Source of the DNA: Devosia oryziradicis
GTDB lineage: Bacteria; Pseudomonadota; Alphaproteobacteria; Rhizobiales; Devosiaceae
DNA length: 64,000 bases
Reading direction: 5' to 3'
Assembly: GCF_016698645.1 (NCBI RefSeq)
Contig: NZ_CP068047.1
Coordinates: forward strand, 1,275,001-1,339,000
This document shows, piece after piece, positions 1-64,000 of the stretch. Made by a program: the position numbers and the translations under genes. The notes below the pieces were generated by a model. It searched no databases. It was not told the origin of the DNA and worked only from the letters and a program-made list of their open reading frames with translations. Within the stretch, counting starts at the first letter, position 1. Every line of letters begins with the position of its first letter.

Positions 1-369
1 CTCTCCGGCTTCAAGCTTGGCCTTGAGGTCGGCGAGGGTATCGACAATGTCGGACAGCACGGGTGTGGCGTCCAGTCGATCCTGGATCGGTACCACGGCA
101 TCGATCACAGCAGCGATGGCGTCGGGGTCGTCCTGTTCAGGCGTTCCCTCTTCGCCAAAGCCCAACGACATGTTCACCAGGTTCCCCAGGTTCACGTCCA
201 GGCTGGCGGTCGAACTCTTGCTGGTTTCCGTATTGGCCGGCGCGTTTGCGGCGCCCAACAGTGCTGCGAACACATCGACCGGGCCCTCGGTCGCATCTGC
301 GGATGCGTTGAGAGCCTTGCTGCTGCTGACGCCTGCAGTGGTGGTGGTAACCGTCAGATGTGATGCCAC
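1..369 (-). CDS. N-terminal part of a low-complexity protein, possibly flagellar hook-length control FliK (cut by window edge)
   Basis: An open frame on the minus strand runs off the left edge. It is preceded by an in-frame TGA at 439-441; the only plausible start I see after it is GTG at 369. The visible part is rich in Ala, Thr, Ser and Asp, has an early DVFAALLGAA segment, and later an amphipathic stretch (VLSDIVDTLADLKAKLEAG). That composition, with no signal peptide, resembles the N-terminal third of FliK proteins, and motAB lie 29 kb away. The identification rests on composition only. Overlapping frames on the plus strand look like shadows. The C-terminal hook-length domain that would decide lies outside the window. 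Confidence 0.4.
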   Translation of the reverse strand, partial: MASHLTVTTTTAGVSSSKALNASADATEGPVDVFAALLGAANAPANTETSKSSTASLDVNLGNLVNMSLGFGEEGTPEQDDPDAIAAVIDAVVPIQDRLDATPVLSDIVDTLADLKAKLEAGE

Positions 370-506
370 GAATGCGAACCCATGTACTAATGCGACTAAT
401 CCGCTGGTGACGGTGCAAGGGTGGTGCCAAGTGGGACTTCAGCTAAAAGGTGTTTATTCGACAATGGGTTGAGCAGAGGCAGGACAATCCGAACTTGCCT
501 TCTGGC

Positions 507-539
507 GGCAAGAAATACTGCCGGGCGGCATTTCTTGCC
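507..539. repeat. Nested inverted repeat upstream of mnmA
   Basis: Perfect 10-bp arms GGCAAGAAAT (507-516) and ATTTCTTGCC (530-539) enclose a 13-nt loop that contains TGCC/GGCA, so two alternative hairpins are possible. No T-run follows. It lies about 115 nt before the mnmA start and could be a leader structure, an operator or a degenerate intergenic repeat. Confidence 0.5.
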
Positions 540-652
540 CAGTTGGCGGGATGGCTCGGGGTGAGCCTCCACGGTTGCTAGCGCCGTGCAGAAGGCGTAT
601 TGAGCGCCACCAAATTCGTCCGCTGGCCCTTGAACCCAACCGGATACAGGAC

Positions 653-1807
653 ATGTTGAACTCGCTTGATATCGCCAAGCGTCCCGAAGACACGCGCGTC
701 GTCGTCGCGATGTCGGGGGGCGTGGATTCCTCGGTCGTTGCCGGCCTGCTTGCCCGGCAGGGCTATGACGTCGTCGGCGTCACCCTCCAGCTCTACGATC
801 ATGGCGAGGCCACCCATCGCAAGGGCGCATGCTGCGCCGGGCAGGATATCCACGATGCGCGCCGGGTGGCGGCGACCTTGGGCATTCCCCATTACGTGCT
901 GGACTATGAGGAGCGCTTCAAGCGCTCGGTGATTGCGCCCTTCGCCAATGCCTATCAGCAGGGCGAAACGCCGGTGCCGTGCATTGCCTGCAACCAGTCG
1001 GTCAAGTTCGTCGACCTGATGGAAGTGGCCCGGGACCTGGGTGCGGACGTCCTGGCCACCGGTCATTATGTGCAGAGCCGGCTGGGCGAAGACGGCCGAC
1101 GGCAGCTGTTCCGCCCGGTCGATGCCGAGCGCGACCAGACCTACTTCCTGTTCGCCACCACGCAGAGCCAGCTCGATTTCCTGCGCTTCCCGCTGGGCGG
1201 CATGCCTAAGGCCGAAGTGCGCGAACTGGCCCGCGACATGGGGCTCGAGATCGCCGAAAAGCACGACAGCCAGGACATCTGCTTCGTGCCGCAGGGCAAG
1301 TATGCCGACATCATCCGCAAGATGCATCCCGAGGCTGCTGCGCAGGGCGAGATCGTCCATCTCGATGGCCGGGTACTCGGCACCCATGAGGGCATCGTCA
1401 ACTACACGATCGGCCAGCGCAAGGGCCTGGGCGTCGCAGCGGCCGAGCCCCTCTATGTGATCAAGCTCGAGCACAAGACGGGTCGCGTCATCGTCGGCCC
1501 GCGCGAGGCGCTCAAGACCCATACGGTGCGGCTGCGCGACGTCAACTGGCTGGGCGCCCGGCCGCTGGCCGAACTCAGCGCCGGCAATGGGGCCCCGGTC
1601 GAGGTCAAGGTCCGCTCAACCCGTGGCCCGCAGCCGGCCGTGGTGCAGATGCGCGGCGACGACGTGTTCGTGACGCTGGTGTCAGGCGAATACGGCATCT
1701 CGCCGGGCCAGGCATGCGTCTTCTATGCCGACGACACACCGACCTCGGAAGTCTGGGGCGGCGGCTTCATCGCCGAAGCCGTGCCGCAAGTGTTTGCGGC
1801 TGCTTGA
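653..1807 (+). CDS. mnmA: tRNA-specific 2-thiouridylase MnmA
   Basis: Cytoplasmic enzyme that installs the 2-thio group on U34 of tRNAs for Lys, Glu and Gln, using ATP and persulfide sulfur relayed from a cysteine desulfurase. The PP-loop ATP motif AMSGGVDSS is at about residues 19-27. The two reaction cysteines appear in PCIACN (about residue 111) and in DSQDICF (about 207). The GHY segment and the C-terminal beta-barrel domain ([10 protein letters not shown] onward) are present. The 384-residue length is normal. I chose ATG 653 over an upstream in-frame start because acagga precedes it and family homology begins there. It appears to be a single-gene unit. Confidence 0.96.
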
Positions 1808-1851
1808 GGCATACAAAGTAATTGTGCGGTTCCGGAAATCCACTACGGTAG

Positions 1852-2583
1852 ATGTCTGTCGGCGTCGAGCGATTACTGGATATGCTTTTTTCTGTTCTGC
1901 CTAATATCTGGCGACTGCGAACGTGCGAAGAGGCTGTTACCTTTGATAGCGGCCTTCTTACGGTCAAGCGGGAAATAAGGTCCAAGCTGAGGATCATCGC
2001 CATCGATGACGAAGGCTTCCCGTATCGCGAAGGGCTGGAAAGCTACGGCTTTACCCTGACCACCCGCACCACCTCCCCGCCCGGAACCGAGTTGGGGCAA
2101 TTTGCCATCGTCATATCGGACATCATGGGCGTAATGCCCCAGAACACCAATCAGCATGGCCTGCCAGCCATCGAGGAGTACTTCAACGAATACCCGCTGC
2201 TGCGCGTCGTCGTGCTCACTGGCGCCCAAAGGAACTCCAATCTCATTCGGCGAGCCGAGCAGAGCAGCGATATCGTGCTGTCCAAGCAGACGGCGCTCGA
2301 AGACATGGTCCCGGTGCTTGATCGGCTGCTCGCAGACATTCTGTCACCCACAAGCCAATGGACCAGGATGCGCAACTTCCTGCGTAAGAAGGGGCTCAAT
2401 TCCAAGCAGCTCTTGTTGGCGGAGCACTACTACACTCAATCGTTTATCAAGAACCAGCCGGACATCTTCTCCAAGGGTCTCGGCAAGCTGCGAACAAATG
2501 TCGATTATTCCGAGGTTTTGGCAGGTTCCGTTTCCGCATTTTCCGCAGTCGTCAAACTAGCGCGGACGCTGTCGGGACCATGA
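1852..2583 (+). CDS. Stand-alone receiver-domain protein (response-regulator-like)
   Basis: A 243-residue protein with a CheY-like receiver at about residues 44-160. The acidic pair is in IAIDDE, the phospho-acceptor Asp in VISDIMG, the switch Thr in VVVLTGA and the conserved Lys in IVLSK, so the phosphorylation site looks intact. About 43 residues precede the receiver. The C-terminal 80 residues are mostly helical and match no DNA-binding output domain I know. The stop overlaps the start of the following kinase by 4 bp, so the two are translationally coupled. Base composition is visibly less GC-rich than mnmA, which hints at transfer. The output is unknown: it may act by protein binding. A later start at 1882 is possible. 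Confidence 0.75.
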   Translation: MSVGVERLLDMLFSVLPNIWRLRTCEEAVTFDSGLLTVKREIRSKLRIIAIDDEGFPYREGLESYGFTLTTRTTSPPGTELGQFAIVISDIMGVMPQNTNQHGLPAIEEYFNEYPLLRVVVLTGAQRNSNLIRRAEQSSDIVLSKQTALEDMVPVLDRLLADILSPTSQWTRMRNFLRKKGLNSKQLLLAEHYYTQSFIKNQPDIFSKGLGKLRTNVDYSEVLAGSVSAFSAVVKLARTLSGP

Positions 2584-3278
2584 ACACACCCGAGGAACTG
2601 AACTGGCTCGTCCAGCACCACCATGATATCGAAGGGCTGCTCGAGGCGCTCAGGCAACAGTCTTTGGTCCCGCAGGGCGGAGCGAACGACGCGGCTGGGC
2701 TGCGCCAAAAGCTACAGAACGTGAATGATCTCCTCAATCTGATCATGGCGCAGCGCCAGGCTGTGAACTATCTCGAAGGCTTCACTGCCACGCAGATGGA
2801 CCTTTACCTTTACAAGAGCATGGACGCGACGATCCGTGCTGCTCGGGCCTGGGCTAGCTACTGCAACCGCAAGGTCAGGATACAGCTGACGGGCAAGTCC
2901 CATGCCTGCGTGCGCGGACCCAACTACTTCAACATGGTGCCATGGACGCTTCTGCAAAATGCAGTGAAGTATTGTGCGAGCGGCAGCATCATTAATTGTG
3001 AGGTGAATGACGGCGAAACGCGCATTGCTGGGTCGGTGACGTCCTTGGGCCCCTATGTCCATGATGACGAGGTCGAGAAGATTTTTGAAAGCGGCTACCG
3101 GGGGCGGGAAGCCAGGACAATGGACAAAGGAAGCGGTTTGGGGCTCTACAACGCCCGGCGGGCTATGCGCGAAGAGTTTTTCGGGGACATTCTGTTCGAG
3201 CGGAGCAGCCCGCCGATGGATCTGAGCGGGCGCAAGTTCGGTTATTGCCGCTTCACAATTGTCCTCAATCGCCAATAG
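2580..3278 (+). CDS. Short sensorless histidine kinase-like protein (DHp-like helices plus HATPase)
   Basis: A 232-residue soluble protein with no membrane segment and no recognisable input domain. Residues 1-75 form two likely helices, the first carrying HHHDIEGLLEAL, which resembles an H-box. The rest is a GHKL ATPase: N-box LLQNAVKY (about residue 125) and a G2 box DKGSGLGLYNARRAM (about 180-194). It starts with an ATGA overlap on the receiver gene, so the pair probably form one phosphorelay. The signal must come from a partner or from the receiver protein's extra regions. Convergent with the small membrane protein gene that ends at 3279. Confidence 0.75.
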   Translation: MNTPEELNWLVQHHHDIEGLLEALRQQSLVPQGGANDAAGLRQKLQNVNDLLNLIMAQRQAVNYLEGFTATQMDLYLYKSMDATIRAARAWASYCNRKVRIQLTGKSHACVRGPNYFNMVPWTLLQNAVKYCASGSIINCEVNDGETRIAGSVTSLGPYVHDDEVEKIFESGYRGREARTMDKGSGLGLYNARRAMREEFFGDILFERSSPPMDLSGRKFGYCRFTIVLNRQ

Positions 3279-3470
3279 TCATGGCGCCGGCGCGTCGGCT
3301 GCCGCCGGCGCCGCTTGGGTCGCCGCGGCATTGGCTTCGCGCAGCTGCTGATAGGCGTTGATGCCGCCCAGCCAGGTGGAGATGGCGATCAGCACCAGGA
3401 TGGCGCCCAGCACCAGCAGCATGATGCGCCCGCGGTTGAGCGCAAAGGGGCTCGGCTTTGGATCGTCCAT
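3279..3470 (-). CDS. Small single-span membrane protein
   Basis: A 63-residue protein with a short polar N-terminus (MDDPKPSPFALNRGR), one strong membrane helix at about residues 17-36, and an Ala/Pro-rich tail. ATG 3470 is chosen because cgagg lies just upstream and the helix follows in a normal position; a longer frame to 3596 has an implausible basic leader. Its stop is directly adjacent to the stop of the convergent kinase gene. It faces away from the ECF sigma gene, so they may share a promoter region. Function unknown. Confidence 0.65.
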   Translation of the reverse strand: MDDPKPSPFALNRGRIMLLVLGAILVLIAISTWLGGINAYQQLREANAAATQAAPAAADAPAP

Positions 3471-3562
3471 CGGGGCCTCGCGAAATAAATCTGCATAACC
3501 ACCCCAAGGGTCGGGCGGGCAGGGGCGTCTTACCACTACAATGATGTCAGAGGTAGGCTCGG

Positions 3563-4132
3563 GTGCATGGCCTGGTGATGGGACTGACTGCCGCATCCCC
3601 CGTCGATGCTGCGAACGCGATGACGCGGGCGCTGGTCGTGCGCGCGCAGCACGGCGATCCCGAAGCCTTTGGCGAGCTGATTGAGGATCACTATGACCTC
3701 ATCTATCGCACGGCCTGGAAATGGTGCGGCAATCGCGCCGATGCCGAGGACATCGCGCAGGATGTCTGTGTGAAGCTGGGTAGCGCCATTGCCGGCTTCG
3801 ACGGGCGCAGCGCCTTTTCGAGCTGGGTCTATCGCATCACGCTCAACGCGGTGCGCGACATGCAGCGGGCGGGCAAAAGACGCGGCAAATATGCCGATGC
3901 TTATGCCGAGGTAACGCCGGAGGACCAGCCGGCGGAGCAGGAAGAGGCAGCGACCAATCGCCAGCTCTGGGCGGCGGTGCGCACCCTGCCCGAGAAGCAG
4001 CGCGACGCGGTGCTGCTGGTTTATGCGGAGGAATTGAGCCACGCGGCGGCGGCCGAGATCATGGGCATCAAGGAAGCGACGGTGTCGTTCCATGTCCACG
4101 AGGCCCGCAAGACCCTGAGGGGGCTGCTATGA
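3563..4132 (+). CDS. ECF-type RNA polymerase sigma factor
   Basis: A 189-residue group IV sigma factor. Region 2 spans about residues 28-92 (core-binding helices, with FSSWVYRITLNAVRDMQR). Region 4 spans about 125-185, with LPEKQRDAVLLVYAEELSHAAAAEIMGI and the recognition helix KEATVSFHVHEARKTL. It directs RNA polymerase to a small regulon. The stop overlaps the next start by ATGA, so the downstream membrane-anchored VWA protein is co-translated and is the obvious candidate for its anti-sigma or a regulated target. The start could also be ATG 3578 or 3620. Confidence 0.93.
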   Translation: MHGLVMGLTAASPVDAANAMTRALVVRAQHGDPEAFGELIEDHYDLIYRTAWKWCGNRADAEDIAQDVCVKLGSAIAGFDGRSAFSSWVYRITLNAVRDMQRAGKRRGKYADAYAEVTPEDQPAEQEEAATNRQLWAAVRTLPEKQRDAVLLVYAEELSHAAAAEIMGIKEATVSFHVHEARKTLRGLL

Positions 4133-6309
4133 GCAATGACGACATGCACGATCCGTTTGAACAGCTGAAAGGCGCCCAGGCGCCCGACCCGCGCGCCGAG
4201 GCCAGAAAGCGTGCCATGGCGGCGGGCATGGCGGCGTTCGAGGCTGCGAACAAAAAAACTTCGCCGGCAGCCCAAGGATCGTCCTGGGGCCAGCGTCTCA
4301 CGTCCATCATCACTTCCTGGAAAGGGAAATCGATCATGGACATGCGTCTCCCCATCGGCACTGCCGCTATCGCCCTGCTCATCCTGCCACTCGGCTACCA
4401 GCTCTATTCGACAACCTCGATGACGCCGGCTGACGCCGTGCCGCCGCGCCCGGTCACTTCGGTCGAACCGCCGCCGGTCGAACAGGGTGTCGAAACCCAG
4501 GCCGAGCAGGCGGTCGATGCGGTGGCCAACAGCACCGCCAGCCCGATGACGGTAACCCCGGTCTCGCCAGGCACGGAAGCGGCGGCCGCGGGTCGCGACG
4601 AAAGTGTCGTTGCCCCCGAGCCGGTGCCGATGGAGGAGATGGCGCCCGATCTCGATAGCGGGCTGATGGATACCGAAGTTGCCCGCCAGCAAGCGCCCAT
4701 GGTTGGCGGCACGGTGGCGCCGCAGCAGGCGCCTGCCGGGGCGGCCATGGCGGAAAGCGGCACATTCATGGCCGCGCCCGCCCCCATGCCCCCAACTGTC
4801 GCGCAGCCGACGCAGCCCAGTGGCGACGAATTCACCGGCTTCGAGGAACAGCGGCTCAGGGCCGTGGCCGAAGAACCGGTCTCGACTTTCTCGATCGATG
4901 TCGACACCGCCAGCTATTCCTATGTGCGGCGGATGATCGAGGACGGCTACCTGCCCGAGCCTGATGCGGTGCGCATCGAGGAGATGATCAACTATTTCCC
5001 CTACGACTACGCTCCGGCCGATAGTGCCTCGGTGCCGTTCAAGCCGACCATGGCGGTCTACCCCACGCCCTGGAACCCCAAGACACAGCTGCTCCATATC
5101 GGCATCAAGGGTTATGTCCCCCCGGTGACTGAAGACAAGGCCAGCAACCTGGTATTCCTGATCGACACGTCAGGCTCGATGGACGAGCCCGACAAGCTGC
5201 CATTGCTCAAGCGCGCCTTTGCGCTCCTGGTCGACCAACTGTCCGCCAATGATACGGTGTCCATCGTGGTCTATGCCGGCTCGGCCGGCGTGGTGCTAGA
5301 GCCGACCCCGGCGACCGAGCAGGCCAAGATCCTGGCTGCGCTGGATAATCTCTCGGCCGGCGGCAGCACAGCTGGTGCAGAGGGGATCGAACTGGCCTAT
5401 AGGCTGGCCGAGCAGGCCAAGGTGGAAGGCGGCACCAACCGGGTGATCCTCGCCACCGACGGCGATTTCAATGTCGGCATCGACAATCCGGAAGACCTGG
5501 AGAATTTCATCAAGGCCAAGCGCGACAGCGGCGTGACGCTGTCGGTGCTCGGCTTTGGCCAGGGCAATCTCGACGACGCGACGATGCAGGCGCTGGCGCA
5601 AAACGGCAACGGGAATGCCAGCTATATTTCGAGCTTCCGCGAGGCCCAAAAGGTGCTGGTGGAAGAAATGGGCGGCACGCTCGAAATGATCGCCAAGGAC
5701 GTCAAGATCCAGATCGAGTTCAACCCGGCCATGGTCGCCGAGTATCGGCTGATCGGCTACGAGACCCGCGCGCTCAATCGCGAGGATTTCAACAACGACA
5801 AGGTCGATGCCGGCGATATCGGCGCTGGGCATACCGTGACGGCGATCTACGAGATTACCCCCGTCGGGTCGGGTGCCGGATTGGTCGATCCGCTGCGCTA
5901 TGGCGCCGAGGAGCCGGTGATGTCGACCGGGCAGGAAATTGCCTTCCTCAAGATGCGCTACAAGCTGCCCGAGAGCGATGTAAGCCAGCTCATCGAGCAG
6001 CCGGTGACACCGTCGGTGGTCTATGGCGATATCGGCGAAGTCAGCGACGACATGCGCTTTGCCGCAGCCGTGGCCGCCTATGGGCAGAAGCTCAAGGGCT
6101 CGAACTATGGCGGGGAAATGAGCTGGAGCGACATCGCCGCGCTGGCTCGTTCTGGCAAGGGCGAGGACGAAAGCGGCTACCGCGCCGAATTCATCCAACT
6201 GATCAAGACGACGGCACTTCTGCAGCCGGATACGGTTGACGTGGACACGACCCGGCCCGACCCGGGCTGCATCATGGGCACGACCGGGGAATGCGCCCCG
6301 CAGCAGTAG
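4129..6309 (+). CDS. Membrane-anchored von Willebrand factor A protein (YfbK-like)
   Basis: A 726-residue protein. A polar cytoplasmic segment (1-70) precedes one membrane helix (about 74-92). A long Pro/Ala/Glu-rich linker follows to about residue 235. Next come the YfbK-type N-terminal module (STFSIDVDTASYS) and a VWA domain with a complete MIDAS start, DTSGSM, at 346-351. A later ATDGDF segment is also seen. The C-terminal 180 residues match the DUF3520 type region. The VWA domain should face the periplasm and bind a protein ligand through a metal. Four-base overlap with the ECF sigma gene suggests the N-terminal tail could restrain the sigma factor; that is inference. Confidence 0.88.
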   Translation: MSNDDMHDPFEQLKGAQAPDPRAEARKRAMAAGMAAFEAANKKTSPAAQGSSWGQRLTSIITSWKGKSIMDMRLPIGTAAIALLILPLGYQLYSTTSMTPADAVPPRPVTSVEPPPVEQGVETQAEQAVDAVANSTASPMTVTPVSPGTEAAAAGRDESVVAPEPVPMEEMAPDLDSGLMDTEVARQQAPMVGGTVAPQQAPAGAAMAESGTFMAAPAPMPPTVAQPTQPSGDEFTGFEEQRLRAVAEEPVSTFSIDVDTASYSYVRRMIEDGYLPEPDAVRIEEMINYFPYDYAPADSASVPFKPTMAVYPTPWNPKTQLLHIGIKGYVPPVTEDKASNLVFLIDTSGSMDEPDKLPLLKRAFALLVDQLSANDTVSIVVYAGSAGVVLEPTPATEQAKILAALDNLSAGGSTAGAEGIELAYRLAEQAKVEGGTNRVILATDGDFNVGIDNPEDLENFIKAKRDSGVTLSVLGFGQGNLDDATMQALAQNGNGNASYISSFREAQKVLVEEMGGTLEMIAKDVKIQIEFNPAMVAEYRLIGYETRALNREDFNNDKVDAGDIGAGHTVTAIYEITPVGSGAGLVDPLRYGAEEPVMSTGQEIAFLKMRYKLPESDVSQLIEQPVTPSVVYGDIGEVSDDMRFAAAVAAYGQKLKGSNYGGEMSWSDIAALARSGKGEDESGYRAEFIQLIKTTALLQPDTVDVDTTRPDPGCIMGTTGECAPQQ

Positions 6310-6342
6310 TTTGCGCTGGGTAATCCGCAAGACGCGATCGTC

Positions 6343-6370
6343 ACCCTCGGGCCAGGCCCGAGGGTGTTTT
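6343..6370 (+). terminator. Rho-independent terminator after the ECF/VWA operon
   Basis: ACCCTCGGGCC (6343-6353) pairs perfectly with GGCCCGAGGGT (6355-6365), followed by GTTTT. The same core appears in the larger B-family repeats, so it may be a shortened repeat copy co-opted as a terminator. Confidence 0.75.
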
Positions 6371-6399
6371 CATTTGGCTTCGTAGGGCGGATGAAAGTC

Positions 6400-6533
6400 C
6401 TTCACCTCTCCCTTTGGGGGAGAGGTCGGCCGTAGGCCGGGTGAGGGGGCCTTCCCCTCACGCAGCGCTCTGTAAAGGCCCCCTCACCCGACCCGAAGAC
6501 GGGTCGACCTCTCCCCCAAAGGGAGAGGTGAAG
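6400..6533. repeat. Large palindromic intergenic repeat (family A)
   Basis: Perfect 29-bp outer arms at 6400-6428 and 6505-6533. Inner complementary arms (CGGGTGAGGGGGCCTT near 6438-6453 and its complement near 6475-6490) also pair. It fills the gap between two convergent genes and could fold into a long hairpin terminating transcription from both sides. Only one copy is in this window. Confidence 0.8.
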
Positions 6534-6546
6534 AGGCGCCCAGCCG

Positions 6547-7497
6547 TTAAACCAGCGGCTTCAATCCCGCTTCGATGCTGGCCCGCTTGCCTTCCAGGAA
6601 GGGCGGCAGGGCCAGGCTTTCGCCGAGGGTCTCTATCGGCTCGTCTGCGGCAAAGCCGGGGACGTCGGTGGCGATCTCGAACAGGATGCCATTGGGCTCG
6701 CGGAAGTAAAGCGAGGTGAAATAGAAGCGCTCGACTTCGCCGCTGGAGCGAATGCCGACGTCATTCACCCGCCGGATCCACTGGCGCAGGCTGTCCTGGT
6801 CGGGCGTGCGGAAGGCGACGTGGTGGACACCACCGGCACCGGGACGGGCCGGCGAAAGGCTCGGATCGACCACGACATTGAGTTCGGCACCCGGACCGCC
6901 AGGACCCATTTCGAAGACATGGGTTTCGGCAACGCCATTGGCGGCGGGGTAGGAGCGAACCTTGCGCATGTTCATCACCTGCGTCAGCACGGCTTCTGTC
7001 CGGTCCAGCCGCGGCACGGCCAAGGAGATCGGGCCCAAGCCAATGATCTGCCGTTCGGCCGGCACCGGCGACTTGGCCCAGGGCACGACCTTATTGGCCT
7101 CGTCGATCACCATACGGAAGCGCTGGCCCTCGAAGTCCTCGAAATCGAGCGACAGGCGGCCATTGCGTTCCTTCATGGCGGACGTGCCAACATTGTTGGC
7201 CTGCAGATGGTTCTTCCACCAGTTGAGGCTGTCCTCGCTGTCGACGCGCAGGCCGGTGCGGCTGACGGTGTGATTACCGCGCTGTTCGCGGGCGGCGGGG
7301 AAGTCGAAGAAGGTGAGGTCGGCGCCGGGCGAAGCCACGCCGTCACCATAGAACAGGTGATAGGCCGTGGTGTCGTCCTGGTTGACCGTCTTCTTGATCA
7401 GCCGCATGCCCAGGGTCTGGGTATAGAAGGCGAGGTTCTTCTTGGCCTCGGCGGTTACCGCCGTGAGGTGATGGATGCCTCCGAGTTCGAGCGTCAT
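6547..7497 (-). CDS. Ring-cleaving dioxygenase of the glyoxalase fold (MhqO/MhqA-like)
   Basis: A 316-residue extradiol-type dioxygenase built from two vicinal-oxygen-chelate modules. The N-terminal module begins GGIHHLTAVT, the C-terminal one carries AGGVHHVAFRT at about 225, and a Glu ligand sits in NGILFEIATD. These supply the two-His one-Glu metal site. Relatives in Firmicutes cleave hydroquinone/catechol adducts and are induced by quinone stress. It lies 106 nt downstream of a same-strand ABM monooxygenase, which supports a quinone-detoxification role. The exact substrate cannot be read from sequence. Confidence 0.85.
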   Translation of the reverse strand: MTLELGGIHHLTAVTAEAKKNLAFYTQTLGMRLIKKTVNQDDTTAYHLFYGDGVASPGADLTFFDFPAAREQRGNHTVSRTGLRVDSEDSLNWWKNHLQANNVGTSAMKERNGRLSLDFEDFEGQRFRMVIDEANKVVPWAKSPVPAERQIIGLGPISLAVPRLDRTEAVLTQVMNMRKVRSYPAANGVAETHVFEMGPGGPGAELNVVVDPSLSPARPGAGGVHHVAFRTPDQDSLRQWIRRVNDVGIRSSGEVERFYFTSLYFREPNGILFEIATDVPGFAADEPIETLGESLALPPFLEGKRASIEAGLKPLV

Positions 7498-7603
7498 CTG
7501 GTGTCTCCTGAAGCGGCGGGGTTGTTGCGCGCCGTGTTGCAGACAGATGTAGAGGACTGCGCTCGGCTTGTGGAGAAGGACAATAGCGACGGACTGGTGT
7601 CGA

Positions 7604-7933
7604 TTATTGAACGGACGATGGTGTGAGGAACGTCAGCACTGAATTCGGCTCGACGATCAGCTCGCGCAGCCGGGCATTGAAGACGGCGCCATAGGGAGCG
7701 GTGATGTGCGCCGAGAAAGCCGCCTTGTCGCGATAGATTTCATAGACCACGAACTTTGAGGCGTCGTCCAACCGGCGGAAACACTCGAAGGCGATATTGC
7801 CCTGCTCCTGCCGCACGTCGGCGGCGAGGCCGGCAAGCAAGGCGGCCACCGTATCGCCCTGGCCGGGTCGGGCCGTGAATTCGGCGATCAGGGTAATGGG
7901 CCCGGTGGTCGGCAGGTCGTTGAGCATGTCCAT
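7604..7933 (-). CDS. ABM-domain (putative quinol) monooxygenase
   Basis: A 109-residue antibiotic-biosynthesis-monooxygenase (dimeric alpha/beta barrel) protein, spanning roughly residues 14-105. Typical features are ITLIAEFTARPGQ and the FVVYEIYRDKAAFSAH segment; the family works without metal or flavin on quinol-type aromatics (YgiN-like). ATG 7933 has ggag about 10 nt upstream; longer frames have no sensible leader. It precedes the ring-cleaving dioxygenase on the same strand, so the pair could oxidise then open a quinol. Confidence 0.82.
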   Translation of the reverse strand: MDMLNDLPTTGPITLIAEFTARPGQGDTVAALLAGLAADVRQEQGNIAFECFRRLDDASKFVVYEIYRDKAAFSAHITAPYGAVFNARLRELIVEPNSVLTFLTPSSVQ

Positions 7934-7978
7934 GGGCGACTCCAGTTTGGCGCAACTACACCACGTCCAACCACCGGC

Positions 7979-8050
7979 CGTCACCTTCGGGCTTGACCCG
8001 AGGGCTTTACATTTTGCTGCGCTCTGCAAGTGCCGTGCCCTCGGGTGACG
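7979..8050. repeat. Palindromic intergenic repeat, family B copy 1
   Basis: Left arm CGTCACCTTCGGGCTTGACC continues to about 8004, and a shortened right arm GCCCTCGGGTGACG lies at 8037-8050. Compared with copy 2 at 50159, the right arm lacks about 12 internal bases. It lies between divergent genes (monooxygenase and radical SAM). Confidence 0.8.
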
Positions 8051-8158
8051 ATCGAGCGCGTTCGGGCTCCGATCACAAATCCCCGACTCATGTCTTTTTG
8101 ACATGCATCGGCTCCGCAATCCGCGCTATCCCTTGATGTGAACATAAAGGGAACGAAC

Positions 8159-9394
8159 ATGGCCGCGCTGACCTTGCGCCGCAAGCTGGCAATCCTCTCC
8201 GATGCTGCGAAATACGACGCATCCTGCGCTTCGTCCGGGTCGGAAAAGCGCAACAGCGTCGGGACGGGGGGAATCGGTTCGACCGAGGGCAGCGGCATCT
8301 GCCATTCCTATGCGCCGGATGGCCGCTGCATCAGCCTGCTCAAGATCCTGCTGACCAATTTCTGCGTCTATGACTGCATTTATTGCGTCAACCGCTCGTC
8401 CTCCAACGTCGCCCGCGCACGGTTCAGCGTCGAGGAGGTGGTCAGGCTCACGCTCGATTTCTACAAGCGAAACTATATCGAGGGGCTGTTCCTGTCCTCG
8501 GGCATCATCCGCTCACCCGACTATACGATGGAGGAACTGGTGCGGGTGGCGCGGTCGCTGCGGGAGGAGCACCAGTTCGCCGGCTACATCCATCTCAAGG
8601 TCATCCCCAATGCCGCTCCGGACCTGCTGGCCGAAGCCGGGCGTTGGGCCGATCGGCTCTCGACCAATATCGAAATGCCCACCGACATCGGCCTCGAAAC
8701 GCTGGCGCCGGAAAAAAAGCCCAGTGAGATCCGCACCGCCATGGCCCGCGTGCGGGGCAAGCTCGACGAAGCCGATCCCGACAAGAAGGCCAAGGCCGCG
8801 AAACCCAAATTCGCGCCGGCGGGACAATCGACGCAGATGATCGTCGGGGCCGATGCCGCAGATGACGGGGCCATCCTTCACCGGGCGGCTGGCCTTTATT
8901 CTGGATATCGGCTCAAGCGCGTCTACTATTCTGCCTTCTCGCCCATTCCCGATGCCAGTTCGCGCCTGCCGCTCAAGCCGCCGCCACTGATGCGCGAGCA
9001 TCGGCTGTACCAAGCCGACTGGCTTATCCGCTTTTATGGCTTCGACGTGCCCGAAATCGTCGCGGGCGGGGAGGGTGGTTTGCTCGATCTTGACATCGAT
9101 CCCAAGCTAGCGTGGGCGCTCAAGAGCCGACAGCTGTTTCCGGTGGACGTGAACCGATCTGATCGGGAAATGCTGCTGCGCGTGCCGGGTTTGGGCACGC
9201 GGGGCGTCGACCGCATCATCGCTACCCGCCGGCATCACCGGCTGCGGCTGGACGACGTGGCGCGCATTGCCGGCTCGATCGACAAGGTGCGGCCGTTCAT
9301 CGAATGCGCGGACTGGACCCCCGGCGGACTGACTGATGATACTCGCCTGCGGGCCAGGCTGACGCCGCAGCCGGAACAGTTGAGCCTCTTCTGA
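8159..9394 (+). CDS. Putative DNA modification/repair radical SAM protein
   Basis: A 411-residue radical SAM protein. The cluster motif CVYDCIYC supplies C69, C73 and C76. The following LFLSSGI and IHLKVIP strands belong to the TIM-barrel core, and the C-terminus has a helix-hairpin-helix (LRVPGLGTRGVDRII) suited to DNA binding. This combination matches the family annotated as a DNA modification/repair radical SAM protein, whose reaction is not established. ATG 8159 is preferred over GTG 8138 because aaaggga precedes it at normal distance. The stop overlaps the UdgX start by one base, so the two are translationally coupled. Confidence 0.9.
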   Translation: MAALTLRRKLAILSDAAKYDASCASSGSEKRNSVGTGGIGSTEGSGICHSYAPDGRCISLLKILLTNFCVYDCIYCVNRSSSNVARARFSVEEVVRLTLDFYKRNYIEGLFLSSGIIRSPDYTMEELVRVARSLREEHQFAGYIHLKVIPNAAPDLLAEAGRWADRLSTNIEMPTDIGLETLAPEKKPSEIRTAMARVRGKLDEADPDKKAKAAKPKFAPAGQSTQMIVGADAADDGAILHRAAGLYSGYRLKRVYYSAFSPIPDASSRLPLKPPPLMREHRLYQADWLIRFYGFDVPEIVAGGEGGLLDLDIDPKLAWALKSRQLFPVDVNRSDREMLLRVPGLGTRGVDRIIATRRHHRLRLDDVARIAGSIDKVRPFIECADWTPGGLTDDTRLRARLTPQPEQLSLF

Positions 9395-10845
9395 TGCATA
9401 TCGTGCGCATGGAGGGGCTCAACGATTTCGCCGAGTGGCGCGGCAAGGCGCGGCAGGTTTTGGCCGCCGGTTTATCCCCCGACCAGGTGGAGTGGCGTAT
9501 GCTGGGCGATGTAGGCGGTCTCCTCGATCAGCCGACGCCATTGCCGTTGGCCGATCATCCGGTCGGCTCGGTTCCCCGCCAATTCCTCGATCTGGCCGAA
9601 CAAGCTATCTGCCACGCCGATCCGGCGCGGTTTGCGGTGCTTTATCGCCTGCTGTGGCGGCTGCAAGCTGACGGGCAACTGCTGCAGAATTCTGCTGATC
9701 CGGACAACAGTCTGCTGACGAAGTGGACATCGGCCGTGCGCCGTGACAGCCACAAGATGAAGGCCTTCGTGCGCTTCAAATCGATTGTCGACGACAGCGG
9801 CCTCGAGCGCTATGCCGCCTGGTTTGAGCCGGAGCATTACACACTCGAGCGCACGGCCCCGTTCTTCGCCCGGCGCTTCGACGGCATGGTCTGGGCGATC
9901 GTGACCCCCTATCGCAGCGCCTACTGGGACGGAGAAAGCCTCGCCTTTGGACCGGGTGGCAAGCGGGCAGATGTTCCGCAGGACGATGCCGTGGAAGGCG
10001 ACTGGAAAACCTACTTTTCCTCGATCTTCAACCCGGCCCGGCTCAAGGTTTCGATGATGAAATCAGAGATGCCGGTCAAATATTGGCGCAACCTGCCCGA
10101 GGCCGAACTCATTGCTCCCCTGATCCGCGGGGCCAGGCAGATGGAGGCCGAGATGATCGAACGCACCGCCAGCCAACCACCATCACGCCACCTTCGCCAG
10201 CAGGCGCGGGAGGTAGAAGGTGCTGAAGACGTCGGCGAAATTGCCAGCCTGGCCGATGCTCGCGCCGCAGTGCAGGGCTGCCGGCGCTGCCCGCTCTACG
10301 AGCACGCAACCCAGGCCGTGTTTGGCGAGGGACCCGAACATGCCGAGGTGATGTTCGTCGGCGAGCAGCCGGGCGACCAGGAAGATCTGGCGGGCAAGCC
10401 TTTTGTCGGTCCCGCGGGGCAGGTGCTTGACCGGGCGGTGGAAAAGCTGGGCATCGACAGGTCCCGGGTCTATGTCACCAATGCCGTCAAGCACTTCAAA
10501 TTCGAGCCGCGCGGCAAGCGCCGCATCCACCAGCGGCCCGATGGTGGCGAGATCCAGGCCTGCAAGTTCTGGCTCAACCTCGAGATCGGCTTGGTCAAAC
10601 CCAAGGTGATCGTGGCGCTTGGTGCCACTGCGGCGCAGAGCTTGCTCGGAAAATCGGTGACCATCAGCAAGCTGCGCGGCACGCCGATCGCTCTGGCGGA
10701 CGGCACCACGCTGTTCGTCACCAACCACCCATCCTACCTGCTGCGCATTCCAGATGTGGAAGGCAAGGCGCGGGAACAGGCGAAGTTCGAGGCCGACCTG
10801 CTCTTGGTGCGTGAAGCCATCGCAGGCCTGCGCAAGACGCATTGA
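9394..10845 (+). CDS. udgX: DUF4130 / UdgX-type uracil-DNA binding protein fusion
   Basis: A 483-residue two-part protein. Residues 1-270 form the DUF4130-type domain found beside the radical SAM partner. Residues about 290-478 are a family-4-like uracil-DNA glycosylase fold with CRRCPL cluster cysteines, GEQPGDQEDLAGKPFVGPAG and HPSYLLR. The R-loop contains KRRIH (His about residue 379), the signature of UdgX, in which that His bonds covalently to the abasic sugar after uracil release. The fusion and the coupling to the radical SAM gene suggest a two-protein repair or modification pathway. The DUF4130 reaction is unknown. Confidence 0.92.
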   Translation: MHIVRMEGLNDFAEWRGKARQVLAAGLSPDQVEWRMLGDVGGLLDQPTPLPLADHPVGSVPRQFLDLAEQAICHADPARFAVLYRLLWRLQADGQLLQNSADPDNSLLTKWTSAVRRDSHKMKAFVRFKSIVDDSGLERYAAWFEPEHYTLERTAPFFARRFDGMVWAIVTPYRSAYWDGESLAFGPGGKRADVPQDDAVEGDWKTYFSSIFNPARLKVSMMKSEMPVKYWRNLPEAELIAPLIRGARQMEAEMIERTASQPPSRHLRQQAREVEGAEDVGEIASLADARAAVQGCRRCPLYEHATQAVFGEGPEHAEVMFVGEQPGDQEDLAGKPFVGPAGQVLDRAVEKLGIDRSRVYVTNAVKHFKFEPRGKRRIHQRPDGGEIQACKFWLNLEIGLVKPKVIVALGATAAQSLLGKSVTISKLRGTPIALADGTTLFVTNHPSYLLRIPDVEGKAREQAKFEADLLLVREAIAGLRKTH

Positions 10846-10927
10846 TCACCGCTATCTGGCCGCTTGACAGGGGAACGGGCTAAACTTAGTTAGGGCGCGT
10901 CGCCCGGCAAGCCGGGCCGCCCTTTGG

Positions 10928-11004
10928 GGCGGAGTAGCTCAGTTGGTTAGAGCAGCGGAATCATAATCCGTGTGTCGGGGGTTCAAATCCCTCCTCCGCT
11001 ACCA
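10928..11004 (+). tRNA. tRNA-Met (CAT)
   Basis: A full cloverleaf: acceptor GGCGGAG with CTCCGCT, D-stem GCTC/GAGC, anticodon stem GCGGA/TCCGT with loop ATCATAA (anticodon CAT at 10962-10964), T-arm around TTCAAAT, and an encoded 3' ACCA. The sequence resembles elongator Met rather than initiator (G1-U72 pair, not the mismatched initiator end) or Ile2, though CAT alone does not separate Met from Ile2. Confidence 0.93.
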
Positions 11005-11010
11005 TCACGA

Positions 11011-11034
11011 CCCCAGCCATTGCTGGGGTTTTTT
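11011..11034 (+). terminator. Rho-independent terminator of tRNA-Met
   Basis: CCCCAGC (11011-11017) and GCTGGGG (11022-11028) pair around a 4-nt loop, followed by six T. It ends the tRNA transcript 6 nt after the CCA. Confidence 0.88.
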
Positions 11035-11054
11035 GTTTCCGGCGGAAGCTGACG

Positions 11055-11200
11055 CTCGTGCAGGTGTTTGAGCTTATCCGGGTTGCGGACGACGTAGATG
11101 GCCGCCACCTTGTCGTCTTCGATCAGCAAGACAGTTGTCTGCAATTCGCCGTCGGCCTCCAGCGACAGCGCAGCGTTGACTAGACGGATTGGCGGTTTCT
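11055..11200 (-). pseudogene. C-terminal relic of an ECF41/SigJ-type sigma factor
   Basis: A minus-strand frame reads PPIRLVNAALSLEADGELQ and then VAAIYVVRNPDKLKHL. This is the typical end of ECF41-type sigma factors, whose SnoaL-like C-terminal extension closes with IAAIYVVRNPDKLRHL-like sequence. The sigma domains and most of the extension are missing; the fragment begins directly after the stop of the cupin gene at 11207, so a deletion joint probably lies at about 11200. The frame then reads on without a stop into the tRNA region. No start or ribosome site fits a functional gene. Confidence 0.7.
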
Positions 11201-11206
11201 GCCGCG

Positions 11207-11596
11207 TCACCCCAGGTTGTGCTGGTACCAACGCGGGCCCAAATGGAGGTCCAGGGTTTGCAGCCGGCCCGGGCCCAGATTCTCGAACCGGTGCGGTATG
11301 CCCTTGGGGCCAAGGACGACGTCCCCGATCTCGGCATCGATGATCTCATCGCCGACATAGAAGCGGCCGCGTCCTGCGATAACGATGAAGACTTCGTCGT
11401 AGGGATGCACATGCAATTTGGGTCCCTCGCCGATGGTCTCGTTGCCATAGGCCAGAACGGTGACGCTGGTCCCCAGCGCGTCGCCCAGAAGATGCCCGCG
11501 CCAGACCTCCCCGTTCGTGGCGTCGAACAGCTTGAGCTTGGTTGGGCGTCGGCCGTCTGGCTGGGCGGTAGCGGGATCAAATGGCTCGAACTTCAT
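11207..11596 (-). CDS. Cupin-domain protein
   Basis: A 129-residue single-domain cupin. Motif 1 is GPKLHVHPYDEVFIVIAGRG (about residues 58-77) with the two His and the Glu metal ligands. Motif 2 is GDVVLGPKGIPHRFEN (about 91-106) with the remaining His. Such small cupins are metal-dependent isomerases, oxygenases or sugar binders, so the substrate cannot be assigned. It is directly followed by the sigma-factor relic; ECF41 sigmas commonly sit beside small oxidoreductase or cupin genes, so the pair may be remnants of one stress module. Confidence 0.85.
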   Translation of the reverse strand: MKFEPFDPATAQPDGRRPTKLKLFDATNGEVWRGHLLGDALGTSVTVLAYGNETIGEGPKLHVHPYDEVFIVIAGRGRFYVGDEIIDAEIGDVVLGPKGIPHRFENLGPGRLQTLDLHLGPRWYQHNLG

Positions 11597-11806
11597 CGGT
11601 CACTCCGTCGTTGCGCGCGCTTGGTTGGGCAAATGACAATTCCATGGTCTCGGAAACCAGCTGGACGATTTCGGCTGCGTCGCAAGGCCGTGTCAAATTG
11701 CGGCACGCTCTGTCTGGCAAGGGCGGGGTCATTCTCGCTCCGTTCAAGCGGCCAGAGGCCTAGCCGAATGGAGCCACCACAGCCAGGCTAGTATAGTCGT
11801 CCGTGA

Positions 11807-12193
11807 CTAACGGATCTGCGCATGGTTTTCGTCCGAGGTCGCCGGCGTGCCGATGCGGTAGGTTCCAAAGCCTGAAATGATCCTGTCGCCCCGAAAGATC
11901 AAAACCTCGTTTGCCTCGCGACCATCCTGGTTGACATAATTGATGGTCACACAGTCCACGCCTTCGTAAACGGCCAGCACCTGGAACCGCAGGTTGGGTA
12001 TGACCCTCAGACCTTCGCTCCAATAGGCGCGCAGGGCGGGCTTCCCGATGATCGTCCCACCGGAACCCGGGACGAGCTTTGCTGCCGCCGGCGATTTGAA
12101 GACCACCGCCTGGTCGAAGTCCTGCAGCAGCCGCTCCAGGTCGTGCGCGTTCCAGGCGGCGCACCAGTTATCGGCGTAGGCGAGCAGGTTCAC
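11807..12193 (-). CDS. NTF2-like (SnoaL-like) protein
   Basis: A 128-residue protein with the SnoaL-like cone fold: YADNWCAAWNAHDLERLLQDF at the start, IIGKPALRAYWSEGL, and repeated beta strands ending FGTYRIG. Family members are small isomerases or polyketide-type hydrolases, or simple ligand-binding proteins. The start is GTG 12193, with cggaga about 6 nt upstream. It reads in the same direction as the cupin gene with a 210-nt gap and may be co-transcribed. No substrate can be named. Confidence 0.78.
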   Translation of the reverse strand: MNLLAYADNWCAAWNAHDLERLLQDFDQAVVFKSPAAAKLVPGSGGTIIGKPALRAYWSEGLRVIPNLRFQVLAVYEGVDCVTINYVNQDGREANEVLIFRGDRIISGFGTYRIGTPATSDENHAQIR

Positions 12194-12540
12194 GACAGTC
12201 TCCGATTTTTTTGACGATTTATTGCTGTTGCTGGCATGCGAGGGTTGCTGCCCCTCAGTTCAGGTCAAAGAAGGCTGCTCCAGTCGGCCGCGCAGCTTGA
12301 TCATGCCGGTGACTACCGGCGCCAACAGCACAGTAATCCGTCGCTGGCAGCCCCCAGCCCCCATCGGGTCGACCCGAGTATGCCCACCACCCTATGCGCG
12401 GCACCCCGGTCTTGGCAGCGAAAGATCGCCGGCCCTCGTCGAAACGGGGAGTGCTCGATCGTTGTCAGTGTAACGGGCAACACATTCGCTGCCCCGGTGC
12501 AACATTGGCTGGCACGGACCAGCACGAAGAGGAACAGGAA
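12194..12540. other. Intergenic region between divergent genes, no gene seen
   Basis: This 347-nt gap separates the NTF2-like gene (minus) from the DHFR-like gene (plus). Short frames here have no convincing ribosome site or family signature. It must hold both promoters, but I see no clear operator or hairpin. Confidence 0.5.
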
Positions 12541-13116
12541 ATGGGCAAGCTTATTACTACTGCTTTTGTGTCTCTCGACGGCGTCATGGAAGCGCCAGGC
12601 GGCGAGCCGGGCTATCGCAATAGCGGTTGGACGTTCCAGGACATCGAGTTTCTCCCCGAGGTGTACGACCTCAAGGCCAAGGAGCAGGACGAAGCAACGG
12701 CCATGATGATGGGGCGCGCGAGCTACGAAGCTTTCAGCCCGGTGTGGCCGAGCATGACCGATGACTTCGCGCGCTACAACGCCCTACCCAAATTCATCGT
12801 CTCTTCTTCGCTCGAGCAGGCCAGCCTGGTTCACAATTGGGGTGAGCAGACAATCCTCCGTTCCCTCGACGAAGTGGCCGCGCTCAAGGACGGCTATGAT
12901 GGGACCATCATCGTCCATGGCAGCGCCACGTTGAACCGCAATCTCGCCGATGCCGGCCTGGTCGATCGGTACAATCTGCTGGTGTTCCCGGTCTTGCTGG
13001 GCGCTGGAAAGCGCCTTTTCAGCCAGAGCGACAAGGACAAGCAGATGCTCAAGGTGGTCGAGGCACAGACCTATGCCAACGGCGTCCAGAAGCTGGTCTA
13101 CGATGTTGTCCGCTAG
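12541..13116 (+). CDS. Dihydrofolate reductase-family (RibD C-terminal) protein
   Basis: A 191-residue protein of the RibD_C fold: KLITTAFVSLDGVMEAPGG at the N-terminus, MMMGRASYEAF at about 60-70, and GTIIVHGSATLNRNLADAGLVDRYNLLVFPVLLG near 120-155. The family contains NADPH-dependent reductases related to DHFR and the riboflavin reductase, but most stand-alone members have no assigned substrate. ATG 12541 is preceded by aggaacagga. It is not a housekeeping folA: the core folate-binding sequence differs. Confidence 0.88.
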   Translation: MGKLITTAFVSLDGVMEAPGGEPGYRNSGWTFQDIEFLPEVYDLKAKEQDEATAMMMGRASYEAFSPVWPSMTDDFARYNALPKFIVSSSLEQASLVHNWGEQTILRSLDEVAALKDGYDGTIIVHGSATLNRNLADAGLVDRYNLLVFPVLLGAGKRLFSQSDKDKQMLKVVEAQTYANGVQKLVYDVVR

Positions 13117-13179
13117 GCAATGCCTTGGATTGAGCACGGAAGCAGGTCGTTTCTCCGGCGTCGTCGCCGGTCCCGGCTT

Positions 13180-14091
13180 TCAGGAGCGGCTTTCATCCAG
13201 GTCGTCCATGACCTGCTGGAGGACCGCTCGTTCGCGCTCGACCACGGCGGCATCCTGGAGGTTGTCTGCAATAATCAGCATTGCCTTCCAGATGCACCAG
13301 CCGCGCGCACGCTGCCAGGTCTGGTGGTCGATGTCGTAGGCTGCCCGGAAGCGGCTGCGGGCTCCGGCGTCAAACAGCGTCCAGTTGATGACCAAGTCAC
13401 ACGCCGGGTCGCCGACGGCTGAGGAGCCGAAGTCGATGACGGCATGCAGCTTGCCGTCACGCACCAGAAGGTTGCCCCAGGCAATATCGCCATGCACCCA
13501 TACCGGCGCAGCTTGCCACCGGCTCGCAATTGCCTCGTGCCATACCTTGGTCAGTCGCGCGGTGTCGACGATCCCATTCAGTTGGAGCAGACATTGGCGC
13601 GCCTGCTGGTCATAAACGCCAAGATCGCCGCCCCGGAAGAAGTTGTCGGGGCCGGCCAGCGGGGCGCCCGCCGTTTCTCTTTGCGCCAGCGCCAGCAGGA
13701 AGCCCGCCAGGTCTTCGGCAAATTGCCCAAGATCGGAAATCGCACTGCGTTCGGCGGGAACGCCGTCGATCCACTCCCAGATCGACCAAGGAAAGGGGTA
13801 GCCGGGGCCGGGCCTGCCGACCGCGACCGGGTGTGGGACGAGGCAAGGCAGTTGGGGTGCCAGCCTGGGAATCCAGACCGTTTCCTTGTCTATCTGCGAA
13901 AGGTAGACGGCCGATGCCGGCAATCTCACCTTATGCCGATCGCCGAGGTGGAAGGTATGATTGTCCCAACCGCTCTGGCGGACCCGCCGAACCTCCAGAT
14001 CGGCGAATTGCGGAAACTGCTCCGCGACCAGCGCCGCGACAGTCTCCGCGGTCACATCGATCCGCTCCCCGGTGGGAATGTCATCGTTCAT
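13180..14091 (-). CDS. Aminoglycoside phosphotransferase (APH)-family kinase
   Basis: A 303-residue kinase-fold protein. The phosphate-transfer loop is WVHGDIAWGNLLV (about 199-211) and the metal-binding segment is AVIDFGSSAVGDPACDL (about 217-233). The family phosphorylates aminoglycosides, macrolides or small metabolites; the substrate is not readable here. Its start overlaps the end of the MFS gene by 11 bp, making it the last gene of a five-gene unit led by the DUF1772 gene. The company of three transporters fits a detoxification or antibiotic-resistance role. Confidence 0.88.
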   Translation of the reverse strand: MNDDIPTGERIDVTAETVAALVAEQFPQFADLEVRRVRQSGWDNHTFHLGDRHKVRLPASAVYLSQIDKETVWIPRLAPQLPCLVPHPVAVGRPGPGYPFPWSIWEWIDGVPAERSAISDLGQFAEDLAGFLLALAQRETAGAPLAGPDNFFRGGDLGVYDQQARQCLLQLNGIVDTARLTKVWHEAIASRWQAAPVWVHGDIAWGNLLVRDGKLHAVIDFGSSAVGDPACDLVINWTLFDAGARSRFRAAYDIDHQTWQRARGWCIWKAMLIIADNLQDAAVVERERAVLQQVMDDLDESRS

Positions 14092-15313
14092 CTGCGTGCC
14101 TCGGGTCTGGAACGTCTGGGGGGCGACGGAGGAGCGCCGGTCCGTATTCAGTGAGCAGGACCGCCAATCCGCCCAGCGCCGCAACGGCACCGCTTATGGT
14201 GATTGCGACGCGATATTGGGCAATGGCGCTCACGACGCCGAAGATCACCGCACCAAGCAGCGATGCTGCGACGCCCAGTATATCGATCAGCGACGACGAG
14301 AGCCCGACCCGGCCCTTGATGGCATCCTGGGTGTAACTGATGGTCGTGGTGAGAAGGGCTGCCATTGCCAGGCCATTGAGTGGCTGCAACCAAAGGAGGG
14401 CCTGCACGCTGGTCAGTCCGCTGGCTACGACGAGGTAGAGACAAAGCAGCAGGCCATTGGCGAAAATGATGATGGTTCGCGGTATGCGCAGGCCCAGATA
14501 GGCCCAGAGAATCATGAAGGGCACTTCGCAGGCTGCCGCCAGCCCAGCATAGAGGCCGACATCACCCACCGAGCCGCCCATCTCCGCAACAATGACCAGC
14601 GGCATTGCTGTGCCGACCAGGCGCATGGCGACCGTCATGAGCAAAATGCCAAAAAGCCCGAAGACCACCGGGATTGGAGCGGTCCGCTGTTCCGCCGCCT
14701 GCTGTGCCGAGGCCTTGGGTGGCCGCACGGCGGTTGCGCGATCGCGCATCATGAAGACGATCACGGCGCCGCAGGCGACATAGGCTACGGCCGTCATCAG
14801 GTAGACGTCGAACGGGGAAGCCACGGCCGCCAGGTAGCCGGCCAGCGGCGGGACGACGATCCACGCCGTCGCAAAAACGCTGCGCAGCATAGAGACGGCC
14901 AAGTCGGCACGCTCCGAGCCCGACATCTGATAATAGGCCCTCGCATAGGCGAAGTTTTGCGAAAAGAGCGACATTGCGGCAGGCGTGATGAGGCAGGTGG
15001 CCACAGTGAACGCCGTGGTGTTGCGGAATACATAAATCATCCCATAGCCCACGCACCCGGCAAATGCTGAAAACAAGGCCATGAGGCGGCGGTCTCGCAG
15101 ACGGTCGGAGAAGTAGCCGAAAATGCCCGACAGCGTGGCGCCGACAATCGAACTAACGGCGATTACGACCGAATACAGCGGTCCAGACATGCCGAGAAAC
15201 TCGATGGCGACCACCGAACTATAGGGATAGGTGCTTGCTGCCGTTACACCGGAAAGGAACATTGCCACGGCAAGCAGCAGTCCGACGCGCAGTTCGGGTT
15301 TGGACAGAACCAT
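14081..15313 (-). CDS. MFS efflux transporter (SetA-like)
   Basis: A 410-residue inner-membrane carrier with about 12 membrane helices. The cytoplasmic loop 2-3 motif appears as GYFSDRLRDRRLM (about residues 65-77), and a charged loop around residue 205 divides the halves. The overall layout resembles sugar-efflux SetA and related drug exporters. It lies 5 nt from the EamA gene and overlaps the phosphotransferase gene by 11 bp, so it is firmly within the TetR-controlled operon. Confidence 0.87.
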   Translation of the reverse strand: MVLSKPELRVGLLLAVAMFLSGVTAASTYPYSSVVAIEFLGMSGPLYSVVIAVSSIVGATLSGIFGYFSDRLRDRRLMALFSAFAGCVGYGMIYVFRNTTAFTVATCLITPAAMSLFSQNFAYARAYYQMSGSERADLAVSMLRSVFATAWIVVPPLAGYLAAVASPFDVYLMTAVAYVACGAVIVFMMRDRATAVRPPKASAQQAAEQRTAPIPVVFGLFGILLMTVAMRLVGTAMPLVIVAEMGGSVGDVGLYAGLAAACEVPFMILWAYLGLRIPRTIIIFANGLLLCLYLVVASGLTSVQALLWLQPLNGLAMAALLTTTISYTQDAIKGRVGLSSSLIDILGVAASLLGAVIFGVVSAIAQYRVAITISGAVAALGGLAVLLTEYGPALLRRPPDVPDPRHADER

Positions 15314-15318
15314 GGATG

Positions 15319-16230
15319 CTACCGGGCTTGCTCGGAAGGGAGGGGGGTGTCAGCCGGTACGGGCTTTGCCCGGCCGATGACCAGCAGGGCCAATCCCAGC
15401 ACCAGGTATCCTGCACACTGGAGCCACGAAAGCCGTTCACCCAGAAAGGTGGCGCCAAGCAGTGTTGCCGAAGCCGGTACGAGAAATCCGACGAGCAGCG
15501 TATTGGCGGCTCCGACGCGCTCGAGCAGGCGGAAGAAGAGTACATAGGCGAGGGCCGTGGAGACCAGGCCCATTGTCACCAGCGACGCCAATGCCTGCAC
15601 CGAGGGGGCAGGTTGAGCCCAGGGCTGCTCGAAGACCGCGGCACCAAGCGTTGCCATCACCGCCGCGGAAATCACCTGTCCTCTTGCTACATCGAGCGGT
15701 CTTGTGCCCGGAACGATCAGCCTGCGGCCCAAGACGCCGGCAAGGGCAGAACTCGCGGCTGCGGCCAGAACCGCCCATGGCGGCAGGCCGGCGGACAGGC
15801 CCACCGTACCGGTCGGATCCAGGACCAGGACCACCGCGACAAAGGCACCAATAGTTGCTGCCACCCGCATCGTTGTCAGCTTTTCCTGCCGCAGCAAGGC
15901 ATGCGCGAAAAAGATGCCGAATACCGGTGACGTGGCGGCCAGAATGGCCGAGATGCCACTGGGCAGGCTCTGCTGTGCCCAGGCGATCAGGCTGATGGGA
16001 AGGAAGCTGTTGAGCAGCCCCATCAGGACCAGGGTTCCGTGCGGTGTCCTGGCCCCGGTGCGTCGCGATTGAACCAGGGCGATCACCGCCAGCACCACTC
16101 CGGCAATGACCAGACGGGACGCCGCAATGGTCAACGGCCCGAGGCTCTCCCCGGCAATTTCGGTAAAAAAGAACGAACTGCCGAACAGCAGGGACAGTCC
16201 GACAATGAGCAGCCAGTCCTGGGGCTTCAT
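15319..16230 (-). CDS. EamA/DMT-family transporter
   Basis: A 303-residue protein with two EamA repeats, each of five membrane helices: the first starts WLLIVGLSLLFGSSFFFTEIA, and the second runs from about residue 155 with GQVISAAVMATLG and ends YLVLGLALLVIG. The family exports metabolites or drugs driven by ion gradients. ATG 16230 follows gaagga; an upstream in-frame start at 16260 lacks one. It sits between the LysE and MFS genes with gaps of 34 and 5 nt. Confidence 0.88.
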   Translation of the reverse strand: MKPQDWLLIVGLSLLFGSSFFFTEIAGESLGPLTIAASRLVIAGVVLAVIALVQSRRTGARTPHGTLVLMGLLNSFLPISLIAWAQQSLPSGISAILAATSPVFGIFFAHALLRQEKLTTMRVAATIGAFVAVVLVLDPTGTVGLSAGLPPWAVLAAAASSALAGVLGRRLIVPGTRPLDVARGQVISAAVMATLGAAVFEQPWAQPAPSVQALASLVTMGLVSTALAYVLFFRLLERVGAANTLLVGFLVPASATLLGATFLGERLSWLQCAGYLVLGLALLVIGRAKPVPADTPLPSEQAR

Positions 16231-16264
16231 GGCTGGCGCTTGTCCTTCAGAGGCGCGCACGCGG

Positions 16265-16876
16265 CTATCTCTGCGTCAGGGCGAGCTTGGCGCCGAGCAG
16301 GACGAAGGCGCCGGCGAAGGTGCGCCGCATCCAGAGCATGACCGAGGGCCGCGAAAGGACTTGTCCGCGCATCGCCGCGGCGAAGAGGCCATAGATCGAA
16401 AAGACCACGAAGGTCATGGCGACGAATACGCCGCTCATCTGGAGCATCAACGGCAGTCCGTCAGGCGTCGACGTGGGCACGAACTGGGGCAGGAAGGCAA
16501 AAAAGAAGATCGACAGCTTTGGATTGAGGATGTTGATCAGGATGGACTCGTTGATCACCTGCAGCGCCGACTTGCTGCTAGCCTCCCGCTCGACCGCAAG
16601 CACACCGGTTTCGCGAAGCGTCGACCAAGCCATGTAGAGAAGATAAGCGACGCCGGCATATTTGATGATGTCGAAAGCAAGGGCGCTTGCATGCAGTATG
16701 GCCGCCAATCCGGTGATGGCCGCAAGCATGTGCGGCAATGTCCCGAGCGTGCAGCCAAAGGCAGCCCAGAGGCTCGCGCGCCTACCCCGTCCCAGGCCGG
16801 CGGCAATAGTATAGAGGGCCCCAGTCCCGGGCGAGGCAACGACGATGAGCGTCGTCAGGATAAATTCGTATGTCAT
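16265..16876 (-). CDS. LysE/RhtB-family exporter
   Basis: A 203-residue inner-membrane exporter with six helices. The diagnostic N-terminus is TLIVVASPGTGALYTIAAGLGRG, the central loop carries INILNPKLSIFFFAFLPQF, and length is typical for the family (about 205). Members export amino acids, homoserine lactones or related small compounds. ATG 16876 is preceded by gcgagg. It is the second gene of the five-gene operon starting with the DUF1772 gene, 52 nt upstream. Confidence 0.9.
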   Translation of the reverse strand: MTYEFILTTLIVVASPGTGALYTIAAGLGRGRRASLWAAFGCTLGTLPHMLAAITGLAAILHASALAFDIIKYAGVAYLLYMAWSTLRETGVLAVEREASSKSALQVINESILINILNPKLSIFFFAFLPQFVPTSTPDGLPLMLQMSGVFVAMTFVVFSIYGLFAAAMRGQVLSRPSVMLWMRRTFAGAFVLLGAKLALTQR

Positions 16877-16928
16877 GCCATTCGCCTCGCTTCGGATGCA
16901 CGAGCAATGTCGCGTCTTATGTTGATCA

Positions 16929-17381
16929 TCATTGGATGAGCACCCAGGCGAACAACCCCGCCGCCCCGATTGACGCCGTTGCACGCACGGAGTTCCATAG
17001 AGTCCACCGGTCGACATAATCGCTCCGAGATATCGTCCCCGCTGCGAGCCCATCGTTGAGTGGGACGTTGAACGCAACCGTGCAGCCAAACATGCCGGCG
17101 AGGTAAAGGATGCCGCCAGCGAGGAGCAGTCGACCCGGTTTTGCCTGGAGATCGAACCCGCCCATGATGCCGAGCGCCACGGCAGCGAGGGTGGTGCCAA
17201 AAAACAGGGGCATGAAGCCGGAGCCGAGGATAACTTCGTTGATGTCCGTCATGGCGGCAGCACCGGCTCCCCCCTGTTGCGCGAGAGCGGGCATGACGAA
17301 GCCTGAAAAGGCGAAGTAGACACCGCCGGTGATCTCGCAGCCAATTGCCGACGAAAGGATCAGTCCGTCCTTCAAGGTCAT
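16929..17381 (-). CDS. DUF1772 (anthrone-oxygenase-like) membrane protein
   Basis: A 150-residue protein with four membrane helices, beginning LILSSAIGCEITGGVYFAFSGFVMPAL and carrying AFNVPLNDGL near the middle, both typical of DUF1772. Some fungal relatives are anthrone oxygenases, but bacterial members have no proven activity. It heads a five-gene minus-strand operon and diverges from a TetR gene across a 105-nt region with two operator-like repeats. Confidence 0.83.
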   Translation of the reverse strand: MTLKDGLILSSAIGCEITGGVYFAFSGFVMPALAQQGGAGAAAMTDINEVILGSGFMPLFFGTTLAAVALGIMGGFDLQAKPGRLLLAGGILYLAGMFGCTVAFNVPLNDGLAAGTISRSDYVDRWTLWNSVRATASIGAAGLFAWVLIQ

Positions 17382-17423
17382 TGGGAGAGGTCCAATCGGT
17401 TAGGCATAGGAAGTTTCCAGAAT

Positions 17424-17492
17424 GTGAGTTATGCTCATGTTTATGGTCAGGTCGCGAATGCGTCAAGGTGAAAGTGAGGATTGCTCATGTTT
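17424..17492. promoter_or_regulatory. Two matched TetR-operator-like repeats
   Basis: GTGAGTTATGCTCATGTTT (17424-17442) recurs as GTGAGGATTGCTCATGTTT (17474-17492), differing at three positions. Each contains the dyad TGAG-N5-CTCA. The second overlaps the ribosome site and start of the TetR gene; the first sits upstream of the divergent DUF1772 gene. This suggests one repressor controlling both directions. Confidence 0.7.
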
Positions 17493-18122
17493 GAACTGCA
17501 GTCCGTGCGGAAGGTGCCCGTTCAGCCGCGCGCAAAAGCGCGGCAGGAGCTGATCCTTCGCGTGGCCGAGGAGCTCATTGCCGAAAAAGGCAGCGATGCG
17601 ATGAGCATGAATGAGATCGCGGTGCGTGCCGGAATTTCGATCGGCTCGCTCTACCAGTATTACCGGGACAAGTCGGCGGTGATCGGCGCGTTGGGGCTCC
17701 TCTTCCATGCGGAAAGCTCCGCCTGCATCGAGCAGGAATTTGCCGCGGTCGATAGCGCCGCGACCCTCAGGGACGCATTTATTCGACTGATGGCGATCTA
17801 TTTCGACCTCCTGAAACAAAGTCCGGCTATGCGTGACGTCTGGCTGGCCATTCAGTCCGACAAGTCGCTGCATGGAATCGAGATGGAGGCCAATACCCGC
17901 AATGGCGCGCTGCTGGCGGCGGCCATGAACCGGGCGTCGCCATCGTTGGATGCCGAGGTTGCGCGTGTTACGGCATATGCGGTGATGGCACTTGGCGAGT
18001 CGGCCATGCGGCTGGCGATAGGTCTGCCGGGGCCTGACGCCGAATCCGTGGTGCAGAGCTATACGCGCATGGCTCTAGGCGAACTGGAAAGGCTCGTGAC
18101 CCAAGAACCACGCGCGACTTGA
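17487..18122 (+). CDS. TetR/AcrR-family transcriptional regulator
   Basis: A 211-residue repressor. The N-terminal helix-turn-helix spans about residues 18-62: RQELILRVAEELIAEKG, then MNEIAVRAGISIGSLYQYYRDK. The rest is the helical ligand-binding and dimer domain. ATG 17487 is chosen over TTG 17481 because gtgagga lies 6 nt upstream. It diverges from the DUF1772-LysE-EamA-MFS-APH operon and is probably its repressor, autoregulated through the two repeats at 17424-17492. Its stop abuts that of the convergent FAD monooxygenase gene with no gap. Confidence 0.93.
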   Translation: MFELQSVRKVPVQPRAKARQELILRVAEELIAEKGSDAMSMNEIAVRAGISIGSLYQYYRDKSAVIGALGLLFHAESSACIEQEFAAVDSAATLRDAFIRLMAIYFDLLKQSPAMRDVWLAIQSDKSLHGIEMEANTRNGALLAAAMNRASPSLDAEVARVTAYAVMALGESAMRLAIGLPGPDAESVVQSYTRMALGELERLVTQEPRAT

Positions 18123-19316
18123 TCAGGCGGCTTCCGCCCAGCCATCGGGTGACAAGGTCACCGTCTCGGCGGCATCCTGCACCGGCTTCATGATGACGTT
18201 GCCCGGCATCAACGGCAGCACCTTGAGCATGAGATTGCGCACCGCGATGCCGAATGACGAATTCGGCACGAAACCGCCGCGCGCGGACATGGCCAGTTTC
18301 TGGCTCGCGGTGGCGAACGGCTGCATGCGAGCCTGGTAGTTGGCAAAGGCCGAGACAAAGTCGCTGCCACATGCAGCCAGTTCGTGCGCCAGGATATAGG
18401 CGCCCACGACAGCAAGCCCCGTCCCCATGCCCGACAGCGGGGAGGCGCAGCATGCGGCATCGCCCAGCAGACCGATCCGGCCTTTGGACCACTTCGGCAG
18501 GCTGACCAGGCTCACGGAGTCGAAGTAGAAGTCAGCTGCATTGTCCATGTGCTTGAGCAGTTGCGGCACGTGCCAGCCCTGGCCCTGGTAGCGATGGCGG
18601 ATTGCGCCCTTCTGCGCTGCCACATCCCGCAGGTTGCCGAGGGGCTCTGGGCTGTTGAAGAAGAACATCGTCCGAGCCTCGCGGTTCTGGCGCGCGCTAT
18701 AGACACCTGCAAGTGAACCGGGTGCGCTGAAGAGGCGGCCGGAATAGTCGAGGCCGAGCGTGTTGGGGACGCTGAAGATCGAGGCGTAGAGGCCCAGGTC
18801 CTGAACCTGCGCCGCTTCGGGACCAAAGGCCATCCGGCGCAGGCTGGAGCGCAGGCCATCTGCTCCGACGACAAGGTCAAAATGCCGCTTGATGCCACTC
18901 TCGAAGATGACCTCGACCCCGTCCGGCTTGTTCTCGATAAAGGCAATGGCGTCACCAAAGATGTATTCCGTGCCAGCCTTGGTGGCGTCGTGCAGAATGC
19001 CAACCAGATCGCCACGGATGATCTCGATCTCCCCACTCATTGCCGCAGCGGGCAGAACGGCCATCTGGCGATCATTGCGGTCAACATAGATCATGTCGCC
19101 CATATGCGTGTCGCAGGCACGAACCTGCTCCAGCAGGCCCATGCGGTTGAGTACGTCGATGGCGGTGCCGCGGAAATCAACCGCATATCCGCCAGTGCGT
19201 AGCGCCGGCGCGCGCTCGACGATGGTGGCATTCAAGCCCAGCTTGCCCAGCCAGAAGGCGAGGGCTGGACCGGCAATACCGGCGCCGGCGATCAATACGG
19301 ATTTGACTTGAGACAT
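18123..19316 (-). CDS. FAD-dependent monooxygenase (TetX/PHBH-like)
   Basis: A 397-residue flavoprotein hydroxylase. The dinucleotide-binding GAGIAGPALAFWLGKLG is at about residues 9-25, a DG motif (LVVGADGLRSSLRR) near 155, and the second FAD motif GLLGDAACCASPLSGMGTGLA near 280. The group includes p-hydroxybenzoate hydroxylase and tetracycline-inactivating TetX; substrate cannot be assigned. ATG 19316 has gagga upstream. It diverges from a TetR gene across three matched operators, so it is probably induced by its own substrate. Confidence 0.9.
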   Translation of the reverse strand: MSQVKSVLIAGAGIAGPALAFWLGKLGLNATIVERAPALRTGGYAVDFRGTAIDVLNRMGLLEQVRACDTHMGDMIYVDRNDRQMAVLPAAAMSGEIEIIRGDLVGILHDATKAGTEYIFGDAIAFIENKPDGVEVIFESGIKRHFDLVVGADGLRSSLRRMAFGPEAAQVQDLGLYASIFSVPNTLGLDYSGRLFSAPGSLAGVYSARQNREARTMFFFNSPEPLGNLRDVAAQKGAIRHRYQGQGWHVPQLLKHMDNAADFYFDSVSLVSLPKWSKGRIGLLGDAACCASPLSGMGTGLAVVGAYILAHELAACGSDFVSAFANYQARMQPFATASQKLAMSARGGFVPNSSFGIAVRNLMLKVLPLMPGNVIMKPVQDAAETVTLSPDGWAEAA

Positions 19317-19346
19317 GATGATATCCTCGCTATCGATAACCAATCT

Positions 19347-19393
19347 ATACACATGTATAATACTTTTGTATAGATCAATTCATACGTTTGTAT
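19347..19393. promoter_or_regulatory. Three matched ATAC-N4-GTAT operators
   Basis: ATACACATGTAT (19347-19358), ATACTTTTGTAT (19360-19371) and ATACGTTTGTAT (19382-19393) share the dyad ATAC-N4-GTAT in the gap between the divergent FAD monooxygenase and TetR genes. They stand in an AT-rich island in otherwise GC-rich DNA and cover the likely promoters of both genes. Confidence 0.85.
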
Positions 19394-19412
19394 AAAAAAG
19401 GGGCCGGCCGGC

Positions 19413-19997
19413 ATGGGACACAAGGAAGAGTTGCTCGAGGGTGCCAAGAAAAGCCTGCTGGAGCTGGGGTTTGCCCGAACGACGGCGCGCGACATCGTCG
19501 CGCGGTCAGGAACCAATCTTGCTTCGATCGGCTATCATTTCGGCTCGAAGGACGCCTTGATGCTGGAGGCCATCACCAGCGCCATGGAGGATTGGGGCAA
19601 CGTGGTTGCCACGGCCCCGCAGGGCATCGAATATGACCGCCCGGACGAAAAATTCGTCGCCGTGTGGACGCAGATCATCGAGAGCTTCCATCGCGATCGG
19701 CCGCTCATGGTCGCAAGCTTCGAGGCCCTGATAGAGGCCGAGCACAATCCGATCCTCAAGCAGATTCTCGTCCAGGCCTATCCCGCCTCCAGCGAAGACC
19801 TGCCCGAGCAGTTTCTGACTGTCGAGGAAACGCTTGAGCCATCGGCGCGCGCCGCGCTGGGGAAAGTTCTGCTGGCGCTGATCAGTGGCGTGCTTACCCA
19901 ATACATGGTCGATCCCAAGACGGCGCCCGATGCCAATCAGCTGCTGGTCGGCCTGACGCTGCTCGGGCGCCTGCTTGGCAATAACAGCAAGGGTTGA
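19413..19997 (+). CDS. TetR/AcrR-family transcriptional regulator
   Basis: A 194-residue repressor. Helix-turn-helix at about residues 5-50 (ELLEGAKKSLLELGFARTTARDIV, then TNLASIGYHFGSKDAL), followed by a helical effector domain with TetR_C-like features around FEALIEAEHNP. It starts 20 nt after the last of three operators and diverges from the FAD monooxygenase gene. The simplest model is repression of both genes until a substrate of the monooxygenase binds. Confidence 0.93.
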   Translation: MGHKEELLEGAKKSLLELGFARTTARDIVARSGTNLASIGYHFGSKDALMLEAITSAMEDWGNVVATAPQGIEYDRPDEKFVAVWTQIIESFHRDRPLMVASFEALIEAEHNPILKQILVQAYPASSEDLPEQFLTVEETLEPSARAALGKVLLALISGVLTQYMVDPKTAPDANQLLVGLTLLGRLLGNNSKG

Positions 19998-20130
19998 GTA
20001 TCAGCTGGGCCAGAGCCCTTGGGGTGCCCTGCGATGAGTTACCGGGTAGCGGCATCGGGCTTTTCGTCTGAACCTCATAGGTCGCCCTCAGCGAGGCGGG
20101 CGTTCTTCAGCTGCGCGCCGGCCCGCGACG

Positions 20131-20676
20131 CTAGCGCGCTCCGGCGTTTTCTTTGGCTTCCGCCATCCAGTTGCTGAAGCGCTGGAACAGCCTGGCAAAG
20201 GTGACAAGATCATCTTCCGGCCAGTGACCCAGCGCGTCGGCGAAGACTCGCCATTTGTAGCGGCGGATGGCCAGCGCATGCGCGCGCCCGGCTTCGGTTA
20301 ATTCGAGCACGATGCGACGGGAATCCGATTGCGAGGCGGCCCGGCGGACAATGCCCTTGTCGACTGCATCGGCCACGATGCGGCTGGCGCGCGAAGGATC
20401 GACGTTGAGCCGCTCGGCAATGAAGCCGACCGTGGCCTCGCCTGAATGCGCCGAGCAACCTTCGAGTGCGGCAAGGATATCGAGATCGGCCACGTCGATG
20501 GGCAGTTCGAGATCGCGCAGGGCCAGGCGACCCATTTCTCGCTTGGCCATCGAGCGACGGATCTGCGCCATCACGCCGTCAATGTCGATGGTCGCCTGGG
20601 CGGCAGTTGGGGACATTCCCAGTTCAAGCAAGTGCGCGCGATGGATGGCGTATGGGTCTGGCTCAGTATCGGTCAT
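20131..20676 (-). CDS. MarR-family transcriptional regulator
   Basis: A 181-residue winged-helix regulator. The DNA-binding core covers about residues 60-135, with ATVGFIAERLNVDPSRASRIVADAVDKGIVRR followed by the wing SQSDSRRIVLELTEAG. ATG 20676 is preceded by cgagg; the longer frame starts inside the operator region. It diverges from the DHA2 efflux gene, and palindromes lie between them, which is the classical arrangement for a drug-responsive repressor of its neighbouring pump. Confidence 0.92.
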   Translation of the reverse strand: MTDTEPDPYAIHRAHLLELGMSPTAAQATIDIDGVMAQIRRSMAKREMGRLALRDLELPIDVADLDILAALEGCSAHSGEATVGFIAERLNVDPSRASRIVADAVDKGIVRRAASQSDSRRIVLELTEAGRAHALAIRRYKWRVFADALGHWPEDDLVTFARLFQRFSNWMAEAKENAGAR

Positions 20677-20696
20677 CGGGCCTCGATAGCAAATTA

Positions 20697-20734
20697 TTGG
20701 ACCAAGTCCAATATATGACCTTGACACATATGTG
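20697..20734. promoter_or_regulatory. MarR operators and promoter region
   Basis: TTGGACCAAGTCCAA (20697-20711) is a dyad with 6-bp perfect arms. A TTGACA -35-like box (20721-20726) runs into the perfect palindrome CACATATGTG (20725-20734). Their position between divergent MarR and efflux genes supports operator function. Confidence 0.7.
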
Positions 20735-20775
20735 ACCTAGGCACATTTTGGCGCCGCTTTTTTGAGGACGCTGAT

Positions 20776-22323
20776 ATGACTCAATCCACCACGATGCCGA
20801 TCTCTCACCGCCGCAAGATGGCCATCTATGGCGCTGTGCTGGTCGGGATGTTCATGGCCGTGCTCGACATGCAGATCGTAGCCACGGCCTTGCCCACAAT
20901 TGCGGCCGACCTGGGCAAACTTGAATTGTTCGGCTGGGTCGGCGCGTCCTACCTGCTGGCCACAGCGGCGGTCACGCCTTTCTACGGCAAGCTGGGCGAC
21001 CTGTTCGGACGCAAGCGGGTGTTCATGGTGGCGATCGGGCTGTTCGTCGTCGGCTCGCTCGCTTGCGGGCTGGCGTGGTCGATGGAAAGTCTGATCGCGG
21101 CGCGAGTGCTGCAAGGACTGGGCGGTGGCGGGCTGATGACCTCGGCCTTCGGCATTCTGGCCGACCTCTTCGAGCCGAGGGAGCGCGCCAAGTATCAGGG
21201 TTATAGTTCGGCAGTGTTCACCGTTTCGGGGCTGATCGGCCCGGTGGCGGGCGGGTTCATCGCCCAGGCCATCGGCTGGGAATACATTTTCCTGATCAAC
21301 CTGCCGATCGGGCTGGGCCTTATCGCCTTGCTGGCCATGGTCATGCCGAATTTTGCCACCGGACGGCAGCCCAAGATCGACTACTCGGGCGGCCTCCTGC
21401 TCGCCGGCGCGGTTACCGCGCTGGTGTTCTGGGCGGAGGAAGCCCTTGGCGGCGGCTATGGTGGGGTAATGGTCTACCTGCTGCCGCTCGTCGTCATTGC
21501 GGCCGCTGCGGCATTCGTGCTGGTCGAGCGGCGTGCCGCAGAGCCGATCGTGCCGCTGCATCTCCTCAGCAATTCCACCATCGCGCTCTCGCTTATCATC
21601 TCGGTAATTTCAGGGGTGGCGACGCTGGGTATGCTCAACTATTTCGCGCTGTTCCTGCAAACGGTGACCGGGCTGCCGCCGGCCTTCGCGGGGCTGCTGT
21701 TCCTGCCGTCCTCCGTCGGATCGTTGGTTGCCTCGGTGGGCACCGGCTTCCTGGTGTCGCGCACCGGGCGCTACAAGCCTTACCCGGTGGCGTCGATGGC
21801 ACTGGGCATTGCGGTGATGCTGGCCTTCTCGACGGTCAACGCTGCGACACCGATCTGGCTGATCGGCGTGCTCATGTTCTTCTTCTCGGTCTCGATCGGG
21901 TTGCAGATGCAGACGCTGATGGTGGCCGTGCAGTCTACGGCACCGCGGCAGGATGTCGGTGCCGCGACAGGAACGCTGACATTGGCCCGCATGATCGGGG
22001 CCTCGCTGGGTCTGGCCGCCAATGGCGGCATCCTGACTGCGGGCCTCCTGCGTGGCCAGGCCGGGATCAGCCCGGAGACGCTGGCAGCCATGCCGGGGAA
22101 GATGACCGAGATGACCCCCAGCGTGATCGCGACGCTGCCGGCCGCGGCCGGGCAGGAGGTGGTATCGGTCTTCGCCGCCGCCTTCTCGATGGTGTTCTAC
22201 AGCGGCGCCGCGCTCTTCGCCGTTGGGCTGATCTGTGCCCTCTTCATCAAGAATGTGAAGTTGCAGTCGCATGGCAAGGCACCGAGCCGGGCGCCGGAGC
22301 GACAGGCCGTGCTGGCGGAGTAG
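20776..22323 (+). CDS. DHA2-family MFS drug efflux pump (EmrB/QacA-like)
   Basis: A 515-residue inner-membrane proton antiporter with about 14 predicted helices. The DHA2 signature LVGMFMAVLDMQIVATALP is at about residues 22-40, followed by GKLGDLFGRKRVFM (loop 2-3 motif) and GPVAGGFIAQ (motif C). The length fits the 14-helix group. ATG 20776 follows gagg. It exports hydrophobic drugs or organic acids, and is probably induced when ligands release the divergent MarR protein. The following pca operon begins 171 nt later with its own repeats, so a shared role in aromatic-acid handling is only a possibility. Confidence 0.92.
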   Translation: MTQSTTMPISHRRKMAIYGAVLVGMFMAVLDMQIVATALPTIAADLGKLELFGWVGASYLLATAAVTPFYGKLGDLFGRKRVFMVAIGLFVVGSLACGLAWSMESLIAARVLQGLGGGGLMTSAFGILADLFEPRERAKYQGYSSAVFTVSGLIGPVAGGFIAQAIGWEYIFLINLPIGLGLIALLAMVMPNFATGRQPKIDYSGGLLLAGAVTALVFWAEEALGGGYGGVMVYLLPLVVIAAAAAFVLVERRAAEPIVPLHLLSNSTIALSLIISVISGVATLGMLNYFALFLQTVTGLPPAFAGLLFLPSSVGSLVASVGTGFLVSRTGRYKPYPVASMALGIAVMLAFSTVNAATPIWLIGVLMFFFSVSIGLQMQTLMVAVQSTAPRQDVGAATGTLTLARMIGASLGLAANGGILTAGLLRGQAGISPETLAAMPGKMTEMTPSVIATLPAAAGQEVVSVFAAAFSMVFYSGAALFAVGLICALFIKNVKLQSHGKAPSRAPERQAVLAE

Positions 22324-22407
22324 TTCGGCTCGACGCATTGCTGGCAATCGGAGGGCTGCGGTTATGCAATTGCGGCCCTCAGGGCTAAAATCTGATAGGT
22401 GGAAGGC

Positions 22408-22485
22408 CCAGCATAATTGGCGGGTTATCTCTCCGACTGAACTAGTCATTTTACTCGGAGCCGTCAGCCAGCATAATTGGCGGGC
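22408..22485 (+). promoter_or_regulatory. Perfect 17-bp direct repeat upstream of the pca operon
   Basis: CCAGCATAATTGGCGGG occurs at 22408-22424 and again at 22469-22485, 61 bp apart. The second copy lies 10 nt before pcaD and overlaps its leader. Between them is an imperfect dyad CCGACTGA/TACTCGG. It looks like a regulator-binding pair for the aromatic operon. Confidence 0.65.
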
Positions 22486-22494
22486 GGAGGAAGA

Positions 22495-23289
22495 ATGGCT
22501 TTTGCCTCGATCAATGGCGTCGTGCTGCATTTCAGAGTCGAGGGCCGTGCGGACGCCCCGTCGCTGGTGCTGGCCAATTCGCTGGGCACCGATGCCCGCA
22601 TCTGGGATCGGGTCATCACGCAGTTCACGCCGCGATATCGCGTTGTTTCCTATGACAAGCGCGGCCATGGGTTGAGCGACGCGCCACCCGGCGATTACCG
22701 GCTGGACGACCATGTCGACGATCTCGAGGGGCTGCTGCAGCATCTGGGCATCGAGCGGCTTGCCTTGGCCGGGGTCTCCGTCGGCGGTCTGATCGCCCAG
22801 GCTTACGCGCTACGCCATCCACACAGATTGGCGGCGCTCGTGCTCTGCGACACCGCGCCCAAGGTCGGCGACGCTGCGATGTGGAGCCAGCGCATTTCTG
22901 CCGTACGGGACAACGGGCTCGATGCAATTGTCGAGCCGGTGATGGCCCGCTGGTTCAGCGAGGGCTTCCGCAGCGGACGGTCCGTGGAACTGGCGGGGTG
23001 GCGCAACATGTTTTTGCGCATGCCCGTCGATGGCTATGCGGGCACGTGTGCGGCACTGCGCGATGCTGACCTGCGGGACGCGATCGGAGCCATTGCAACG
23101 CCGACCCTGGTCATCGTCGGGGAGCAGGATCTTTCCACGCCCGTAGACTTGGTGCGCAGCATGGCCGAGGCGATCGTGGGCGCGCGGTTCGCCATCATCC
23201 CCAATTGCGGGCATATTCCTTCCATTGAACAACCGCAGGCATTGGCTGCGGCGATGACGCAATTTCTCAACGAGGTGGGCTATGACTGA
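22495..23289 (+). CDS. pcaD: 3-oxoadipate enol-lactonase PcaD
   Basis: A 264-residue alpha/beta hydrolase that opens 3-oxoadipate enol-lactone to 3-oxoadipate. The nucleophile elbow is GVSVGG (about residues 92-97), the oxyanion region LANSLGTDARIWD, and the catalytic His is in CGHIPSIEQP near 245. ATG 22495 follows ggagg. First gene of an eight-gene operon; it overlaps pcaC by 8 bp. Confidence 0.95.
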   Translation: MAFASINGVVLHFRVEGRADAPSLVLANSLGTDARIWDRVITQFTPRYRVVSYDKRGHGLSDAPPGDYRLDDHVDDLEGLLQHLGIERLALAGVSVGGLIAQAYALRHPHRLAALVLCDTAPKVGDAAMWSQRISAVRDNGLDAIVEPVMARWFSEGFRSGRSVELAGWRNMFLRMPVDGYAGTCAALRDADLRDAIGAIATPTLVIVGEQDLSTPVDLVRSMAEAIVGARFAIIPNCGHIPSIEQPQALAAAMTQFLNEVGYD

Positions 23290-23668
23290 GGCAAGTCTAT
23301 ACGAGCGGGGCATGGCCACGCGGCGCTCGGTGCTTGGCGACACCCATGTCAACGGCGCCACCGCACGGCAGACTCCATTCGACGCCGATTTCCAGAGCTT
23401 CATCACCGAAGGCGCCTGGGGTTCGGTCTGGTCGCGGCCAGGCCTGGACAAGCGGGAGCGCTCACTGGTGACCATCGCGCTGCTGGCGGCGCTGGGGCAT
23501 GACGAGGAACTGGCCATGCATGTGCGCGCTACCATCAATACCGGCTGCTCGCCCGAGGATATCAAGGAAGCGCTGCTGCACGTGGCCGTCTATGCCGGGG
23601 TGCCGGCGGCCAATCGTGCGTTCAAGATCGCCAAGGAGGAATTGGGCAATCGGGGAGAAGCGCCATGA
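23282..23668 (+). CDS. pcaC: 4-carboxymuconolactone decarboxylase PcaC
   Basis: A 128-residue CMD-family enzyme that decarboxylates 4-carboxymuconolactone to 3-oxoadipate enol-lactone. The family core appears as [27 protein letters not shown] followed by [19 protein letters not shown]. The length matches stand-alone PcaC (not the PcaL fusion with PcaD seen in actinobacteria). Overlaps pcaD by 8 bp and pcaH by 4 bp, indicating tight translational coupling. Confidence 0.95.
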
Positions 23669-24411
23669 GCGACCTCGTCCTGCCGGGGGCGGATGGCTTG
23701 CTCTATCCGCGCGACCGGGCCTGGCATCCGCCAGCCAACACGCCGGGCTACAAGAGTTCGACTTTCAGGGCGCCGCGCCAACCCCTGCTGGCACTGGCCG
23801 GGACCACCTCGGAAAATACCGGCCCGACCTTCGGGCATTCGCGGCCCAACCCGCTCGATAACGACCTTATCCGCAATTACAGCCAGGACGGTACGGAGGC
23901 CATCGGACAGCGGCTGATCGTCTATGGCCAGGTGCTGGACGAGAATGCGCGGGCCGTGCCCAACACCCTGGTCGAATTCTGGCAGGCCAATGCCGGCGGT
24001 CGATATCGGCACAAGAAAGAGGGGTACCTGGCCGCGCTCGATCCGAATTTTGGCGGTTGCGGCCGCGCCATCACCGACGCGCAGGGATTCTACTCGTTCC
24101 GTACGGTCAAGCCGGGGGCCTATCCCTGGCCCAATGGCGGCAATGACTGGCGCCCGGCCCATATCCATTTCTCGGTCTTCGGCCATGCCTTCGCGCAGCG
24201 GCTGATAACCCAGATGTATTTCGAGGGCGATCCGATGATCTGGCAGTGCCCCATCGTTGGCACCATTCCGGACAAGGCGGCAATCGACCAGTTGATCGCG
24301 CGCCTCGACCGGCACAACACGACGCCCATGGATGCGTTGGCCTATCGTTTCGATATCGTCCTGCGTGGGCGGCGTTCGACCATGTTCGAAAACAAGCTCG
24401 AGGGAAACTGA
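23665..24411 (+). CDS. pcaH: Protocatechuate 3,4-dioxygenase beta subunit PcaH
   Basis: A 248-residue intradiol dioxygenase subunit carrying the ferric site. Ligands by family position are the Tyr of GGRYRHK, the Tyr of GAYPWPNGG, and the two His of HIHFSVFG (about residues 166-168). With PcaG it cleaves protocatechuate to 3-carboxy-cis,cis-muconate. Stop and the pcaG start share one base. Confidence 0.96.
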
Positions 24412-25022
24412 TGCTGCACCCGGTACCCAGGCTCAAGGAAACGCCATCACAGACCGCCGGCCCCTATGTGCATATCGGGATGACGCCCAATTTTGCCGAC
24501 ATCAGGGGGGTCTATGCCAGCGACCTGGGCGCCAGCATGCTGACTCCGGACACGGTGGGCGAGCGCATCGTCATCAGTGGGCGGGTTGTTGATGGCGCCG
24601 GCGCGCCGGTCGGGGACGCCGTGGTCGAGCTTTGGCAGGCCGATGCCAGTGGCGCCTATGCCGGGCCGGCCGCCCGCGGTGAGCCGGCTTTCCTGGGCTG
24701 GGGCCGGCAGCCGACAGATGCCGATGGCGTATTCACCTTCGAGACCATCAAGCCTGGCGCAGTGCCCGGCCCTGATGGGCGGCCGATGGCGCCACATGTG
24801 GCGCTTTGGATCGTGGCGCGCGGCGTCAATATCGGGCTGCAGACCCGGCTCTATTTTGCCGACGAGGCCGATGCCAATGCCACCGATTGGGTCCTGACGA
24901 AGATCGCCGATCCGTTGCGGCGCGCGACGCTCATCGCCCGCAGGGAGGAAAGCGTCGTGCCGCGATACGTGCTCGACATCCACCTGCAGGGCGAACGGGA
25001 GACGGTATTCTTCGACGTGTAG
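24411..25022 (+). CDS. pcaG: Protocatechuate 3,4-dioxygenase alpha subunit PcaG
   Basis: A 203-residue partner of PcaH in the intradiol dioxygenase. It has the same beta-sandwich fold (TPSQTAGPYVHIGM, DAVVELWQADASGAY, FTFETIKPGAVP) but lacks the Tyr/His iron ligands, as expected for the alpha chain; MAPHVALWIVARG replaces the HIHF segment. ATG 24411 overlaps the pcaH stop by one base. Confidence 0.95.
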   Translation: MLHPVPRLKETPSQTAGPYVHIGMTPNFADIRGVYASDLGASMLTPDTVGERIVISGRVVDGAGAPVGDAVVELWQADASGAYAGPAARGEPAFLGWGRQPTDADGVFTFETIKPGAVPGPDGRPMAPHVALWIVARGVNIGLQTRLYFADEADANATDWVLTKIADPLRRATLIARREESVVPRYVLDIHLQGERETVFFDV

Positions 25023-25147
25023 GTATCGGTCATCTTCGCTACACTAGAAGATTCTGGGCGATAATCGAACAAATAGCGTTGGGCGCACAACGGTGTTGCG
25101 AGGTCCGCGTTCCGGTGTCTATTTCTTAGAAATGCAGAGGAGCAGAC

Positions 25148-25867
25148 ATGGACAAGTCCGTCGCTGATCGGGCCGCGGCCGTTGCCGACATAGAGGATGG
25201 CATGACCATCATGGTCGGCGGCTTCGGCGGATCAGGTGCCCCCATCGAGCTCATCCACGCGCTGATCGACCGATTTCGCGCCACGGGTAGTCCCGGGAAA
25301 CTCACCATCATCAACAACAATGCCGGTAATGGACGGATCGGCATCGCCGCCATGATCGATGCGGGCATGGTGGCCAAGATGATCTGCTCGTTTCCGCGCT
25401 CGGCCGACCCCCGCGCCTTTACCGAGAAGTACCTGGTTGGCGATATCGGGCTGGAACTGGTGCCCCAGGGAACGCTGGCCGAGCGCATCCGCGCGGGGGG
25501 CGCGGGGATCCCGGCCTTTTACACGCCCACCAGCTACGGAACGGAACTGGCGAAAGGCAAGCCCGTCGCCGAGTTCGACGGCCGGATGTATGTGCAGGAG
25601 CGCTGGCTCAGGGCCGATGTCGCCATCATCAAGGCCGAACTGGCCGACCGGCAGGGGAACCTCACCTATCGCAAGGCCGCGCGAAACTTTTCCCCGCTCA
25701 TGGCAGCGGCTGCCAGCCTGACCATTGTGCAGGCGACGCGTATTGTCGAACCGGGCACGATCGATCCCGAGCAGGTGATCACTCCGGGCCTCTTCGTCAA
25801 TCGCATTGTCGAAATTGCCGATGCCCAGCAAGAGGAGGCGCTGATGCGCGCCGAGGTGGCCTATTGA
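25148..25867 (+). CDS. pcaI: 3-oxoadipate CoA-transferase subunit A PcaI
   Basis: A 239-residue CoA-transferase family I alpha chain. The CoA-binding glycine-rich stretch VGGFGGSGAPIELIHAL (about residues 24-40) and NNNAGNG are typical. With PcaJ it moves CoA from succinyl-CoA to 3-oxoadipate. An agaggag ribosome site lies just before ATG 25148, after a 125-nt gap from pcaG that shows no clear terminator. It shares one base with pcaJ. Confidence 0.95.
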   Translation: MDKSVADRAAAVADIEDGMTIMVGGFGGSGAPIELIHALIDRFRATGSPGKLTIINNNAGNGRIGIAAMIDAGMVAKMICSFPRSADPRAFTEKYLVGDIGLELVPQGTLAERIRAGGAGIPAFYTPTSYGTELAKGKPVAEFDGRMYVQERWLRADVAIIKAELADRQGNLTYRKAARNFSPLMAAAASLTIVQATRIVEPGTIDPEQVITPGLFVNRIVEIADAQQEEALMRAEVAY

Positions 25868-26535
25868 TGGACAAGCTCAGCAACGCGCAGATCGCCTGGC
25901 GCGCCGCGCAGGACATTGCCGACGGCGCCTATGTCAATCTGGGGATCGGCTTTCCGGAAATGGTGGCCAAGTTCCAGCCACTGGGGCGGGAGGCGATCTT
26001 CCACACCGAAAATGGCATTCTCAATTTCGGGGAATCCCCGCCTGCGGGGGAGGAAGATTGGGACCTGATCAATGCCGGCAAGAAAGCGGTGACGCTGAAG
26101 CCCGGCGCGGCCTTCTTCCACCACGCCGACAGCTTCGCCATGGTGCGCGGCGGGCACCTGGATGTGGCCATTTTGGGAGCCTATGAGGTCGCCGAAACCG
26201 GCGACCTGGCCAATTGGAGCACCGGGCCCAAGGGCGTCCCGGCGGTCGGCGGGGCGATGGATCTGGTACATGGCGCCAAGCGTGTCGCCGTCATCACCGA
26301 CCATGTGACCAAGGATGGCAAGCCCAAGCTGGTCAAGACATGCAGCCTGCCGCTGACCGGCGTCGGCTGCGTCACCCGCGTCTATACGAGCCTGGCTGTC
26401 ATCGACATCGTGGACCGGCGCTTCGTGTTGCGGGAAAAGCTTCCGGCAATCAGTCTGGATGACCTGCAGGCGGTGACCGGCGCCGAGCTCGTGGTCGATG
26501 GCGAGATTGCCGAACTCGTCGTGCCGGAGGTTTGA
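25867..26535 (+). CDS. pcaJ: 3-oxoadipate CoA-transferase subunit B PcaJ
   Basis: A 222-residue beta chain of the CoA-transferase. The catalytic Glu is E48 in the TENGILNFG motif, and GIGFPEMVA precedes it. The LPLTGVGCVTRVYTSLAVID segment is usual for the family. ATG 25867 shares its A with the pcaI TGA stop; an in-frame TTG three bases earlier is not needed. pcaF starts one base after the stop. Confidence 0.95.
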   Translation: MDKLSNAQIAWRAAQDIADGAYVNLGIGFPEMVAKFQPLGREAIFHTENGILNFGESPPAGEEDWDLINAGKKAVTLKPGAAFFHHADSFAMVRGGHLDVAILGAYEVAETGDLANWSTGPKGVPAVGGAMDLVHGAKRVAVITDHVTKDGKPKLVKTCSLPLTGVGCVTRVYTSLAVIDIVDRRFVLREKLPAISLDDLQAVTGAELVVDGEIAELVVPEV

Positions 26536-26536
26536 G

Positions 26537-27739
26537 ATGGCGGAAGCATTCATCTGCGCCTATCTGCGCACTCCCATAGGCCGCTTTGGCGGTGCGTTGT
26601 CTTCGGTTCGCACCGACGATCTGGGAGCGGTGCCGCTTCGGGCACTGATGGCGGCCCATGACGGCGTAGACTGGGGCGCGGTCGATGACGTCGTCTTCGG
26701 CTGTGCCAACCAGGCCGGCGAGGATAATCGCAACGTGGCGCGCATGAGCCTGCTGCTGGCTGGCCTTCCCCTCTCTGTCCCGGGGACGACCATCAATCGG
26801 CTTTGCGGCTCGGGGATGGATGCGGTGATCACGGCGGCGCGCGCGGTCAAATCGGGGGAGGCGGAGCTGCTGATTGCCGGCGGCGTGGAGTCGATGTCCC
26901 GCGCGCCGTTCGTGATGCCGAAGGCAGACACGGCGTTTTCGCGCCAGGCCGAGATTTATGACACGACCATTGGCTGGCGCTTCGTCAACCCGAAAATGCA
27001 GGCACAGTATGGCGTGGATGCCATGCCCGAGACCGGTGAGAACGTAGCGCGCGAGTTTTCCGTCAGCCGCGAAGACCAGGATTCTTTTGCCGTGCGAAGC
27101 CAGGACCGGGCTGTCGCGGCGCAGGCCAGTGGACGACTGGGGCGCGAGATCGTGCCGGTCTCGGTGCCGCAGAAGAAGGGCGAGGCGGTGGTCGTCGACA
27201 GGGACGAGCATCCGCGGGCGGGCACGACGGTGGAGACACTGAGCAAACTCCGTCCGCTCTTTACCGAGGGTACCGTCACTGCCGGCAATGCGTCGGGGGT
27301 CAACGATGGGGCGGCGGCGCTGGTCATTGCCAGTGAAGCGGCAGCGCGTCGACATGGCCTCACGCCGATTGCCCGCATTCTCGGCGGTGCTACGGCCGGC
27401 GTGCCGCCGCGCATCATGGGCATGGGTCCCGCCCCGGCAACCGAAAGGCTCTGTGCCCGGCTCGAACTGTCGCCAGGAGACTTCGACGTCGTGGAACTCA
27501 ACGAGGCCTTTGCCAGCCAGGGTATTGCGGTGCTGCGCCAGCTGGGCGTTGCCGAGGATGCCGATCATGTGAATCCCAATGGCGGCGCGATCGCCCTGGG
27601 CCATCCGCTCGGCATGAGTGGCGCGCGCATTGCCGGCACGGCAGCACTGGAGCTTGCCCTAAGCGGCAAGCGGCGGGCATTGGCGACCATGTGCATCGGG
27701 GTCGGGCAGGGCATCGCCATTGCGCTCGAGCGCGTCTAG
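26537..27739 (+). CDS. pcaF: 3-oxoadipyl-CoA thiolase PcaF
   Basis: A 400-residue thiolase producing succinyl-CoA and acetyl-CoA. Nucleophile C90 is in [11 protein letters not shown]. The other active-site boxes are [22 protein letters not shown] and CIGVGQGIA near the end. Operon position after the CoA-transferase pair identifies it as the 3-oxoadipyl-CoA enzyme rather than a general acetyl-CoA acetyltransferase. Confidence 0.95.
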
Positions 27740-27748
27740 ATTGGCACC

Positions 27749-28795
27749 ATGACCCCACGACGCCCCCTGCTTGCGGCCCTAGCGGGCGACCAAGAGATCG
27801 AAGCGCTGCTTGGCGACGCGGCGCAAGTCGCGGCCATGGTACAATTCGAACTCGCCCTGGCCCAAGCCGAAGCCGAAGTGGGGTTGATCAGCGCCGCCGC
27901 CGCGGCCGCGATCGCTAGCGGTCTGGCTGGCTTTGAACCTGATTGGGATGACCTGGCGGCCGGCATGGCACGCGATGGCGTGGTGGTCCCGGCCCTGCTG
28001 GGCCAGATGCGCCGCCGCATCGCCGCACCGCATGCCGAGGCCCTGCACAGGGGCGCGACCAGCCAGGATGCGGTCGACACCGCGCTGGTCCTGCAACTGG
28101 CTGCGGTGATTGCGATCCTGATCGCGCGGCTAACGGCCCTGCTCGATGGGCTGGACCGTCTTGCCGACCGGCAAGGCACCCAGCCGCTGATGGCTCATAC
28201 GCGCATGCAGGTGGCCTTGCCCCATACGGTCGGGGCCAAGCTCGCGAGCTGGTCTGCACCACTCCGGCGGCACCTGTCCGCCCTGCAGGCCGTGCGGCGG
28301 AGCCTGCTGGTGGTGCAGCTTGGCGGGCCCATTGGCGACCGCAGCAGTTTTGGCGGACAGGGTGACGCGGTTGCGCGCGCCCTGGCACGGCAGCTCGACC
28401 TGGGTCTGGCCGAGCCCTGGCAATCGGCGCGCGATCCGCTGATCGGCTTTGGCGGGCTGCTGGCCCTCCTGACCGGTACGCTGGGCAAGATCGGGGCCGA
28501 CGTAGCCCTGTTGGCCCAGAATGAAATCGGCGCCGTCGCGCTGGCGGGCGGTGGCGGTTCGTCGTCGATGGCGCACAAATCCAATCCCGTGGCCGCAGAG
28601 GTGCTGGTGGCGCTGGCGCGTTACAACGCTGGCCTGGTCGGCGTGCTGCAACAGTCGATGGTGCATGAGAACGAACGCTCGGGCGCGGCCTGGACGCTGG
28701 AATGGCTGGCCCTGCCGCCCACCGTTGTTTCCACTGGGGCCAGCCTGCGCCTCGCAAACCAGCTGCTGGGTCAGTTGAGCTTCCCCAACTCCTGA
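27749..28795 (+). CDS. pcaB: 3-carboxy-cis,cis-muconate cycloisomerase PcaB
   Basis: A 348-residue member of the fumarase/argininosuccinate lyase superfamily. The superfamily signature is GGSSSMAHKSNPVAAE (about residues 269-284); GATSQDAVDTALVLQL lies near 104. It forms 4-carboxymuconolactone from the PcaGH product. Slightly shorter than many homologues (about 350-450), lacking some C-terminal helices. It closes the pca operon; no terminator is obvious in the 184 nt before motA. Confidence 0.94.
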   Translation: MTPRRPLLAALAGDQEIEALLGDAAQVAAMVQFELALAQAEAEVGLISAAAAAAIASGLAGFEPDWDDLAAGMARDGVVVPALLGQMRRRIAAPHAEALHRGATSQDAVDTALVLQLAAVIAILIARLTALLDGLDRLADRQGTQPLMAHTRMQVALPHTVGAKLASWSAPLRRHLSALQAVRRSLLVVQLGGPIGDRSSFGGQGDAVARALARQLDLGLAEPWQSARDPLIGFGGLLALLTGTLGKIGADVALLAQNEIGAVALAGGGGSSSMAHKSNPVAAEVLVALARYNAGLVGVLQQSMVHENERSGAAWTLEWLALPPTVVSTGASLRLANQLLGQLSFPNS

Positions 28796-28979
28796 ACGCC
28801 CGCGCGGCTCGCTGCGACATGATTCAATTCAAGTGTGTCCGGCCATCTTAAGGCTTGTGGCACTACGCCCTGCCAAAGGTTCGGCGGGGAAGAACCCCAC
28901 GGAAACGGGCTGTTAAGGTAAATCCACCGATAATGAAGACCTGCGAACGATGTCGTCTATTCAGTGAGTTTCAGGTCAT

Positions 28980-29843
28980 ATGCGTCTAATCATCGGCATC
29001 GTCGTTGTTATCGGTTGCGTCATTGGTGGCTATCTCGGCGTGGGCGGCCATCTCTATGTGCTGTGGCAGCCCTTTGAATTCCTGATCATTCTGGGTGCGG
29101 CGATCGGCGCCTTCGTCATCGGCAATACCGGCCCGGTGATCAAAGGTACGCTGGGTGCATTCGGCACGCTGTTCAAGGGACCGAAATACAACAAGGCAGC
29201 CTATGTCGAACTGCTGGGCATGCAGTTCACCCTGTTCAAGCTGGTGCAGTCCAAGGGCATCCTGGCGCTTGAGCAGCATATCGAAAATCCTCATGAATCG
29301 TCGCTGTTCTCGCGCTTCCCGACCTTCGCCAACAATCACCATGCGGTGGAGTTCGTCTGCGATTACCTGCGCATGGTGACGCTCGGGTCAAACAATGTCC
29401 ACGAGATGGAAGCGCTGATGGACGAGGAACTCGAAACGCATCACCAGGAACAGCATCGCATCGTGGCCGCCGTGCAGGCGCTCGCCGACGGTACGCCGGC
29501 GCTGGGCATCGTGGCCGCGGTTCTGGGTGTTATTCACACGATGGGGGCCATCAGCGAGCCACCCGAAGTGCTCGGCCACATGATCGGCGGCGCGTTGGTG
29601 GGTACCTTCTTCGGCGTATTTGTCGCCTACGGCTTCTTTGCGCCCTTCGCTCAGTCGCTGAACAATATCTACGAAGCGGAATCGAAGTATTTTCTTTCGC
29701 TGAAGGTGGGCTTGCTGGCGCACATTTCCGGGCAGGTGCCCGTGATGGCCATCGAGTTCGCGCGCAAGGCCCTGCTGTCCGAGGACCGTCCGAGCTTTGC
29801 CGAGATTGACGAAGCGACGGCCAATCTGACGGCCGCGACGTAG
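28980..29843 (+). CDS. motA: Flagellar motor stator protein MotA
   Basis: A 287-residue inner-membrane protein. Two N-terminal helices (residues 3-22 and 30-50) and two more at about 172-195 and 200-222 flank a large cytoplasmic loop. The proline-containing TPALGIVAAVLGVIHTMG and the GGALVGTFFGVFVAYGF segments are characteristic. With MotB it forms the proton-conducting stator. motB starts 20 nt later. No other flagellar genes adjoin, unless the left-edge gene is fliK. Confidence 0.95.
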   Translation: MRLIIGIVVVIGCVIGGYLGVGGHLYVLWQPFEFLIILGAAIGAFVIGNTGPVIKGTLGAFGTLFKGPKYNKAAYVELLGMQFTLFKLVQSKGILALEQHIENPHESSLFSRFPTFANNHHAVEFVCDYLRMVTLGSNNVHEMEALMDEELETHHQEQHRIVAAVQALADGTPALGIVAAVLGVIHTMGAISEPPEVLGHMIGGALVGTFFGVFVAYGFFAPFAQSLNNIYEAESKYFLSLKVGLLAHISGQVPVMAIEFARKALLSEDRPSFAEIDEATANLTAAT

Positions 29844-29863
29844 CCTGGGGTCAGGAAGCCAGA

Positions 29864-30784
29864 ATGGCGAATTACGACCAGCCGATCATCATCAAGAAGG
29901 TCAAGAAGAACAAGCACGCCCATCACGGCGGCGCCTGGAAGATCGCCTATGCCGACTTCGTGACCGCCATGATGGCCTTCTTCCTGTTGCTCTGGCTGAT
30001 CAGCATGACCACGCCTGAACAGAAGGAAGGCCTCGCCTCGTATTTTGCGCCGCCCAATATCAGCCCGACCACATCGGGTTCAGGTGGATTGATGGGGGGC
30101 ACGGCGCTCGACAATTCGGACGCCCTGATGCAGGGCTCGGCGCCCGACGTGACCGTGGATGCCTCGGTGACGCCCAAGGGCGAGCAGTTCGGCACCGTCG
30201 AGGGTTCAATGAGCGGCCGCGACCAGCAACAGGGCAACGAGTTCGAGGCGGCCAACGCCTCGCAGTATGACCTCAAGGCCGATGACGACCAGGGCTTCCA
30301 CAGCGCTGCGGCCAGCATTCGCCAGGCCTGGCAGTCCATGCCCGACATTACCCAGATTGCCGACAACCTGATTGTCGAGGAGACCGACGAGGGGCTCAAC
30401 ATCCGCATCATCGACCAGGAAGGCCGGCCGATGTTTCCCGAGGGCTCCAAATATCCCAACGAGGCGACGCGGCAGGCCATTGCCGCCATCGCCCCTATCC
30501 TGCAGAAGCTGGCGAGCCCGGTGCGTATCTCGGGACATACGGCGGCGGGCGGCGTCTATGCCAATCCACGCTATGGTTCGTGGGAGCTGTCGGCCGACCG
30601 CGCCAACACCGTTCGACAGATCCTCGGCGAGTTCGGACTGGCCGATAGTCATGTCGACTCGGTGGTTGGCCGTTCTTCGGCGGACCCGTTCTTCCCCAAC
30701 GATCCCTATATGGCGGCCAACGAGCGGATCGAGATCACGCTGCTCTACGAAACGCCGCCGGTGCCGGCCGGGCTCAAGCCCTAA
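29864..30784 (+). CDS. motB: Flagellar motor stator protein MotB
   Basis: A 306-residue protein with a basic cytoplasmic N-terminus and one membrane helix (about 28-49). The proton-carrying Asp is D31 in AYADFVTAMMAFFLLLWL. A Gly/Ser-rich periplasmic linker leads to an OmpA-like peptidoglycan-binding domain at about 190-300 (VRISGHTAAGG, SADRANTVRQIL). The helix followed by TTPEQKEGLASYF fits the plug region. Co-transcribed with motA. Confidence 0.95.
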   Translation: MANYDQPIIIKKVKKNKHAHHGGAWKIAYADFVTAMMAFFLLLWLISMTTPEQKEGLASYFAPPNISPTTSGSGGLMGGTALDNSDALMQGSAPDVTVDASVTPKGEQFGTVEGSMSGRDQQQGNEFEAANASQYDLKADDDQGFHSAAASIRQAWQSMPDITQIADNLIVEETDEGLNIRIIDQEGRPMFPEGSKYPNEATRQAIAAIAPILQKLASPVRISGHTAAGGVYANPRYGSWELSADRANTVRQILGEFGLADSHVDSVVGRSSADPFFPNDPYMAANERIEITLLYETPPVPAGLKP

Positions 30785-30898
30785 TATCCATACGCAAGCG
30801 CCCCGCCGACGGGCCATTTGCTGTGGCCAATCGGTAGCATCGTCTGGCACGCAGGCGGGTGGCGGTGCATTGTTCGCGCGACAACGAGGAGTCGTGCC

Positions 30899-31867
30899 GT
30901 GCCCTTTCCCGACCTGATCCAGCCTGAACTTGGTGCCTATCGCAGTGCGGTCGAGATGCCCGCCGATTTTGCAGCGTTCTGGGAGGCTACGATCGCCGAA
31001 GCGCGCGCGATCGGCGGGGCTGTGAGCATCGTGCCGGCGGATACCACGCTGAAGGCTGTCGAAGCCTTCGATGTCACATTCCCCGGTTTCGGGGGACATC
31101 CGATAAAGGGCTGGCTCGTCCTGCCGGCGGTTCGGAGCGGTCGACTGCCGCTCTTGGTACAGTATGTCGGCTATGGCGGTGGAAGGGGATTTCCACACGA
31201 GCAATTGCATTGGGCCGCGTCGGGCTATGCCTATTTCCGCATGGATACGCGCGGGCAGGGGAGCGGCTGGTCGACAGGCGCTACCGCAGATCCGGTGGGG
31301 ACCACACCCTCCATTCCCGGCGTGATGACCAAGGGCATCCTCGACAAGCAGGACTACTATTATCGCCGGGTGTTCACCGATGCCGTCCGGGCCATCGACA
31401 TGCTGGTGGCGCAGGAATTCGTCGATGCGGAGCGGATTGCCGTCTGCGGCGGCAGCCAGGGGGGCGGCATTGCGCTGGCGGCGGCCGGTATCGATGGCCG
31501 GATCAGGGCGGTAATGCCTGACGTGCCGTTCCTGTGCGACTATCCACGCGCCGTGCAGAAGGCCGGCCGCGATCCCTACCTCGAGATCGTGCGGTTCCTC
31601 GCTCAGCACCGGGACAAGAAAGCCAAGGTGTTCGAAACGCTGGGCTATTTCGATGGCGTCAATTTTGCGCGGCAGGCCAAGGCTGCAGCGCTGTTCTCGG
31701 TGGCGGTGATGGACGATGTCTGTCCACCCTCGACCGTCTATGGCGCCTTCAATGCCTATGCCGGGGCCGACAAGAGCATCGAAGAATATGAGTTCAACAA
31801 CCACGAAGGCGGCCAGGCCTTCCAGGACCGGGCGCAGATGCTGTGGCTCGCACGTCGGTTCAGTTGA
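30899..31867 (+). CDS. CE7-type acetyl esterase (acetylxylan esterase / cephalosporin-C deacetylase family)
   Basis: A 322-residue alpha/beta hydrolase. The triad is visible as S186 in CGGSQGGG, D272 or D273 in VMDDVCPP, and H302 in NNHEGGQ. The N-terminal DFAAFWEATIAEAR, the YVGYGGGRG oxyanion loop and the MDTRGQG segment are hallmarks of family CE7. No signal peptide is seen, so it would act in the cytoplasm on imported acetylated oligosaccharides. GTG 30899 has gagga upstream. It directly precedes the LacI gene of the carbohydrate locus. Confidence 0.9.
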   Translation: MPFPDLIQPELGAYRSAVEMPADFAAFWEATIAEARAIGGAVSIVPADTTLKAVEAFDVTFPGFGGHPIKGWLVLPAVRSGRLPLLVQYVGYGGGRGFPHEQLHWAASGYAYFRMDTRGQGSGWSTGATADPVGTTPSIPGVMTKGILDKQDYYYRRVFTDAVRAIDMLVAQEFVDAERIAVCGGSQGGGIALAAAGIDGRIRAVMPDVPFLCDYPRAVQKAGRDPYLEIVRFLAQHRDKKAKVFETLGYFDGVNFARQAKAAALFSVAVMDDVCPPSTVYGAFNAYAGADKSIEEYEFNNHEGGQAFQDRAQMLWLARRFS

Positions 31868-31905
31868 GAGGATAAGTCGAGACGAGCTCTTGCGCTCCTC
31901 AAAAA

Positions 31906-31920
31906 ACGCAAATATTGCGT
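31906..31920. promoter_or_regulatory. LacI-type operator upstream of lacI-family gene
   Basis: ACGCAAATATTGCGT is a dyad with perfect 6-bp arms and a 3-nt spacer, 20 nt before the LacI start. It shares the TTGCG/CGCAA half-sites found upstream of the lyase gene at 33085-33135, implying autoregulation. Confidence 0.65.
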
Positions 31921-31940
31921 AGAGGAAGAGTGAGGCTGCC

Positions 31941-32945
31941 GTGGCGACCCAGAAGCGAGCAAATCAGGCTGACATTGCGGAGCGTCTTGGCGTTTCCGTC
32001 AGCACGGTGTCGCGGGCGTTGGCCAATGAGATTGGCATCAGTGATGCGGTGCGGCGCGATGTGCAGCGCATGGCGCGCACGCTGGGCTATAAATCCAAGC
32101 ATGGGACGACGCTGGCGGGCGGCGACAAGCGTGCGGTGGCGCTGGTGCCACTGGGGAGCGCGACGAGCGGACTGTCTGGCTTCTATGTCGGTATTGTCGA
32201 GGGCATGCGCATGCAGGCTGCGGCAATGGGGATGGCGCTGGACGTCCGGCTGGTCAACGAGGCATCGGTGACGCTGGACCTGATCCGCAAGCAGGTGGCG
32301 CAGGCCGATGCCGGTGGGCTGCTGCTGGCAGGGATCGACGCCTGGGACGAATTGGCGGCGTGGACTGCGGAAGCCGATGTGCCGGCCGTGTTGGTCAATG
32401 GCAGCGATCCCAAGATGCAGGTCAGCTCGGTGGCGCCGGCCAACTACTATGGTGCCTTCATGGCGACGCAGCGCCTGTTGAGCGCGGGGCATCGGCGGAT
32501 CCTGCACTATACACATAGCCATCGCCCGACCATCCGTCAGCGGCAGCGCGGCTTCGAGCAGGCTATTGCAATGACGCCGGGGGCAGTCGGGACGATCGTC
32601 AATACTGACCAGCGGAATACCAAGGAATTGCTGGCCGACCTGCTTGCCGGCAAGCATGACGTTACCGCCGCCTTTATCTGGAACGACATCGCCGCGGTGG
32701 AGATGCTGGAGGGCATCTATGGGCCGGAAAGTCCGCTGCCTCCGAACTTCTCGATCATCGGCTTTGACGATCTGCCGCTGGCGGGCATGGCAACGCCGCG
32801 GCTGAGCACGACGCGGGTCGATCGAGAAGCGATCGGGCGAGGCGCAGTGCGGCTTCTGGCCGAGCACATGGACGGGGAGCGGGCGGTGCAGCAGCTCGAA
32901 ATCGGCGTCAGCTCGGTCGAGGGCGAGACCGTTTTTCCGGCCTGA
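31941..32945 (+). CDS. LacI-family transcriptional regulator
   Basis: A 334-residue repressor. The N-terminal helix-turn-helix is at residues 8-30 (NQADIAERLGVSVSTVSRAL) with a hinge helix after it, and the periplasmic-binding-protein-like effector domain follows (GFYVGIVEGMRMQAAA, VLVNGSDP, FSIIGFDDLPLAGM). Start GTG 31941 follows agaggaagagtgagg. It lies between the CE7 esterase and the lyase/ABC cluster and probably represses both, sensing an oligosaccharide-derived sugar. TTGCG-type dyads near its own start and before the lyase are likely targets. Confidence 0.94.
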   Translation: MATQKRANQADIAERLGVSVSTVSRALANEIGISDAVRRDVQRMARTLGYKSKHGTTLAGGDKRAVALVPLGSATSGLSGFYVGIVEGMRMQAAAMGMALDVRLVNEASVTLDLIRKQVAQADAGGLLLAGIDAWDELAAWTAEADVPAVLVNGSDPKMQVSSVAPANYYGAFMATQRLLSAGHRRILHYTHSHRPTIRQRQRGFEQAIAMTPGAVGTIVNTDQRNTKELLADLLAGKHDVTAAFIWNDIAAVEMLEGIYGPESPLPPNFSIIGFDDLPLAGMATPRLSTTRVDREAIGRGAVRLLAEHMDGERAVQQLEIGVSSVEGETVFPA

Positions 32946-33084
32946 CACGCACGACCCCAGGCGGTGGAAATTGCCAGCATGTGCCGCAAGCGTGCTGCAA
33001 GATTTCTCGTGGGATGCTGCAATTCTGGCGACGATTGCTGTGGTTTTCCATCACCTATGTCTTTGCAACGCCGATGCAAAAGTT

Positions 33085-33135
33085 GCAAATTTGCGTTAAT
33101 TGCGTGATTTGCGCAAAAAGCTTGCGAATGCGCAA
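33085..33135. promoter_or_regulatory. Cluster of LacI-type operators before the lyase/ABC operon
   Basis: Three palindromes: GCAAATTTGC (33085-33094), TTTGCGCAAA (33108-33117) and TTGCG-AATG-CGCAA (33122-33135). The surrounding 303-nt gap (32946-33248) has no other gene. The half-sites match the dyad at 31906. Repeated TTGCG elements suggest cooperative repression of the downstream operon. Confidence 0.7.
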
Positions 33136-33248
33136 AATCTACCCTAGCCTTAAACCCGGATCGATGGTCAGCCGTGCTGGTCATCCCCAAGGGCCGCAAA
33201 GACGGCCCGAAACTTACGGACGCCGAAAGGCGGCTTCGGGAGGATCGG

Positions 33249-35072
33249 ATGGATTTGCGGCGGTGGAACGTCAGGCACGTTCGCCAGGTGCTGGAAGCAG
33301 CACCGGCGTTTGCGCCCTTCCCTCCGCGCGGCACAGCCGCCGTCGCGGCGCTTCGTGCCAAGGTGGGCGAGGCGGCTCTCGCCGCGCTGCTGAAGCGTGC
33401 GGAAACCGACCTGGCCGAAGCCATCCCCGCGCTGCCGGCCGACCTCTATCTCGACTTCATGCGCACCGGCCGTCGCGAAGGTTATGAGGATGCCCAGCGA
33501 CAGCGCCGCAACATGCTCTATCGGCTGACGCTCGCCGAATGGCTCGAAGGCAAGGGGCGCTTCACGGCTGCCACCGAGAATATTGCCTGGGCTCGGCTCG
33601 AGGAAACAAACTGGGCCTGGCCTGCCCATGCGCGCAACCTCGATACGCCGGATCGCCCCACGCTGGACCTGGCGGCCGCAATGACGGCGCTCGACCTGGC
33701 GGAACTGGGCTACCTGTTGGGGCAAGAGCTCTCGCCGGCGCTGCGCGCGCGGATCGGCAGCGAGATCGATCGCCGCGCCATCAGGCCGTTTCTCGAACGC
33801 AACGACATCTGGTGGCTCGGTACGACACCCGACAGGCAGGTCAACAACTGGACGGCGGTCTGCGTCGCCGGCGTGGTTGGGGCAGCGCTCTATCTCGAAA
33901 CCGATCTCGATCGGCTGGCGGCGATCGTGACACGTGGCCTCCATAGCCTGGCCGACTACCTCGAAACCTTCGATAGCCAGGGCGGCTCGTCCGAGGGGCC
34001 GGATTACTGGTCCTATGGCTTTGGCAACTACGTGGTGCTGGCACATCTGCTCCATGCCCGCACGGGTGGGGCGATCGACCTGCTGGAGGGTGAGCTTGTC
34101 CGCGATATCGCCCAGTTTCCGCTGCGCACCATGCTGGCGCCCGGCCTGTGGGCGAGCTTTTCGGATTCCGACAGCAATCCGAGCTTTCATGCCGGCCTTC
34201 TGACTTACCTGGCCGAGCGCCTCGACCTGCCGGAATTGACGGGGCTGGGCACGCGAAACGACTTCATGGTCGATCACTTCAACCAGTTCGCCTGGCCCCT
34301 GCGCCAGTTCGCCTGGCCGCTACCCGAGACCAATGCGGCCTTCGCGGGCTCGCGGCACGATTGGTACCAGGACATGGCCTGGATGATCTCCCGGCTCGAC
34401 CCGGCAGAGCCTGGCTCGCTGCGCCTTGCCGTCAAGGGCGGGCACAATGACGAGATGCACAACCAGAACGATGTTGGCTCGCTGATCGTGGTCAGCGGCG
34501 GCACCGTGGTGCTGACCGATCCGGGGCGCGGGCGCTATTCGAAGGCCTATTTCGGGCCGGAGCGCTACAGCAACCTGTTTGCCTCGTCGCGTGGCCATTC
34601 GGTGCCGGTCGTCAACGGCCATGAGCAGGCGGCGGGCGGGGACAAGGCGGCACGCGTGTTGCGGCATATCCATGATGGATCGCAGGACCTGCTGGAACTG
34701 GACATGACCGCGGCCTACCCGGCTGTGGCGGGACTTGAGACCCTCAAGCGCTGCGTGACGCTGGAGCGGAGCGGGGCGGGCCGTGTGCTGGTCGAGGACA
34801 GCTACGCCTTCGCGGCGGGCGAGGGGCAGTTTCAATCCGTGCTGGTAACGCCGCTGGCGGTCACGAACCAAGCCGATGCGGTGCTGATCGGAGACGCCGG
34901 TTCTGGCGTGCGCGTCGACTTCGACGCCGCCGGGCTCGACGTGTCGCTCGACCATCACCGGCAGGCGGAAAAGCAGTACCAGCCCGCCGTCGACCTAACG
35001 CGCGTGGTGTTCACCCCTCGGCAGGCCAGCCGGGAAGGACGCCTCGCCCTTGCCATCTCGCCGCTCGCATGA
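33249..35072 (+). CDS. Heparinase II/III-family polysaccharide lyase-like protein
   Basis: About 607 residues. The N-terminal two thirds form a helical toroid (WWLGTTPDRQVNNWTAVCVAGVVGAALYLE, then SQGGSSEGPDYWSYGF), and the C-terminal third is a beta-sheet heparinase II/III domain starting GHNDEMHNQNDVGSLIVVSGG. These lyases cleave uronic-acid polymers such as heparin, alginate or hyaluronan by beta-elimination. No signal peptide, so the substrate is probably an imported oligosaccharide. I prefer ATG 33249, which has gggagga 6 nt upstream, to GTG 33174, nearer the operators. First gene of the ABC locus. Confidence 0.82.
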   Translation: MDLRRWNVRHVRQVLEAAPAFAPFPPRGTAAVAALRAKVGEAALAALLKRAETDLAEAIPALPADLYLDFMRTGRREGYEDAQRQRRNMLYRLTLAEWLEGKGRFTAATENIAWARLEETNWAWPAHARNLDTPDRPTLDLAAAMTALDLAELGYLLGQELSPALRARIGSEIDRRAIRPFLERNDIWWLGTTPDRQVNNWTAVCVAGVVGAALYLETDLDRLAAIVTRGLHSLADYLETFDSQGGSSEGPDYWSYGFGNYVVLAHLLHARTGGAIDLLEGELVRDIAQFPLRTMLAPGLWASFSDSDSNPSFHAGLLTYLAERLDLPELTGLGTRNDFMVDHFNQFAWPLRQFAWPLPETNAAFAGSRHDWYQDMAWMISRLDPAEPGSLRLAVKGGHNDEMHNQNDVGSLIVVSGGTVVLTDPGRGRYSKAYFGPERYSNLFASSRGHSVPVVNGHEQAAGGDKAARVLRHIHDGSQDLLELDMTAAYPAVAGLETLKRCVTLERSGAGRVLVEDSYAFAAGEGQFQSVLVTPLAVTNQADAVLIGDAGSGVRVDFDAAGLDVSLDHHRQAEKQYQPAVDLTRVVFTPRQASREGRLALAISPLA

Positions 35073-35181
35073 GCGCGGGTGCTGCTCGCTGAGCAGGACT
35101 ATCGCGGCACCGGCCAGGAGGAACAGCCGGGCGCCAGATGCAAACCGCCGATGCACTCGCTTCGGCACAGGGAGGACTAGA

Positions 35182-37089
35182 ATGAGGAAAGACAATTTCT
35201 TCGGTCTGACAGCAGCGGTGGCCATGGCGGCCATGATGGCTGCCGCCGGGCCGGCGCTGGCGCAGCAGCAGGCGCCGTCGCTCGATGAACTGGTAAGCAG
35301 CGGCGCCTTGCCGCCGGTCGCTGAACGCCTGCCGAGCAATCCGCTGGTGCTCGAGGGCGAGAGCGTCGGCAAGTATGGCGGCACCTGGCGCATGGGCCTC
35401 AATGGCGGCGGCGACAACGGCCTGATCGTCAAGACCGTGGCCTATGAGGGCCTGGTCCGTTACGACCATGAATGGAAGACCGTGCTCCCCAACCTGGCCG
35501 AGAGCTGGGAAGTCAGCCCGGATGCCAAGGAATATACGTTCAAGCTCCGCGAGGGCGTGAAGTGGTCTGACGGTACCCCGTTCACCACCGCCGATATCGC
35601 CTTTGCCGTCGAGATGTACCAGGATCCCGACTATGCAGCCGGCAGCTGGATGGACAACAAGAACAACCCGATGACCATCAAGGTCATCGATGACTTCAAC
35701 TTCACGTTCATCTTCGAAAAGCCGAACGGCATGTTCCTCGAGACCATTGCCGGCGTGGATGGCATCCACGCGACATCGCTGCAAAAGAACTACTGCAGCC
35801 AGTTCCACCCCACCTACAACGAGAATGCCGAGGCAGATGCCAAGGCCGCCGGCTTCGACAGCTGGGCGCTCTACCTGCAGGATCGCTGCGCCTGGGGTTG
35901 GGAAACCATCCGCTTCGCCAATCCGGACCTGCCCTCCATCTATGCCTGGGTGATCGAGACGCCGCTGACGGCCAATGCCCAGCGCGTCACCTGGAAGCGC
36001 AATCCCTACTACTGGAAGACCGACGCCGAGGGTAACCAGCTGCCCTATATCGACAATCTGGACATGCGCGTGAGCCAGGGCGGCGTCGAAGAGCTGACCC
36101 TTGCCGCGCTCAACGGCGAAATCGACTTCCAGGAACGCCATATCGCCACCACCACCAACAAGCCGCTGTTCTTCGACGGACAGGAGGCAGGCGGCTACCA
36201 TCTGGGCGAGGTGATCCCTTCGGCCTCCAATACGCTGGTACTGCAGCTCAACCTCAACCACCTCGATCCGGTCAAGCGCGAGCTCTACAACAACAAGGAC
36301 TTCCGCATCGGCATTTCCCACGCCATCGACCGGCAGGAAATCATCGACGTGGTGTTCACCGGACAGGGCGAGCCCTTCCAGGTCGCGCCGCGCCCGGAAT
36401 CGCAGTTCTATGACGAAGAGCTGGCCAAGCAGTACACTGAGTTCGACCCCGATGCGGCGGCCGAGCACTTTGCTGCGGCGGGCCTGACCGAGAAGAACGG
36501 CGACGGCATCTACCTGATGAGTGATGGCAACCCCGCCAAGATCACGGTGGACGTGATCTCGGCACTCCGTCCGGAATGGATCGACATGCTCGAAATCATG
36601 CAGCTGCAGCTGGCAGCGGCAGGCGTCGAGATCGAGCTCAACAATATCGACCGCACGCTGTTCTACGAGAAGCGTCCGGCCGGTGAGTTCGACGCGCAGG
36701 TCTGGGCCGGTGACGGTGGCATCGAGGCGCTGCAGGAGCCACGCTACTACTTCCCGTTCAGCGATGAATCGGTCTGGGCCTATCGCTGGGCACAGTGGTT
36801 CAACGGCACCCGGCCCGAGATTGCCGAGGAGCCGGTGGACTGGGCCAAGCAGCAGATGGACCTCTACAACCAGGTCCGTGCCGCGGGCACGCCGGAAGAG
36901 CGCGCCGACCTGTTCAACCAGATCCTTGCCATCACCAAGGAAGAGTTCCCGGTGATCGGGGTGAGCCTGATGCCGAACTCCTATTCGATCATCCGGAACA
37001 ACCTCAAGAACGCGCCGGAATCCATGTTCAACGCCTGGCTGTTCCCGACCCCGGCATCGATGGATCCGCCGGTCTGGTACTTCGAATAA
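35182..37089 (+). CDS. ABC transporter substrate-binding protein, SBP_bac_5 (oligopeptide/oligosaccharide) family
   Basis: A 635-residue periplasmic binding protein. Signal peptide residues 1-27 end in GPALA before QQQA. The family-5 core is seen as NLAESWEVSPDAKEYTFKLREGVKWSDGTPFTTADI. Long members of this family often import oligosaccharides rather than peptides, and the neighbours (lyase, esterase, DUF2264) support that. ggagga precedes ATG 35182. The next gene is separated by a GC-rich hairpin, a common way to keep more binding protein than permease. Confidence 0.93.
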   Translation: MRKDNFFGLTAAVAMAAMMAAAGPALAQQQAPSLDELVSSGALPPVAERLPSNPLVLEGESVGKYGGTWRMGLNGGGDNGLIVKTVAYEGLVRYDHEWKTVLPNLAESWEVSPDAKEYTFKLREGVKWSDGTPFTTADIAFAVEMYQDPDYAAGSWMDNKNNPMTIKVIDDFNFTFIFEKPNGMFLETIAGVDGIHATSLQKNYCSQFHPTYNENAEADAKAAGFDSWALYLQDRCAWGWETIRFANPDLPSIYAWVIETPLTANAQRVTWKRNPYYWKTDAEGNQLPYIDNLDMRVSQGGVEELTLAALNGEIDFQERHIATTTNKPLFFDGQEAGGYHLGEVIPSASNTLVLQLNLNHLDPVKRELYNNKDFRIGISHAIDRQEIIDVVFTGQGEPFQVAPRPESQFYDEELAKQYTEFDPDAAAEHFAAAGLTEKNGDGIYLMSDGNPAKITVDVISALRPEWIDMLEIMQLQLAAAGVEIELNNIDRTLFYEKRPAGEFDAQVWAGDGGIEALQEPRYYFPFSDESVWAYRWAQWFNGTRPEIAEEPVDWAKQQMDLYNQVRAAGTPEERADLFNQILAITKEEFPVIGVSLMPNSYSIIRNNLKNAPESMFNAWLFPTPASMDPPVWYFE

Positions 37090-37113
37090 ACGGGTTCCTC
37101 CCACCCGTTCCGT

Positions 37114-37142
37114 CCCCTCGCGGCGCCCTTTGGCCGCGGGGG
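37114..37142 (+). other. Intercistronic stem-loop after the binding-protein gene
   Basis: CCCC-T-CGCGGC (37114-37124) pairs with GCCGCG-GGGG (37133-37142) with one bulged T and an 8-nt loop. No T-run follows. It probably protects the upstream mRNA or attenuates read-through to the permease genes. Confidence 0.6.
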
Positions 37143-37169
37143 GAACCCTAACCCCGGGGAACTGGCATC

Positions 37170-38159
37170 ATGGTCGGCTTCATCATCAATCGTTTCATCG
37201 CCATGCTGCTGACGCTGGTGGCCGTGTCCATCGTGGCCTTCGCCATCATCCAGCTGCCGCCCGGCGACTACCTGACGAGCTATATCGCAGCGCTTTCCGC
37301 CACGGGCGACCAGGTCGACCCGCGGGTTATCGAGAACCTGCGCAACCAGTATGGGCTGGGCGAGCCCTTCCTCGTGCAATACTGGAAATGGATCACCGGC
37401 ATTGTGCAGGGCAATTTCGGCCACAGCTTCGAGTGGAAGCGCCCCGTGTGGGAGCTGATCTGGGGCCGGCTCGGATACTCCATCCTGATCGAGGGCATGG
37501 CCGTGATCGTGATGTGGTTCATCGCGCTGCCCATCGGCATCTATGCGGCGGTTCGCAAATATTCGCTCGGCGATTACCTCGCCACGGTCGGCGGCTTCAT
37601 TGGCCTTGCCATCCCCAATTTCTTCTTTGCGCTCATCCTGATGTACCTGGCCTATACCTGGTTCGGCACCACGATGGGCGGGCTGTTCTCGCCGCAGTTC
37701 GAAAACGCCACCTGGAGCCTGCCGCGCATCTGGGATTTCCTGGGCCATGCCTGGGCGCCGGTATTGGTGCTGGCGACGGCGGGCACGGCCGAACTCATTC
37801 GCATCCTGCGCGCCAACCTGCTCGACGAGCTCAAGAAACCCTATGTGGTCACCGCGCGCGCCAAGGGCCTGCCGGAGTGGAAGGTGGTGCTGAAATATCC
37901 CGTGCGGCTGGCGCTCAATCCGCTGGTGTCGACCATCGGCTGGCTTCTGCCTGCGCTGGTCTCGGGCTCGGTGATCGTCTCGGTGGTGATGAACCTGCCG
38001 ACCGCGGGTCCGATGCTGCTGCGCTCGCTGACCACGCAGGACATGTACCTGGCCGGCGCGATCATCCTGCTGCTGAGTGTGCTCACCGTCATCGGTACGC
38101 TGATCTCGGACATTCTCCTCGCGCTCATTGATCCGCGCATCCGCTACGGGAGCAGGTGA
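37170..38159 (+). CDS. ABC transporter permease (DppB-type)
   Basis: A 329-residue inner-membrane permease with about six helices. The first is VGFIINRFIAMLLTLVAVSIV; the EAA-loop region is LDELKKPYVVTARAKGLPEWKVVLKYPVRLALNP at about 222-255, which contacts the ATPases. It pairs with the next permease; the stop and that start share one base. Part of the oligopeptide-family importer of the carbohydrate locus. Confidence 0.93.
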   Translation: MVGFIINRFIAMLLTLVAVSIVAFAIIQLPPGDYLTSYIAALSATGDQVDPRVIENLRNQYGLGEPFLVQYWKWITGIVQGNFGHSFEWKRPVWELIWGRLGYSILIEGMAVIVMWFIALPIGIYAAVRKYSLGDYLATVGGFIGLAIPNFFFALILMYLAYTWFGTTMGGLFSPQFENATWSLPRIWDFLGHAWAPVLVLATAGTAELIRILRANLLDELKKPYVVTARAKGLPEWKVVLKYPVRLALNPLVSTIGWLLPALVSGSVIVSVVMNLPTAGPMLLRSLTTQDMYLAGAIILLLSVLTVIGTLISDILLALIDPRIRYGSR

Positions 38160-39301
38160 TGGCCGTGGATACGATGAGCACGCCCACGATGGTTTCCCCC
38201 GCACAGACCAAGCGCAGCCGCGAGAGCCAGTTCGGCCTGATGTGGCGACGGTTCAAGCGGCACCGGCTGGCGCTGGTGAGCTTGTGGATCGTCGGGCTGT
38301 TTTACCTCGTGGCGCTGCTGGCCGAATTCATCGCGCCGGTCGACCCATCGGACTACAGCGCGCGCTATACCTATGCGCCGCCGCAGGGCCTGCATTTCCT
38401 GGCCCAGAACGAGGATGGCGGCTGGGAGTTCGGGCCCTTCGTCTATGGCTACAAAACCGAAATCGACCCGGTGGCGTTGCGGCGGACATTCGTGATCGAC
38501 GAGACCGTAAGACTGCCGGTGCAGTTCTTTGCCGAGAGCGAGCCCTACATGCTGGCCGGCATCATCCCCATGTCGATCAAGCTGATGGGCGTCGAAAACC
38601 CGCGCGACCCCTTCTACATCCTGGGCGCCGACCGGCTGGGTCGCGACCTGCTGAGCCGGTTGATCCATGGCACGCGCATTTCGCTCTCCATCGGCTTGGC
38701 CGGCGTAACGCTGAGCCTGTTCTTCGGCATCATTATCGGCGGCTTTGCCGGCTATTACGGCGGCTGGTTCGATACAGGCGTGATGCGCGTGGTCGAATTC
38801 ATCCGCTCGATGCCGACCATTCCGCTGTGGCTGGGCCTGGCCGCGGCCATGCCCAAGGACTGGAGCGCGCTCCAAACCTATTTTGCGATCACGCTGATCC
38901 TCAGCCTCATCGGCTGGACCGAACTGGCGCGCGTGGTGCGGGGACGGTTCCTCAGCCTCAGAACCGAGGATTTCGTCACTGCGGCGCAGCTCGATGGGGC
39001 CAGCGACTGGCGCATCATAACGCGGCACATGGTGCCCAGCTTCATGAGCCACATCATCGCCGCGGCGACGCTGGCCATTCCCGGGATGATCCTGGCGGAG
39101 ACGGCGCTGAGCTTCCTGGGGCTTGGCCTGCAGGCGCCGATCGTCAGCTGGGGCACGCTGCTGCAGGACGCGCAGAATATCCGCACGCTGGCCACTGCCC
39201 CCTGGTTGCTGCTGCCGGGCGTATGCGTGGTGGTGGTCATCCTATCCATGAACTTCTTCGGCGACGGGCTGCGCGACGCGGCCGATCCACATGGGCGGTA
39301 G
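38159..39301 (+). CDS. ABC transporter permease (DppC-type) with long periplasmic insertion
   Basis: A 380-residue permease, about 80 residues longer than peptide DppC proteins. The extra length lies between helix 1 (LALVSLWIVGLFYLVALLAEF) and helix 2, at about residues 60-145, and should form an extracytoplasmic domain. GADRLGRDLLSRLIHGTRISLSIG and the EAA loop LRTEDFVTAAQLDGASDWRIITRHMVPS are present. Such insertions are seen in carbohydrate-linked members. ATG 38159 overlaps the previous stop by one base. Confidence 0.92.
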   Translation: MAVDTMSTPTMVSPAQTKRSRESQFGLMWRRFKRHRLALVSLWIVGLFYLVALLAEFIAPVDPSDYSARYTYAPPQGLHFLAQNEDGGWEFGPFVYGYKTEIDPVALRRTFVIDETVRLPVQFFAESEPYMLAGIIPMSIKLMGVENPRDPFYILGADRLGRDLLSRLIHGTRISLSIGLAGVTLSLFFGIIIGGFAGYYGGWFDTGVMRVVEFIRSMPTIPLWLGLAAAMPKDWSALQTYFAITLILSLIGWTELARVVRGRFLSLRTEDFVTAAQLDGASDWRIITRHMVPSFMSHIIAAATLAIPGMILAETALSFLGLGLQAPIVSWGTLLQDAQNIRTLATAPWLLLPGVCVVVVILSMNFFGDGLRDAADPHGR

Positions 39302-39337
39302 TTCGATGTTCCGTTTCCCGATTTCAGAGGTCTGCAC

Positions 39338-40357
39338 ATGACCCAGCCCATCCTTGTTATCAAGGACATGTCGATCGTGTTCTCCTCCCCCGATGAAGCC
39401 GATATCGAAGCGGTGCGGCAGGTCGATCTCACCCTGACGCCGGGCAAGACGCTGGCGCTGGTGGGCGAGAGCGGTTGCGGCAAGTCGGTGACGGCGCGCG
39501 CCGTGCTGCGGCTGCTCGATCGCAATGCCAATATTCCGCGCGGCTCGATCCTGTTCCAGCCCGAAGGCGAGGCGGCGACCGATATTGCCAGGCTCAAGCA
39601 GGACAGCCTGCCGCTGCGGGCGATCCGCGGCAACCAGATCTCGATGATCTTCCAGGAGCCGATGAGCTCGCTCTCGCCGGTGCACACGATCGGCGACCAG
39701 ATCGACGAGATGATGATCCTGCATGAGGGGCTGAGGCCCAAGCAGGCGCGCGAGCGCACGGTGGCTTTGCTCGACCAGGTCGGCATTCCCGGGGCGCGGC
39801 AGCGGGCGGATGCCTATCCGTTCGAGCTCAGCGGCGGGTTGCGGCAGCGGGCGATGATCGCCATGGCGCTGGCCTGTACGCCGCAATTGCTGATCGCGGA
39901 TGAGCCGACGACGGCGCTGGATGTCACCACGCAAGCGCAGATCCTGGACCTCTTGCGGCAATTGCAGTCCGATTTCGGCATGGCCATGCTGTTCATCACC
40001 CATGACCTGGGGGTGGTGGCCGAAATCGCCGACGAGGTGGCGGTGATGTATCTGGGCGATGTGGTGGAGCAGGGCAGCGTCTATGACGTCTTCGCCCGGC
40101 CGAGCCACCCCTATACGCAGGCGCTGATGAGCTCCATCCCCAAGATGGCGCGTAAGGCGGAGCGGGTGCGGCTGTCGCCGATCAAGGGCACGGTGCCGGC
40201 GCCCAAGGACAGGCCGGTGGGCTGCGCTTTCACCAGCCGCTGCCCCTATGCGTTCGAGCCCTGCGCTACGATCAGGCCGGAACGGACAGAGGTAGGTGGA
40301 GGGCACCATGCGCGGTGCCATCTGCTGACGCGGCAACCCGTGGAGGCCGTGGCATGA
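39338..40357 (+). CDS. ABC transporter ATP-binding protein (OppD-type)
   Basis: A 339-residue ATPase. Walker A GESGCGKS at residues 43-50, signature [16 protein letters not shown], Walker [13 protein letters not shown], and H-loop [14 protein letters not shown]. The C-terminal extension contains the Cys-rich [14 protein letters not shown] segment typical of oligopeptide-family ATPases, possibly an iron-sulfur site. Ends in a 4-bp ATGA overlap with the second ATPase. Confidence 0.94.
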
Positions 40358-41388
40358 GCAGGCTGCTGACCGTGGAGAACCTCTCCAAGCACTATACTTT
40401 GGGCAATGGCTGGTTCGGGCCGGAGCGGCGGCTGGATGCGCTGACCGACATCAACCTCACCGTCGAGGCCGGCGAAACGCTGGCCATTGTCGGCGAGAGC
40501 GGCTGCGGCAAGACCACGCTGGGGCGCTGCATCATCAAGGCGCAGCCGGCCAGCGCGGGCAGGGTCGTTTATCACCCCAAATCGGGTGGCGATGTCGAGC
40601 TGACGGCGCTGAGCAAGCGCGAGATCAAGCCGTGGCGGCAGGATATCCGCATGATCTTCCAGGATCCGATGAGTTCGCTGAACCCCAATATGCGGGTGTT
40701 CGATATCGTCGCCGAGCCACTGCGCATCCACAAGATCTGCAAGGGTCGCGAACTGGAAGAGCGGGTGATCTCGACGCTGGAAAAGGTCGGCATTCCAGCC
40801 GAGGCGGTGGGGCGCTATCCGCATGCCTTTTCCGGCGGACAACGGCAGCGCATCGGCATTGCCCGGGCGCTGGTGCTCGACCCCAAGCTGGTGATTGCCG
40901 ACGAAGCGGTTTCGGCGCTGGACGTTTCGATCCAGGCGCAGGTGCTGAACCTGCTCGAAGACCTCAAGGCTGAATTTGGGCTGACCTACATTTTCATCAG
41001 CCACGACCTGGGGGTGGTCAACTACATCGCCGACCGCGTGGTGGTGATGTATCTGGGACATGTGGTGGAGAACGCGCCCACCGAGATGCTGTTCGAGCGG
41101 CCGCGCCATCCCTATACCGAGTTGCTGCTCGAAGCGCTGCCGATCGCCGATCCGCTGCGGCGCAAGGGTCGCAGGACCGAAGTGCGGGGCGAGATTCCCT
41201 ATCTCGGCAATCGCCCGGTCGGCTGCCCGTTTCATACGCGCTGCCGGTATGCGCAAGACATCTGCCGCAGCCAGAAGCCCGCGCTTCGCCCCGTGAACGG
41301 GACGGCGCAAGAGGCAGCCTGCCATTTCGCCGAAACACTCGATCTGAAGGGCGCCTATGAAGATGCGCCTGCAAAGGAATTTGCCTGA
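40354..41388 (+). CDS. ABC transporter ATP-binding protein (OppF-type)
   Basis: A 344-residue ATPase. Walker A GESGCGKTT at residues 47-55, signature FSGGQRQRIGIARAL, Walker B LVIADEAVSALDVS, H-loop ISHDLGVV. The C-terminus has CPFHTRCRYAQDIC. Forms the nucleotide-binding pair with the preceding OppD-type protein. The DUF2264 gene starts one base after its stop. Confidence 0.94.
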   Translation: MSRLLTVENLSKHYTLGNGWFGPERRLDALTDINLTVEAGETLAIVGESGCGKTTLGRCIIKAQPASAGRVVYHPKSGGDVELTALSKREIKPWRQDIRMIFQDPMSSLNPNMRVFDIVAEPLRIHKICKGRELEERVISTLEKVGIPAEAVGRYPHAFSGGQRQRIGIARALVLDPKLVIADEAVSALDVSIQAQVLNLLEDLKAEFGLTYIFISHDLGVVNYIADRVVVMYLGHVVENAPTEMLFERPRHPYTELLLEALPIADPLRRKGRRTEVRGEIPYLGNRPVGCPFHTRCRYAQDICRSQKPALRPVNGTAQEAACHFAETLDLKGAYEDAPAKEFA

Positions 41389-41389
41389 G

Positions 41390-43243
41390 ATGACCTATGA
41401 TCCCGTGACGGCCAATCCGCTGCATGGCAATCCGCTGAGGACACGCGCCGACGTGGAGAAGGCGCTGCATGATCTGTTCAACCCGCTGCTGCCATTCTTC
41501 TCGGAGGGCGGTGCGCGCGTGCGGCTCGACGGTGCCGCGGCGCATTTCGACCGGGCGGCAGCGGACCTCGAAGGCTTTGCCCGACCACTCTGGGGCGTGA
41601 CGCCGCTGGCGGCGGGGGGCGGCGCGTTCGACCACTGGGAGCTCTACCGGCGCGGGCTGGCCAATGGCACCGACCCCGATCACCCCGAATATTGGGGACA
41701 GGTGAATTCGACCGACCAGCGCATGGTCGAACTGGCTGCCATCGGCTTTACCATGCGCCTCCTGCCGCATCTGGTGTGGGAGCCGCTTGAGCAGAGGGCC
41801 AAGGATAATCTGGCGGCCTATCTCAAACATGCGCGCCAGTTCGACTTCGCCGACAATAACTGGAAATTCTTCCGCATCCTGGTCGATCTGGGACTGCAGG
41901 AATGCGGCGTCGAGTTCGACCGGTCGCTGACCGAAAAGTATCTCGGGGAGCTCGACGGCTTCTATCTGGGCGATGGCTGGTATCGCGACGGCAACATAAG
42001 GCGGATCGACCACTACATCCCCTTCGCCATGCATTTCTATGGGCTGATCTACGCCAAGCTGGCGCGCGGCGACGACAAGCGGGTCGCGGCCTACAAGGAA
42101 CGGGCCCGGCTTTTTGCCAAGGACATCCGGCACTGGTTCGACGAGGATGGCGGTACGCTGGCCTTCGGGCGGAGCCTCACCTATCGCTTCGCCTGCGGTG
42201 GCTTCTGGGGCGCGCTGGCCTTTGCCGACGTCGAAGCGCTGCCCTGGGGCGAGATCAAGGGCCAGTTCATGCGGCACCTGCGCTGGTGGGCGGACAAGCC
42301 CATGGCCAACCGCGACGGCATCCTGTCCATCGGCTATGGCTACCCCAATCTCTTCATGTCGGAGAGCTATAACTCGGCGGGTTCGCCCTATTGGGCGCTT
42401 AAGGCCTTCCTGCCGCTGGCGCTGCCGGATGATCACCCGTTCTGGACGGCCGAGGAAGCCCCGGCAGTCACCAGCCATGAGCCGGTGCCGCTGAGGCATC
42501 CCGGCATGGTGATGATGCACACCGACCGCAATGTGGTCGCGCTCGCCAGCGGCCAGCAGAACTGGCAGATGCGCCACGGCACGGAGAAATACGCCAAGTT
42601 CGTCTATGCCAGCCGCTATGGTTTTTCAGTCGAAGCCGACGAGCGGGCCTATCACCAGGGCGCCTTCGACGGGGCGCTGGCCTTCTCGGATGACGGACGA
42701 CACTACCGCGTGCGCGAAACCAATGAAGTCGCCCGGATCGCTGGAAACACGCTGTTCGGCCGCTGGAAGCCGTGGAGCGATGTCGACGTCGAGACCTGGC
42801 TGATCCCGGCCAATCCCTGGCATATCAGGGTGCATCGGATCACCACGCCAAGGGCGCTGCATGCAACCGAGGGCGGCTTTGCGATCGGGCGGGCCGATAT
42901 GAATGCCGACACCTATATCGACGAGATCGGGCGGGCTGTGGCCAAGAGCAAGACCGATGTCAGCGCCATCATCGATCTTGGCGGGCTGCGCGAGGGCCGG
43001 GCGCACCGGGCCTTGCCGAACACCAACCTGATTGTCTCCAAGACCATCGTGCCGCAATTGCGCGGGGAGATTGCCGCGGGAACGACCGTGTTGGTCACTG
43101 CCGCCATGGCGCTGCCGGCTGGCCCTTCGGCCGAAGCGGCCCTGGGCAGGGTGCCGCAGGCGCCCGATATTGCCGATCTCGAAGCCCTGTTTGCCCGCGA
43201 GGGCGTGGATGTCAGCGCCATCCTGGTGCCGGAGCGGTTCTGA
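41390..43243 (+). CDS. DUF2264-domain protein
   Basis: A 617-residue soluble protein. The N-terminal half shows the DUF2264 helical pattern: ALHDLFNPLLPFFSEGGARV, WELYRRGLANGTDPDHPEYWG, FADNNWKFFRILVDLGL, FYLGDGWYRDGN and RSLTYRFACGGFW. The C-terminal half is mostly beta. DUF2264 is linked to bacterial sugar loci, and its alpha-helical toroid resembles glycoside hydrolases or lyases, but no reaction is established. The stop shares a base with the next start. A role on the imported sugar is inferred from context. Confidence 0.82.
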   Translation: MTYDPVTANPLHGNPLRTRADVEKALHDLFNPLLPFFSEGGARVRLDGAAAHFDRAAADLEGFARPLWGVTPLAAGGGAFDHWELYRRGLANGTDPDHPEYWGQVNSTDQRMVELAAIGFTMRLLPHLVWEPLEQRAKDNLAAYLKHARQFDFADNNWKFFRILVDLGLQECGVEFDRSLTEKYLGELDGFYLGDGWYRDGNIRRIDHYIPFAMHFYGLIYAKLARGDDKRVAAYKERARLFAKDIRHWFDEDGGTLAFGRSLTYRFACGGFWGALAFADVEALPWGEIKGQFMRHLRWWADKPMANRDGILSIGYGYPNLFMSESYNSAGSPYWALKAFLPLALPDDHPFWTAEEAPAVTSHEPVPLRHPGMVMMHTDRNVVALASGQQNWQMRHGTEKYAKFVYASRYGFSVEADERAYHQGAFDGALAFSDDGRHYRVRETNEVARIAGNTLFGRWKPWSDVDVETWLIPANPWHIRVHRITTPRALHATEGGFAIGRADMNADTYIDEIGRAVAKSKTDVSAIIDLGGLREGRAHRALPNTNLIVSKTIVPQLRGEIAAGTTVLVTAAMALPAGPSAEAALGRVPQAPDIADLEALFAREGVDVSAILVPERF

Positions 43244-44250
43244 TGCGACCCAAACTCGCCTTCGCCATGGCGGCGGACAAGACCCGGCACGTATTCGATG
43301 CGCAAGCCCTGGCGCGCCTGGGGCACAGCTGCGACATCGTGCGAGCCGAGCCACTGGAAGACCTCTCGAGTCCGGAGGCTCGTGCCGTGCTCGGCGAGAT
43401 CGACATCCTGGTGACCGGCTGGGGTTGCCCGGTGGTGACGGCGCAGGTCGTGCAATCGGCGCCCAGGCTCAAGCTCATCGCCCATGCGGCCGGCACGGTG
43501 AAGTTCACGCTGGACCATGCGGTCTATGATGCAGGCATTCGCGTTACGCATGCGGCCGACGCCAATGCGGTGCCGGTGGCCGAATTCACCCTGGCGTCGA
43601 TCATCTTTGCCAACAAGCGGGTATTCGAGCTGCGCGACCGCTATCGGACCGATCCGGGGCGGCGCAGCAGCTACGCATTGATGGATGAGCCGATCGGCAA
43701 CTATCACCGGACCATCGGCCTGGTGGGTGCGTCGCGCATCGGCCGCAAGGTCGCCCGGCTGCTGCGGGGGTTCGACTTCACCGTGCTGATCTGCGACCCG
43801 TTCGTGCGCCCGGGCGATCCCGTGCTCGAGCGTGCCGAACTGGTTGACCTCGACAGCCTGATGGCACGCTCCGATGTGGTTTCAATCCACGCGCCATCGC
43901 TGCCCTCGACGCGGGCGATGATCGGGGCGAGCCAGCTGGGCCTCATGCGCGACGGCGCTGCCTTCATCAACACGGCGCGCGGCGCGCTGGTCGATGAAGC
44001 GGCGCTGGTGGCCGAACTGCAGACCGGCCGCATCCACGCGGTCATCGACGTGACGGACCCCGAGATTCCCGCGGCGGGGTCGCCGCTCTATACTCTGCCC
44101 AACGTGTTCCTGACGCCCCATGTTGCCGGAGCGGTGGGCACCGAGCGGCTGCGGTTGGGCGAGATGGCCATCGAGGAGATCGAACGCTTCGTCGCGGGGG
44201 TACCGATGGAATTCGAGATCGAACCGGCGTTGTTGGAGAGATTGGCTTGA
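43243..44250 (+). CDS. D-isomer-specific 2-hydroxyacid dehydrogenase
   Basis: A 335-residue NAD-dependent dehydrogenase. The nucleotide motif is GLVGASRIGRKVARLL, with GxSxxG in place of the usual GxGxxG. Catalytic residues by family position are Arg in INTARGALVD, Glu in VTDPEIPAAGSPLY, and His in LTPHVAGA. It reduces or oxidises a 2-keto/2-hydroxy acid, plausibly a sugar acid from the lyase pathway. Shares one base with the DUF2264 stop. Confidence 0.88.
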   Translation: MRPKLAFAMAADKTRHVFDAQALARLGHSCDIVRAEPLEDLSSPEARAVLGEIDILVTGWGCPVVTAQVVQSAPRLKLIAHAAGTVKFTLDHAVYDAGIRVTHAADANAVPVAEFTLASIIFANKRVFELRDRYRTDPGRRSSYALMDEPIGNYHRTIGLVGASRIGRKVARLLRGFDFTVLICDPFVRPGDPVLERAELVDLDSLMARSDVVSIHAPSLPSTRAMIGASQLGLMRDGAAFINTARGALVDEAALVAELQTGRIHAVIDVTDPEIPAAGSPLYTLPNVFLTPHVAGAVGTERLRLGEMAIEEIERFVAGVPMEFEIEPALLERLA

Positions 44251-44287
44251 AGGATGATGGCCTTGATCCGGCCTCATCCACCGGCCG

Positions 44288-44396
44288 GCACCTCCCCCTC
44301 AAGGGGGGAGGTTGGGAGGGGGTGTTGAGAGCCCTGATATCGGGGCCAAACGCCCCCACCCTTGATCCCTCCTCACAAGGGGGAGGGTGTCGACTG
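44288..44396. repeat. Palindromic intergenic repeat, family C copy 1
   Basis: GCACCTCCCCCTCAAGGGGG opens the element and AAGGGGGAGGGTGTCGACTG closes it; the middle holds CCTGATATCGGGGCCAAAC. Copy 2 at 54060-54170 aligns over the full length in the same orientation with scattered changes. This copy interrupts an otherwise tight operon. Confidence 0.85.
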
Positions 44397-44416
44397 AGGC
44401 ATTTGCGCTGGTGAAG

Positions 44417-46063
44417 ATGAAACCGCATATCGCTGAAAACCCGCAGGTCACCGTCGATGCCGAACACGAAGCCCGCTTGCAATTCCTGACCTGGGATCGG
44501 ACGCAGGCCGACATCGATGCGCCAGAGCATCGGGCCCGGCAGGCGCACTGGACCGAGGTTGCCGGGGCGCGTTTTCATCCGACTGCCTATGTGGCCGCGG
44601 AGGCGGCGATCTTCACCACGCATCTGGTGCTGGGTGAGGCGAGCTGGATTGCCGGGCATGCGCTGGTGCGCGGCGATGTGGAATTCGGGGCGCATTGCAC
44701 GGTCAACCCGTATGCGATGATTTCGGGTAAGGTGCGCTGCGGCGATGGCGTGCGGATCGCCAGCCATGTGTCGATCGTCGGGTTCAACCACGGGTTCGAC
44801 GACCCCAACATGCCTATACACAAGCAGAAGCACGAGACGCTGGGCATCACCATCGAGGACGATGTGTGGATCGGCGCCAATGCGGTGGTGCTCGATGGGG
44901 TGACGGTGGGCAAGGGCGCGGTGATTGCCGCGGGGGCGGTGGTCAGCAAGGACGTGCCGCCCCTGGCCATTGTCGGCGGCGTGCCCGCGAAGGTGGTGCG
45001 TTATCGGGGGCAATCGGCTCGCGGCGACGCTGTAAGTTCGCTGGGGCGCCTGGGCGGGGCCGCGGCGGCGCAATGGCCGGAGGTGCTGGCGCGGCATCGG
45101 GACGGCGACGCCTATGTATCGCGTGAGGCTGATGGAACAGTGCGCCGCAGTGCGCGGCATCGCAACGACGCGATCGAGATTGCGGCCGGGTTCGGCGCAG
45201 TGCCCGAAGGCTTGGATGTGGAGGCGACGCTGGCAGAACTGCGGGCGATGCAGGATCCGGTGACCGGCCTTTTCCCCGATCCACATCGGCCGCCGGCCGC
45301 CAGACAGGCCATGCGCGACGATGGCCTGGCGCTCTACAACGTGCTGTCGGTCGGCTATGCCATCGAGGTGCTGGGCGGACAGCCGCGGCACCCAGTTGCC
45401 GCGGTGGAGCTTGAGGCGACCGCGCTATGCGACTGGCTTGAGGGCCTGACCTGGCGCGAGCGGGCCTGGAGCGCAGGCGCGGCGGTGGATGCCATCGGCA
45501 CCGCGCTCTACTACAACGCGCGGTATTTTACGACCGGTCGAGCGCGGGAGACGCTGTTCGGGTGGCTGGCACTGAAACAGGATCGGGCGACTGGGCTCTG
45601 GGGTTCGCCCACTGCCGACGAGGGGCTGCTGCAGCCGGTCAACGGCTTTTATCGCTTGACCCGCGGGACCTATGCGCAGTTCGGGCTGCCGGTGCCCAAT
45701 GCCGAGCGGGCGATCGACTCGGTGCTGCTGAACTATCGCAATTATGGCGGGTTTTCGGGTCCCACCTACACGGCCTGCAACCTGCTCGACACCATCCATC
45801 CCCTGCTGCTCTGCCTGCGGCAGACTGATTATCGGCGGGCGGAAGCCGAGGCGATTGCTCGGGCGGTGATCGCGCGGGCGGAAGAACGCTGGGTGCCGGG
45901 GCAGGGCTTTGCTTTTGCCGATGGGCAGGAGCCGAGCTTGCAGGGGACCGAAATGTGGCTCTCGGTGGTGCACCTGGCGGCCGAGCTGCTGGGGATCGCC
46001 GGCGAGTTTGCGTTCGTGCCCAAGGGGGTGCACCGAACCCAGGCGGTAGGGCTAGGACTATGA
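44417..46063 (+). CDS. Left-handed beta-helix acyltransferase fused to an unrecognised helical domain
   Basis: A 548-residue two-part protein. Residues about 50-200 are hexapeptide repeats ending with the usual acetyltransferase closure ([49 protein letters not shown]). Residues about 230-535 look like a helical toroid ([61 protein letters not shown]). I do not recognise this second domain. The join suggests a sugar O-acyltransferase with a second carbohydrate-binding or cleaving activity. The start is uncertain (GTG 44411 is possible); it lies close to the repeat. Overlaps the ThuA gene by 4 bp. Confidence 0.75.
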
Positions 46064-46689
46064 AGCAGGCACTCGTGGTCTGGGGCGGCATGGAGCTGCA
46101 TACGCCCGAGCGGAGCGCCCATGTGGTGCGTGAGCTGCTCGAGCCGGAGGGCTTTGCGGTCACGGTGACTAACGGCTACGAGGCTCTGGGCGCGGAAGAT
46201 GTCGGCCGTTACGACCTTGTCGTGCCCGTTATTACCGATGGCGTGGCGCCCGATGGCATTGGCAACCTGGTCGATGCCGTGCGGGCTGGGACCGGGCTGG
46301 CGGGGTTCCATATGGGCCTGGCGACGACGTTCCGCGCCTGCGTGCCGTTCCGCTACATGGCGGGGGTCTATTGGGTGCAGCATCCGGGCAATATCATCAG
46401 CTACGGGGTGGATGTCCGCGAGAGCGAGCTGCTGGCCGGGATCGGCAGTTTCGAGCACCGTAGCGAGCAGTATTACCTCAACTTCGACCCGGCCGTGGAC
46501 GTGCATGCGACGACGGTGTTTTCGGGCGAGTTCCACCCGTGGCGGAAAGACGTGGTGATGCCCGTCGTGTTCACCACGACGCATGATCGGGGGCGGGTAT
46601 TCTACTCGTCGCTGGGGCATACGGCAGATGAGCTGGTCGGGCCGGTGCGGGAAATCCTGCGGCGCGGGCTGGTCTGGGCGGCGCGGTAG
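46060..46689 (+). CDS. ThuA-like protein
   Basis: A 209-residue ThuA-type glutamine-amidotransferase-like fold. Features are [57 protein letters not shown] and [23 protein letters not shown]. The family is tied to trehalose, isotrehalose-like or other sugar use in rhizobia, but its chemistry is poorly defined. Last gene of the carbohydrate locus; its start overlaps the fusion protein's stop by ATGA. Confidence 0.85.
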
Positions 46690-46709
46690 CCCTAGGCGGC
46701 CATCCTTCG

Positions 46710-47432
46710 CTACTGCTGCTGCGCCGCTTCGGCCTGCCGTCGCAGGACTTCGGATTCCGGCAGGGCGTTGGCGTAGCCCAGTTCTCTGATAGCGCGGGCC
46801 CAGAAGGCGGGATGGGCCCGGTCGAGCAAAGCGGGCTCGGTCGGGGTGAGCGACAGGGACTGCGCCGTGGGGCCGTCGAGGTAGAGCACCACGTTCTGGC
46901 GGTACCAGGCCGGGATGGCGTCGTCGGTCCAGATGGCCGGGCGGATCACGTCATGAGCCGCGTAGCCATGGGTGGCGAAGTGCTGGGCCCACCAGCTGTG
47001 CCACTGCTCGTTGAGATGGCCGACGCCGCCCTGTCCGGGAATGGCGGCGCTGAAGAGGATCGCCGGGGCGAGGGCGACGAGATCGGCGACGAAGCTCTCG
47101 GCACGGGCCGGCGAAAGATGTTCGGCCACTTCGAGCGAGATGGCCAGGTCGACGCGCGGGCCGGTGAATCTCTGTTCCAGATCCTGCGGGGCGAAGGCAA
47201 TCCTGGCATCGTCGAGCATGTCGGGGGTGACCCAGGTTCCCTCGATGCCAAAGGCCGCAGTGGCGCCCAGTTCGAGCGCCGCGGCCAGCCAGGTGCCGGT
47301 GCCGCAACCGATATCGGCGATGGTGCGCCGGGGCAGGGCCGCGGGCAGGGTATCGAGAATGCGCCGCGCGGCGTGGGCGGTGTGGGCGCGACGGTGCTGG
47401 TAGAAATCGGCAGGGTAGAGCGAGGCGGTCAT
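46710..47432 (-). CDS. Class I SAM-dependent methyltransferase
   Basis: A 240-residue protein with a Rossmann methyltransferase core. Motif I is TIADIGCGTGTWLAAALELGA (about residues 36-56), and the acidic end of strand 2 is in FGIEGTWV. ISLEVAEHLSP matches post-II/motif IV. The extra C-terminal segment (about 150-240) has HSWWAQHFATHGY, often seen in nucleotide-sugar or glycolipid methyltransferases. Substrate unknown. Convergent with the carbohydrate locus and divergent from the DUF892 gene. Confidence 0.84.
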   Translation of the reverse strand: MTASLYPADFYQHRRAHTAHAARRILDTLPAALPRRTIADIGCGTGTWLAAALELGATAAFGIEGTWVTPDMLDDARIAFAPQDLEQRFTGPRVDLAISLEVAEHLSPARAESFVADLVALAPAILFSAAIPGQGGVGHLNEQWHSWWAQHFATHGYAAHDVIRPAIWTDDAIPAWYRQNVVLYLDGPTAQSLSLTPTEPALLDRAHPAFWARAIRELGYANALPESEVLRRQAEAAQQQ

Positions 47433-47569
47433 GGCGGGCTCGGAAGGGTCGGCGGGGAGTCTATGCGGGCACCCGGCCCGTGGCCAGCATAGATTCTTTC
47501 CGGGCCGGAACCTCGCGGGGGGATAGCCGTTCATGGGGCAGCGTCCTACCCCTCACCGGAGACAGAACC

Positions 47570-48061
47570 ATGGCTAGCGAAAAGACCCTCGACGACCTGT
47601 TCCTCGATACGCTCAAGGACATCTATTACGCTGAAAAGCAGATCCTCAAGGCCCTTCCGAAAATGGCGAAGGCCGCGAGCTCTCCGGAACTCAAGGCCGG
47701 CTTCGAACAGCACCAGGAAGAAACCCAGGGCCAGATCGAGCGCCTTGAGCAGGTGTTCGAGTTGATCGGCAAGCCGGCTCGCGGCAAGACCTGCGATGCC
47801 ATCCTCGGCATTCTCGAGGAAGGCAAGGAGATCATGGAAGAATTCAAGGGCACCGTCGCCCTCGATGCCGGCCTGGTCTCGGCGGCGCAGGCCGTGGAGC
47901 ACTATGAAATCGCGCGCTATGGCACCCTCAAGACCTGGGCCAACCAGCTTGGCATGAAGGATGCCGTCGCCCTGTTCGACGCCACCCTCCAGGAAGAGGT
48001 GGCAACCGACAAGAAGCTGAGCCAGGTCGCCACGGCCAACGTGAACCAGAAGGCCGCCTAG
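47570..48061 (+). CDS. DUF892 (YciE/YciF-like) ferritin-fold stress protein
   Basis: A 163-residue four-helix protein of the YciF family (KTLDDLFLDTLKDIYYAEKQILKALPKM, then EHYEIARYGTLKTWANQLG). Relatives are ferritin-like dimers induced by general stress, with Glu and His residues (for example H117-equivalent in AVEHYE) at a possible di-metal site. ATG 47570 follows ggaga. A DUF2934 gene follows 49 nt later and a terminator closes the pair. Confidence 0.9.
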   Translation: MASEKTLDDLFLDTLKDIYYAEKQILKALPKMAKAASSPELKAGFEQHQEETQGQIERLEQVFELIGKPARGKTCDAILGILEEGKEIMEEFKGTVALDAGLVSAAQAVEHYEIARYGTLKTWANQLGMKDAVALFDATLQEEVATDKKLSQVATANVNQKAA

Positions 48062-48110
48062 TTCCCTCAGGGCGCGGGGGTGACCCGCGCCCAACCTCGA
48101 AGCGCGTGCC

Positions 48111-48335
48111 ATGCGGAAAAATTCTCAGGTGGCCGACCGCATTCGGCAGACAGCCTATTTCCTGTGGGAGCAGGATGGCCGCCCAGAGGGGCGCGCCTTC
48201 CACTACTGGGTCACGGCCAAGGAAATGCTGCTGCGCGAGCTGGCCTATGACAAATGGCTGGCCGAGGGTACGCCGGTCGACCGCGCCGAGGAAATCTGGC
48301 GCGAGGCTGCGCAGGAACTCGAGGCCGAGAAATGA
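48111..48335 (+). CDS. DUF2934 small protein
   Basis: A 74-residue soluble protein. VADRIRQTAYFLWEQDGRPEGRAFHYWVTAKEML is the DUF2934 core, with AYDKWL near the middle and an acidic helical tail. Members accompany stress genes in Proteobacteria; no function is known. Transcribed after the DUF892 gene and followed by a terminator 3 nt after its stop. Confidence 0.82.
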   Translation: MRKNSQVADRIRQTAYFLWEQDGRPEGRAFHYWVTAKEMLLRELAYDKWLAEGTPVDRAEEIWREAAQELEAEK

Positions 48336-48338
48336 AGA

Positions 48339-48361
48339 CGGGCCCCGCGGGGCCCGTTTTA
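48339..48361 (+). terminator. Rho-independent terminator
   Basis: CGGGCCCC (48339-48346) and GGGGCCCG (48349-48356) pair with a 2-nt loop, followed by TTTTA. It separates the DUF892-DUF2934 unit from the convergent efp gene. Confidence 0.85.
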
Positions 48362-48380
48362 TTGTTGGAGCAAGCCACGA

Positions 48381-48950
48381 TCAGTCCTTGGCGCGCTCGA
48401 CGTAGGAGTTGTCCTCGGTGAGGATGACGATGCGGGTGCCGACGCCGATATGGGGGGGTACCATGACCTTGAGGCCATTGTTGAGCACGGCAGGCTTGTA
48501 GGACGAGGAGGCCGTCTGGCCCTTCACGACCGGCTCGGTTTCCACGATCTCGAAGGTGAGGCGCTGCGGCAGCTCCATGGCGATGGCATTGCCTTCGAAG
48601 GTCTTGAGATACACCTTCATGCCGTCGGTCAGATAGGCCTTCTGGTCGCCGACGACGTCGTCGGACACAACAAGCTGCTCATAGCTGACCGGTTCCATGA
48701 AGTGGTGGCCCTCGCCATCGGAATAGAGGTAGTCGTATTCGCGCTCGTCGACATCGGCCTTCTCGACCATTTCGACCGTGCGCCAGCGGCCGATGACCTT
48801 CACGCCGTCGGAAATGCGACGCATGTTGACGTTGGTGACCGAGTTGCCCTTGCCGGGGTGGACGTTTTCGGCCGTCAGGATGACGTGCAGGTTGCCGTCC
48901 TGCTCGACGACGTTGCCCTTGCGCAGCGAAGAGGCGATGACCTTGACCAT
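48381..48950 (-). CDS. efp: Translation elongation factor P
   Basis: A 189-residue three-domain factor that relieves ribosome stalling at polyproline. The modification site is Lys34 in [11 protein letters not shown], the position lysylated by EpmA. The domain-III ending [21 protein letters not shown] is standard. ATG 48950 is chosen by family length. It lies divergent from epmA across 128 nt, so the factor and its modification enzymes form one neighbourhood. Confidence 0.97.
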
Positions 48951-49078
48951 TATTCTTCCTTGTTCAATCGAGTGGCGCGTCGTAGAGGCAGGGCCGTCGC
49001 GGGCGCCGAAAGAGCTATTCGGTGCGCCAACTACCCTATCTGGACAAAATTCGCCAGCCCGGCCGTCACAAAGGTCAC

Positions 49079-50134
49079 ATGAGCTCGTTTGAAACCAAGC
49101 CATCGCCCTGGTGGGCGCCAGAGGTTCACCTGGACCGCCGGCCTATCCTGCTGGCGCGCGGGCGGATCGAAGCGCGCATGCGGGATTACCTTGGCGAGAA
49201 TGATTTCCTGATGGTCGACCCGCCCGGCCTGCAGCGCTCGCCCGGCAACGAGACACATCTGCATGCCTTTGGCACCGTCATGATCGGCAACGACGGTGAA
49301 GGGCAGGCGATGTACCTGCACACCTCGCCCGAATTCACCATGAAGAAGCTGCTGGCCGCGGGGGAGCGGCGGATCGCAAGCCTGCAGCATGTGTGGCGCA
49401 ATCGGGAGCGCAGCGCACTACATCACCCCGAATTCACCATGCTCGAATGGTATCGGGTGGGCGAGCCCTATGATGCCGTCATTGCCGACTGCGTGGCGCT
49501 GCTGCGCGTCGCAGCGGAGACGACGGGCGTTAAAGCGCTGCGATTCAGGGACCGGGAATGCGATCCCTTTATCGAGCCGGAGCGGATCGGCGTCGTGGAG
49601 GCCTTCATGCGCCATGCGGGCATCGACCTGCTGGCGAGCATGGATGAGGAGGGCGTGCCGGATGGAGAAAAGCTGGCAGAACAGATGCTGGCGCTCGATA
49701 TGGCGGTGCCTGAGGATCGGAGCTGGAGTTACCTCTTCAGCCTGGTGCTGACCGACAAGGTGGAGCCCAACCTGGGCATGGGGCGGATCACGGTGCTCGA
49801 TCGTTACCCGGCGGCAGAGGCGGCGCTGGCGCGGCGGACGGCGGATGACCGGCGGCTGGCTGAGCGGTTCGAGCTCTATGCCTGCGGGGTGGAAATGGCC
49901 AATGGCTTCGGCGAATTGACCGACGCTGATGAGCAGCGGCGCAGGTTTGCGGCCGAGATGAACGAGAAACAACGGATTTACGGGGAGCGCTATCCCCTCG
50001 ATGAGGACTTCCTGGCAGCGCTGGCGATGATGCCCGCGGCGAGCGGAGTGGCGCTGGGTTTCGACCGCTTGGTGATGCTGGCAACCGGTGCGCCGAGGAT
50101 TGAGGCGGTGCTGTGGGCACCGGTGGCCGAATGA
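49079..50134 (+). CDS. epmA: EF-P lysine ligase EpmA (GenX/PoxA)
   Basis: A 351-residue class II lysyl-tRNA-synthetase paralog without the anticodon domain. Motif 2 is [23 protein letters not shown] (about residues 100-122) and motif 3 is [17 protein letters not shown] near the end; ATP- and lysine-binding residues follow class II patterns. It attaches (R)-beta-lysine to EF-P Lys34. Longer than the E. coli enzyme (325). The family-B repeat separates it from epmB, 130 nt downstream. Confidence 0.94.
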
Positions 50135-50158
50135 GATTCTTGCCGCCCCTCTACCGGC

Positions 50159-50244
50159 CGTCACCCTCGGGCCTGACCCGAGGGGTCTTTAATTGGGGCG
50201 GCGTTGGTAAGTGCAGAGCCCTCGGGTCAAGCCCCAGGGTGACG
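50159..50244. repeat. Palindromic intergenic repeat, family B copy 2
   Basis: Arms of 26 bp at 50159-50184 (CGTCACCCTCGGGCCTGACC...) and 50219-50244 pair with two mismatches. It shares its left arm and internal TCTTTAATT-like loop with copy 1 at 7979. It lies between epmA and epmB. Confidence 0.88.
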
Positions 50245-50264
50245 ATCCGTGTCGGGGCTGCCTA

Positions 50265-51299
50265 ATGCTTATCAGAACCACACAGCAGCTGATCGAGGCC
50301 GGCCTCACCAACAAAAACGCCGATCTCGACGCCGTCGCGGCTCGATATGCCATCGGCATCACGCCGGCCGTGGCGGCTCTGATCGACCGTGACGATCCCA
50401 ACGATCCGATCGCGCGGCAGTTCGTTCCCGATGTGGCCGAACTGGCGACGACGCCAGATGAGCGGGCGGACCCGATTGGCGATCTCGCTCATTCGCCGGT
50501 GGAGGGCATTGTCCATCGTTATCCCGATCGCGTGCTGCTCAAGGCGGTGCATGTCTGCCCGGTCTATTGCCGCTTCTGCTTTCGCCGCGAAATGGTGGGA
50601 CCACAGGGGCTCGGCACGCTCACCGCGCCGGAGCTGGACGCGGCCGTTGGATATATCGCCGATCATCGGGAAATCTGGGAAGTCATCCTCACGGGGGGCG
50701 ATCCGCTGGTGCTGTCGCCACGGCGGCTACGCGAGATCATGGCGCGGCTGGCCGGTATCGATCACGTCAAGATCGTCCGCTTCCACACGCGGGTGCCGGT
50801 GGTGGAGCCGGAGCGGATCGACCAGGACATGGTCGAGGCGCTCAAGGCCAGTGGCAAGACCACCTACCTTGCCGTGCATGCCAACCATCCGCGCGAGTTC
50901 ACGGCGGGGGCGCGCAGGGCAATAGCCCGGCTTGCGGATGGCGGGGTGGCGCTGATCAGCCAATCCGTGCTGCTCCGGGGCATCAATGACAATGTCGAGA
51001 CGCTGGTCGAGCTGATGAGGGCCTTCGTCGAAAACCGGGTGAAGCCTTACTACCTGCATCACCCCGACCTCGCCCCGGGCACCAGCCACTTCCGCATCGG
51101 CATCGACGAGGGGCAGGCGCTGGTGACGGCTCTGCGCGGCCGCATCTCGGGGCTGGCTCAGCCAACCTATGTGCTCGACATACCCGGCGGGCATGGCAAG
51201 GCCGATATCGGGGCCGCCTCGATATCGGGTGGCGACGGCTGCTTCACCGTCCGGGACTGGCAGGGCGAGGAGCATCGCTACCCGCCGCAGGACCGATAG
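50265..51299 (+). CDS. epmB: EF-P beta-lysylation protein EpmB (KamA-like radical SAM enzyme)
   Basis: A 344-residue radical SAM lysine 2,3-aminomutase relative. Cluster cysteines are C98, C102 and C105 in CPVYCRFCFRR. TGGDPLVL and the C-terminal PLP-binding region with DIPGGHGKAD match the KamA/EpmB group. Length equals E. coli EpmB (342) and is shorter than fermentative KamA. Beside epmA and efp it most likely makes (R)-beta-lysine for EF-P. It abuts the phosphotransferase gene. Confidence 0.92.
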   Translation: MLIRTTQQLIEAGLTNKNADLDAVAARYAIGITPAVAALIDRDDPNDPIARQFVPDVAELATTPDERADPIGDLAHSPVEGIVHRYPDRVLLKAVHVCPVYCRFCFRREMVGPQGLGTLTAPELDAAVGYIADHREIWEVILTGGDPLVLSPRRLREIMARLAGIDHVKIVRFHTRVPVVEPERIDQDMVEALKASGKTTYLAVHANHPREFTAGARRAIARLADGGVALISQSVLLRGINDNVETLVELMRAFVENRVKPYYLHHPDLAPGTSHFRIGIDEGQALVTALRGRISGLAQPTYVLDIPGGHGKADIGAASISGGDGCFTVRDWQGEEHRYPPQDR

Positions 51300-52028
51300 A
51301 TGGCACTGGGGCGACGGCTGGGGGCAGGGCGGGTTGCCGAGGTGTTCGAGTGGGGCCCCGACGTGGTCAAGCTCTATGCGGCCGGGATCGGTCCAGAGCA
51401 GGCGCAGCGCGAGGCGGCAACGCTGGATGGGCTGCGTGATGGCCCGCTGGTGGTGCCGCGATCGCTCGGTGTCTTCGAGCTTGATGGCCGCTGGGGCCTG
51501 GTGATGAGCCGCATGCCTGGGCGTCCGCTGGCCGAACTGCTGGGCGGTAACGGACTTCCGGCGGGCGTTGCACGTTTTGCTGCGCTGCATCGCCAAATCC
51601 ACCAGCAGTCCGGCGCCGGTTTGATGCCGCTCAAGCAGCGGTTGGCGGTGCGGATCGGGCGGGCGGGAGAGCTCGACGACGCCAGCCGCGTGCGGCTGCT
51701 CGACCGCCTGGATCGCCTGCCCGATGGTGACCGGCTATGCCACGGGGATTTTCACCCGTTCAACATCATGGCCGATGGTGACGGTCTCGCCATTATCGAC
51801 TGGCTCGATGCGACGAGCGGGTCGCCGGCCGCGGATGTCTGCCGCAGCTACCTGCTGATGCTGCACCATGTGCCTGAGCTGGCGGAGCTCTATCTCAACG
51901 CCTACACCGAGAGCGCGACTTTCGAACGTGCGGAGGTGCTGGACTGGTTGTCCGTGCAGGCCGCCGCCCGGCTCGATGAGGGGGTACCGGACGAGGTGGA
52001 AAGGCTGCTGGAACTGGCGCGGCGATAG
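51300..52028 (+). CDS. Phosphotransferase-family (APH fold) protein
   Basis: A 242-residue kinase-fold protein. LCHGDFHPFNIM (about 143-154) carries the catalytic Asp, and IIDWLDATSGSP gives the metal-binding segment. It is shorter than drug-inactivating APH enzymes. ATG 51300 immediately follows the epmB stop, so they are co-transcribed and probably coupled. Whether it acts with the EF-P system or only shares the message is unknown. Confidence 0.85.
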   Translation: MALGRRLGAGRVAEVFEWGPDVVKLYAAGIGPEQAQREAATLDGLRDGPLVVPRSLGVFELDGRWGLVMSRMPGRPLAELLGGNGLPAGVARFAALHRQIHQQSGAGLMPLKQRLAVRIGRAGELDDASRVRLLDRLDRLPDGDRLCHGDFHPFNIMADGDGLAIIDWLDATSGSPAADVCRSYLLMLHHVPELAELYLNAYTESATFERAEVLDWLSVQAAARLDEGVPDEVERLLELARR

Positions 52029-52101
52029 GCTACCTCGCGTTTGCGTGATCGGGAGGCCTCACGTAAAAGGCCGGCACCATTGATCCTCGCGAGTCTGTCT
52101 T

Positions 52102-53226
52102 ATGAGTTTTGTGGACCTCCCCCTTCCCAACCGGTCGATCGCACTCACCGGGCGCCCGGTAGCGGCACCGGCAGCCATGCTGTTTACGATCGTCATGTTG
52201 GCTGGCCTGGCGATCGGCCTGGGCATATGGCAGGGGCCCGGCTTGTGGCGCGATCTGCAGATCAGCCAAAACCCGATGACCCTGCCCAATGGCCAGGTAC
52301 TGGATGGCGAATGCAGTACCCGCCGCGGGCTGACCGATTGCGAGGCGCAACTGGTCTATGACTATGACGGCAAGAGCTATGACACCCACGTCTCGCTCGC
52401 CTTCCTCGATTTTTCGAGCGGCGACTATGAAGTCGATGTGGTGATTTCGCGCGGCAAGCCGGAGTTGGCAACGCTGAGCCTGGGGCTGGAGATGCTGTGG
52501 AACCGGCTGGCGGTGTTCGCGGTGTTCATGCTGGTGTTTGTCGGTGGTGTGGTGGCCATGCTCTGGGGCGCGTGGCAGGCCGGGCGGGCTAACCGGGCAG
52601 CCGCGACGCCAGGGCGGCTTGTTGTCGTTCCGGTCGAAGTGGCCGGGATCGACAACAAGCGCGGCGCCGGTTTCGTCAGCTATTTTGCGACCGAGAATGG
52701 CAAGCGCAAGGGCCACGTCGTGCGCACGCGCTTTGCTGCCGGGCAGGCGCCGCTGATGGCGCTCGATGCCAGGGGCAAGATGTTTGGCGTGGCGGTCAAA
52801 TCCGAGCATGTGGGTTTGCCGGTGCTGCTCGATAGCGGATTGGAGCGGCTTGAACTTGATGATGCGGAACGACAGCTGGCGCTCTCGACGTTCGACGTGG
52901 AGCAGGAAGGGCGTGGTGGCCTCGCCGCCAATGTTCCAGCCAAGCCCTCGGCCGGACGCCGGGCCCTGCGCGGTCTATTGGCCGGCCTGGGCGTGCTGGT
53001 GCTGCTGATCGGGGGCCTGGTGGGCTATTGGGTCTACTATGTTACCAGCGGTGGCGATGCGTTTGAATCGCTGGGCATGGAGATCAACAACATGATGCCC
53101 GAGCCGCTCAACCTGTGGGGTTGCGAGCAGCTCGAGGCGCGGTTTGGCGGCGGAAGGGCACCCTTTGGTTGCACGGCCGACGACTATACGAGCTGGAAGA
53201 CGGCGACCACCAAGACCAAGTCCTAG
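52102..53226 (+). CDS. DUF3592-like membrane protein
   Basis: A 374-residue protein with membrane helices at about residues 25-44, 137-157 and 290-312. The extracytoplasmic segment between the first two contains STRRGLTDCEAQLVYDYDGKSYDTHVSL, a DUF3592-like beta region with two Cys. A cytoplasmic beta-rich domain follows. The C-terminal tail is periplasmic and carries two further Cys (WGCEQL, FGCTAD). Function unknown. Confidence 0.72.
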   Translation: MSFVDLPLPNRSIALTGRPVAAPAAMLFTIVMLAGLAIGLGIWQGPGLWRDLQISQNPMTLPNGQVLDGECSTRRGLTDCEAQLVYDYDGKSYDTHVSLAFLDFSSGDYEVDVVISRGKPELATLSLGLEMLWNRLAVFAVFMLVFVGGVVAMLWGAWQAGRANRAAATPGRLVVVPVEVAGIDNKRGAGFVSYFATENGKRKGHVVRTRFAAGQAPLMALDARGKMFGVAVKSEHVGLPVLLDSGLERLELDDAERQLALSTFDVEQEGRGGLAANVPAKPSAGRRALRGLLAGLGVLVLLIGGLVGYWVYYVTSGGDAFESLGMEINNMMPEPLNLWGCEQLEARFGGGRAPFGCTADDYTSWKTATTKTKS

Positions 53227-53267
53227 ATCGGGGTACGGGCTCGCACCTCACCATGAGGGCTAGTGCC

Positions 53268-53351
53268 GACGGCATTCCGCGGAGGCGGGAACCCACTCTT
53301 TGGCATCGCCCCAAGGCAAGAATGGATTCCCGCCTGCGCAGGAATGACGTC
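53268..53351. repeat. Palindromic intergenic repeat, family D copy 1
   Basis: Left arm at 53268-53295 (GACGGCATTCCGCGGAGGCG...) and right arm at 53323-53351 (TGGATTCCCGCCTGCGCAGG...) are complementary with a few mismatches. Related half-copies lie at 56936-57066. Confidence 0.8.
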
Positions 53352-53365
53352 GGGACCGGGAGGGA

Positions 53366-54013
53366 CTACGCGATCTCCAGAGCTTGTCCCGCCGGGAAGA
53401 TGCCGGACATGACGGTGAAGCCAGGGATGCGGCGGACGCGGTCGGTCCAGCGGCGCAGGGCGGGATAGTCCTGGCGCCCGATGCCGCCTTCTTCGCTCAG
53501 CATCACATAGGGGAAGCAGGCGATATCGGCCGTGGTGGGGTGGGCCGGGGAGCAGAGCCAGTCGCGGCCCTCGCGCTCGCCAAACCACAGATGCTCGTCC
53601 ATCAGCCGGAAGATGCGGTGCGCGCCGGCCTGGGCTTTGGGCACGTCGAAATCGTAGAAGAAGCCCAGCGCCAAGCGGGCCGCTGACGCCGTCGAGGTGA
53701 TGTCGTCGGCCACCGCGTGCCAGCGCAGCACCTCGGCAGTGACGGCCGGATCGTCGGGGAACCACAGGCCGGTCTCGTCGTATTTCCGGGCCAGGTAGGC
53801 CAGGATGGCGCCGGAATCGGACAGGACCAGATCGTCGTCCTTGAGCACCGGGAGCTGGCCGAAGGGATTGAGGCGCAGGAACCAGTCGGCCTTGTGCTGG
53901 CGGCCGGGATAGAAATCGACCGGCACGATGTCGTAGCGCAGCTTGAGGATGCTCATCAGCAGCCGCAGCTTGTAGCAGTTGCCCGAGAGTTCGAAGTCGT
54001 AGAGGGTGATCAT
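53366..54013 (-). CDS. Glutathione S-transferase
   Basis: A 215-residue GST. The N-terminal thioredoxin-like domain carries FELSGNCYKLRLLMSIL (Ser10 or Cys13 as the likely thiol-activating residue), NPFGQLPVL with the cis-Pro, and DSGAILAYLARKY. The C-terminal helical domain has the N-capping motif TTADIACFPY. It conjugates or reduces electrophiles with glutathione; substrate unknown. Confidence 0.9.
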   Translation of the reverse strand: MITLYDFELSGNCYKLRLLMSILKLRYDIVPVDFYPGRQHKADWFLRLNPFGQLPVLKDDDLVLSDSGAILAYLARKYDETGLWFPDDPAVTAEVLRWHAVADDITSTASAARLALGFFYDFDVPKAQAGAHRIFRLMDEHLWFGEREGRDWLCSPAHPTTADIACFPYVMLSEEGGIGRQDYPALRRWTDRVRRIPGFTVMSGIFPAGQALEIA

Positions 54014-54059
54014 AGGTTGGCCTCGGCTCTGGCGTCGGGCTGGCCACGTCTACCGCGCG

Positions 54060-54170
54060 GCACTTCCCCCTCGACGGGGGAGGTTGCGAGGGGGTGGGGT
54101 TTGGCCCCGATATCCGGGTCAAACATCCCCCACCCTTGATACCTCCCCGCAAGGGGGAGGGTGTCGACTG
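54060..54170. repeat. Palindromic intergenic repeat, family C copy 2
   Basis: Aligns with copy 1 (44288-44396) over its full length: GCACTTCCCCCTCGACGGGG at the start, CCCGATATCCGGGTCAAAC in the middle, AAGGGGGAGGGTGTCGACTG at the end. Located between the GST gene and the Rieske-reductase gene, which lie on the same strand. Confidence 0.85.
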
Positions 54171-54191
54171 CTGATCCGGTGAACATCATCA

Positions 54192-55898
54192 TCAAATATC
54201 CAGCACCAGCCGCGCGGACTTCGCCCGGCTGACACAGGTCATCATGCAGCGGTTGGAGGCCTTTTCGGAATTGTTGAGATAGACGTCCTGGTGATCGACG
54301 TCGCCTTCGATGACCGTGGTGAGGCAGGTGCCGCAGGCGCCTTGTTCGCAGGAGCTGGGGACGGTGAGGCCGGCGTCGCGCATGACTTCCATGATGGTCT
54401 TGCCTGATGGAACATGGAGCGTCATGGCCGAGCGGGCCAGCTCGACATCGAAGGCCGACGAATTGTCGATGACCTTGTCGTTCTTGAAATATTCGAAGTG
54501 GATCGCCTCTTCGGGCCAGCCCTGGGCGGCGGCGGTTTCGCGGACGGTTTCGAGCATGGGGCCGGGGCCGCAGACATAGACGTGCTGCGCCATGCTCCAC
54601 TGGCCGAGGGCCGAAGCGATCGTGGCGCCGATTTCGTCGCGCGGCACGCCGGTGTGGAAGGTCACCTTGCCGTGGAGCGCTTCGAGGTCGGCGCGGAAGG
54701 CCACGGTTTCGCCGGCGCGGGTGAAGTAGTGCAGCTCATAGGGCAGGCTCGACTTGTCGAGGAAGCGAGCCATCGACAACAGCGGCGTGATGCCGATGCC
54801 GCCGGCGATGAGCACGGTGCGGGTCGCGTCGCGGCGCAGCGGGAAATTGTTGCGCGGCTCGGAAATGGAGAGCAGGTCGCCCTCGCGGACGGTTTCGACC
54901 AGGACCTTGGAGCCGCCCTTGCTGGCGCTCTCGGCCTTGACGCCGATGATGTAGCTCATCAGCTCGCCCGGGCCATTGGTGATGGAATATTGCCGCGTCA
55001 TGCCGTTGGGCAGGTGGATGTCGATATGGGCGCCGGGCTGGAAGGTGGGCAGGTGGCCGGTGCGGGCGGCGAGCTCGAAGCCGATGACGCCGTCGGCGCT
55101 GGTCCATTTGCGCTTGACCACAACAGTGATGGTGTTGCCCTTGGGGATGGCAATGTCGGGCATGGTCGCCAGGTCGGCCGAGACCTTGTCGAAAGCCGGC
55201 TGCAGGGGCTCTGGCGCCGGCTTCTTGCGGGCGGCGCGCTCGAGGCGGTCGCGCAGCTTAGTCAGGGTTTCGTTGTAGTGGCGGAGCGTTGCTACCGGCT
55301 CGGCGGGTGGTTCAGCGAGCAGGCCGCGGATCACGGCGCGGCACGCATCGACCGGCTGGACGAAATAATAGGTGCCGCCGAAACGGACGGCGAGGCCGGG
55401 CAGGAGATCGGCGGGCTGGTCGTCGGGCGCCAGGCCCGCGAGAGCGGCCAGCACGTCCTCGGGCGCGGCGTTGACGGGCATGGGGCGCAGGGCGAACCAA
55501 TCATGGCCTTCGGCGCCGGGGAAAGGACGAAAGGCCTGCTCGTCATTGGCCGCTGACCAGATGAGGCCATAGGCCTCGCGCACCGGATAGGTGCGGTTCT
55601 GGATGCGGCGGGCCGGCGCGTCGGCGGGGTGGGCGGGAATGTAGGTGCAGCCGGCGGAGCGGTTGGCATAGCGCCAGCCGTGATACTGGCACTTGAGTTC
55701 GCCGCCCTCATTGATGCCGATGGAGAGCCGAACGCCACGGTGGAGGCACCGGTTTTCCCAGACGTTGACATTGCCATCATCGGCCCGCCAGACGGCAAGC
55801 TCGCGACCCAGGAGCTGACCGGCATAGACGTGGCGGAAGGGCAGGTCCTCGCTGGAAGCGATGGGGTACCAGGTGGGGTCGGAAACGGAGAGGGTCAT
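54192..55898 (-). CDS. Rieske / flavin reductase / ferredoxin fusion protein
   Basis: A 568-residue electron-transfer chain in one polypeptide. Residues 1-110 are a Rieske domain with C51-x-H53 (NRCLHRG) and C70-x2-H73 (KCQYHGW). About 110-245 is a linker of unclear origin. A flavin reductase follows: TRQYSITNGPG (flavin) and AGGIGITPLLSMA plus VCGPGPML (nicotinamide). The last 80 residues are a plant-type ferredoxin with C517, C522, C525 and C555 (CEQGACGTC). Vanillate-demethylase reductases lack the Rieske part. It follows, by 95 nt, an oxygenase subunit that lacks a Rieske cluster. Confidence 0.9.
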   Translation of the reverse strand: MTLSVSDPTWYPIASSEDLPFRHVYAGQLLGRELAVWRADDGNVNVWENRCLHRGVRLSIGINEGGELKCQYHGWRYANRSAGCTYIPAHPADAPARRIQNRTYPVREAYGLIWSAANDEQAFRPFPGAEGHDWFALRPMPVNAAPEDVLAALAGLAPDDQPADLLPGLAVRFGGTYYFVQPVDACRAVIRGLLAEPPAEPVATLRHYNETLTKLRDRLERAARKKPAPEPLQPAFDKVSADLATMPDIAIPKGNTITVVVKRKWTSADGVIGFELAARTGHLPTFQPGAHIDIHLPNGMTRQYSITNGPGELMSYIIGVKAESASKGGSKVLVETVREGDLLSISEPRNNFPLRRDATRTVLIAGGIGITPLLSMARFLDKSSLPYELHYFTRAGETVAFRADLEALHGKVTFHTGVPRDEIGATIASALGQWSMAQHVYVCGPGPMLETVRETAAAQGWPEEAIHFEYFKNDKVIDNSSAFDVELARSAMTLHVPSGKTIMEVMRDAGLTVPSSCEQGACGTCLTTVIEGDVDHQDVYLNNSEKASNRCMMTCVSRAKSARLVLDI

Positions 55899-55993
55899 GC
55901 AGTCATCCGAGGTTCGTCAGGGATCGCGCCACGATCGGATGAGGTCGTTGTCCTGCCGCCCTGGCGTACGGGGCGACCCGATCCTGCTCTCAA

Positions 55994-56887
55994 CTACGAC
56001 GCCATCGGGATGACGCCGTAGGTGATGCCCTTCTGGCTGAGCCAACGGCGGTAGGCGATGGCGGACTTGTCGGCGCGGATGGGGGTTTCCGAGCGCGGGT
56101 CGAGGGGGAGGCGCTTGGGATACTGGTTTTCGAGGATGGGCTTGTCCTGGCCGAAAATGGTCTGCTGGAAGCGGCGCAGGTCGGTGATGGTCGAGGTCGA
56201 GTCGATCATCGACTGCAGCAGGTGAGCGCGGCAGCGCTCCTCGGTCATGGGCTGGAGGAAAATGGCGATGACGTCGCGGCGCGACTCGTCTTCGGGGCAG
56301 GACTTGTAGAGCACCGAACAGAAGGGATGGGGCACGCGGTAGACGTATTCGACTTCCATCGCCGTAGTAGCCGACTTGGCGGCGCGCGGCTGGATGAAAC
56401 GGCAGCGGGTGGCGAGCACCTCGTCGCGCTCCTCGGACACTTCGACGTCGTATTCCTTGACCTCGGTATGGGGCTCGGCGCCGAGGATATCGGTGTGGAC
56501 ATAGGGGAAGTGGCCCATGTCGAGGAAGTTCTCGACGGCGCGCGGAGCCGAGACATGGATGCCGATGGAGCCGCAGCTCATGTTCTTGCGATCGGCCTCG
56601 GCATATTCGGGGATGGGGAAGAGATCGGCGGGCGGATTGCCAAGGCTGGTCCAGATATAGCCATAGCCGGTCGTGGCGGGGAGACGGTCGAGGATGGCCT
56701 CGGCATCGACCTCGTCGCCCTGTTCCTCGTCGGTACGGCGCCACACGACGGGATTGCCAGCGTTGTCGCGGGTCAGGGCGATGGGAGTGTCGAGCAGCAG
56801 GGTGGTCTCAACAATGCCCGGCGCGATCTCGTCGGTGGCTGCGATGACCTGCCAGAGGTCGCGGGTTGTGGGATCGATGGAGGGCAT
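55994..56887 (-). CDS. Oxygenase alpha-subunit-like protein with degenerate, ligand-free Rieske domain
   Basis: A 297-residue protein, clearly shorter than ordinary alpha subunits (350-450). Residues 10-95 start like a Rieske domain (LWQVIAATDEIAPGIVETTL) and resume at YGYIWTSLGNP, but the C-x-H and C-x2-H loops are absent. The catalytic domain is intact: ENFLDMGHFPYVH gives D123, H126 and H131, two of them iron ligands and one the electron-bridge Asp. A C-terminal acidic ligand probably lies in ITDLRRFQQ. It likely hydroxylates or demethylates an organic substrate, taking electrons from the neighbouring Rieske-reductase. Confidence 0.85.
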   Translation of the reverse strand: MPSIDPTTRDLWQVIAATDEIAPGIVETTLLLDTPIALTRDNAGNPVVWRRTDEEQGDEVDAEAILDRLPATTGYGYIWTSLGNPPADLFPIPEYAEADRKNMSCGSIGIHVSAPRAVENFLDMGHFPYVHTDILGAEPHTEVKEYDVEVSEERDEVLATRCRFIQPRAAKSATTAMEVEYVYRVPHPFCSVLYKSCPEDESRRDVIAIFLQPMTEERCRAHLLQSMIDSTSTITDLRRFQQTIFGQDKPILENQYPKRLPLDPRSETPIRADKSAIAYRRWLSQKGITYGVIPMAS

Positions 56888-56935
56888 GGAACGGTCTCAA
56901 CTGTTGGGTCGAGCATAGTGCGCGCGATCGGCGGT

Positions 56936-57066
56936 GTCATTCCCGCCAAGCGGGAATCTGGTTTGCGCGGGAATGACGAATGCCGTGGTGGCCTGTAAGG
57001 TCCGCACAGCACCGAGTCATCGTCGGTGAGCAGAAAGAGTGGATTCCCGCCTCCGCGGGAGTGACG
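56936..57066. repeat. Palindromic intergenic repeats, family D copies 2a and 2b
   Basis: GTCATTCCCGC (56936-56946) pairs with GCGGGAATGAC (56967-56977). A second, single-arm copy TGGATTCCCGCCTCCGCGGG is at 57040-57059, running to GTGACG at 57066. Both resemble the arms of copy 1 (53268). The 205-nt gap between the divergent oxygenase and dehydrogenase genes is largely this element. Confidence 0.8.
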
Positions 57067-57092
57067 CCGCGTTTGGGCGAGGTCTTTGAGTT

Positions 57093-58136
57093 ATGCAGGG
57101 TAACCAGGCACAGCGGTTTCCGGTAGCAGTTCTGGAGCAGAAGGTCGCGGCGGCGCTGAGAGGGGCAGGTGCCAGCGAGGCGTCGCTGGCGGCCGCGGTG
57201 CGGGCGATGCTGCATGCTTCTCTGGTGGGGGTGGACAGCCACGGCGTGCGGTTGACAGAGCACTATTGCACCATGCTTGGCGGCGGGCGGCTCAACAAGA
57301 ATCCGCAGCTGAAGGTCGATGTTCGGGGCCCTGGCAGCGCCATGGTCAATGGCGATGACGGACTGGGCCACTACGCCGCCTACAAGGCCGTGGACGTCGC
57401 GATCGAACTGGCGCTGGAGGCTGGGGTGGGTGCCGTCGGCATCGAACATTCCTCGCATCTGGGGGCGGCAGGCGCCTATGCGCTAGCCGGGGCAGAGCGG
57501 GGCTTTGTCACCTTTGCGACGACCAACACCGACTCCATGGTGGCGCTGTTCGATGGTGCCGCGCGCTTTCATGGCACCAACCCGCTGGCCTTCGCCGCGC
57601 CGGTGCCCGGCAGCAAGCCGTGGCTGCTCGATATGGCGACATCGTCGATCCCGATGAACCGGGTGTTGCTGCATCGCTCGCTGGGGCTGGAGCTTCCTGC
57701 CGGGGTGGCGGCAGACAAGGACGGTCGGGCGACCACCGATCCGCAAGCGGCCGAAATGCTGCTGCCGCTGGGCGGCGCTGAATACGGCTATAAGGGTGCA
57801 GCGCTGGCAGGAGTGGCGACGCTGTTTTCGGCCCTGCTGACGGGTACGACGCTCGATGCCGACTTCATCCCTATGTATGGCGGACCCGGAGGCGACATCT
57901 CAACGCCGCGCAACATGGGGCATTTCGTGCTGGTCATCGATCCGGACAAGTTCGCCGGACGCGACCTGTTCGGCGCTATGGTCACGCGATACCTCGCCAG
58001 CCTGCGCGGCGCGCCGGTGCGCGAGGGCGCAGAGCGGGTGATGGCGCCGGGCGATCGGGAATGGGAAGAGATGGCCCGGCGGCAGCAGGATGGAGTGCCG
58101 GTCGATCCAGATACCGCGCGCTTCCTGGGGCTCTAG
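57093..58136 (+). CDS. Type-2 malate/L-lactate dehydrogenase family (Ldh_2)
   Basis: A 347-residue NAD(P)-dependent oxidoreductase of the YlbC/Mdh2 type, unrelated to Rossmann dehydrogenases. Signatures are MLHASLVGVDSHGVRL (about residues 42-57), IEHSSHLGAAGAYAL (catalytic His), GTNPLAFAAP and YKGAALAGV. Family substrates include malate, lactate, ureidoglycolate and imine-type keto acids. It diverges from the oxygenase operon across repeats; a shared substrate is possible but unproven. Confidence 0.9.
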   Translation: MQGNQAQRFPVAVLEQKVAAALRGAGASEASLAAAVRAMLHASLVGVDSHGVRLTEHYCTMLGGGRLNKNPQLKVDVRGPGSAMVNGDDGLGHYAAYKAVDVAIELALEAGVGAVGIEHSSHLGAAGAYALAGAERGFVTFATTNTDSMVALFDGAARFHGTNPLAFAAPVPGSKPWLLDMATSSIPMNRVLLHRSLGLELPAGVAADKDGRATTDPQAAEMLLPLGGAEYGYKGAALAGVATLFSALLTGTTLDADFIPMYGGPGGDISTPRNMGHFVLVIDPDKFAGRDLFGAMVTRYLASLRGAPVREGAERVMAPGDREWEEMARRQQDGVPVDPDTARFLGL

Positions 58137-59002
58137 CCGGCGGAGCCGGTATAGCGGATATCGGCAGGATAGATCGGGCCCTCGGCCGCAGTGAAGATGG
58201 CGCGCAGGCCCGAGACGATGGAGTCGCCCTCGGCTCGGTGCACAGCTTCGGCTGCCGGATCTTCGAACTCGGCCCAGAATTCTTGGACTTCGTAGTCTTC
58301 GCCGGCGTGGAAGGCGCGGCTCCAATCGTAGAGCCGATCCGCCAATTCGAGGGGCAGGTAGTCATCATAGATGACCCCTTCGCCGGTGTCCGCATCCCGC
58401 AACGGGTAGCCACCCCAGGAAGGGGCGAGGCGCACCCTGGCCGGCGGTGGTGGGATTTCACGCGGGGCGGGTTCGTCGTCGTTCCAGGACGATCCATTCC
58501 TGCCGCGGCCCTGCCACAGCAGGTGCCGACCGATGGTGCCGAGAAGCACAAAGCCGGTGGCCGGAATGGCGAGTGCCCAGGGGTCGTGCCACGGGTGGAG
58601 CAGGCCATAGGCGCCGGCAAGGCAGACCAGGAGGGTGGCCGCTCCAAAGAGCCAGGCCGCGTTTGTCGTCTGGCGGCGGCCCTTGCGCTCGTCATTGTCC
58701 TCGGGAGCGAAGGCGGTTTGGGCCCAAAGCAGGTAGAATGCCTGCGTCGCCGCGGCAAAGATGAAGAGTGGCACGGCCCACAGGCTGAGCACCATCAGGG
58801 CCATACCGCCCATGCCGATAGCGAGAACGCTGCTGCCCAGCAGCCAGCGCCGCTGACGATCCTTTAATGGGATGGGCTTGAGGCTTATGCCGGCAAGCAT
58901 CTGGTCCATGACGTAATCCATGACCATGGAGCGCATGCCAAGCAGTCCGGCGAAGACGTAGAAAGCCCCGATCGTGCGCAGGGCGATCTCGACGGCAATC
59001 AT
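58133..59002 (-). CDS. Multi-span membrane protein with soluble C-terminal domain, unknown
   Basis: A 289-residue protein I do not recognise. Helices lie at about residues 5-24, 55-73, 74-93, 117-138 and 142-160. A soluble region follows (SWGGYPLRDADTGEGVIYDDYLPLELADRLYDW, then EDYEVQEFWAEFEDPAAEAV). Its start overlaps the stop of the upstream secreted protein by ATGA, so the two are probably partners. It converges with the dehydrogenase gene, overlapping it by 4 nt. Confidence 0.7.
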   Translation of the reverse strand: MIAVEIALRTIGAFYVFAGLLGMRSMVMDYVMDQMLAGISLKPIPLKDRQRRWLLGSSVLAIGMGGMALMVLSLWAVPLFIFAAATQAFYLLWAQTAFAPEDNDERKGRRQTTNAAWLFGAATLLVCLAGAYGLLHPWHDPWALAIPATGFVLLGTIGRHLLWQGRGRNGSSWNDDEPAPREIPPPPARVRLAPSWGGYPLRDADTGEGVIYDDYLPLELADRLYDWSRAFHAGEDYEVQEFWAEFEDPAAEAVHRAEGDSIVSGLRAIFTAAEGPIYPADIRYTGSAG

Positions 59003-59706
59003 TTCGTCTTGCCGGGAGGCGTGTAGGCGACACCTGTCGCGACCAGGCCGCCATCGACGATGTCGAGGCTGATGACGGCGCTGCCGCCGGTTCCGCAGCA
59101 GTTTGCGTCATCGGAGCGCCAGAGCGGGGTCCGGGCGACCAATCCGGAGTAGGGGTGGGAGAAATCGTATTCGACGCCCTTCCAGATTTCGAGCCCCGCC
59201 GGAAGCAGGGAGCCGACCTCATTGAGCCACTGATCCATTTCGATCTTGCTCCAGCCTTCCCGCGGCGCCGCCGCCCCGAGGTCACCCCACTGGTAGAGGC
59301 GATCGGTATTGAACGAGCCCGTGCCCTGGCTATAGCCGGGTACATGAAGAAGGCTCTCCTGGTTGAGGCGAGGCACATCGAAGAAGCCGTCAAAGCCGGA
59401 ATCGAGGACAGACCAGCCGGTGCCGTCGTGCTGGAACAGCACGAAGCCGCCGATGATGCCGTCGGTAGGCGTCGAGCCCAGTTGGGTCTGCCAGGCGAGG
59501 AACGGGGCGCCGTCCCGGTCGTCGAAATTGGCCGTGTTGAGGTAGCCGGCGCTGAAGACCTTGCAGTCATCCAGGGGCGTTTCCAGGCATGAGGTGGCCA
59601 TGTCGGAGAGATCAACTGACTGGGCAGCCCTGAGATCGGCCGGCAGGAGCAGGAGAACGGCGATGCCGAGGGCAGTCAGGATGGGAAGGGCAGGGGTCAG
59701 CTTCAT
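58999..59706 (-). CDS. Secreted protein of unknown function
   Basis: A 235-residue protein with a signal peptide (residues 1-27, ending ADLRAAQS). Two early Cys (SCLETPLDDC) resemble a small loop, a Cys pair sits in NCCGTGG near the C-terminus, and Trp/Gly-rich beta segments fill the middle. I do not recognise the family. ATG 59706 is chosen over 59718 because ggag lies 6 nt upstream. It is translationally coupled to the membrane protein gene that follows. Confidence 0.7.
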   Translation of the reverse strand: MKLTPALPILTALGIAVLLLLPADLRAAQSVDLSDMATSCLETPLDDCKVFSAGYLNTANFDDRDGAPFLAWQTQLGSTPTDGIIGGFVLFQHDGTGWSVLDSGFDGFFDVPRLNQESLLHVPGYSQGTGSFNTDRLYQWGDLGAAAPREGWSKIEMDQWLNEVGSLLPAGLEIWKGVEYDFSHPYSGLVARTPLWRSDDANCCGTGGSAVISLDIVDGGLVATGVAYTPPGKTK

Positions 59707-59832
59707 CGGAGTCTCCATGGCGCCCGAGATAGACCGGGACGTGCGGCCAGTCAGCCCCGGTTTGAGGGTGTATTTGAAGACAAGGCCACTGAACGACCTT
59801 GGACGGCACTTGCCGGCGGCCGAGCAAAGTGG

Positions 59833-60489
59833 TCAGGCCAGACCGCGCCTGACGGCTTCTCGCGTGGCTTCGGCCCGGCTGGTGATGCAGAGCTTCTGAT
59901 AGATGACCTTGACGTAGGACGCGACGGTCTGCGGCTGCAGGCCCAGGCGCGTCGCGGTTTCCGAGACAGTGAGGCCGCGGGCGAGCAGGGTCAGCACTTC
60001 GGTCTCGCGCGGGCTGAGGCCCGCTTCGTCCTTGACCACGGTCGGGGCGCGGAAGTGGCTCAGCATACGGTGCGCGATGGATGGCGACAGCGGCGGCTCG
60101 CCGCGCTCGATCCGGCGCAGATAGCTGACGAGAAGATCGGCCTCCTCGTCCTTGAGCACGTAACCGCGTGCACCTGCGGCGATCGCTTCGAACAGGTGCG
60201 CATCGTCATCGTAGATGGTGGCGACGACCGGAAGTACATCGGGATTCTCCCGTTGCAGGCGTCGAACGATATCGACCCCCGAACCATCGGGCAGGCCGAT
60301 ATCGACAATGGCGAGCCACAGCCCTGCGCCGTGCCGATCCAGCCACGCATGGGCGGCCTTCAGCGTGCCCACGGTTTCGATGCGCAAATCGGGAAAAGCG
60401 GCGGCCAGGACGCCCAGCATCCAGTCACGGGTGCGAGGCTGATCCTCGATCAGCAGGCAGAGACGGGGCGGCATTGCATCAGCGGTCAT
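59833..60489 (-). CDS. LuxR/NarL-family response regulator
   Basis: A 218-residue two-component regulator. The receiver (residues 8-128) has the acidic residues in LLIEDQ, phospho-acceptor D63 in IVDIGLPDGSG, switch Thr in VVATIYD and Lys in GYVLKDEE. The HTH (about 155-215) starts GLSPRETEVLTLLARGLTVSETATRLGL. It overlaps the sensor kinase stop by ATGA, so the pair is co-expressed. Target genes cannot be seen, though neighbours are candidates. Confidence 0.94.
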   Translation of the reverse strand: MTADAMPPRLCLLIEDQPRTRDWMLGVLAAAFPDLRIETVGTLKAAHAWLDRHGAGLWLAIVDIGLPDGSGVDIVRRLQRENPDVLPVVATIYDDDAHLFEAIAAGARGYVLKDEEADLLVSYLRRIERGEPPLSPSIAHRMLSHFRAPTVVKDEAGLSPRETEVLTLLARGLTVSETATRLGLQPQTVASYVKVIYQKLCITSRAEATREAVRRGLA

Positions 60490-62693
60490 GCCGGTGAGTT
60501 AAGCGGAAGCGCGTTATCAGGCACCCCCGGTTCCGGGGTGCGGGCGGTGAGAACCAGCGGAATATGAAGCGTGATGCTGGTGCCCGCCGGTTCAGAGGCC
60601 AGGGTCAGGCGGCCACCGATATCCTCGATGCGGTGGCGCAGGTTGCGCAGGCCAAAGCCGGCAGTCTCGCCAGCCAGGGCTTCTGCCGGCATGCCGCGGC
60701 CATCGTCGGCGAAGCGCAATGCCAGGTGGCCGGGCGACAGGGTGGGCGTCACCGTGAAATGGCTGGCGCCGGAATGCCGGATGGCGTTGGAGACGATTTC
60801 GCGCACGGCCGAGGTCAACGCCTTATGCAGGCGATAATCGAGTTGGATCGCATCGATTTCGGTATCAGGAAGCGGCCAGTTGAGCGCGATGCCGGCCGCT
60901 TCTAGCCGCCGGGCTGCCTCGTGGCGGGTTTCGGCGAGCACACGATCAAGGCTCGCTTCGTCACCCGCCAGTCCGCTGACAATGGCCCTGATATCGCTGA
61001 GCGCGGCCTGTAGGGTGGGACGAGTGGTTTCGTCGGCGGTGTGCAGGCCCGTCAGCAGGCGGGCGCCGACATCGTCGTGCAGGTCGCGCGCCATGCGACG
61101 GCGCTCCTCGCCTACGCCGCGCATGTAGGCCTCGCGACCTTCTTCGGCACGGATGGTGAGCGAGACGAGGTTTTCCGCGAGCTTCACATGGGCCGGCGAG
61201 AACAGGCCGCGGCCGGCAAAGGGGTAGGCCAGGCGCAATGGGGGAGCGCCAGCGACGGCCGGAAGCAGCATGGATATGCCGTCATCGGAGACGGTTGGCC
61301 GGGGGCCGGCGTCAGCGACATCCTCGACTTCCAGCGGGTCGAACAACCGAGCCAGCAAGGCGCGCCATTGCTGCGCGCCAGCAATGCGGGACGGCGCAAA
61401 GGCAATGTCGAGCGCAGACCCGAAAAGCTCATCCTGGCCGACACGACGACGGGCCGTGACACGATCCCAGACCCAGTCGCGCGCGGGGAGGTAGACGAAG
61501 CCGACAAACAGCAGCGAGACCCCGAAAGCCGGTGCGGCTTCAACGTTGAGGAGGTAGATGAGCCCGGCATCGACGGCCAACAGCAGCAAGGCGCCTAGCG
61601 TGTAGAACAGGATACGGTAGGACCAGTCGCCCAGCTCGAACAGCCGATAACGGCTGACGCCCAGGGCCAGGCCGACATAGACGATGACGAGGACGCCGGT
61701 GACGTGGCTTTGCGGAATGCCTGCGGGGGTATCGAACAGCACCGGCGCGGCGCCGAGTAAGGTGAAGGCCCCGCAGCCTGCCAGGATGGAAAGTCCCAGC
61801 CAGCCCAATGCGGCGCGGTCCGAAGGGCTGCGGCGGGTGCGCCACCATTGCAGGCCGACACAGCCGATGATGCCCAGCATGGCAAGGGCGACGAAGATAT
61901 AGAGCTGCGACGGTCCCAGGCCGCCATGGGCTAGATCGAGGGCCATGTAGAGGACGATGGCGAGGGGAATGGCCAGGAACCAGCGCGGATGCACCAATTG
62001 GCGGGGATAGCTCAGCAGCAGGGCGACCATGGCCAGGCCGAACAGCAATACGCCGACGTGGTTTATGGCAACCATGACGGCAAAGGCCGTGCCGTCGATA
62101 GCCAGTTCGCGATTGGCATAGAGCGCGGAAGTTGCGGTGGCCATGAGCAGGCCAATGGCCGTCAGCATGAACATGATGGGCCCCGGACTGCGCGGTCGCA
62201 AGGCCCATACCCAGCCCGCTATCAACGTGCCGGCGACGCCGGTCAGCAACTGCACCCAGAAGCCGTCGGGCAGGCGCCACAGGGGCGAGCCCTCGGGGTG
62301 GGCGACAACCGTGGTGAAGGTGTTGAGCGGACCGCGCAATCGCAGGGTGACATTGTCCTGAGCCAGCTGCTCGAAGAGCGCCGTCTGTCGCGCGAGGAAG
62401 ACTTCATACTGCGCGTAGGTCTCGAGGCTGTCGGGCTCGGGAATGAGGTCCTGCGGCGTCACCTCGATGTCGCCGACCGCCAGCAGTTCCGAAAAGCGCT
62501 CGACGGGCGCATGCAGGCGCGACGATGGATCGGTGCGCAGGACATAGACGCCCTGCCCATCGATGCCGGAAACCAGGGTGAGGCCCAGGCGGGGCATGAC
62601 GGTCGCCACCGCAATCACCACCACCACGACAACCACGCAGAGCAGCGTGACCGTCGCGAGAAGCAGATTGGGTGTGGCGGAACTGGGCTTCAT
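60486..62693 (-). CDS. Multi-span membrane sensor histidine kinase (HisKA_3 type)
   Basis: A 735-residue kinase. One helix (about 10-32) precedes a periplasmic domain (33-145), then a block of about eight to nine helices to residue 415, a GAF-like or linker region, and a NarX-type dimerisation helix RRRMARDLHDDVG with phospho-acceptor H539. The HATPase shows IVSNAIRHSG, FADDGRGMPA and GFGLRNLRHRIEDIGG. The multi-helix block resembles 7TMR-type sensor modules, and it could bind a lipophilic ligand or sense the membrane state. Cognate partner is the overlapping LuxR-type regulator. Confidence 0.9.
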   Translation of the reverse strand: MKPSSATPNLLLATVTLLCVVVVVVVIAVATVMPRLGLTLVSGIDGQGVYVLRTDPSSRLHAPVERFSELLAVGDIEVTPQDLIPEPDSLETYAQYEVFLARQTALFEQLAQDNVTLRLRGPLNTFTTVVAHPEGSPLWRLPDGFWVQLLTGVAGTLIAGWVWALRPRSPGPIMFMLTAIGLLMATATSALYANRELAIDGTAFAVMVAINHVGVLLFGLAMVALLLSYPRQLVHPRWFLAIPLAIVLYMALDLAHGGLGPSQLYIFVALAMLGIIGCVGLQWWRTRRSPSDRAALGWLGLSILAGCGAFTLLGAAPVLFDTPAGIPQSHVTGVLVIVYVGLALGVSRYRLFELGDWSYRILFYTLGALLLLAVDAGLIYLLNVEAAPAFGVSLLFVGFVYLPARDWVWDRVTARRRVGQDELFGSALDIAFAPSRIAGAQQWRALLARLFDPLEVEDVADAGPRPTVSDDGISMLLPAVAGAPPLRLAYPFAGRGLFSPAHVKLAENLVSLTIRAEEGREAYMRGVGEERRRMARDLHDDVGARLLTGLHTADETTRPTLQAALSDIRAIVSGLAGDEASLDRVLAETRHEAARRLEAAGIALNWPLPDTEIDAIQLDYRLHKALTSAVREIVSNAIRHSGASHFTVTPTLSPGHLALRFADDGRGMPAEALAGETAGFGLRNLRHRIEDIGGRLTLASEPAGTSITLHIPLVLTARTPEPGVPDNALPLNSPA

Positions 62694-62726
62694 GACCGCA
62701 TGAAACGGCGTAAAGCCCTGTGGCGC

Positions 62727-62749
62727 AAGACTATAGTGAATATAGTCTT
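62727..62749. promoter_or_regulatory. Perfect AT-rich inverted repeat between SDR stop and kinase start
   Basis: AAGACTATA (62727-62735) and TATAGTCTT (62741-62749) flank a 5-nt GTGAA spacer. It overlaps the SDR stop codon (62748-62750) and lies 34 nt before the kinase start. It could be an operator for the kinase operon or an RNA hairpin at the SDR 3' end. No T-run is present. Confidence 0.6.
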
Positions 62750-63524
62750 AATGTTCCCGGTGGATATCGAAGGCACCGATGGCTTGCGTGGTCGCCATCA
62801 ACTGGATCTTGTTGATGTTGACATGGGCGGGCAAAGTCGTTGCCCAGTAAATTGACTCCGCAATGTCGTCGGCCGTCATCGCCTTGGTGCCCTGGTAGGG
62901 CTTGGCTGCCTTGGCATCGTCGCCCTTGAAGCGCACCAGCGAGAATTCGGTCTCGGTGAGGCCCGGCTCGATATCGGTGACGCGGACGTTCTTGCCTTGC
63001 AGGTCCGAGCGGATCGCCAGGGCGAAATGCTTCACGAAGGCCTTGGTGGCGGCATAGACCGAGCCGCCGGGATAGGCATATTCACCCGCCACCGACCCCA
63101 GGGTGACGACGTGACCGCCGCCGCGGGCGATGAGCCCGGGCAGCAGCAGGCGGACGGTATAGACCAGGCCCGAGACATTGGTGTCGATCATGGTCTGCCA
63201 GTCGTCCAGATCGGTCTCTGCCGCCGGCTGCAGCCCGAGGGCGAGACCGGCATTGGCGAGGACGATGTTGATCTGGTCAAAGGGCGCGGGAATGGCGGCG
63301 ATGGCCTTTTCCATGGCGGCACGGTCACGCACGTCGAGTTCGATGATGTGGCAGTTTTCCGCGCCCAGCTCGGCCTGCAGTTCGACCAGCCGATCCCGGC
63401 GGCGGCCGGTCGCGATCACCTTGCCGCCGGCGGCGACATAGCGCCGGGCAGCGGCGGCGCCGAAGCCGGACGTGGCGCCGGTGATGAAAACGACGAAGCG
63501 GCTGGGGTCGAGCAGCTGGTACAT
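62748..63524 (-). CDS. Short-chain dehydrogenase/reductase (YdfG-like)
   Basis: A 258-residue SDR. The cofactor motif is TGATSGFGAAAARRY (about residues 15-29), NAG is in VLANAGLAL, catalytic Ser in TLGSVAGEY and the Tyr-x3-Lys in YAATKAF. The TGRR after strand 2 suggests NADP preference. YdfG-type enzymes oxidise serine or reduce malonic semialdehyde; that exact role is only a possibility. ATG 63524 has cagga upstream. Confidence 0.92.
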   Translation of the reverse strand: MYQLLDPSRFVVFITGATSGFGAAAARRYVAAGGKVIATGRRRDRLVELQAELGAENCHIIELDVRDRAAMEKAIAAIPAPFDQINIVLANAGLALGLQPAAETDLDDWQTMIDTNVSGLVYTVRLLLPGLIARGGGHVVTLGSVAGEYAYPGGSVYAATKAFVKHFALAIRSDLQGKNVRVTDIEPGLTETEFSLVRFKGDDAKAAKPYQGTKAMTADDIAESIYWATTLPAHVNINKIQLMATTQAIGAFDIHREH

Positions 63525-63696
63525 GGGAACGTCCTGAAGTCGGAAGGGGAGGCCGGCAAAGTGGCCCGGACGGGGTGGCGCGGTCAACGGGGTCGGATCT
63601 CGCTGGGACGTTTCCAACCTTACCAAGTGCTAACGTGAACTTGGCGGCCAGACGTATTATCCTGCGGCGAAATGATTTTTTGCGGGAATCGGCTGT

Positions 63697-64000
63697 TTGA
63701 AGAGCTTGGCTAAGTGGTTGGTGGTCTTGTTGGTGCTCGGGGGCGCCGGCTTTGGGGCGTGGTGGTATTTCCTGGCCGCGCCACAGGCTGCAACCGTGCC
63801 CAATACCGTCGTAGTCGGTCGGGCCGACATCGAGCGCACCGTCCTGGCATCCGGCGTGCTGGAGGCGAATTCGCTGGTGAGCGTGGGTGCCGAGGTCAGC
63901 GGGCGGATCGAGGCGGTGCATGTCGTCCTGGGTCAGGACGTCAGGAAGGGCGACCTGATCGTCGAGCTTGATAGCCTCGACCAGGAAAACGCGGTCAAGA
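63697..64000 (+). CDS. Efflux periplasmic adaptor, MacA/HlyD-like (cut by window edge)
   Basis: The first about 100 residues of a membrane-fusion protein. A short N-terminus is followed by one membrane helix (LVVLLVLGGAGFGAWWYFL) and the adaptor start ADIERTVLASGVLEANSLVSVGAEVSGRIEAVHVVLGQDVRKGD, which matches MacA closely. No in-frame ATG is available; TTG 63697 follows cgggaa. It would link an ABC or RND pump in the inner membrane to an outer-membrane channel. Diverges from the SDR gene; the pump gene should lie to the right. Confidence 0.85.
   Translation, partial: MKSLAKWLVVLLVLGGAGFGAWWYFLAAPQAATVPNTVVVGRADIERTVLASGVLEANSLVSVGAEVSGRIEAVHVVLGQDVRKGDLIVELDSLDQENAVK

Follow-up and report, generated by a model that had tools for sequence, protein, structure and literature searches.

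In oxygenases of the VanA/NdmA/SxtT type (α3), the Rieske cluster and the mononuclear iron are housed in one chain, whereas in Devosia oryziradicis they are found in two proteins encoded by neighbouring genes. Is this divided set a functional oxygenase, and does its layout have a precedent? The window, i.e., the whole stretch of 64,000 nucleotides that was analysed, carries three minus-strand genes, termed C, D and E in the order of transcription. Gene C (positions 55994-56887) codes for an NdmC-like oxygenase subunit of 297 amino acids (aa) that has no Rieske cluster, and gene D (54192-55898) for an NdmD-like Rieske-reductase fusion of 568 aa. Gene E (53366-54013), the third of the set, starts 178 bases 3′ of gene D and codes for a 215-aa NdmE-like protein with a glutathione S-transferase (GST) fold, as judged from its GST_N match and its identity to NdmE. 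The coordinates of C and D are those that an earlier sequence-only reading had correctly assigned. A divergent plus-strand neighbour (57093-58136) codes for a dehydrogenase of the Ldh2 family (PF02615, 5e-92), a possible partner. When compared with three Devosia relatives, C and D gave dN/dS values of 0.12-0.18 (0.12-0.15 for C), and E gave 0.06-0.10 with two Devosia relatives; by this measure all three genes are under purifying selection.

The D-E gap (54014-54191) contains a repeat element that is matched 41 times in its own genome, itself included, most of the matches being partial; in the relative L037 the same gap is three bases long. Short repeat copies lie at 57034-57069 (upstream of the Ldh2 gene) and at 53277-53352 (just downstream of E), and further copies were found at other places in the genome, in either orientation.

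The oxygenase subunit and its lost cluster

The Pfam domains of C, D and E were called at E ≤ 0.001. At this threshold C matched oxygenase C-terminal domains only (VanA_C, 3.2e-23; KshA_C, 3.8e-6) and no Rieske domain, and the canonical C-x-H and C-x2-H ligands are absent from it. Residues 11-100 (56588-56857) form a shrunken Rieske-type domain, recognized by profile match, pLDDT and length, from which the cluster loops are deleted. The alignment with intact relatives showed that the start and end of the domain are retained, and that the span from W12 to G76 comprises 65 residues in C vs 99-105 in six intact oxygenases. The alignment thus indicates that the cluster was lost by deletion of the stretch holding its loops, and not by a frameshift. 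In profile comparisons, residues 1-95 of C matched intact oxygenases with a probability of 98.4 and the N-terminus of D with a score of 74.6, a value reached by none of 150 shuffles. In the predicted model of C (pLDDT 87.5, pTM 0.88) the residual domain has a compact fold, with a pLDDT of 95-98 by ten-residue block.

The mononuclear iron site is retained. The motif at residues 119-131 (56495-56533) contains D123, H126 and H131, and in alignment A2 (53 sequences) D123 and H131 were present in every sequence and H126 in 52, the single exception being an arginine in the relative L137. D248 (56144-56146), likewise present in 53 of 53, is the likely third iron ligand, a role that we assume by analogy with NdmA-type oxygenases. 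Alignment A2 takes in several first copies of tandem C genes, and D123, H131 and D248 are kept in these as well. Hence, both parts of the proposal made from the sequence, that C has lost all four Rieske ligands and that it has kept its mononuclear iron site, are borne out.

The Rieske-reductase fusion

Protein D had been described as an intact Rieske domain (C51/H53/C70/H73) fused to a flavin reductase and a plant-type ferredoxin, and the domain analysis agrees with this description. Pfam matches were obtained for Rieske (2.2e-18), Fer2 (3.1e-14), NAD_binding_1 and DmmA-like_N. The Rieske domain spans residues 9-92 (55623-55874), with each of its four ligands present in 35 of 35 sequences of alignment A3. 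The plant-type 2Fe-2S ferredoxin domain spans residues 487-560 (54219-54440); its four cysteines are also conserved in 35/35, and it matched the NdmD ferredoxin domain (6icm_D) at 1.6e-20. Residues 257-480 (54459-55130) make up the flavin- and NAD-binding reductase part, as indicated by phthalate dioxygenase reductase (2PIA) and other reductases. Residues 267-568 of D matched residues 19-321 of the 321 of 2PIA (1.9e-65), a chain without a Rieske domain; the flavin part is assigned by this homology, no flavin Pfam model having passed.

Between the Rieske and reductase parts lies a stretch, residues 118-256 (55131-55547), that is probably the remnant of an oxygenase catalytic domain without the iron ligands. 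In profile comparisons it scored 37.2 over 49 columns (probability 73) with the catalytic domain of C, against best shuffle scores of 22.5 in 150 controls and 23.2 in 100 more. With the tail of the unfused Rieske proteins described below it scored 42.0 (best shuffles 15.9 and 15.1). The match to the catalytic domain of intact oxygenases was weak, with a score of 22.9 and a probability of 4.9, the highest of 150 shuffles being 17.3. Two of these shuffle controls were repeated, and in each case 0/100 reached the observed score. The unfused tail itself gave no convincing match to the catalytic domains of C (probability 10) or of intact oxygenases (0.3); the comparison with C was not used because 8 of 150, and then 2 of 100, shuffles reached the observed score, some exceeding 130.

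The predicted structure of D (mean pLDDT 83.2, pTM 0.53) points in the same direction. A well-predicted block at residues 135-225 consists of a strand, a helix, four strands and a long helix, an order that, compared by eye, is that of the C catalytic fold minus segment 123-176. In the Foldseek search, ranks 8-31 for D were SxtT/GxtA chains, which are whole Rieske oxygenases, with TMt values of 0.51-0.56; by our estimate, these are higher than expected from the Rieske domain alone. Since D seems to retain a shrunken catalytic domain, C and D appear to be two halves, each of which has lost what the other keeps.

Precedent and distribution of the layout

The sequence-only reading knew of no characterised example of this layout, but one has been published. 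NdmCDE of Pseudomonas putida CBB5 is described as the 7-methylxanthine N7-demethylase complex of the caffeine pathway. In these accounts NdmC, a non-heme iron monooxygenase, lacks a Rieske cluster; NdmD, the reductase, carries an additional Rieske domain, which is described as having separated from the oxygenase and become joined to the reductase; and NdmE is a GST-like protein needed for solubility and activity. The three are reported to form one soluble complex in P. putida, and the Rieske domain of NdmD to be needed; the structure of the complex is stated to be unsolved (PMC13237722). NdmD is also reported to serve NdmA and NdmB; the accessible text of PMC12445004 names it as the reductase of these two and does not include NdmC. 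Homologues of ndmCDE in Sinorhizobium and Mesorhizobium have been noted in print as being of unknown function. Further searches of the open-access literature returned nothing more on the split layout, and no paper for 7-methylguanine together with Rieske. The proposal that the cluster had moved to the reductase, with an electron relay in trans, is partly supported; the layout is that of NdmCDE, for which a characterised example exists. By sequence, the C-D-E set is another member of the known NdmCDE layout.

As a stand-in for CBB5 we used the plasmid cluster of P. putida MT178 (L033), whose NdmA is 92% identical to a 217-residue stretch of the PDB NdmA. Other genes of this cluster code for a nucleobase symporter, a second oxygenase and an S-(hydroxymethyl)glutathione dehydrogenase, and fghA is present as well. 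The window proteins share with its NdmC, NdmD and NdmE 43% (291 columns), 37% (594) and 59% (214) identity, respectively, and C scored 260 bits against NdmC vs 65 bits against NdmA. Gene order, the Rieske-less oxygenase, the Rieske-flavin-ferredoxin fusion and the GST-like partner are common to both sets, with homology over nearly the full lengths. Unlike NdmCDE, the window C falls in a sister group, and no ndmA, ndmB, purine permease or formaldehyde genes were found beside the Devosia set. Outside Devosia, the homologues of Sinorhizobium and Mesorhizobium are close to the window set (65% identity for C, 56-57% for D and 71-72% for E); their sets have a BMP transporter operon and a GntR regulator, and in Mesorhizobium also a guanine deaminase gene, whereas Devosia has Ldh2 instead. 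Among solved oxygenases, SxtT/GxtA are the best matches by sequence of both the C catalytic and the D Rieske domains, and also the best match of C by fold.

To learn how widespread the layout is, C relatives were sought in 84,980 species, each represented by a single genome, and at least 530 were confirmed. The locus counts given here rest on the best 80 of these at least 530, in which C-type ORFs were labelled by best hit. Among the matches listed, the best were from Devosia, and D was found in 57 of 75 Devosia genomes at E ≤ 1e-100. In the 80 loci, all 113 C-type ORFs were without the Rieske pattern, and 111 had the iron motif; of the two misses, one is L108, a short ORF close to the start of its contig that begins inside the motif, and the other is the arginine variant. 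The sequence-only reading had proposed a genome search for C and D as a co-occurring pair, and such a pair was found: a Rieske-bearing D lies directly 3′ of C in 70/80 loci, followed by E in 64. Among the ten loci without D by this position rule, three (L070, L131, L133) end just after C, three (L110, L143, L147) have D overlapping or elsewhere, and in four (L126, L134, L141, L148) no D was found. By a script rule, two C genes occur in a row in 27 of the 80. In several loci, among them L088, L089, L097, L115, L117 and L123, a single fusion is preceded by a tandem of two distinct genes for Rieske-less oxygenases.

Within the order of D. oryziradicis, 51 of 297 genomes matched, its own included, and stretches from 29 of the 50 others were compared. 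A Rieske-less C is present in 26 of these and intact oxygenases in the remaining three. All 26 also have a Rieske-pattern ORF in the stretch, fused in 15 and unfused in 11. The unfused version (L030, 11279-13427; L051-L055; L061-L066) consists of a Rieske protein of ∼180-270 aa, a Rieske-less oxygenase and usually a GST. Ten of the 11 unfused stretches hold a GST-like ORF; an ORF matching the reductases of the reference set was detected in one of them only (L066); and in L051, L053 and L064 the Rieske gene lies kilobases from C rather than adjoining it. Annotated examples are found in Rhizobium johnstonii (L030) and in Komagataeibacter nataicola from kombucha (L035). In the latter locus (19197-24687), Rieske-less oxygenases, GSTs and stand-alone Rieske proteins are encoded twice each, together with a separate reductase; the second of its Rieske proteins (23336-23869) is without the standard ligand pattern.

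Phylogenies were quick trees without bootstrap, with rows chosen by similarity, and the oxygenase tree carries a long-branch warning. Here, one branch (SH-aLRT 98) separated 65 C-type proteins from 14 intact oxygenases. The 25 fused Rieske domains formed one group (95) and the 13 unfused another (91). The caffeine-cluster NdmC grouped with L028 and L029 (99*), and this group joined the unfused clade (94); the window C fell in a 35-row group (95*) without the caffeine-cluster NdmC. The layout represents a genuine and conserved type of enzyme that extends well beyond caffeine degraders, into Alphaproteobacteria, Gammaproteobacteria and Actinomycetota. Its fused, unfused and double-oxygenase versions together offer a natural experiment on rewired inter-subunit electron transfer in Rieske oxygenases.

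Proposed reaction and alternatives

The neighbouring genes were used to assess the substrate class. Among the best 80 of the at least 530 loci, 43 had a match to a BMP-type transporter, 13 to frmA, 8 to guanine deaminase and 7 to fghA; these counts come from related genomes, are not independent and are inflated by relatedness. The D. oryziradicis genome has two BMP genes in 3.5 Mb, and if its relatives resemble it, the link with the transporter would be far above chance, relatedness inflating the counts. Formaldehyde-detoxification genes lie directly behind E in fusion relatives such as L043, L045, L090 and L097. The BMP transporter, guanine deaminase and formaldehyde-detoxification neighbours of the relatives therefore suggest purine N-demethylation. 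Apart from distant hits to ABC ATPases, the loci of the Devosia relatives contained no match to a BMP transporter, a guanine deaminase or a formaldehyde gene. Elsewhere in the D. oryziradicis genome (L156, C1:1462000-1481500) there are genes for xanthine dehydrogenase, a BMP transporter, guanine deaminase, malate synthase G and adenine deaminase; XdhB and XdhC scored above the NCBIfam cut-off, and XdhA, on a cut ORF, just below it. A formaldehyde dehydrogenase gene (frmA) is also present. This gene content fits a putative purine N-demethylase feeding xanthine dehydrogenase. The Ldh2 gene was matched next to C in 14 of the 18 loci that are from Devosia or Devosia-like. It gives no clear pointer to the reaction; among solved structures, it is closest to malate- and ureidoglycolate-dehydrogenase entries. 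Direct caffeine degradation is not supported, with no ndmA/ndmB in the cluster and C outside the caffeine NdmC group.

It is very probable that the products of C, D and E make up an N-demethylase complex of the NdmCDE type or a closely similar monooxygenase complex. We infer that the Devosia proteins assemble and relay electrons as NdmCDE does, largely as the sequence-only reading had guessed. NADH would reduce the flavin of D, and the electrons would then pass to its plant-type ferredoxin domain and on to its Rieske cluster, the likely order of carriers. The Rieske cluster would dock beside C and deliver electrons across the subunit interface to the mononuclear iron near D123. C would then oxidise a small, presumably purine-like substrate, most likely with removal of an N-methyl group as formaldehyde. 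E would hold C and D together, a structural role taken from the published work on NdmCDE.

The same complex and relay could carry out a different reaction, such as hydroxylation of the purine ring (as in the HpxD family) or oxidation of an unrelated amine, with Ldh2 acting on the product. Consistent with this are the position of the window C in a different group from the caffeine NdmC, the Ldh2 gene beside C in those 14 of 18 loci, the hydroxylases SxtT/GxtA as nearest solved structures by sequence and fold, and the HpxD xanthine hydroxylases among the distant matches; yet the formaldehyde-detoxification genes directly behind E in fusion relatives such as the four named above favour demethylation, and we regard another reaction as rather unlikely. 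A second possibility, that C is decaying or inactive and D serves other Rieske oxygenases, bears on the enzyme itself. C is without a cluster, NdmD is reported to serve NdmA and NdmB too, and the genome does hold other candidates. PF00355 was found in five places, D among them, with no further Rieske oxygenase gene beside the window set and no ndmA/ndmB in the same cluster. Two of these places are complete Rieske oxygenases; the others are a 180-aa protein (L058) that matches Pfam Rieske_2 and looks, we presume, NirD-type, and a 182-aa frame (L005). The sequence-only reading had named a complete α subunit elsewhere using the fusion as a point against it. Two complete oxygenases exist, but one adjoins a reductase gene and the other has a reductase gene one gene away, and because of these nearby reductase genes the use of D by either of them instead of C is less likely. 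Moreover, the iron ligands and D123 are nearly invariant, dN/dS for C is 0.12-0.15, and C-type ORFs are without the cluster in 113/113 cases across phyla (best 80 of at least 530 loci), so that an inactive C is very improbable.

An annotation artefact, in which the cluster loops are encoded but lost from the gene model by a frameshift or a wrong start, can be given hardly any weight, since the deletion affects the same region in aligned relatives and the residual domain is predicted to be compact (pLDDT 95-98). The frameshift that had been named as a possible refutation was not seen in the aligned relatives. C as a pseudogene or frameshifted gene was ruled out by the shared deletion, the conserved ligands, dN/dS and the compact predicted fold.

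The proposed NdmCDE-type complex can be combined with the reciprocal stripping of C and D into a wider reading, on which we are evenly divided: that C and D are two copies of one α subunit with complementary losses, acting as alternating α/α′ partners, and that the large non-caffeine group is a widespread purine N-demethylase. C would have lost the Rieske loops, and the N-terminal half of D would have lost the mononuclear iron site and kept the remnant at ∼135-225. The unfused Rieske proteins of the Rhizobium-type relatives would represent the state that preceded or followed the fusion. If this is true, α/α′ pairing would explain how the Rieske cluster could move to the reductase without loss of docking geometry. 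The natural substrate of the non-caffeine group would not be caffeine, and could be 7-methylated purines from nucleic-acid turnover.

Two further D homologues were recorded in pieces. In plasmid pPp1290 of P. putida 1290 (L032, 14706-16461) the homologue is annotated as three separate pieces, and in a genome of the same genus as the window (G300, C2:950160-951865) it appears as two overlapping matches, one with two internal TGA codons.
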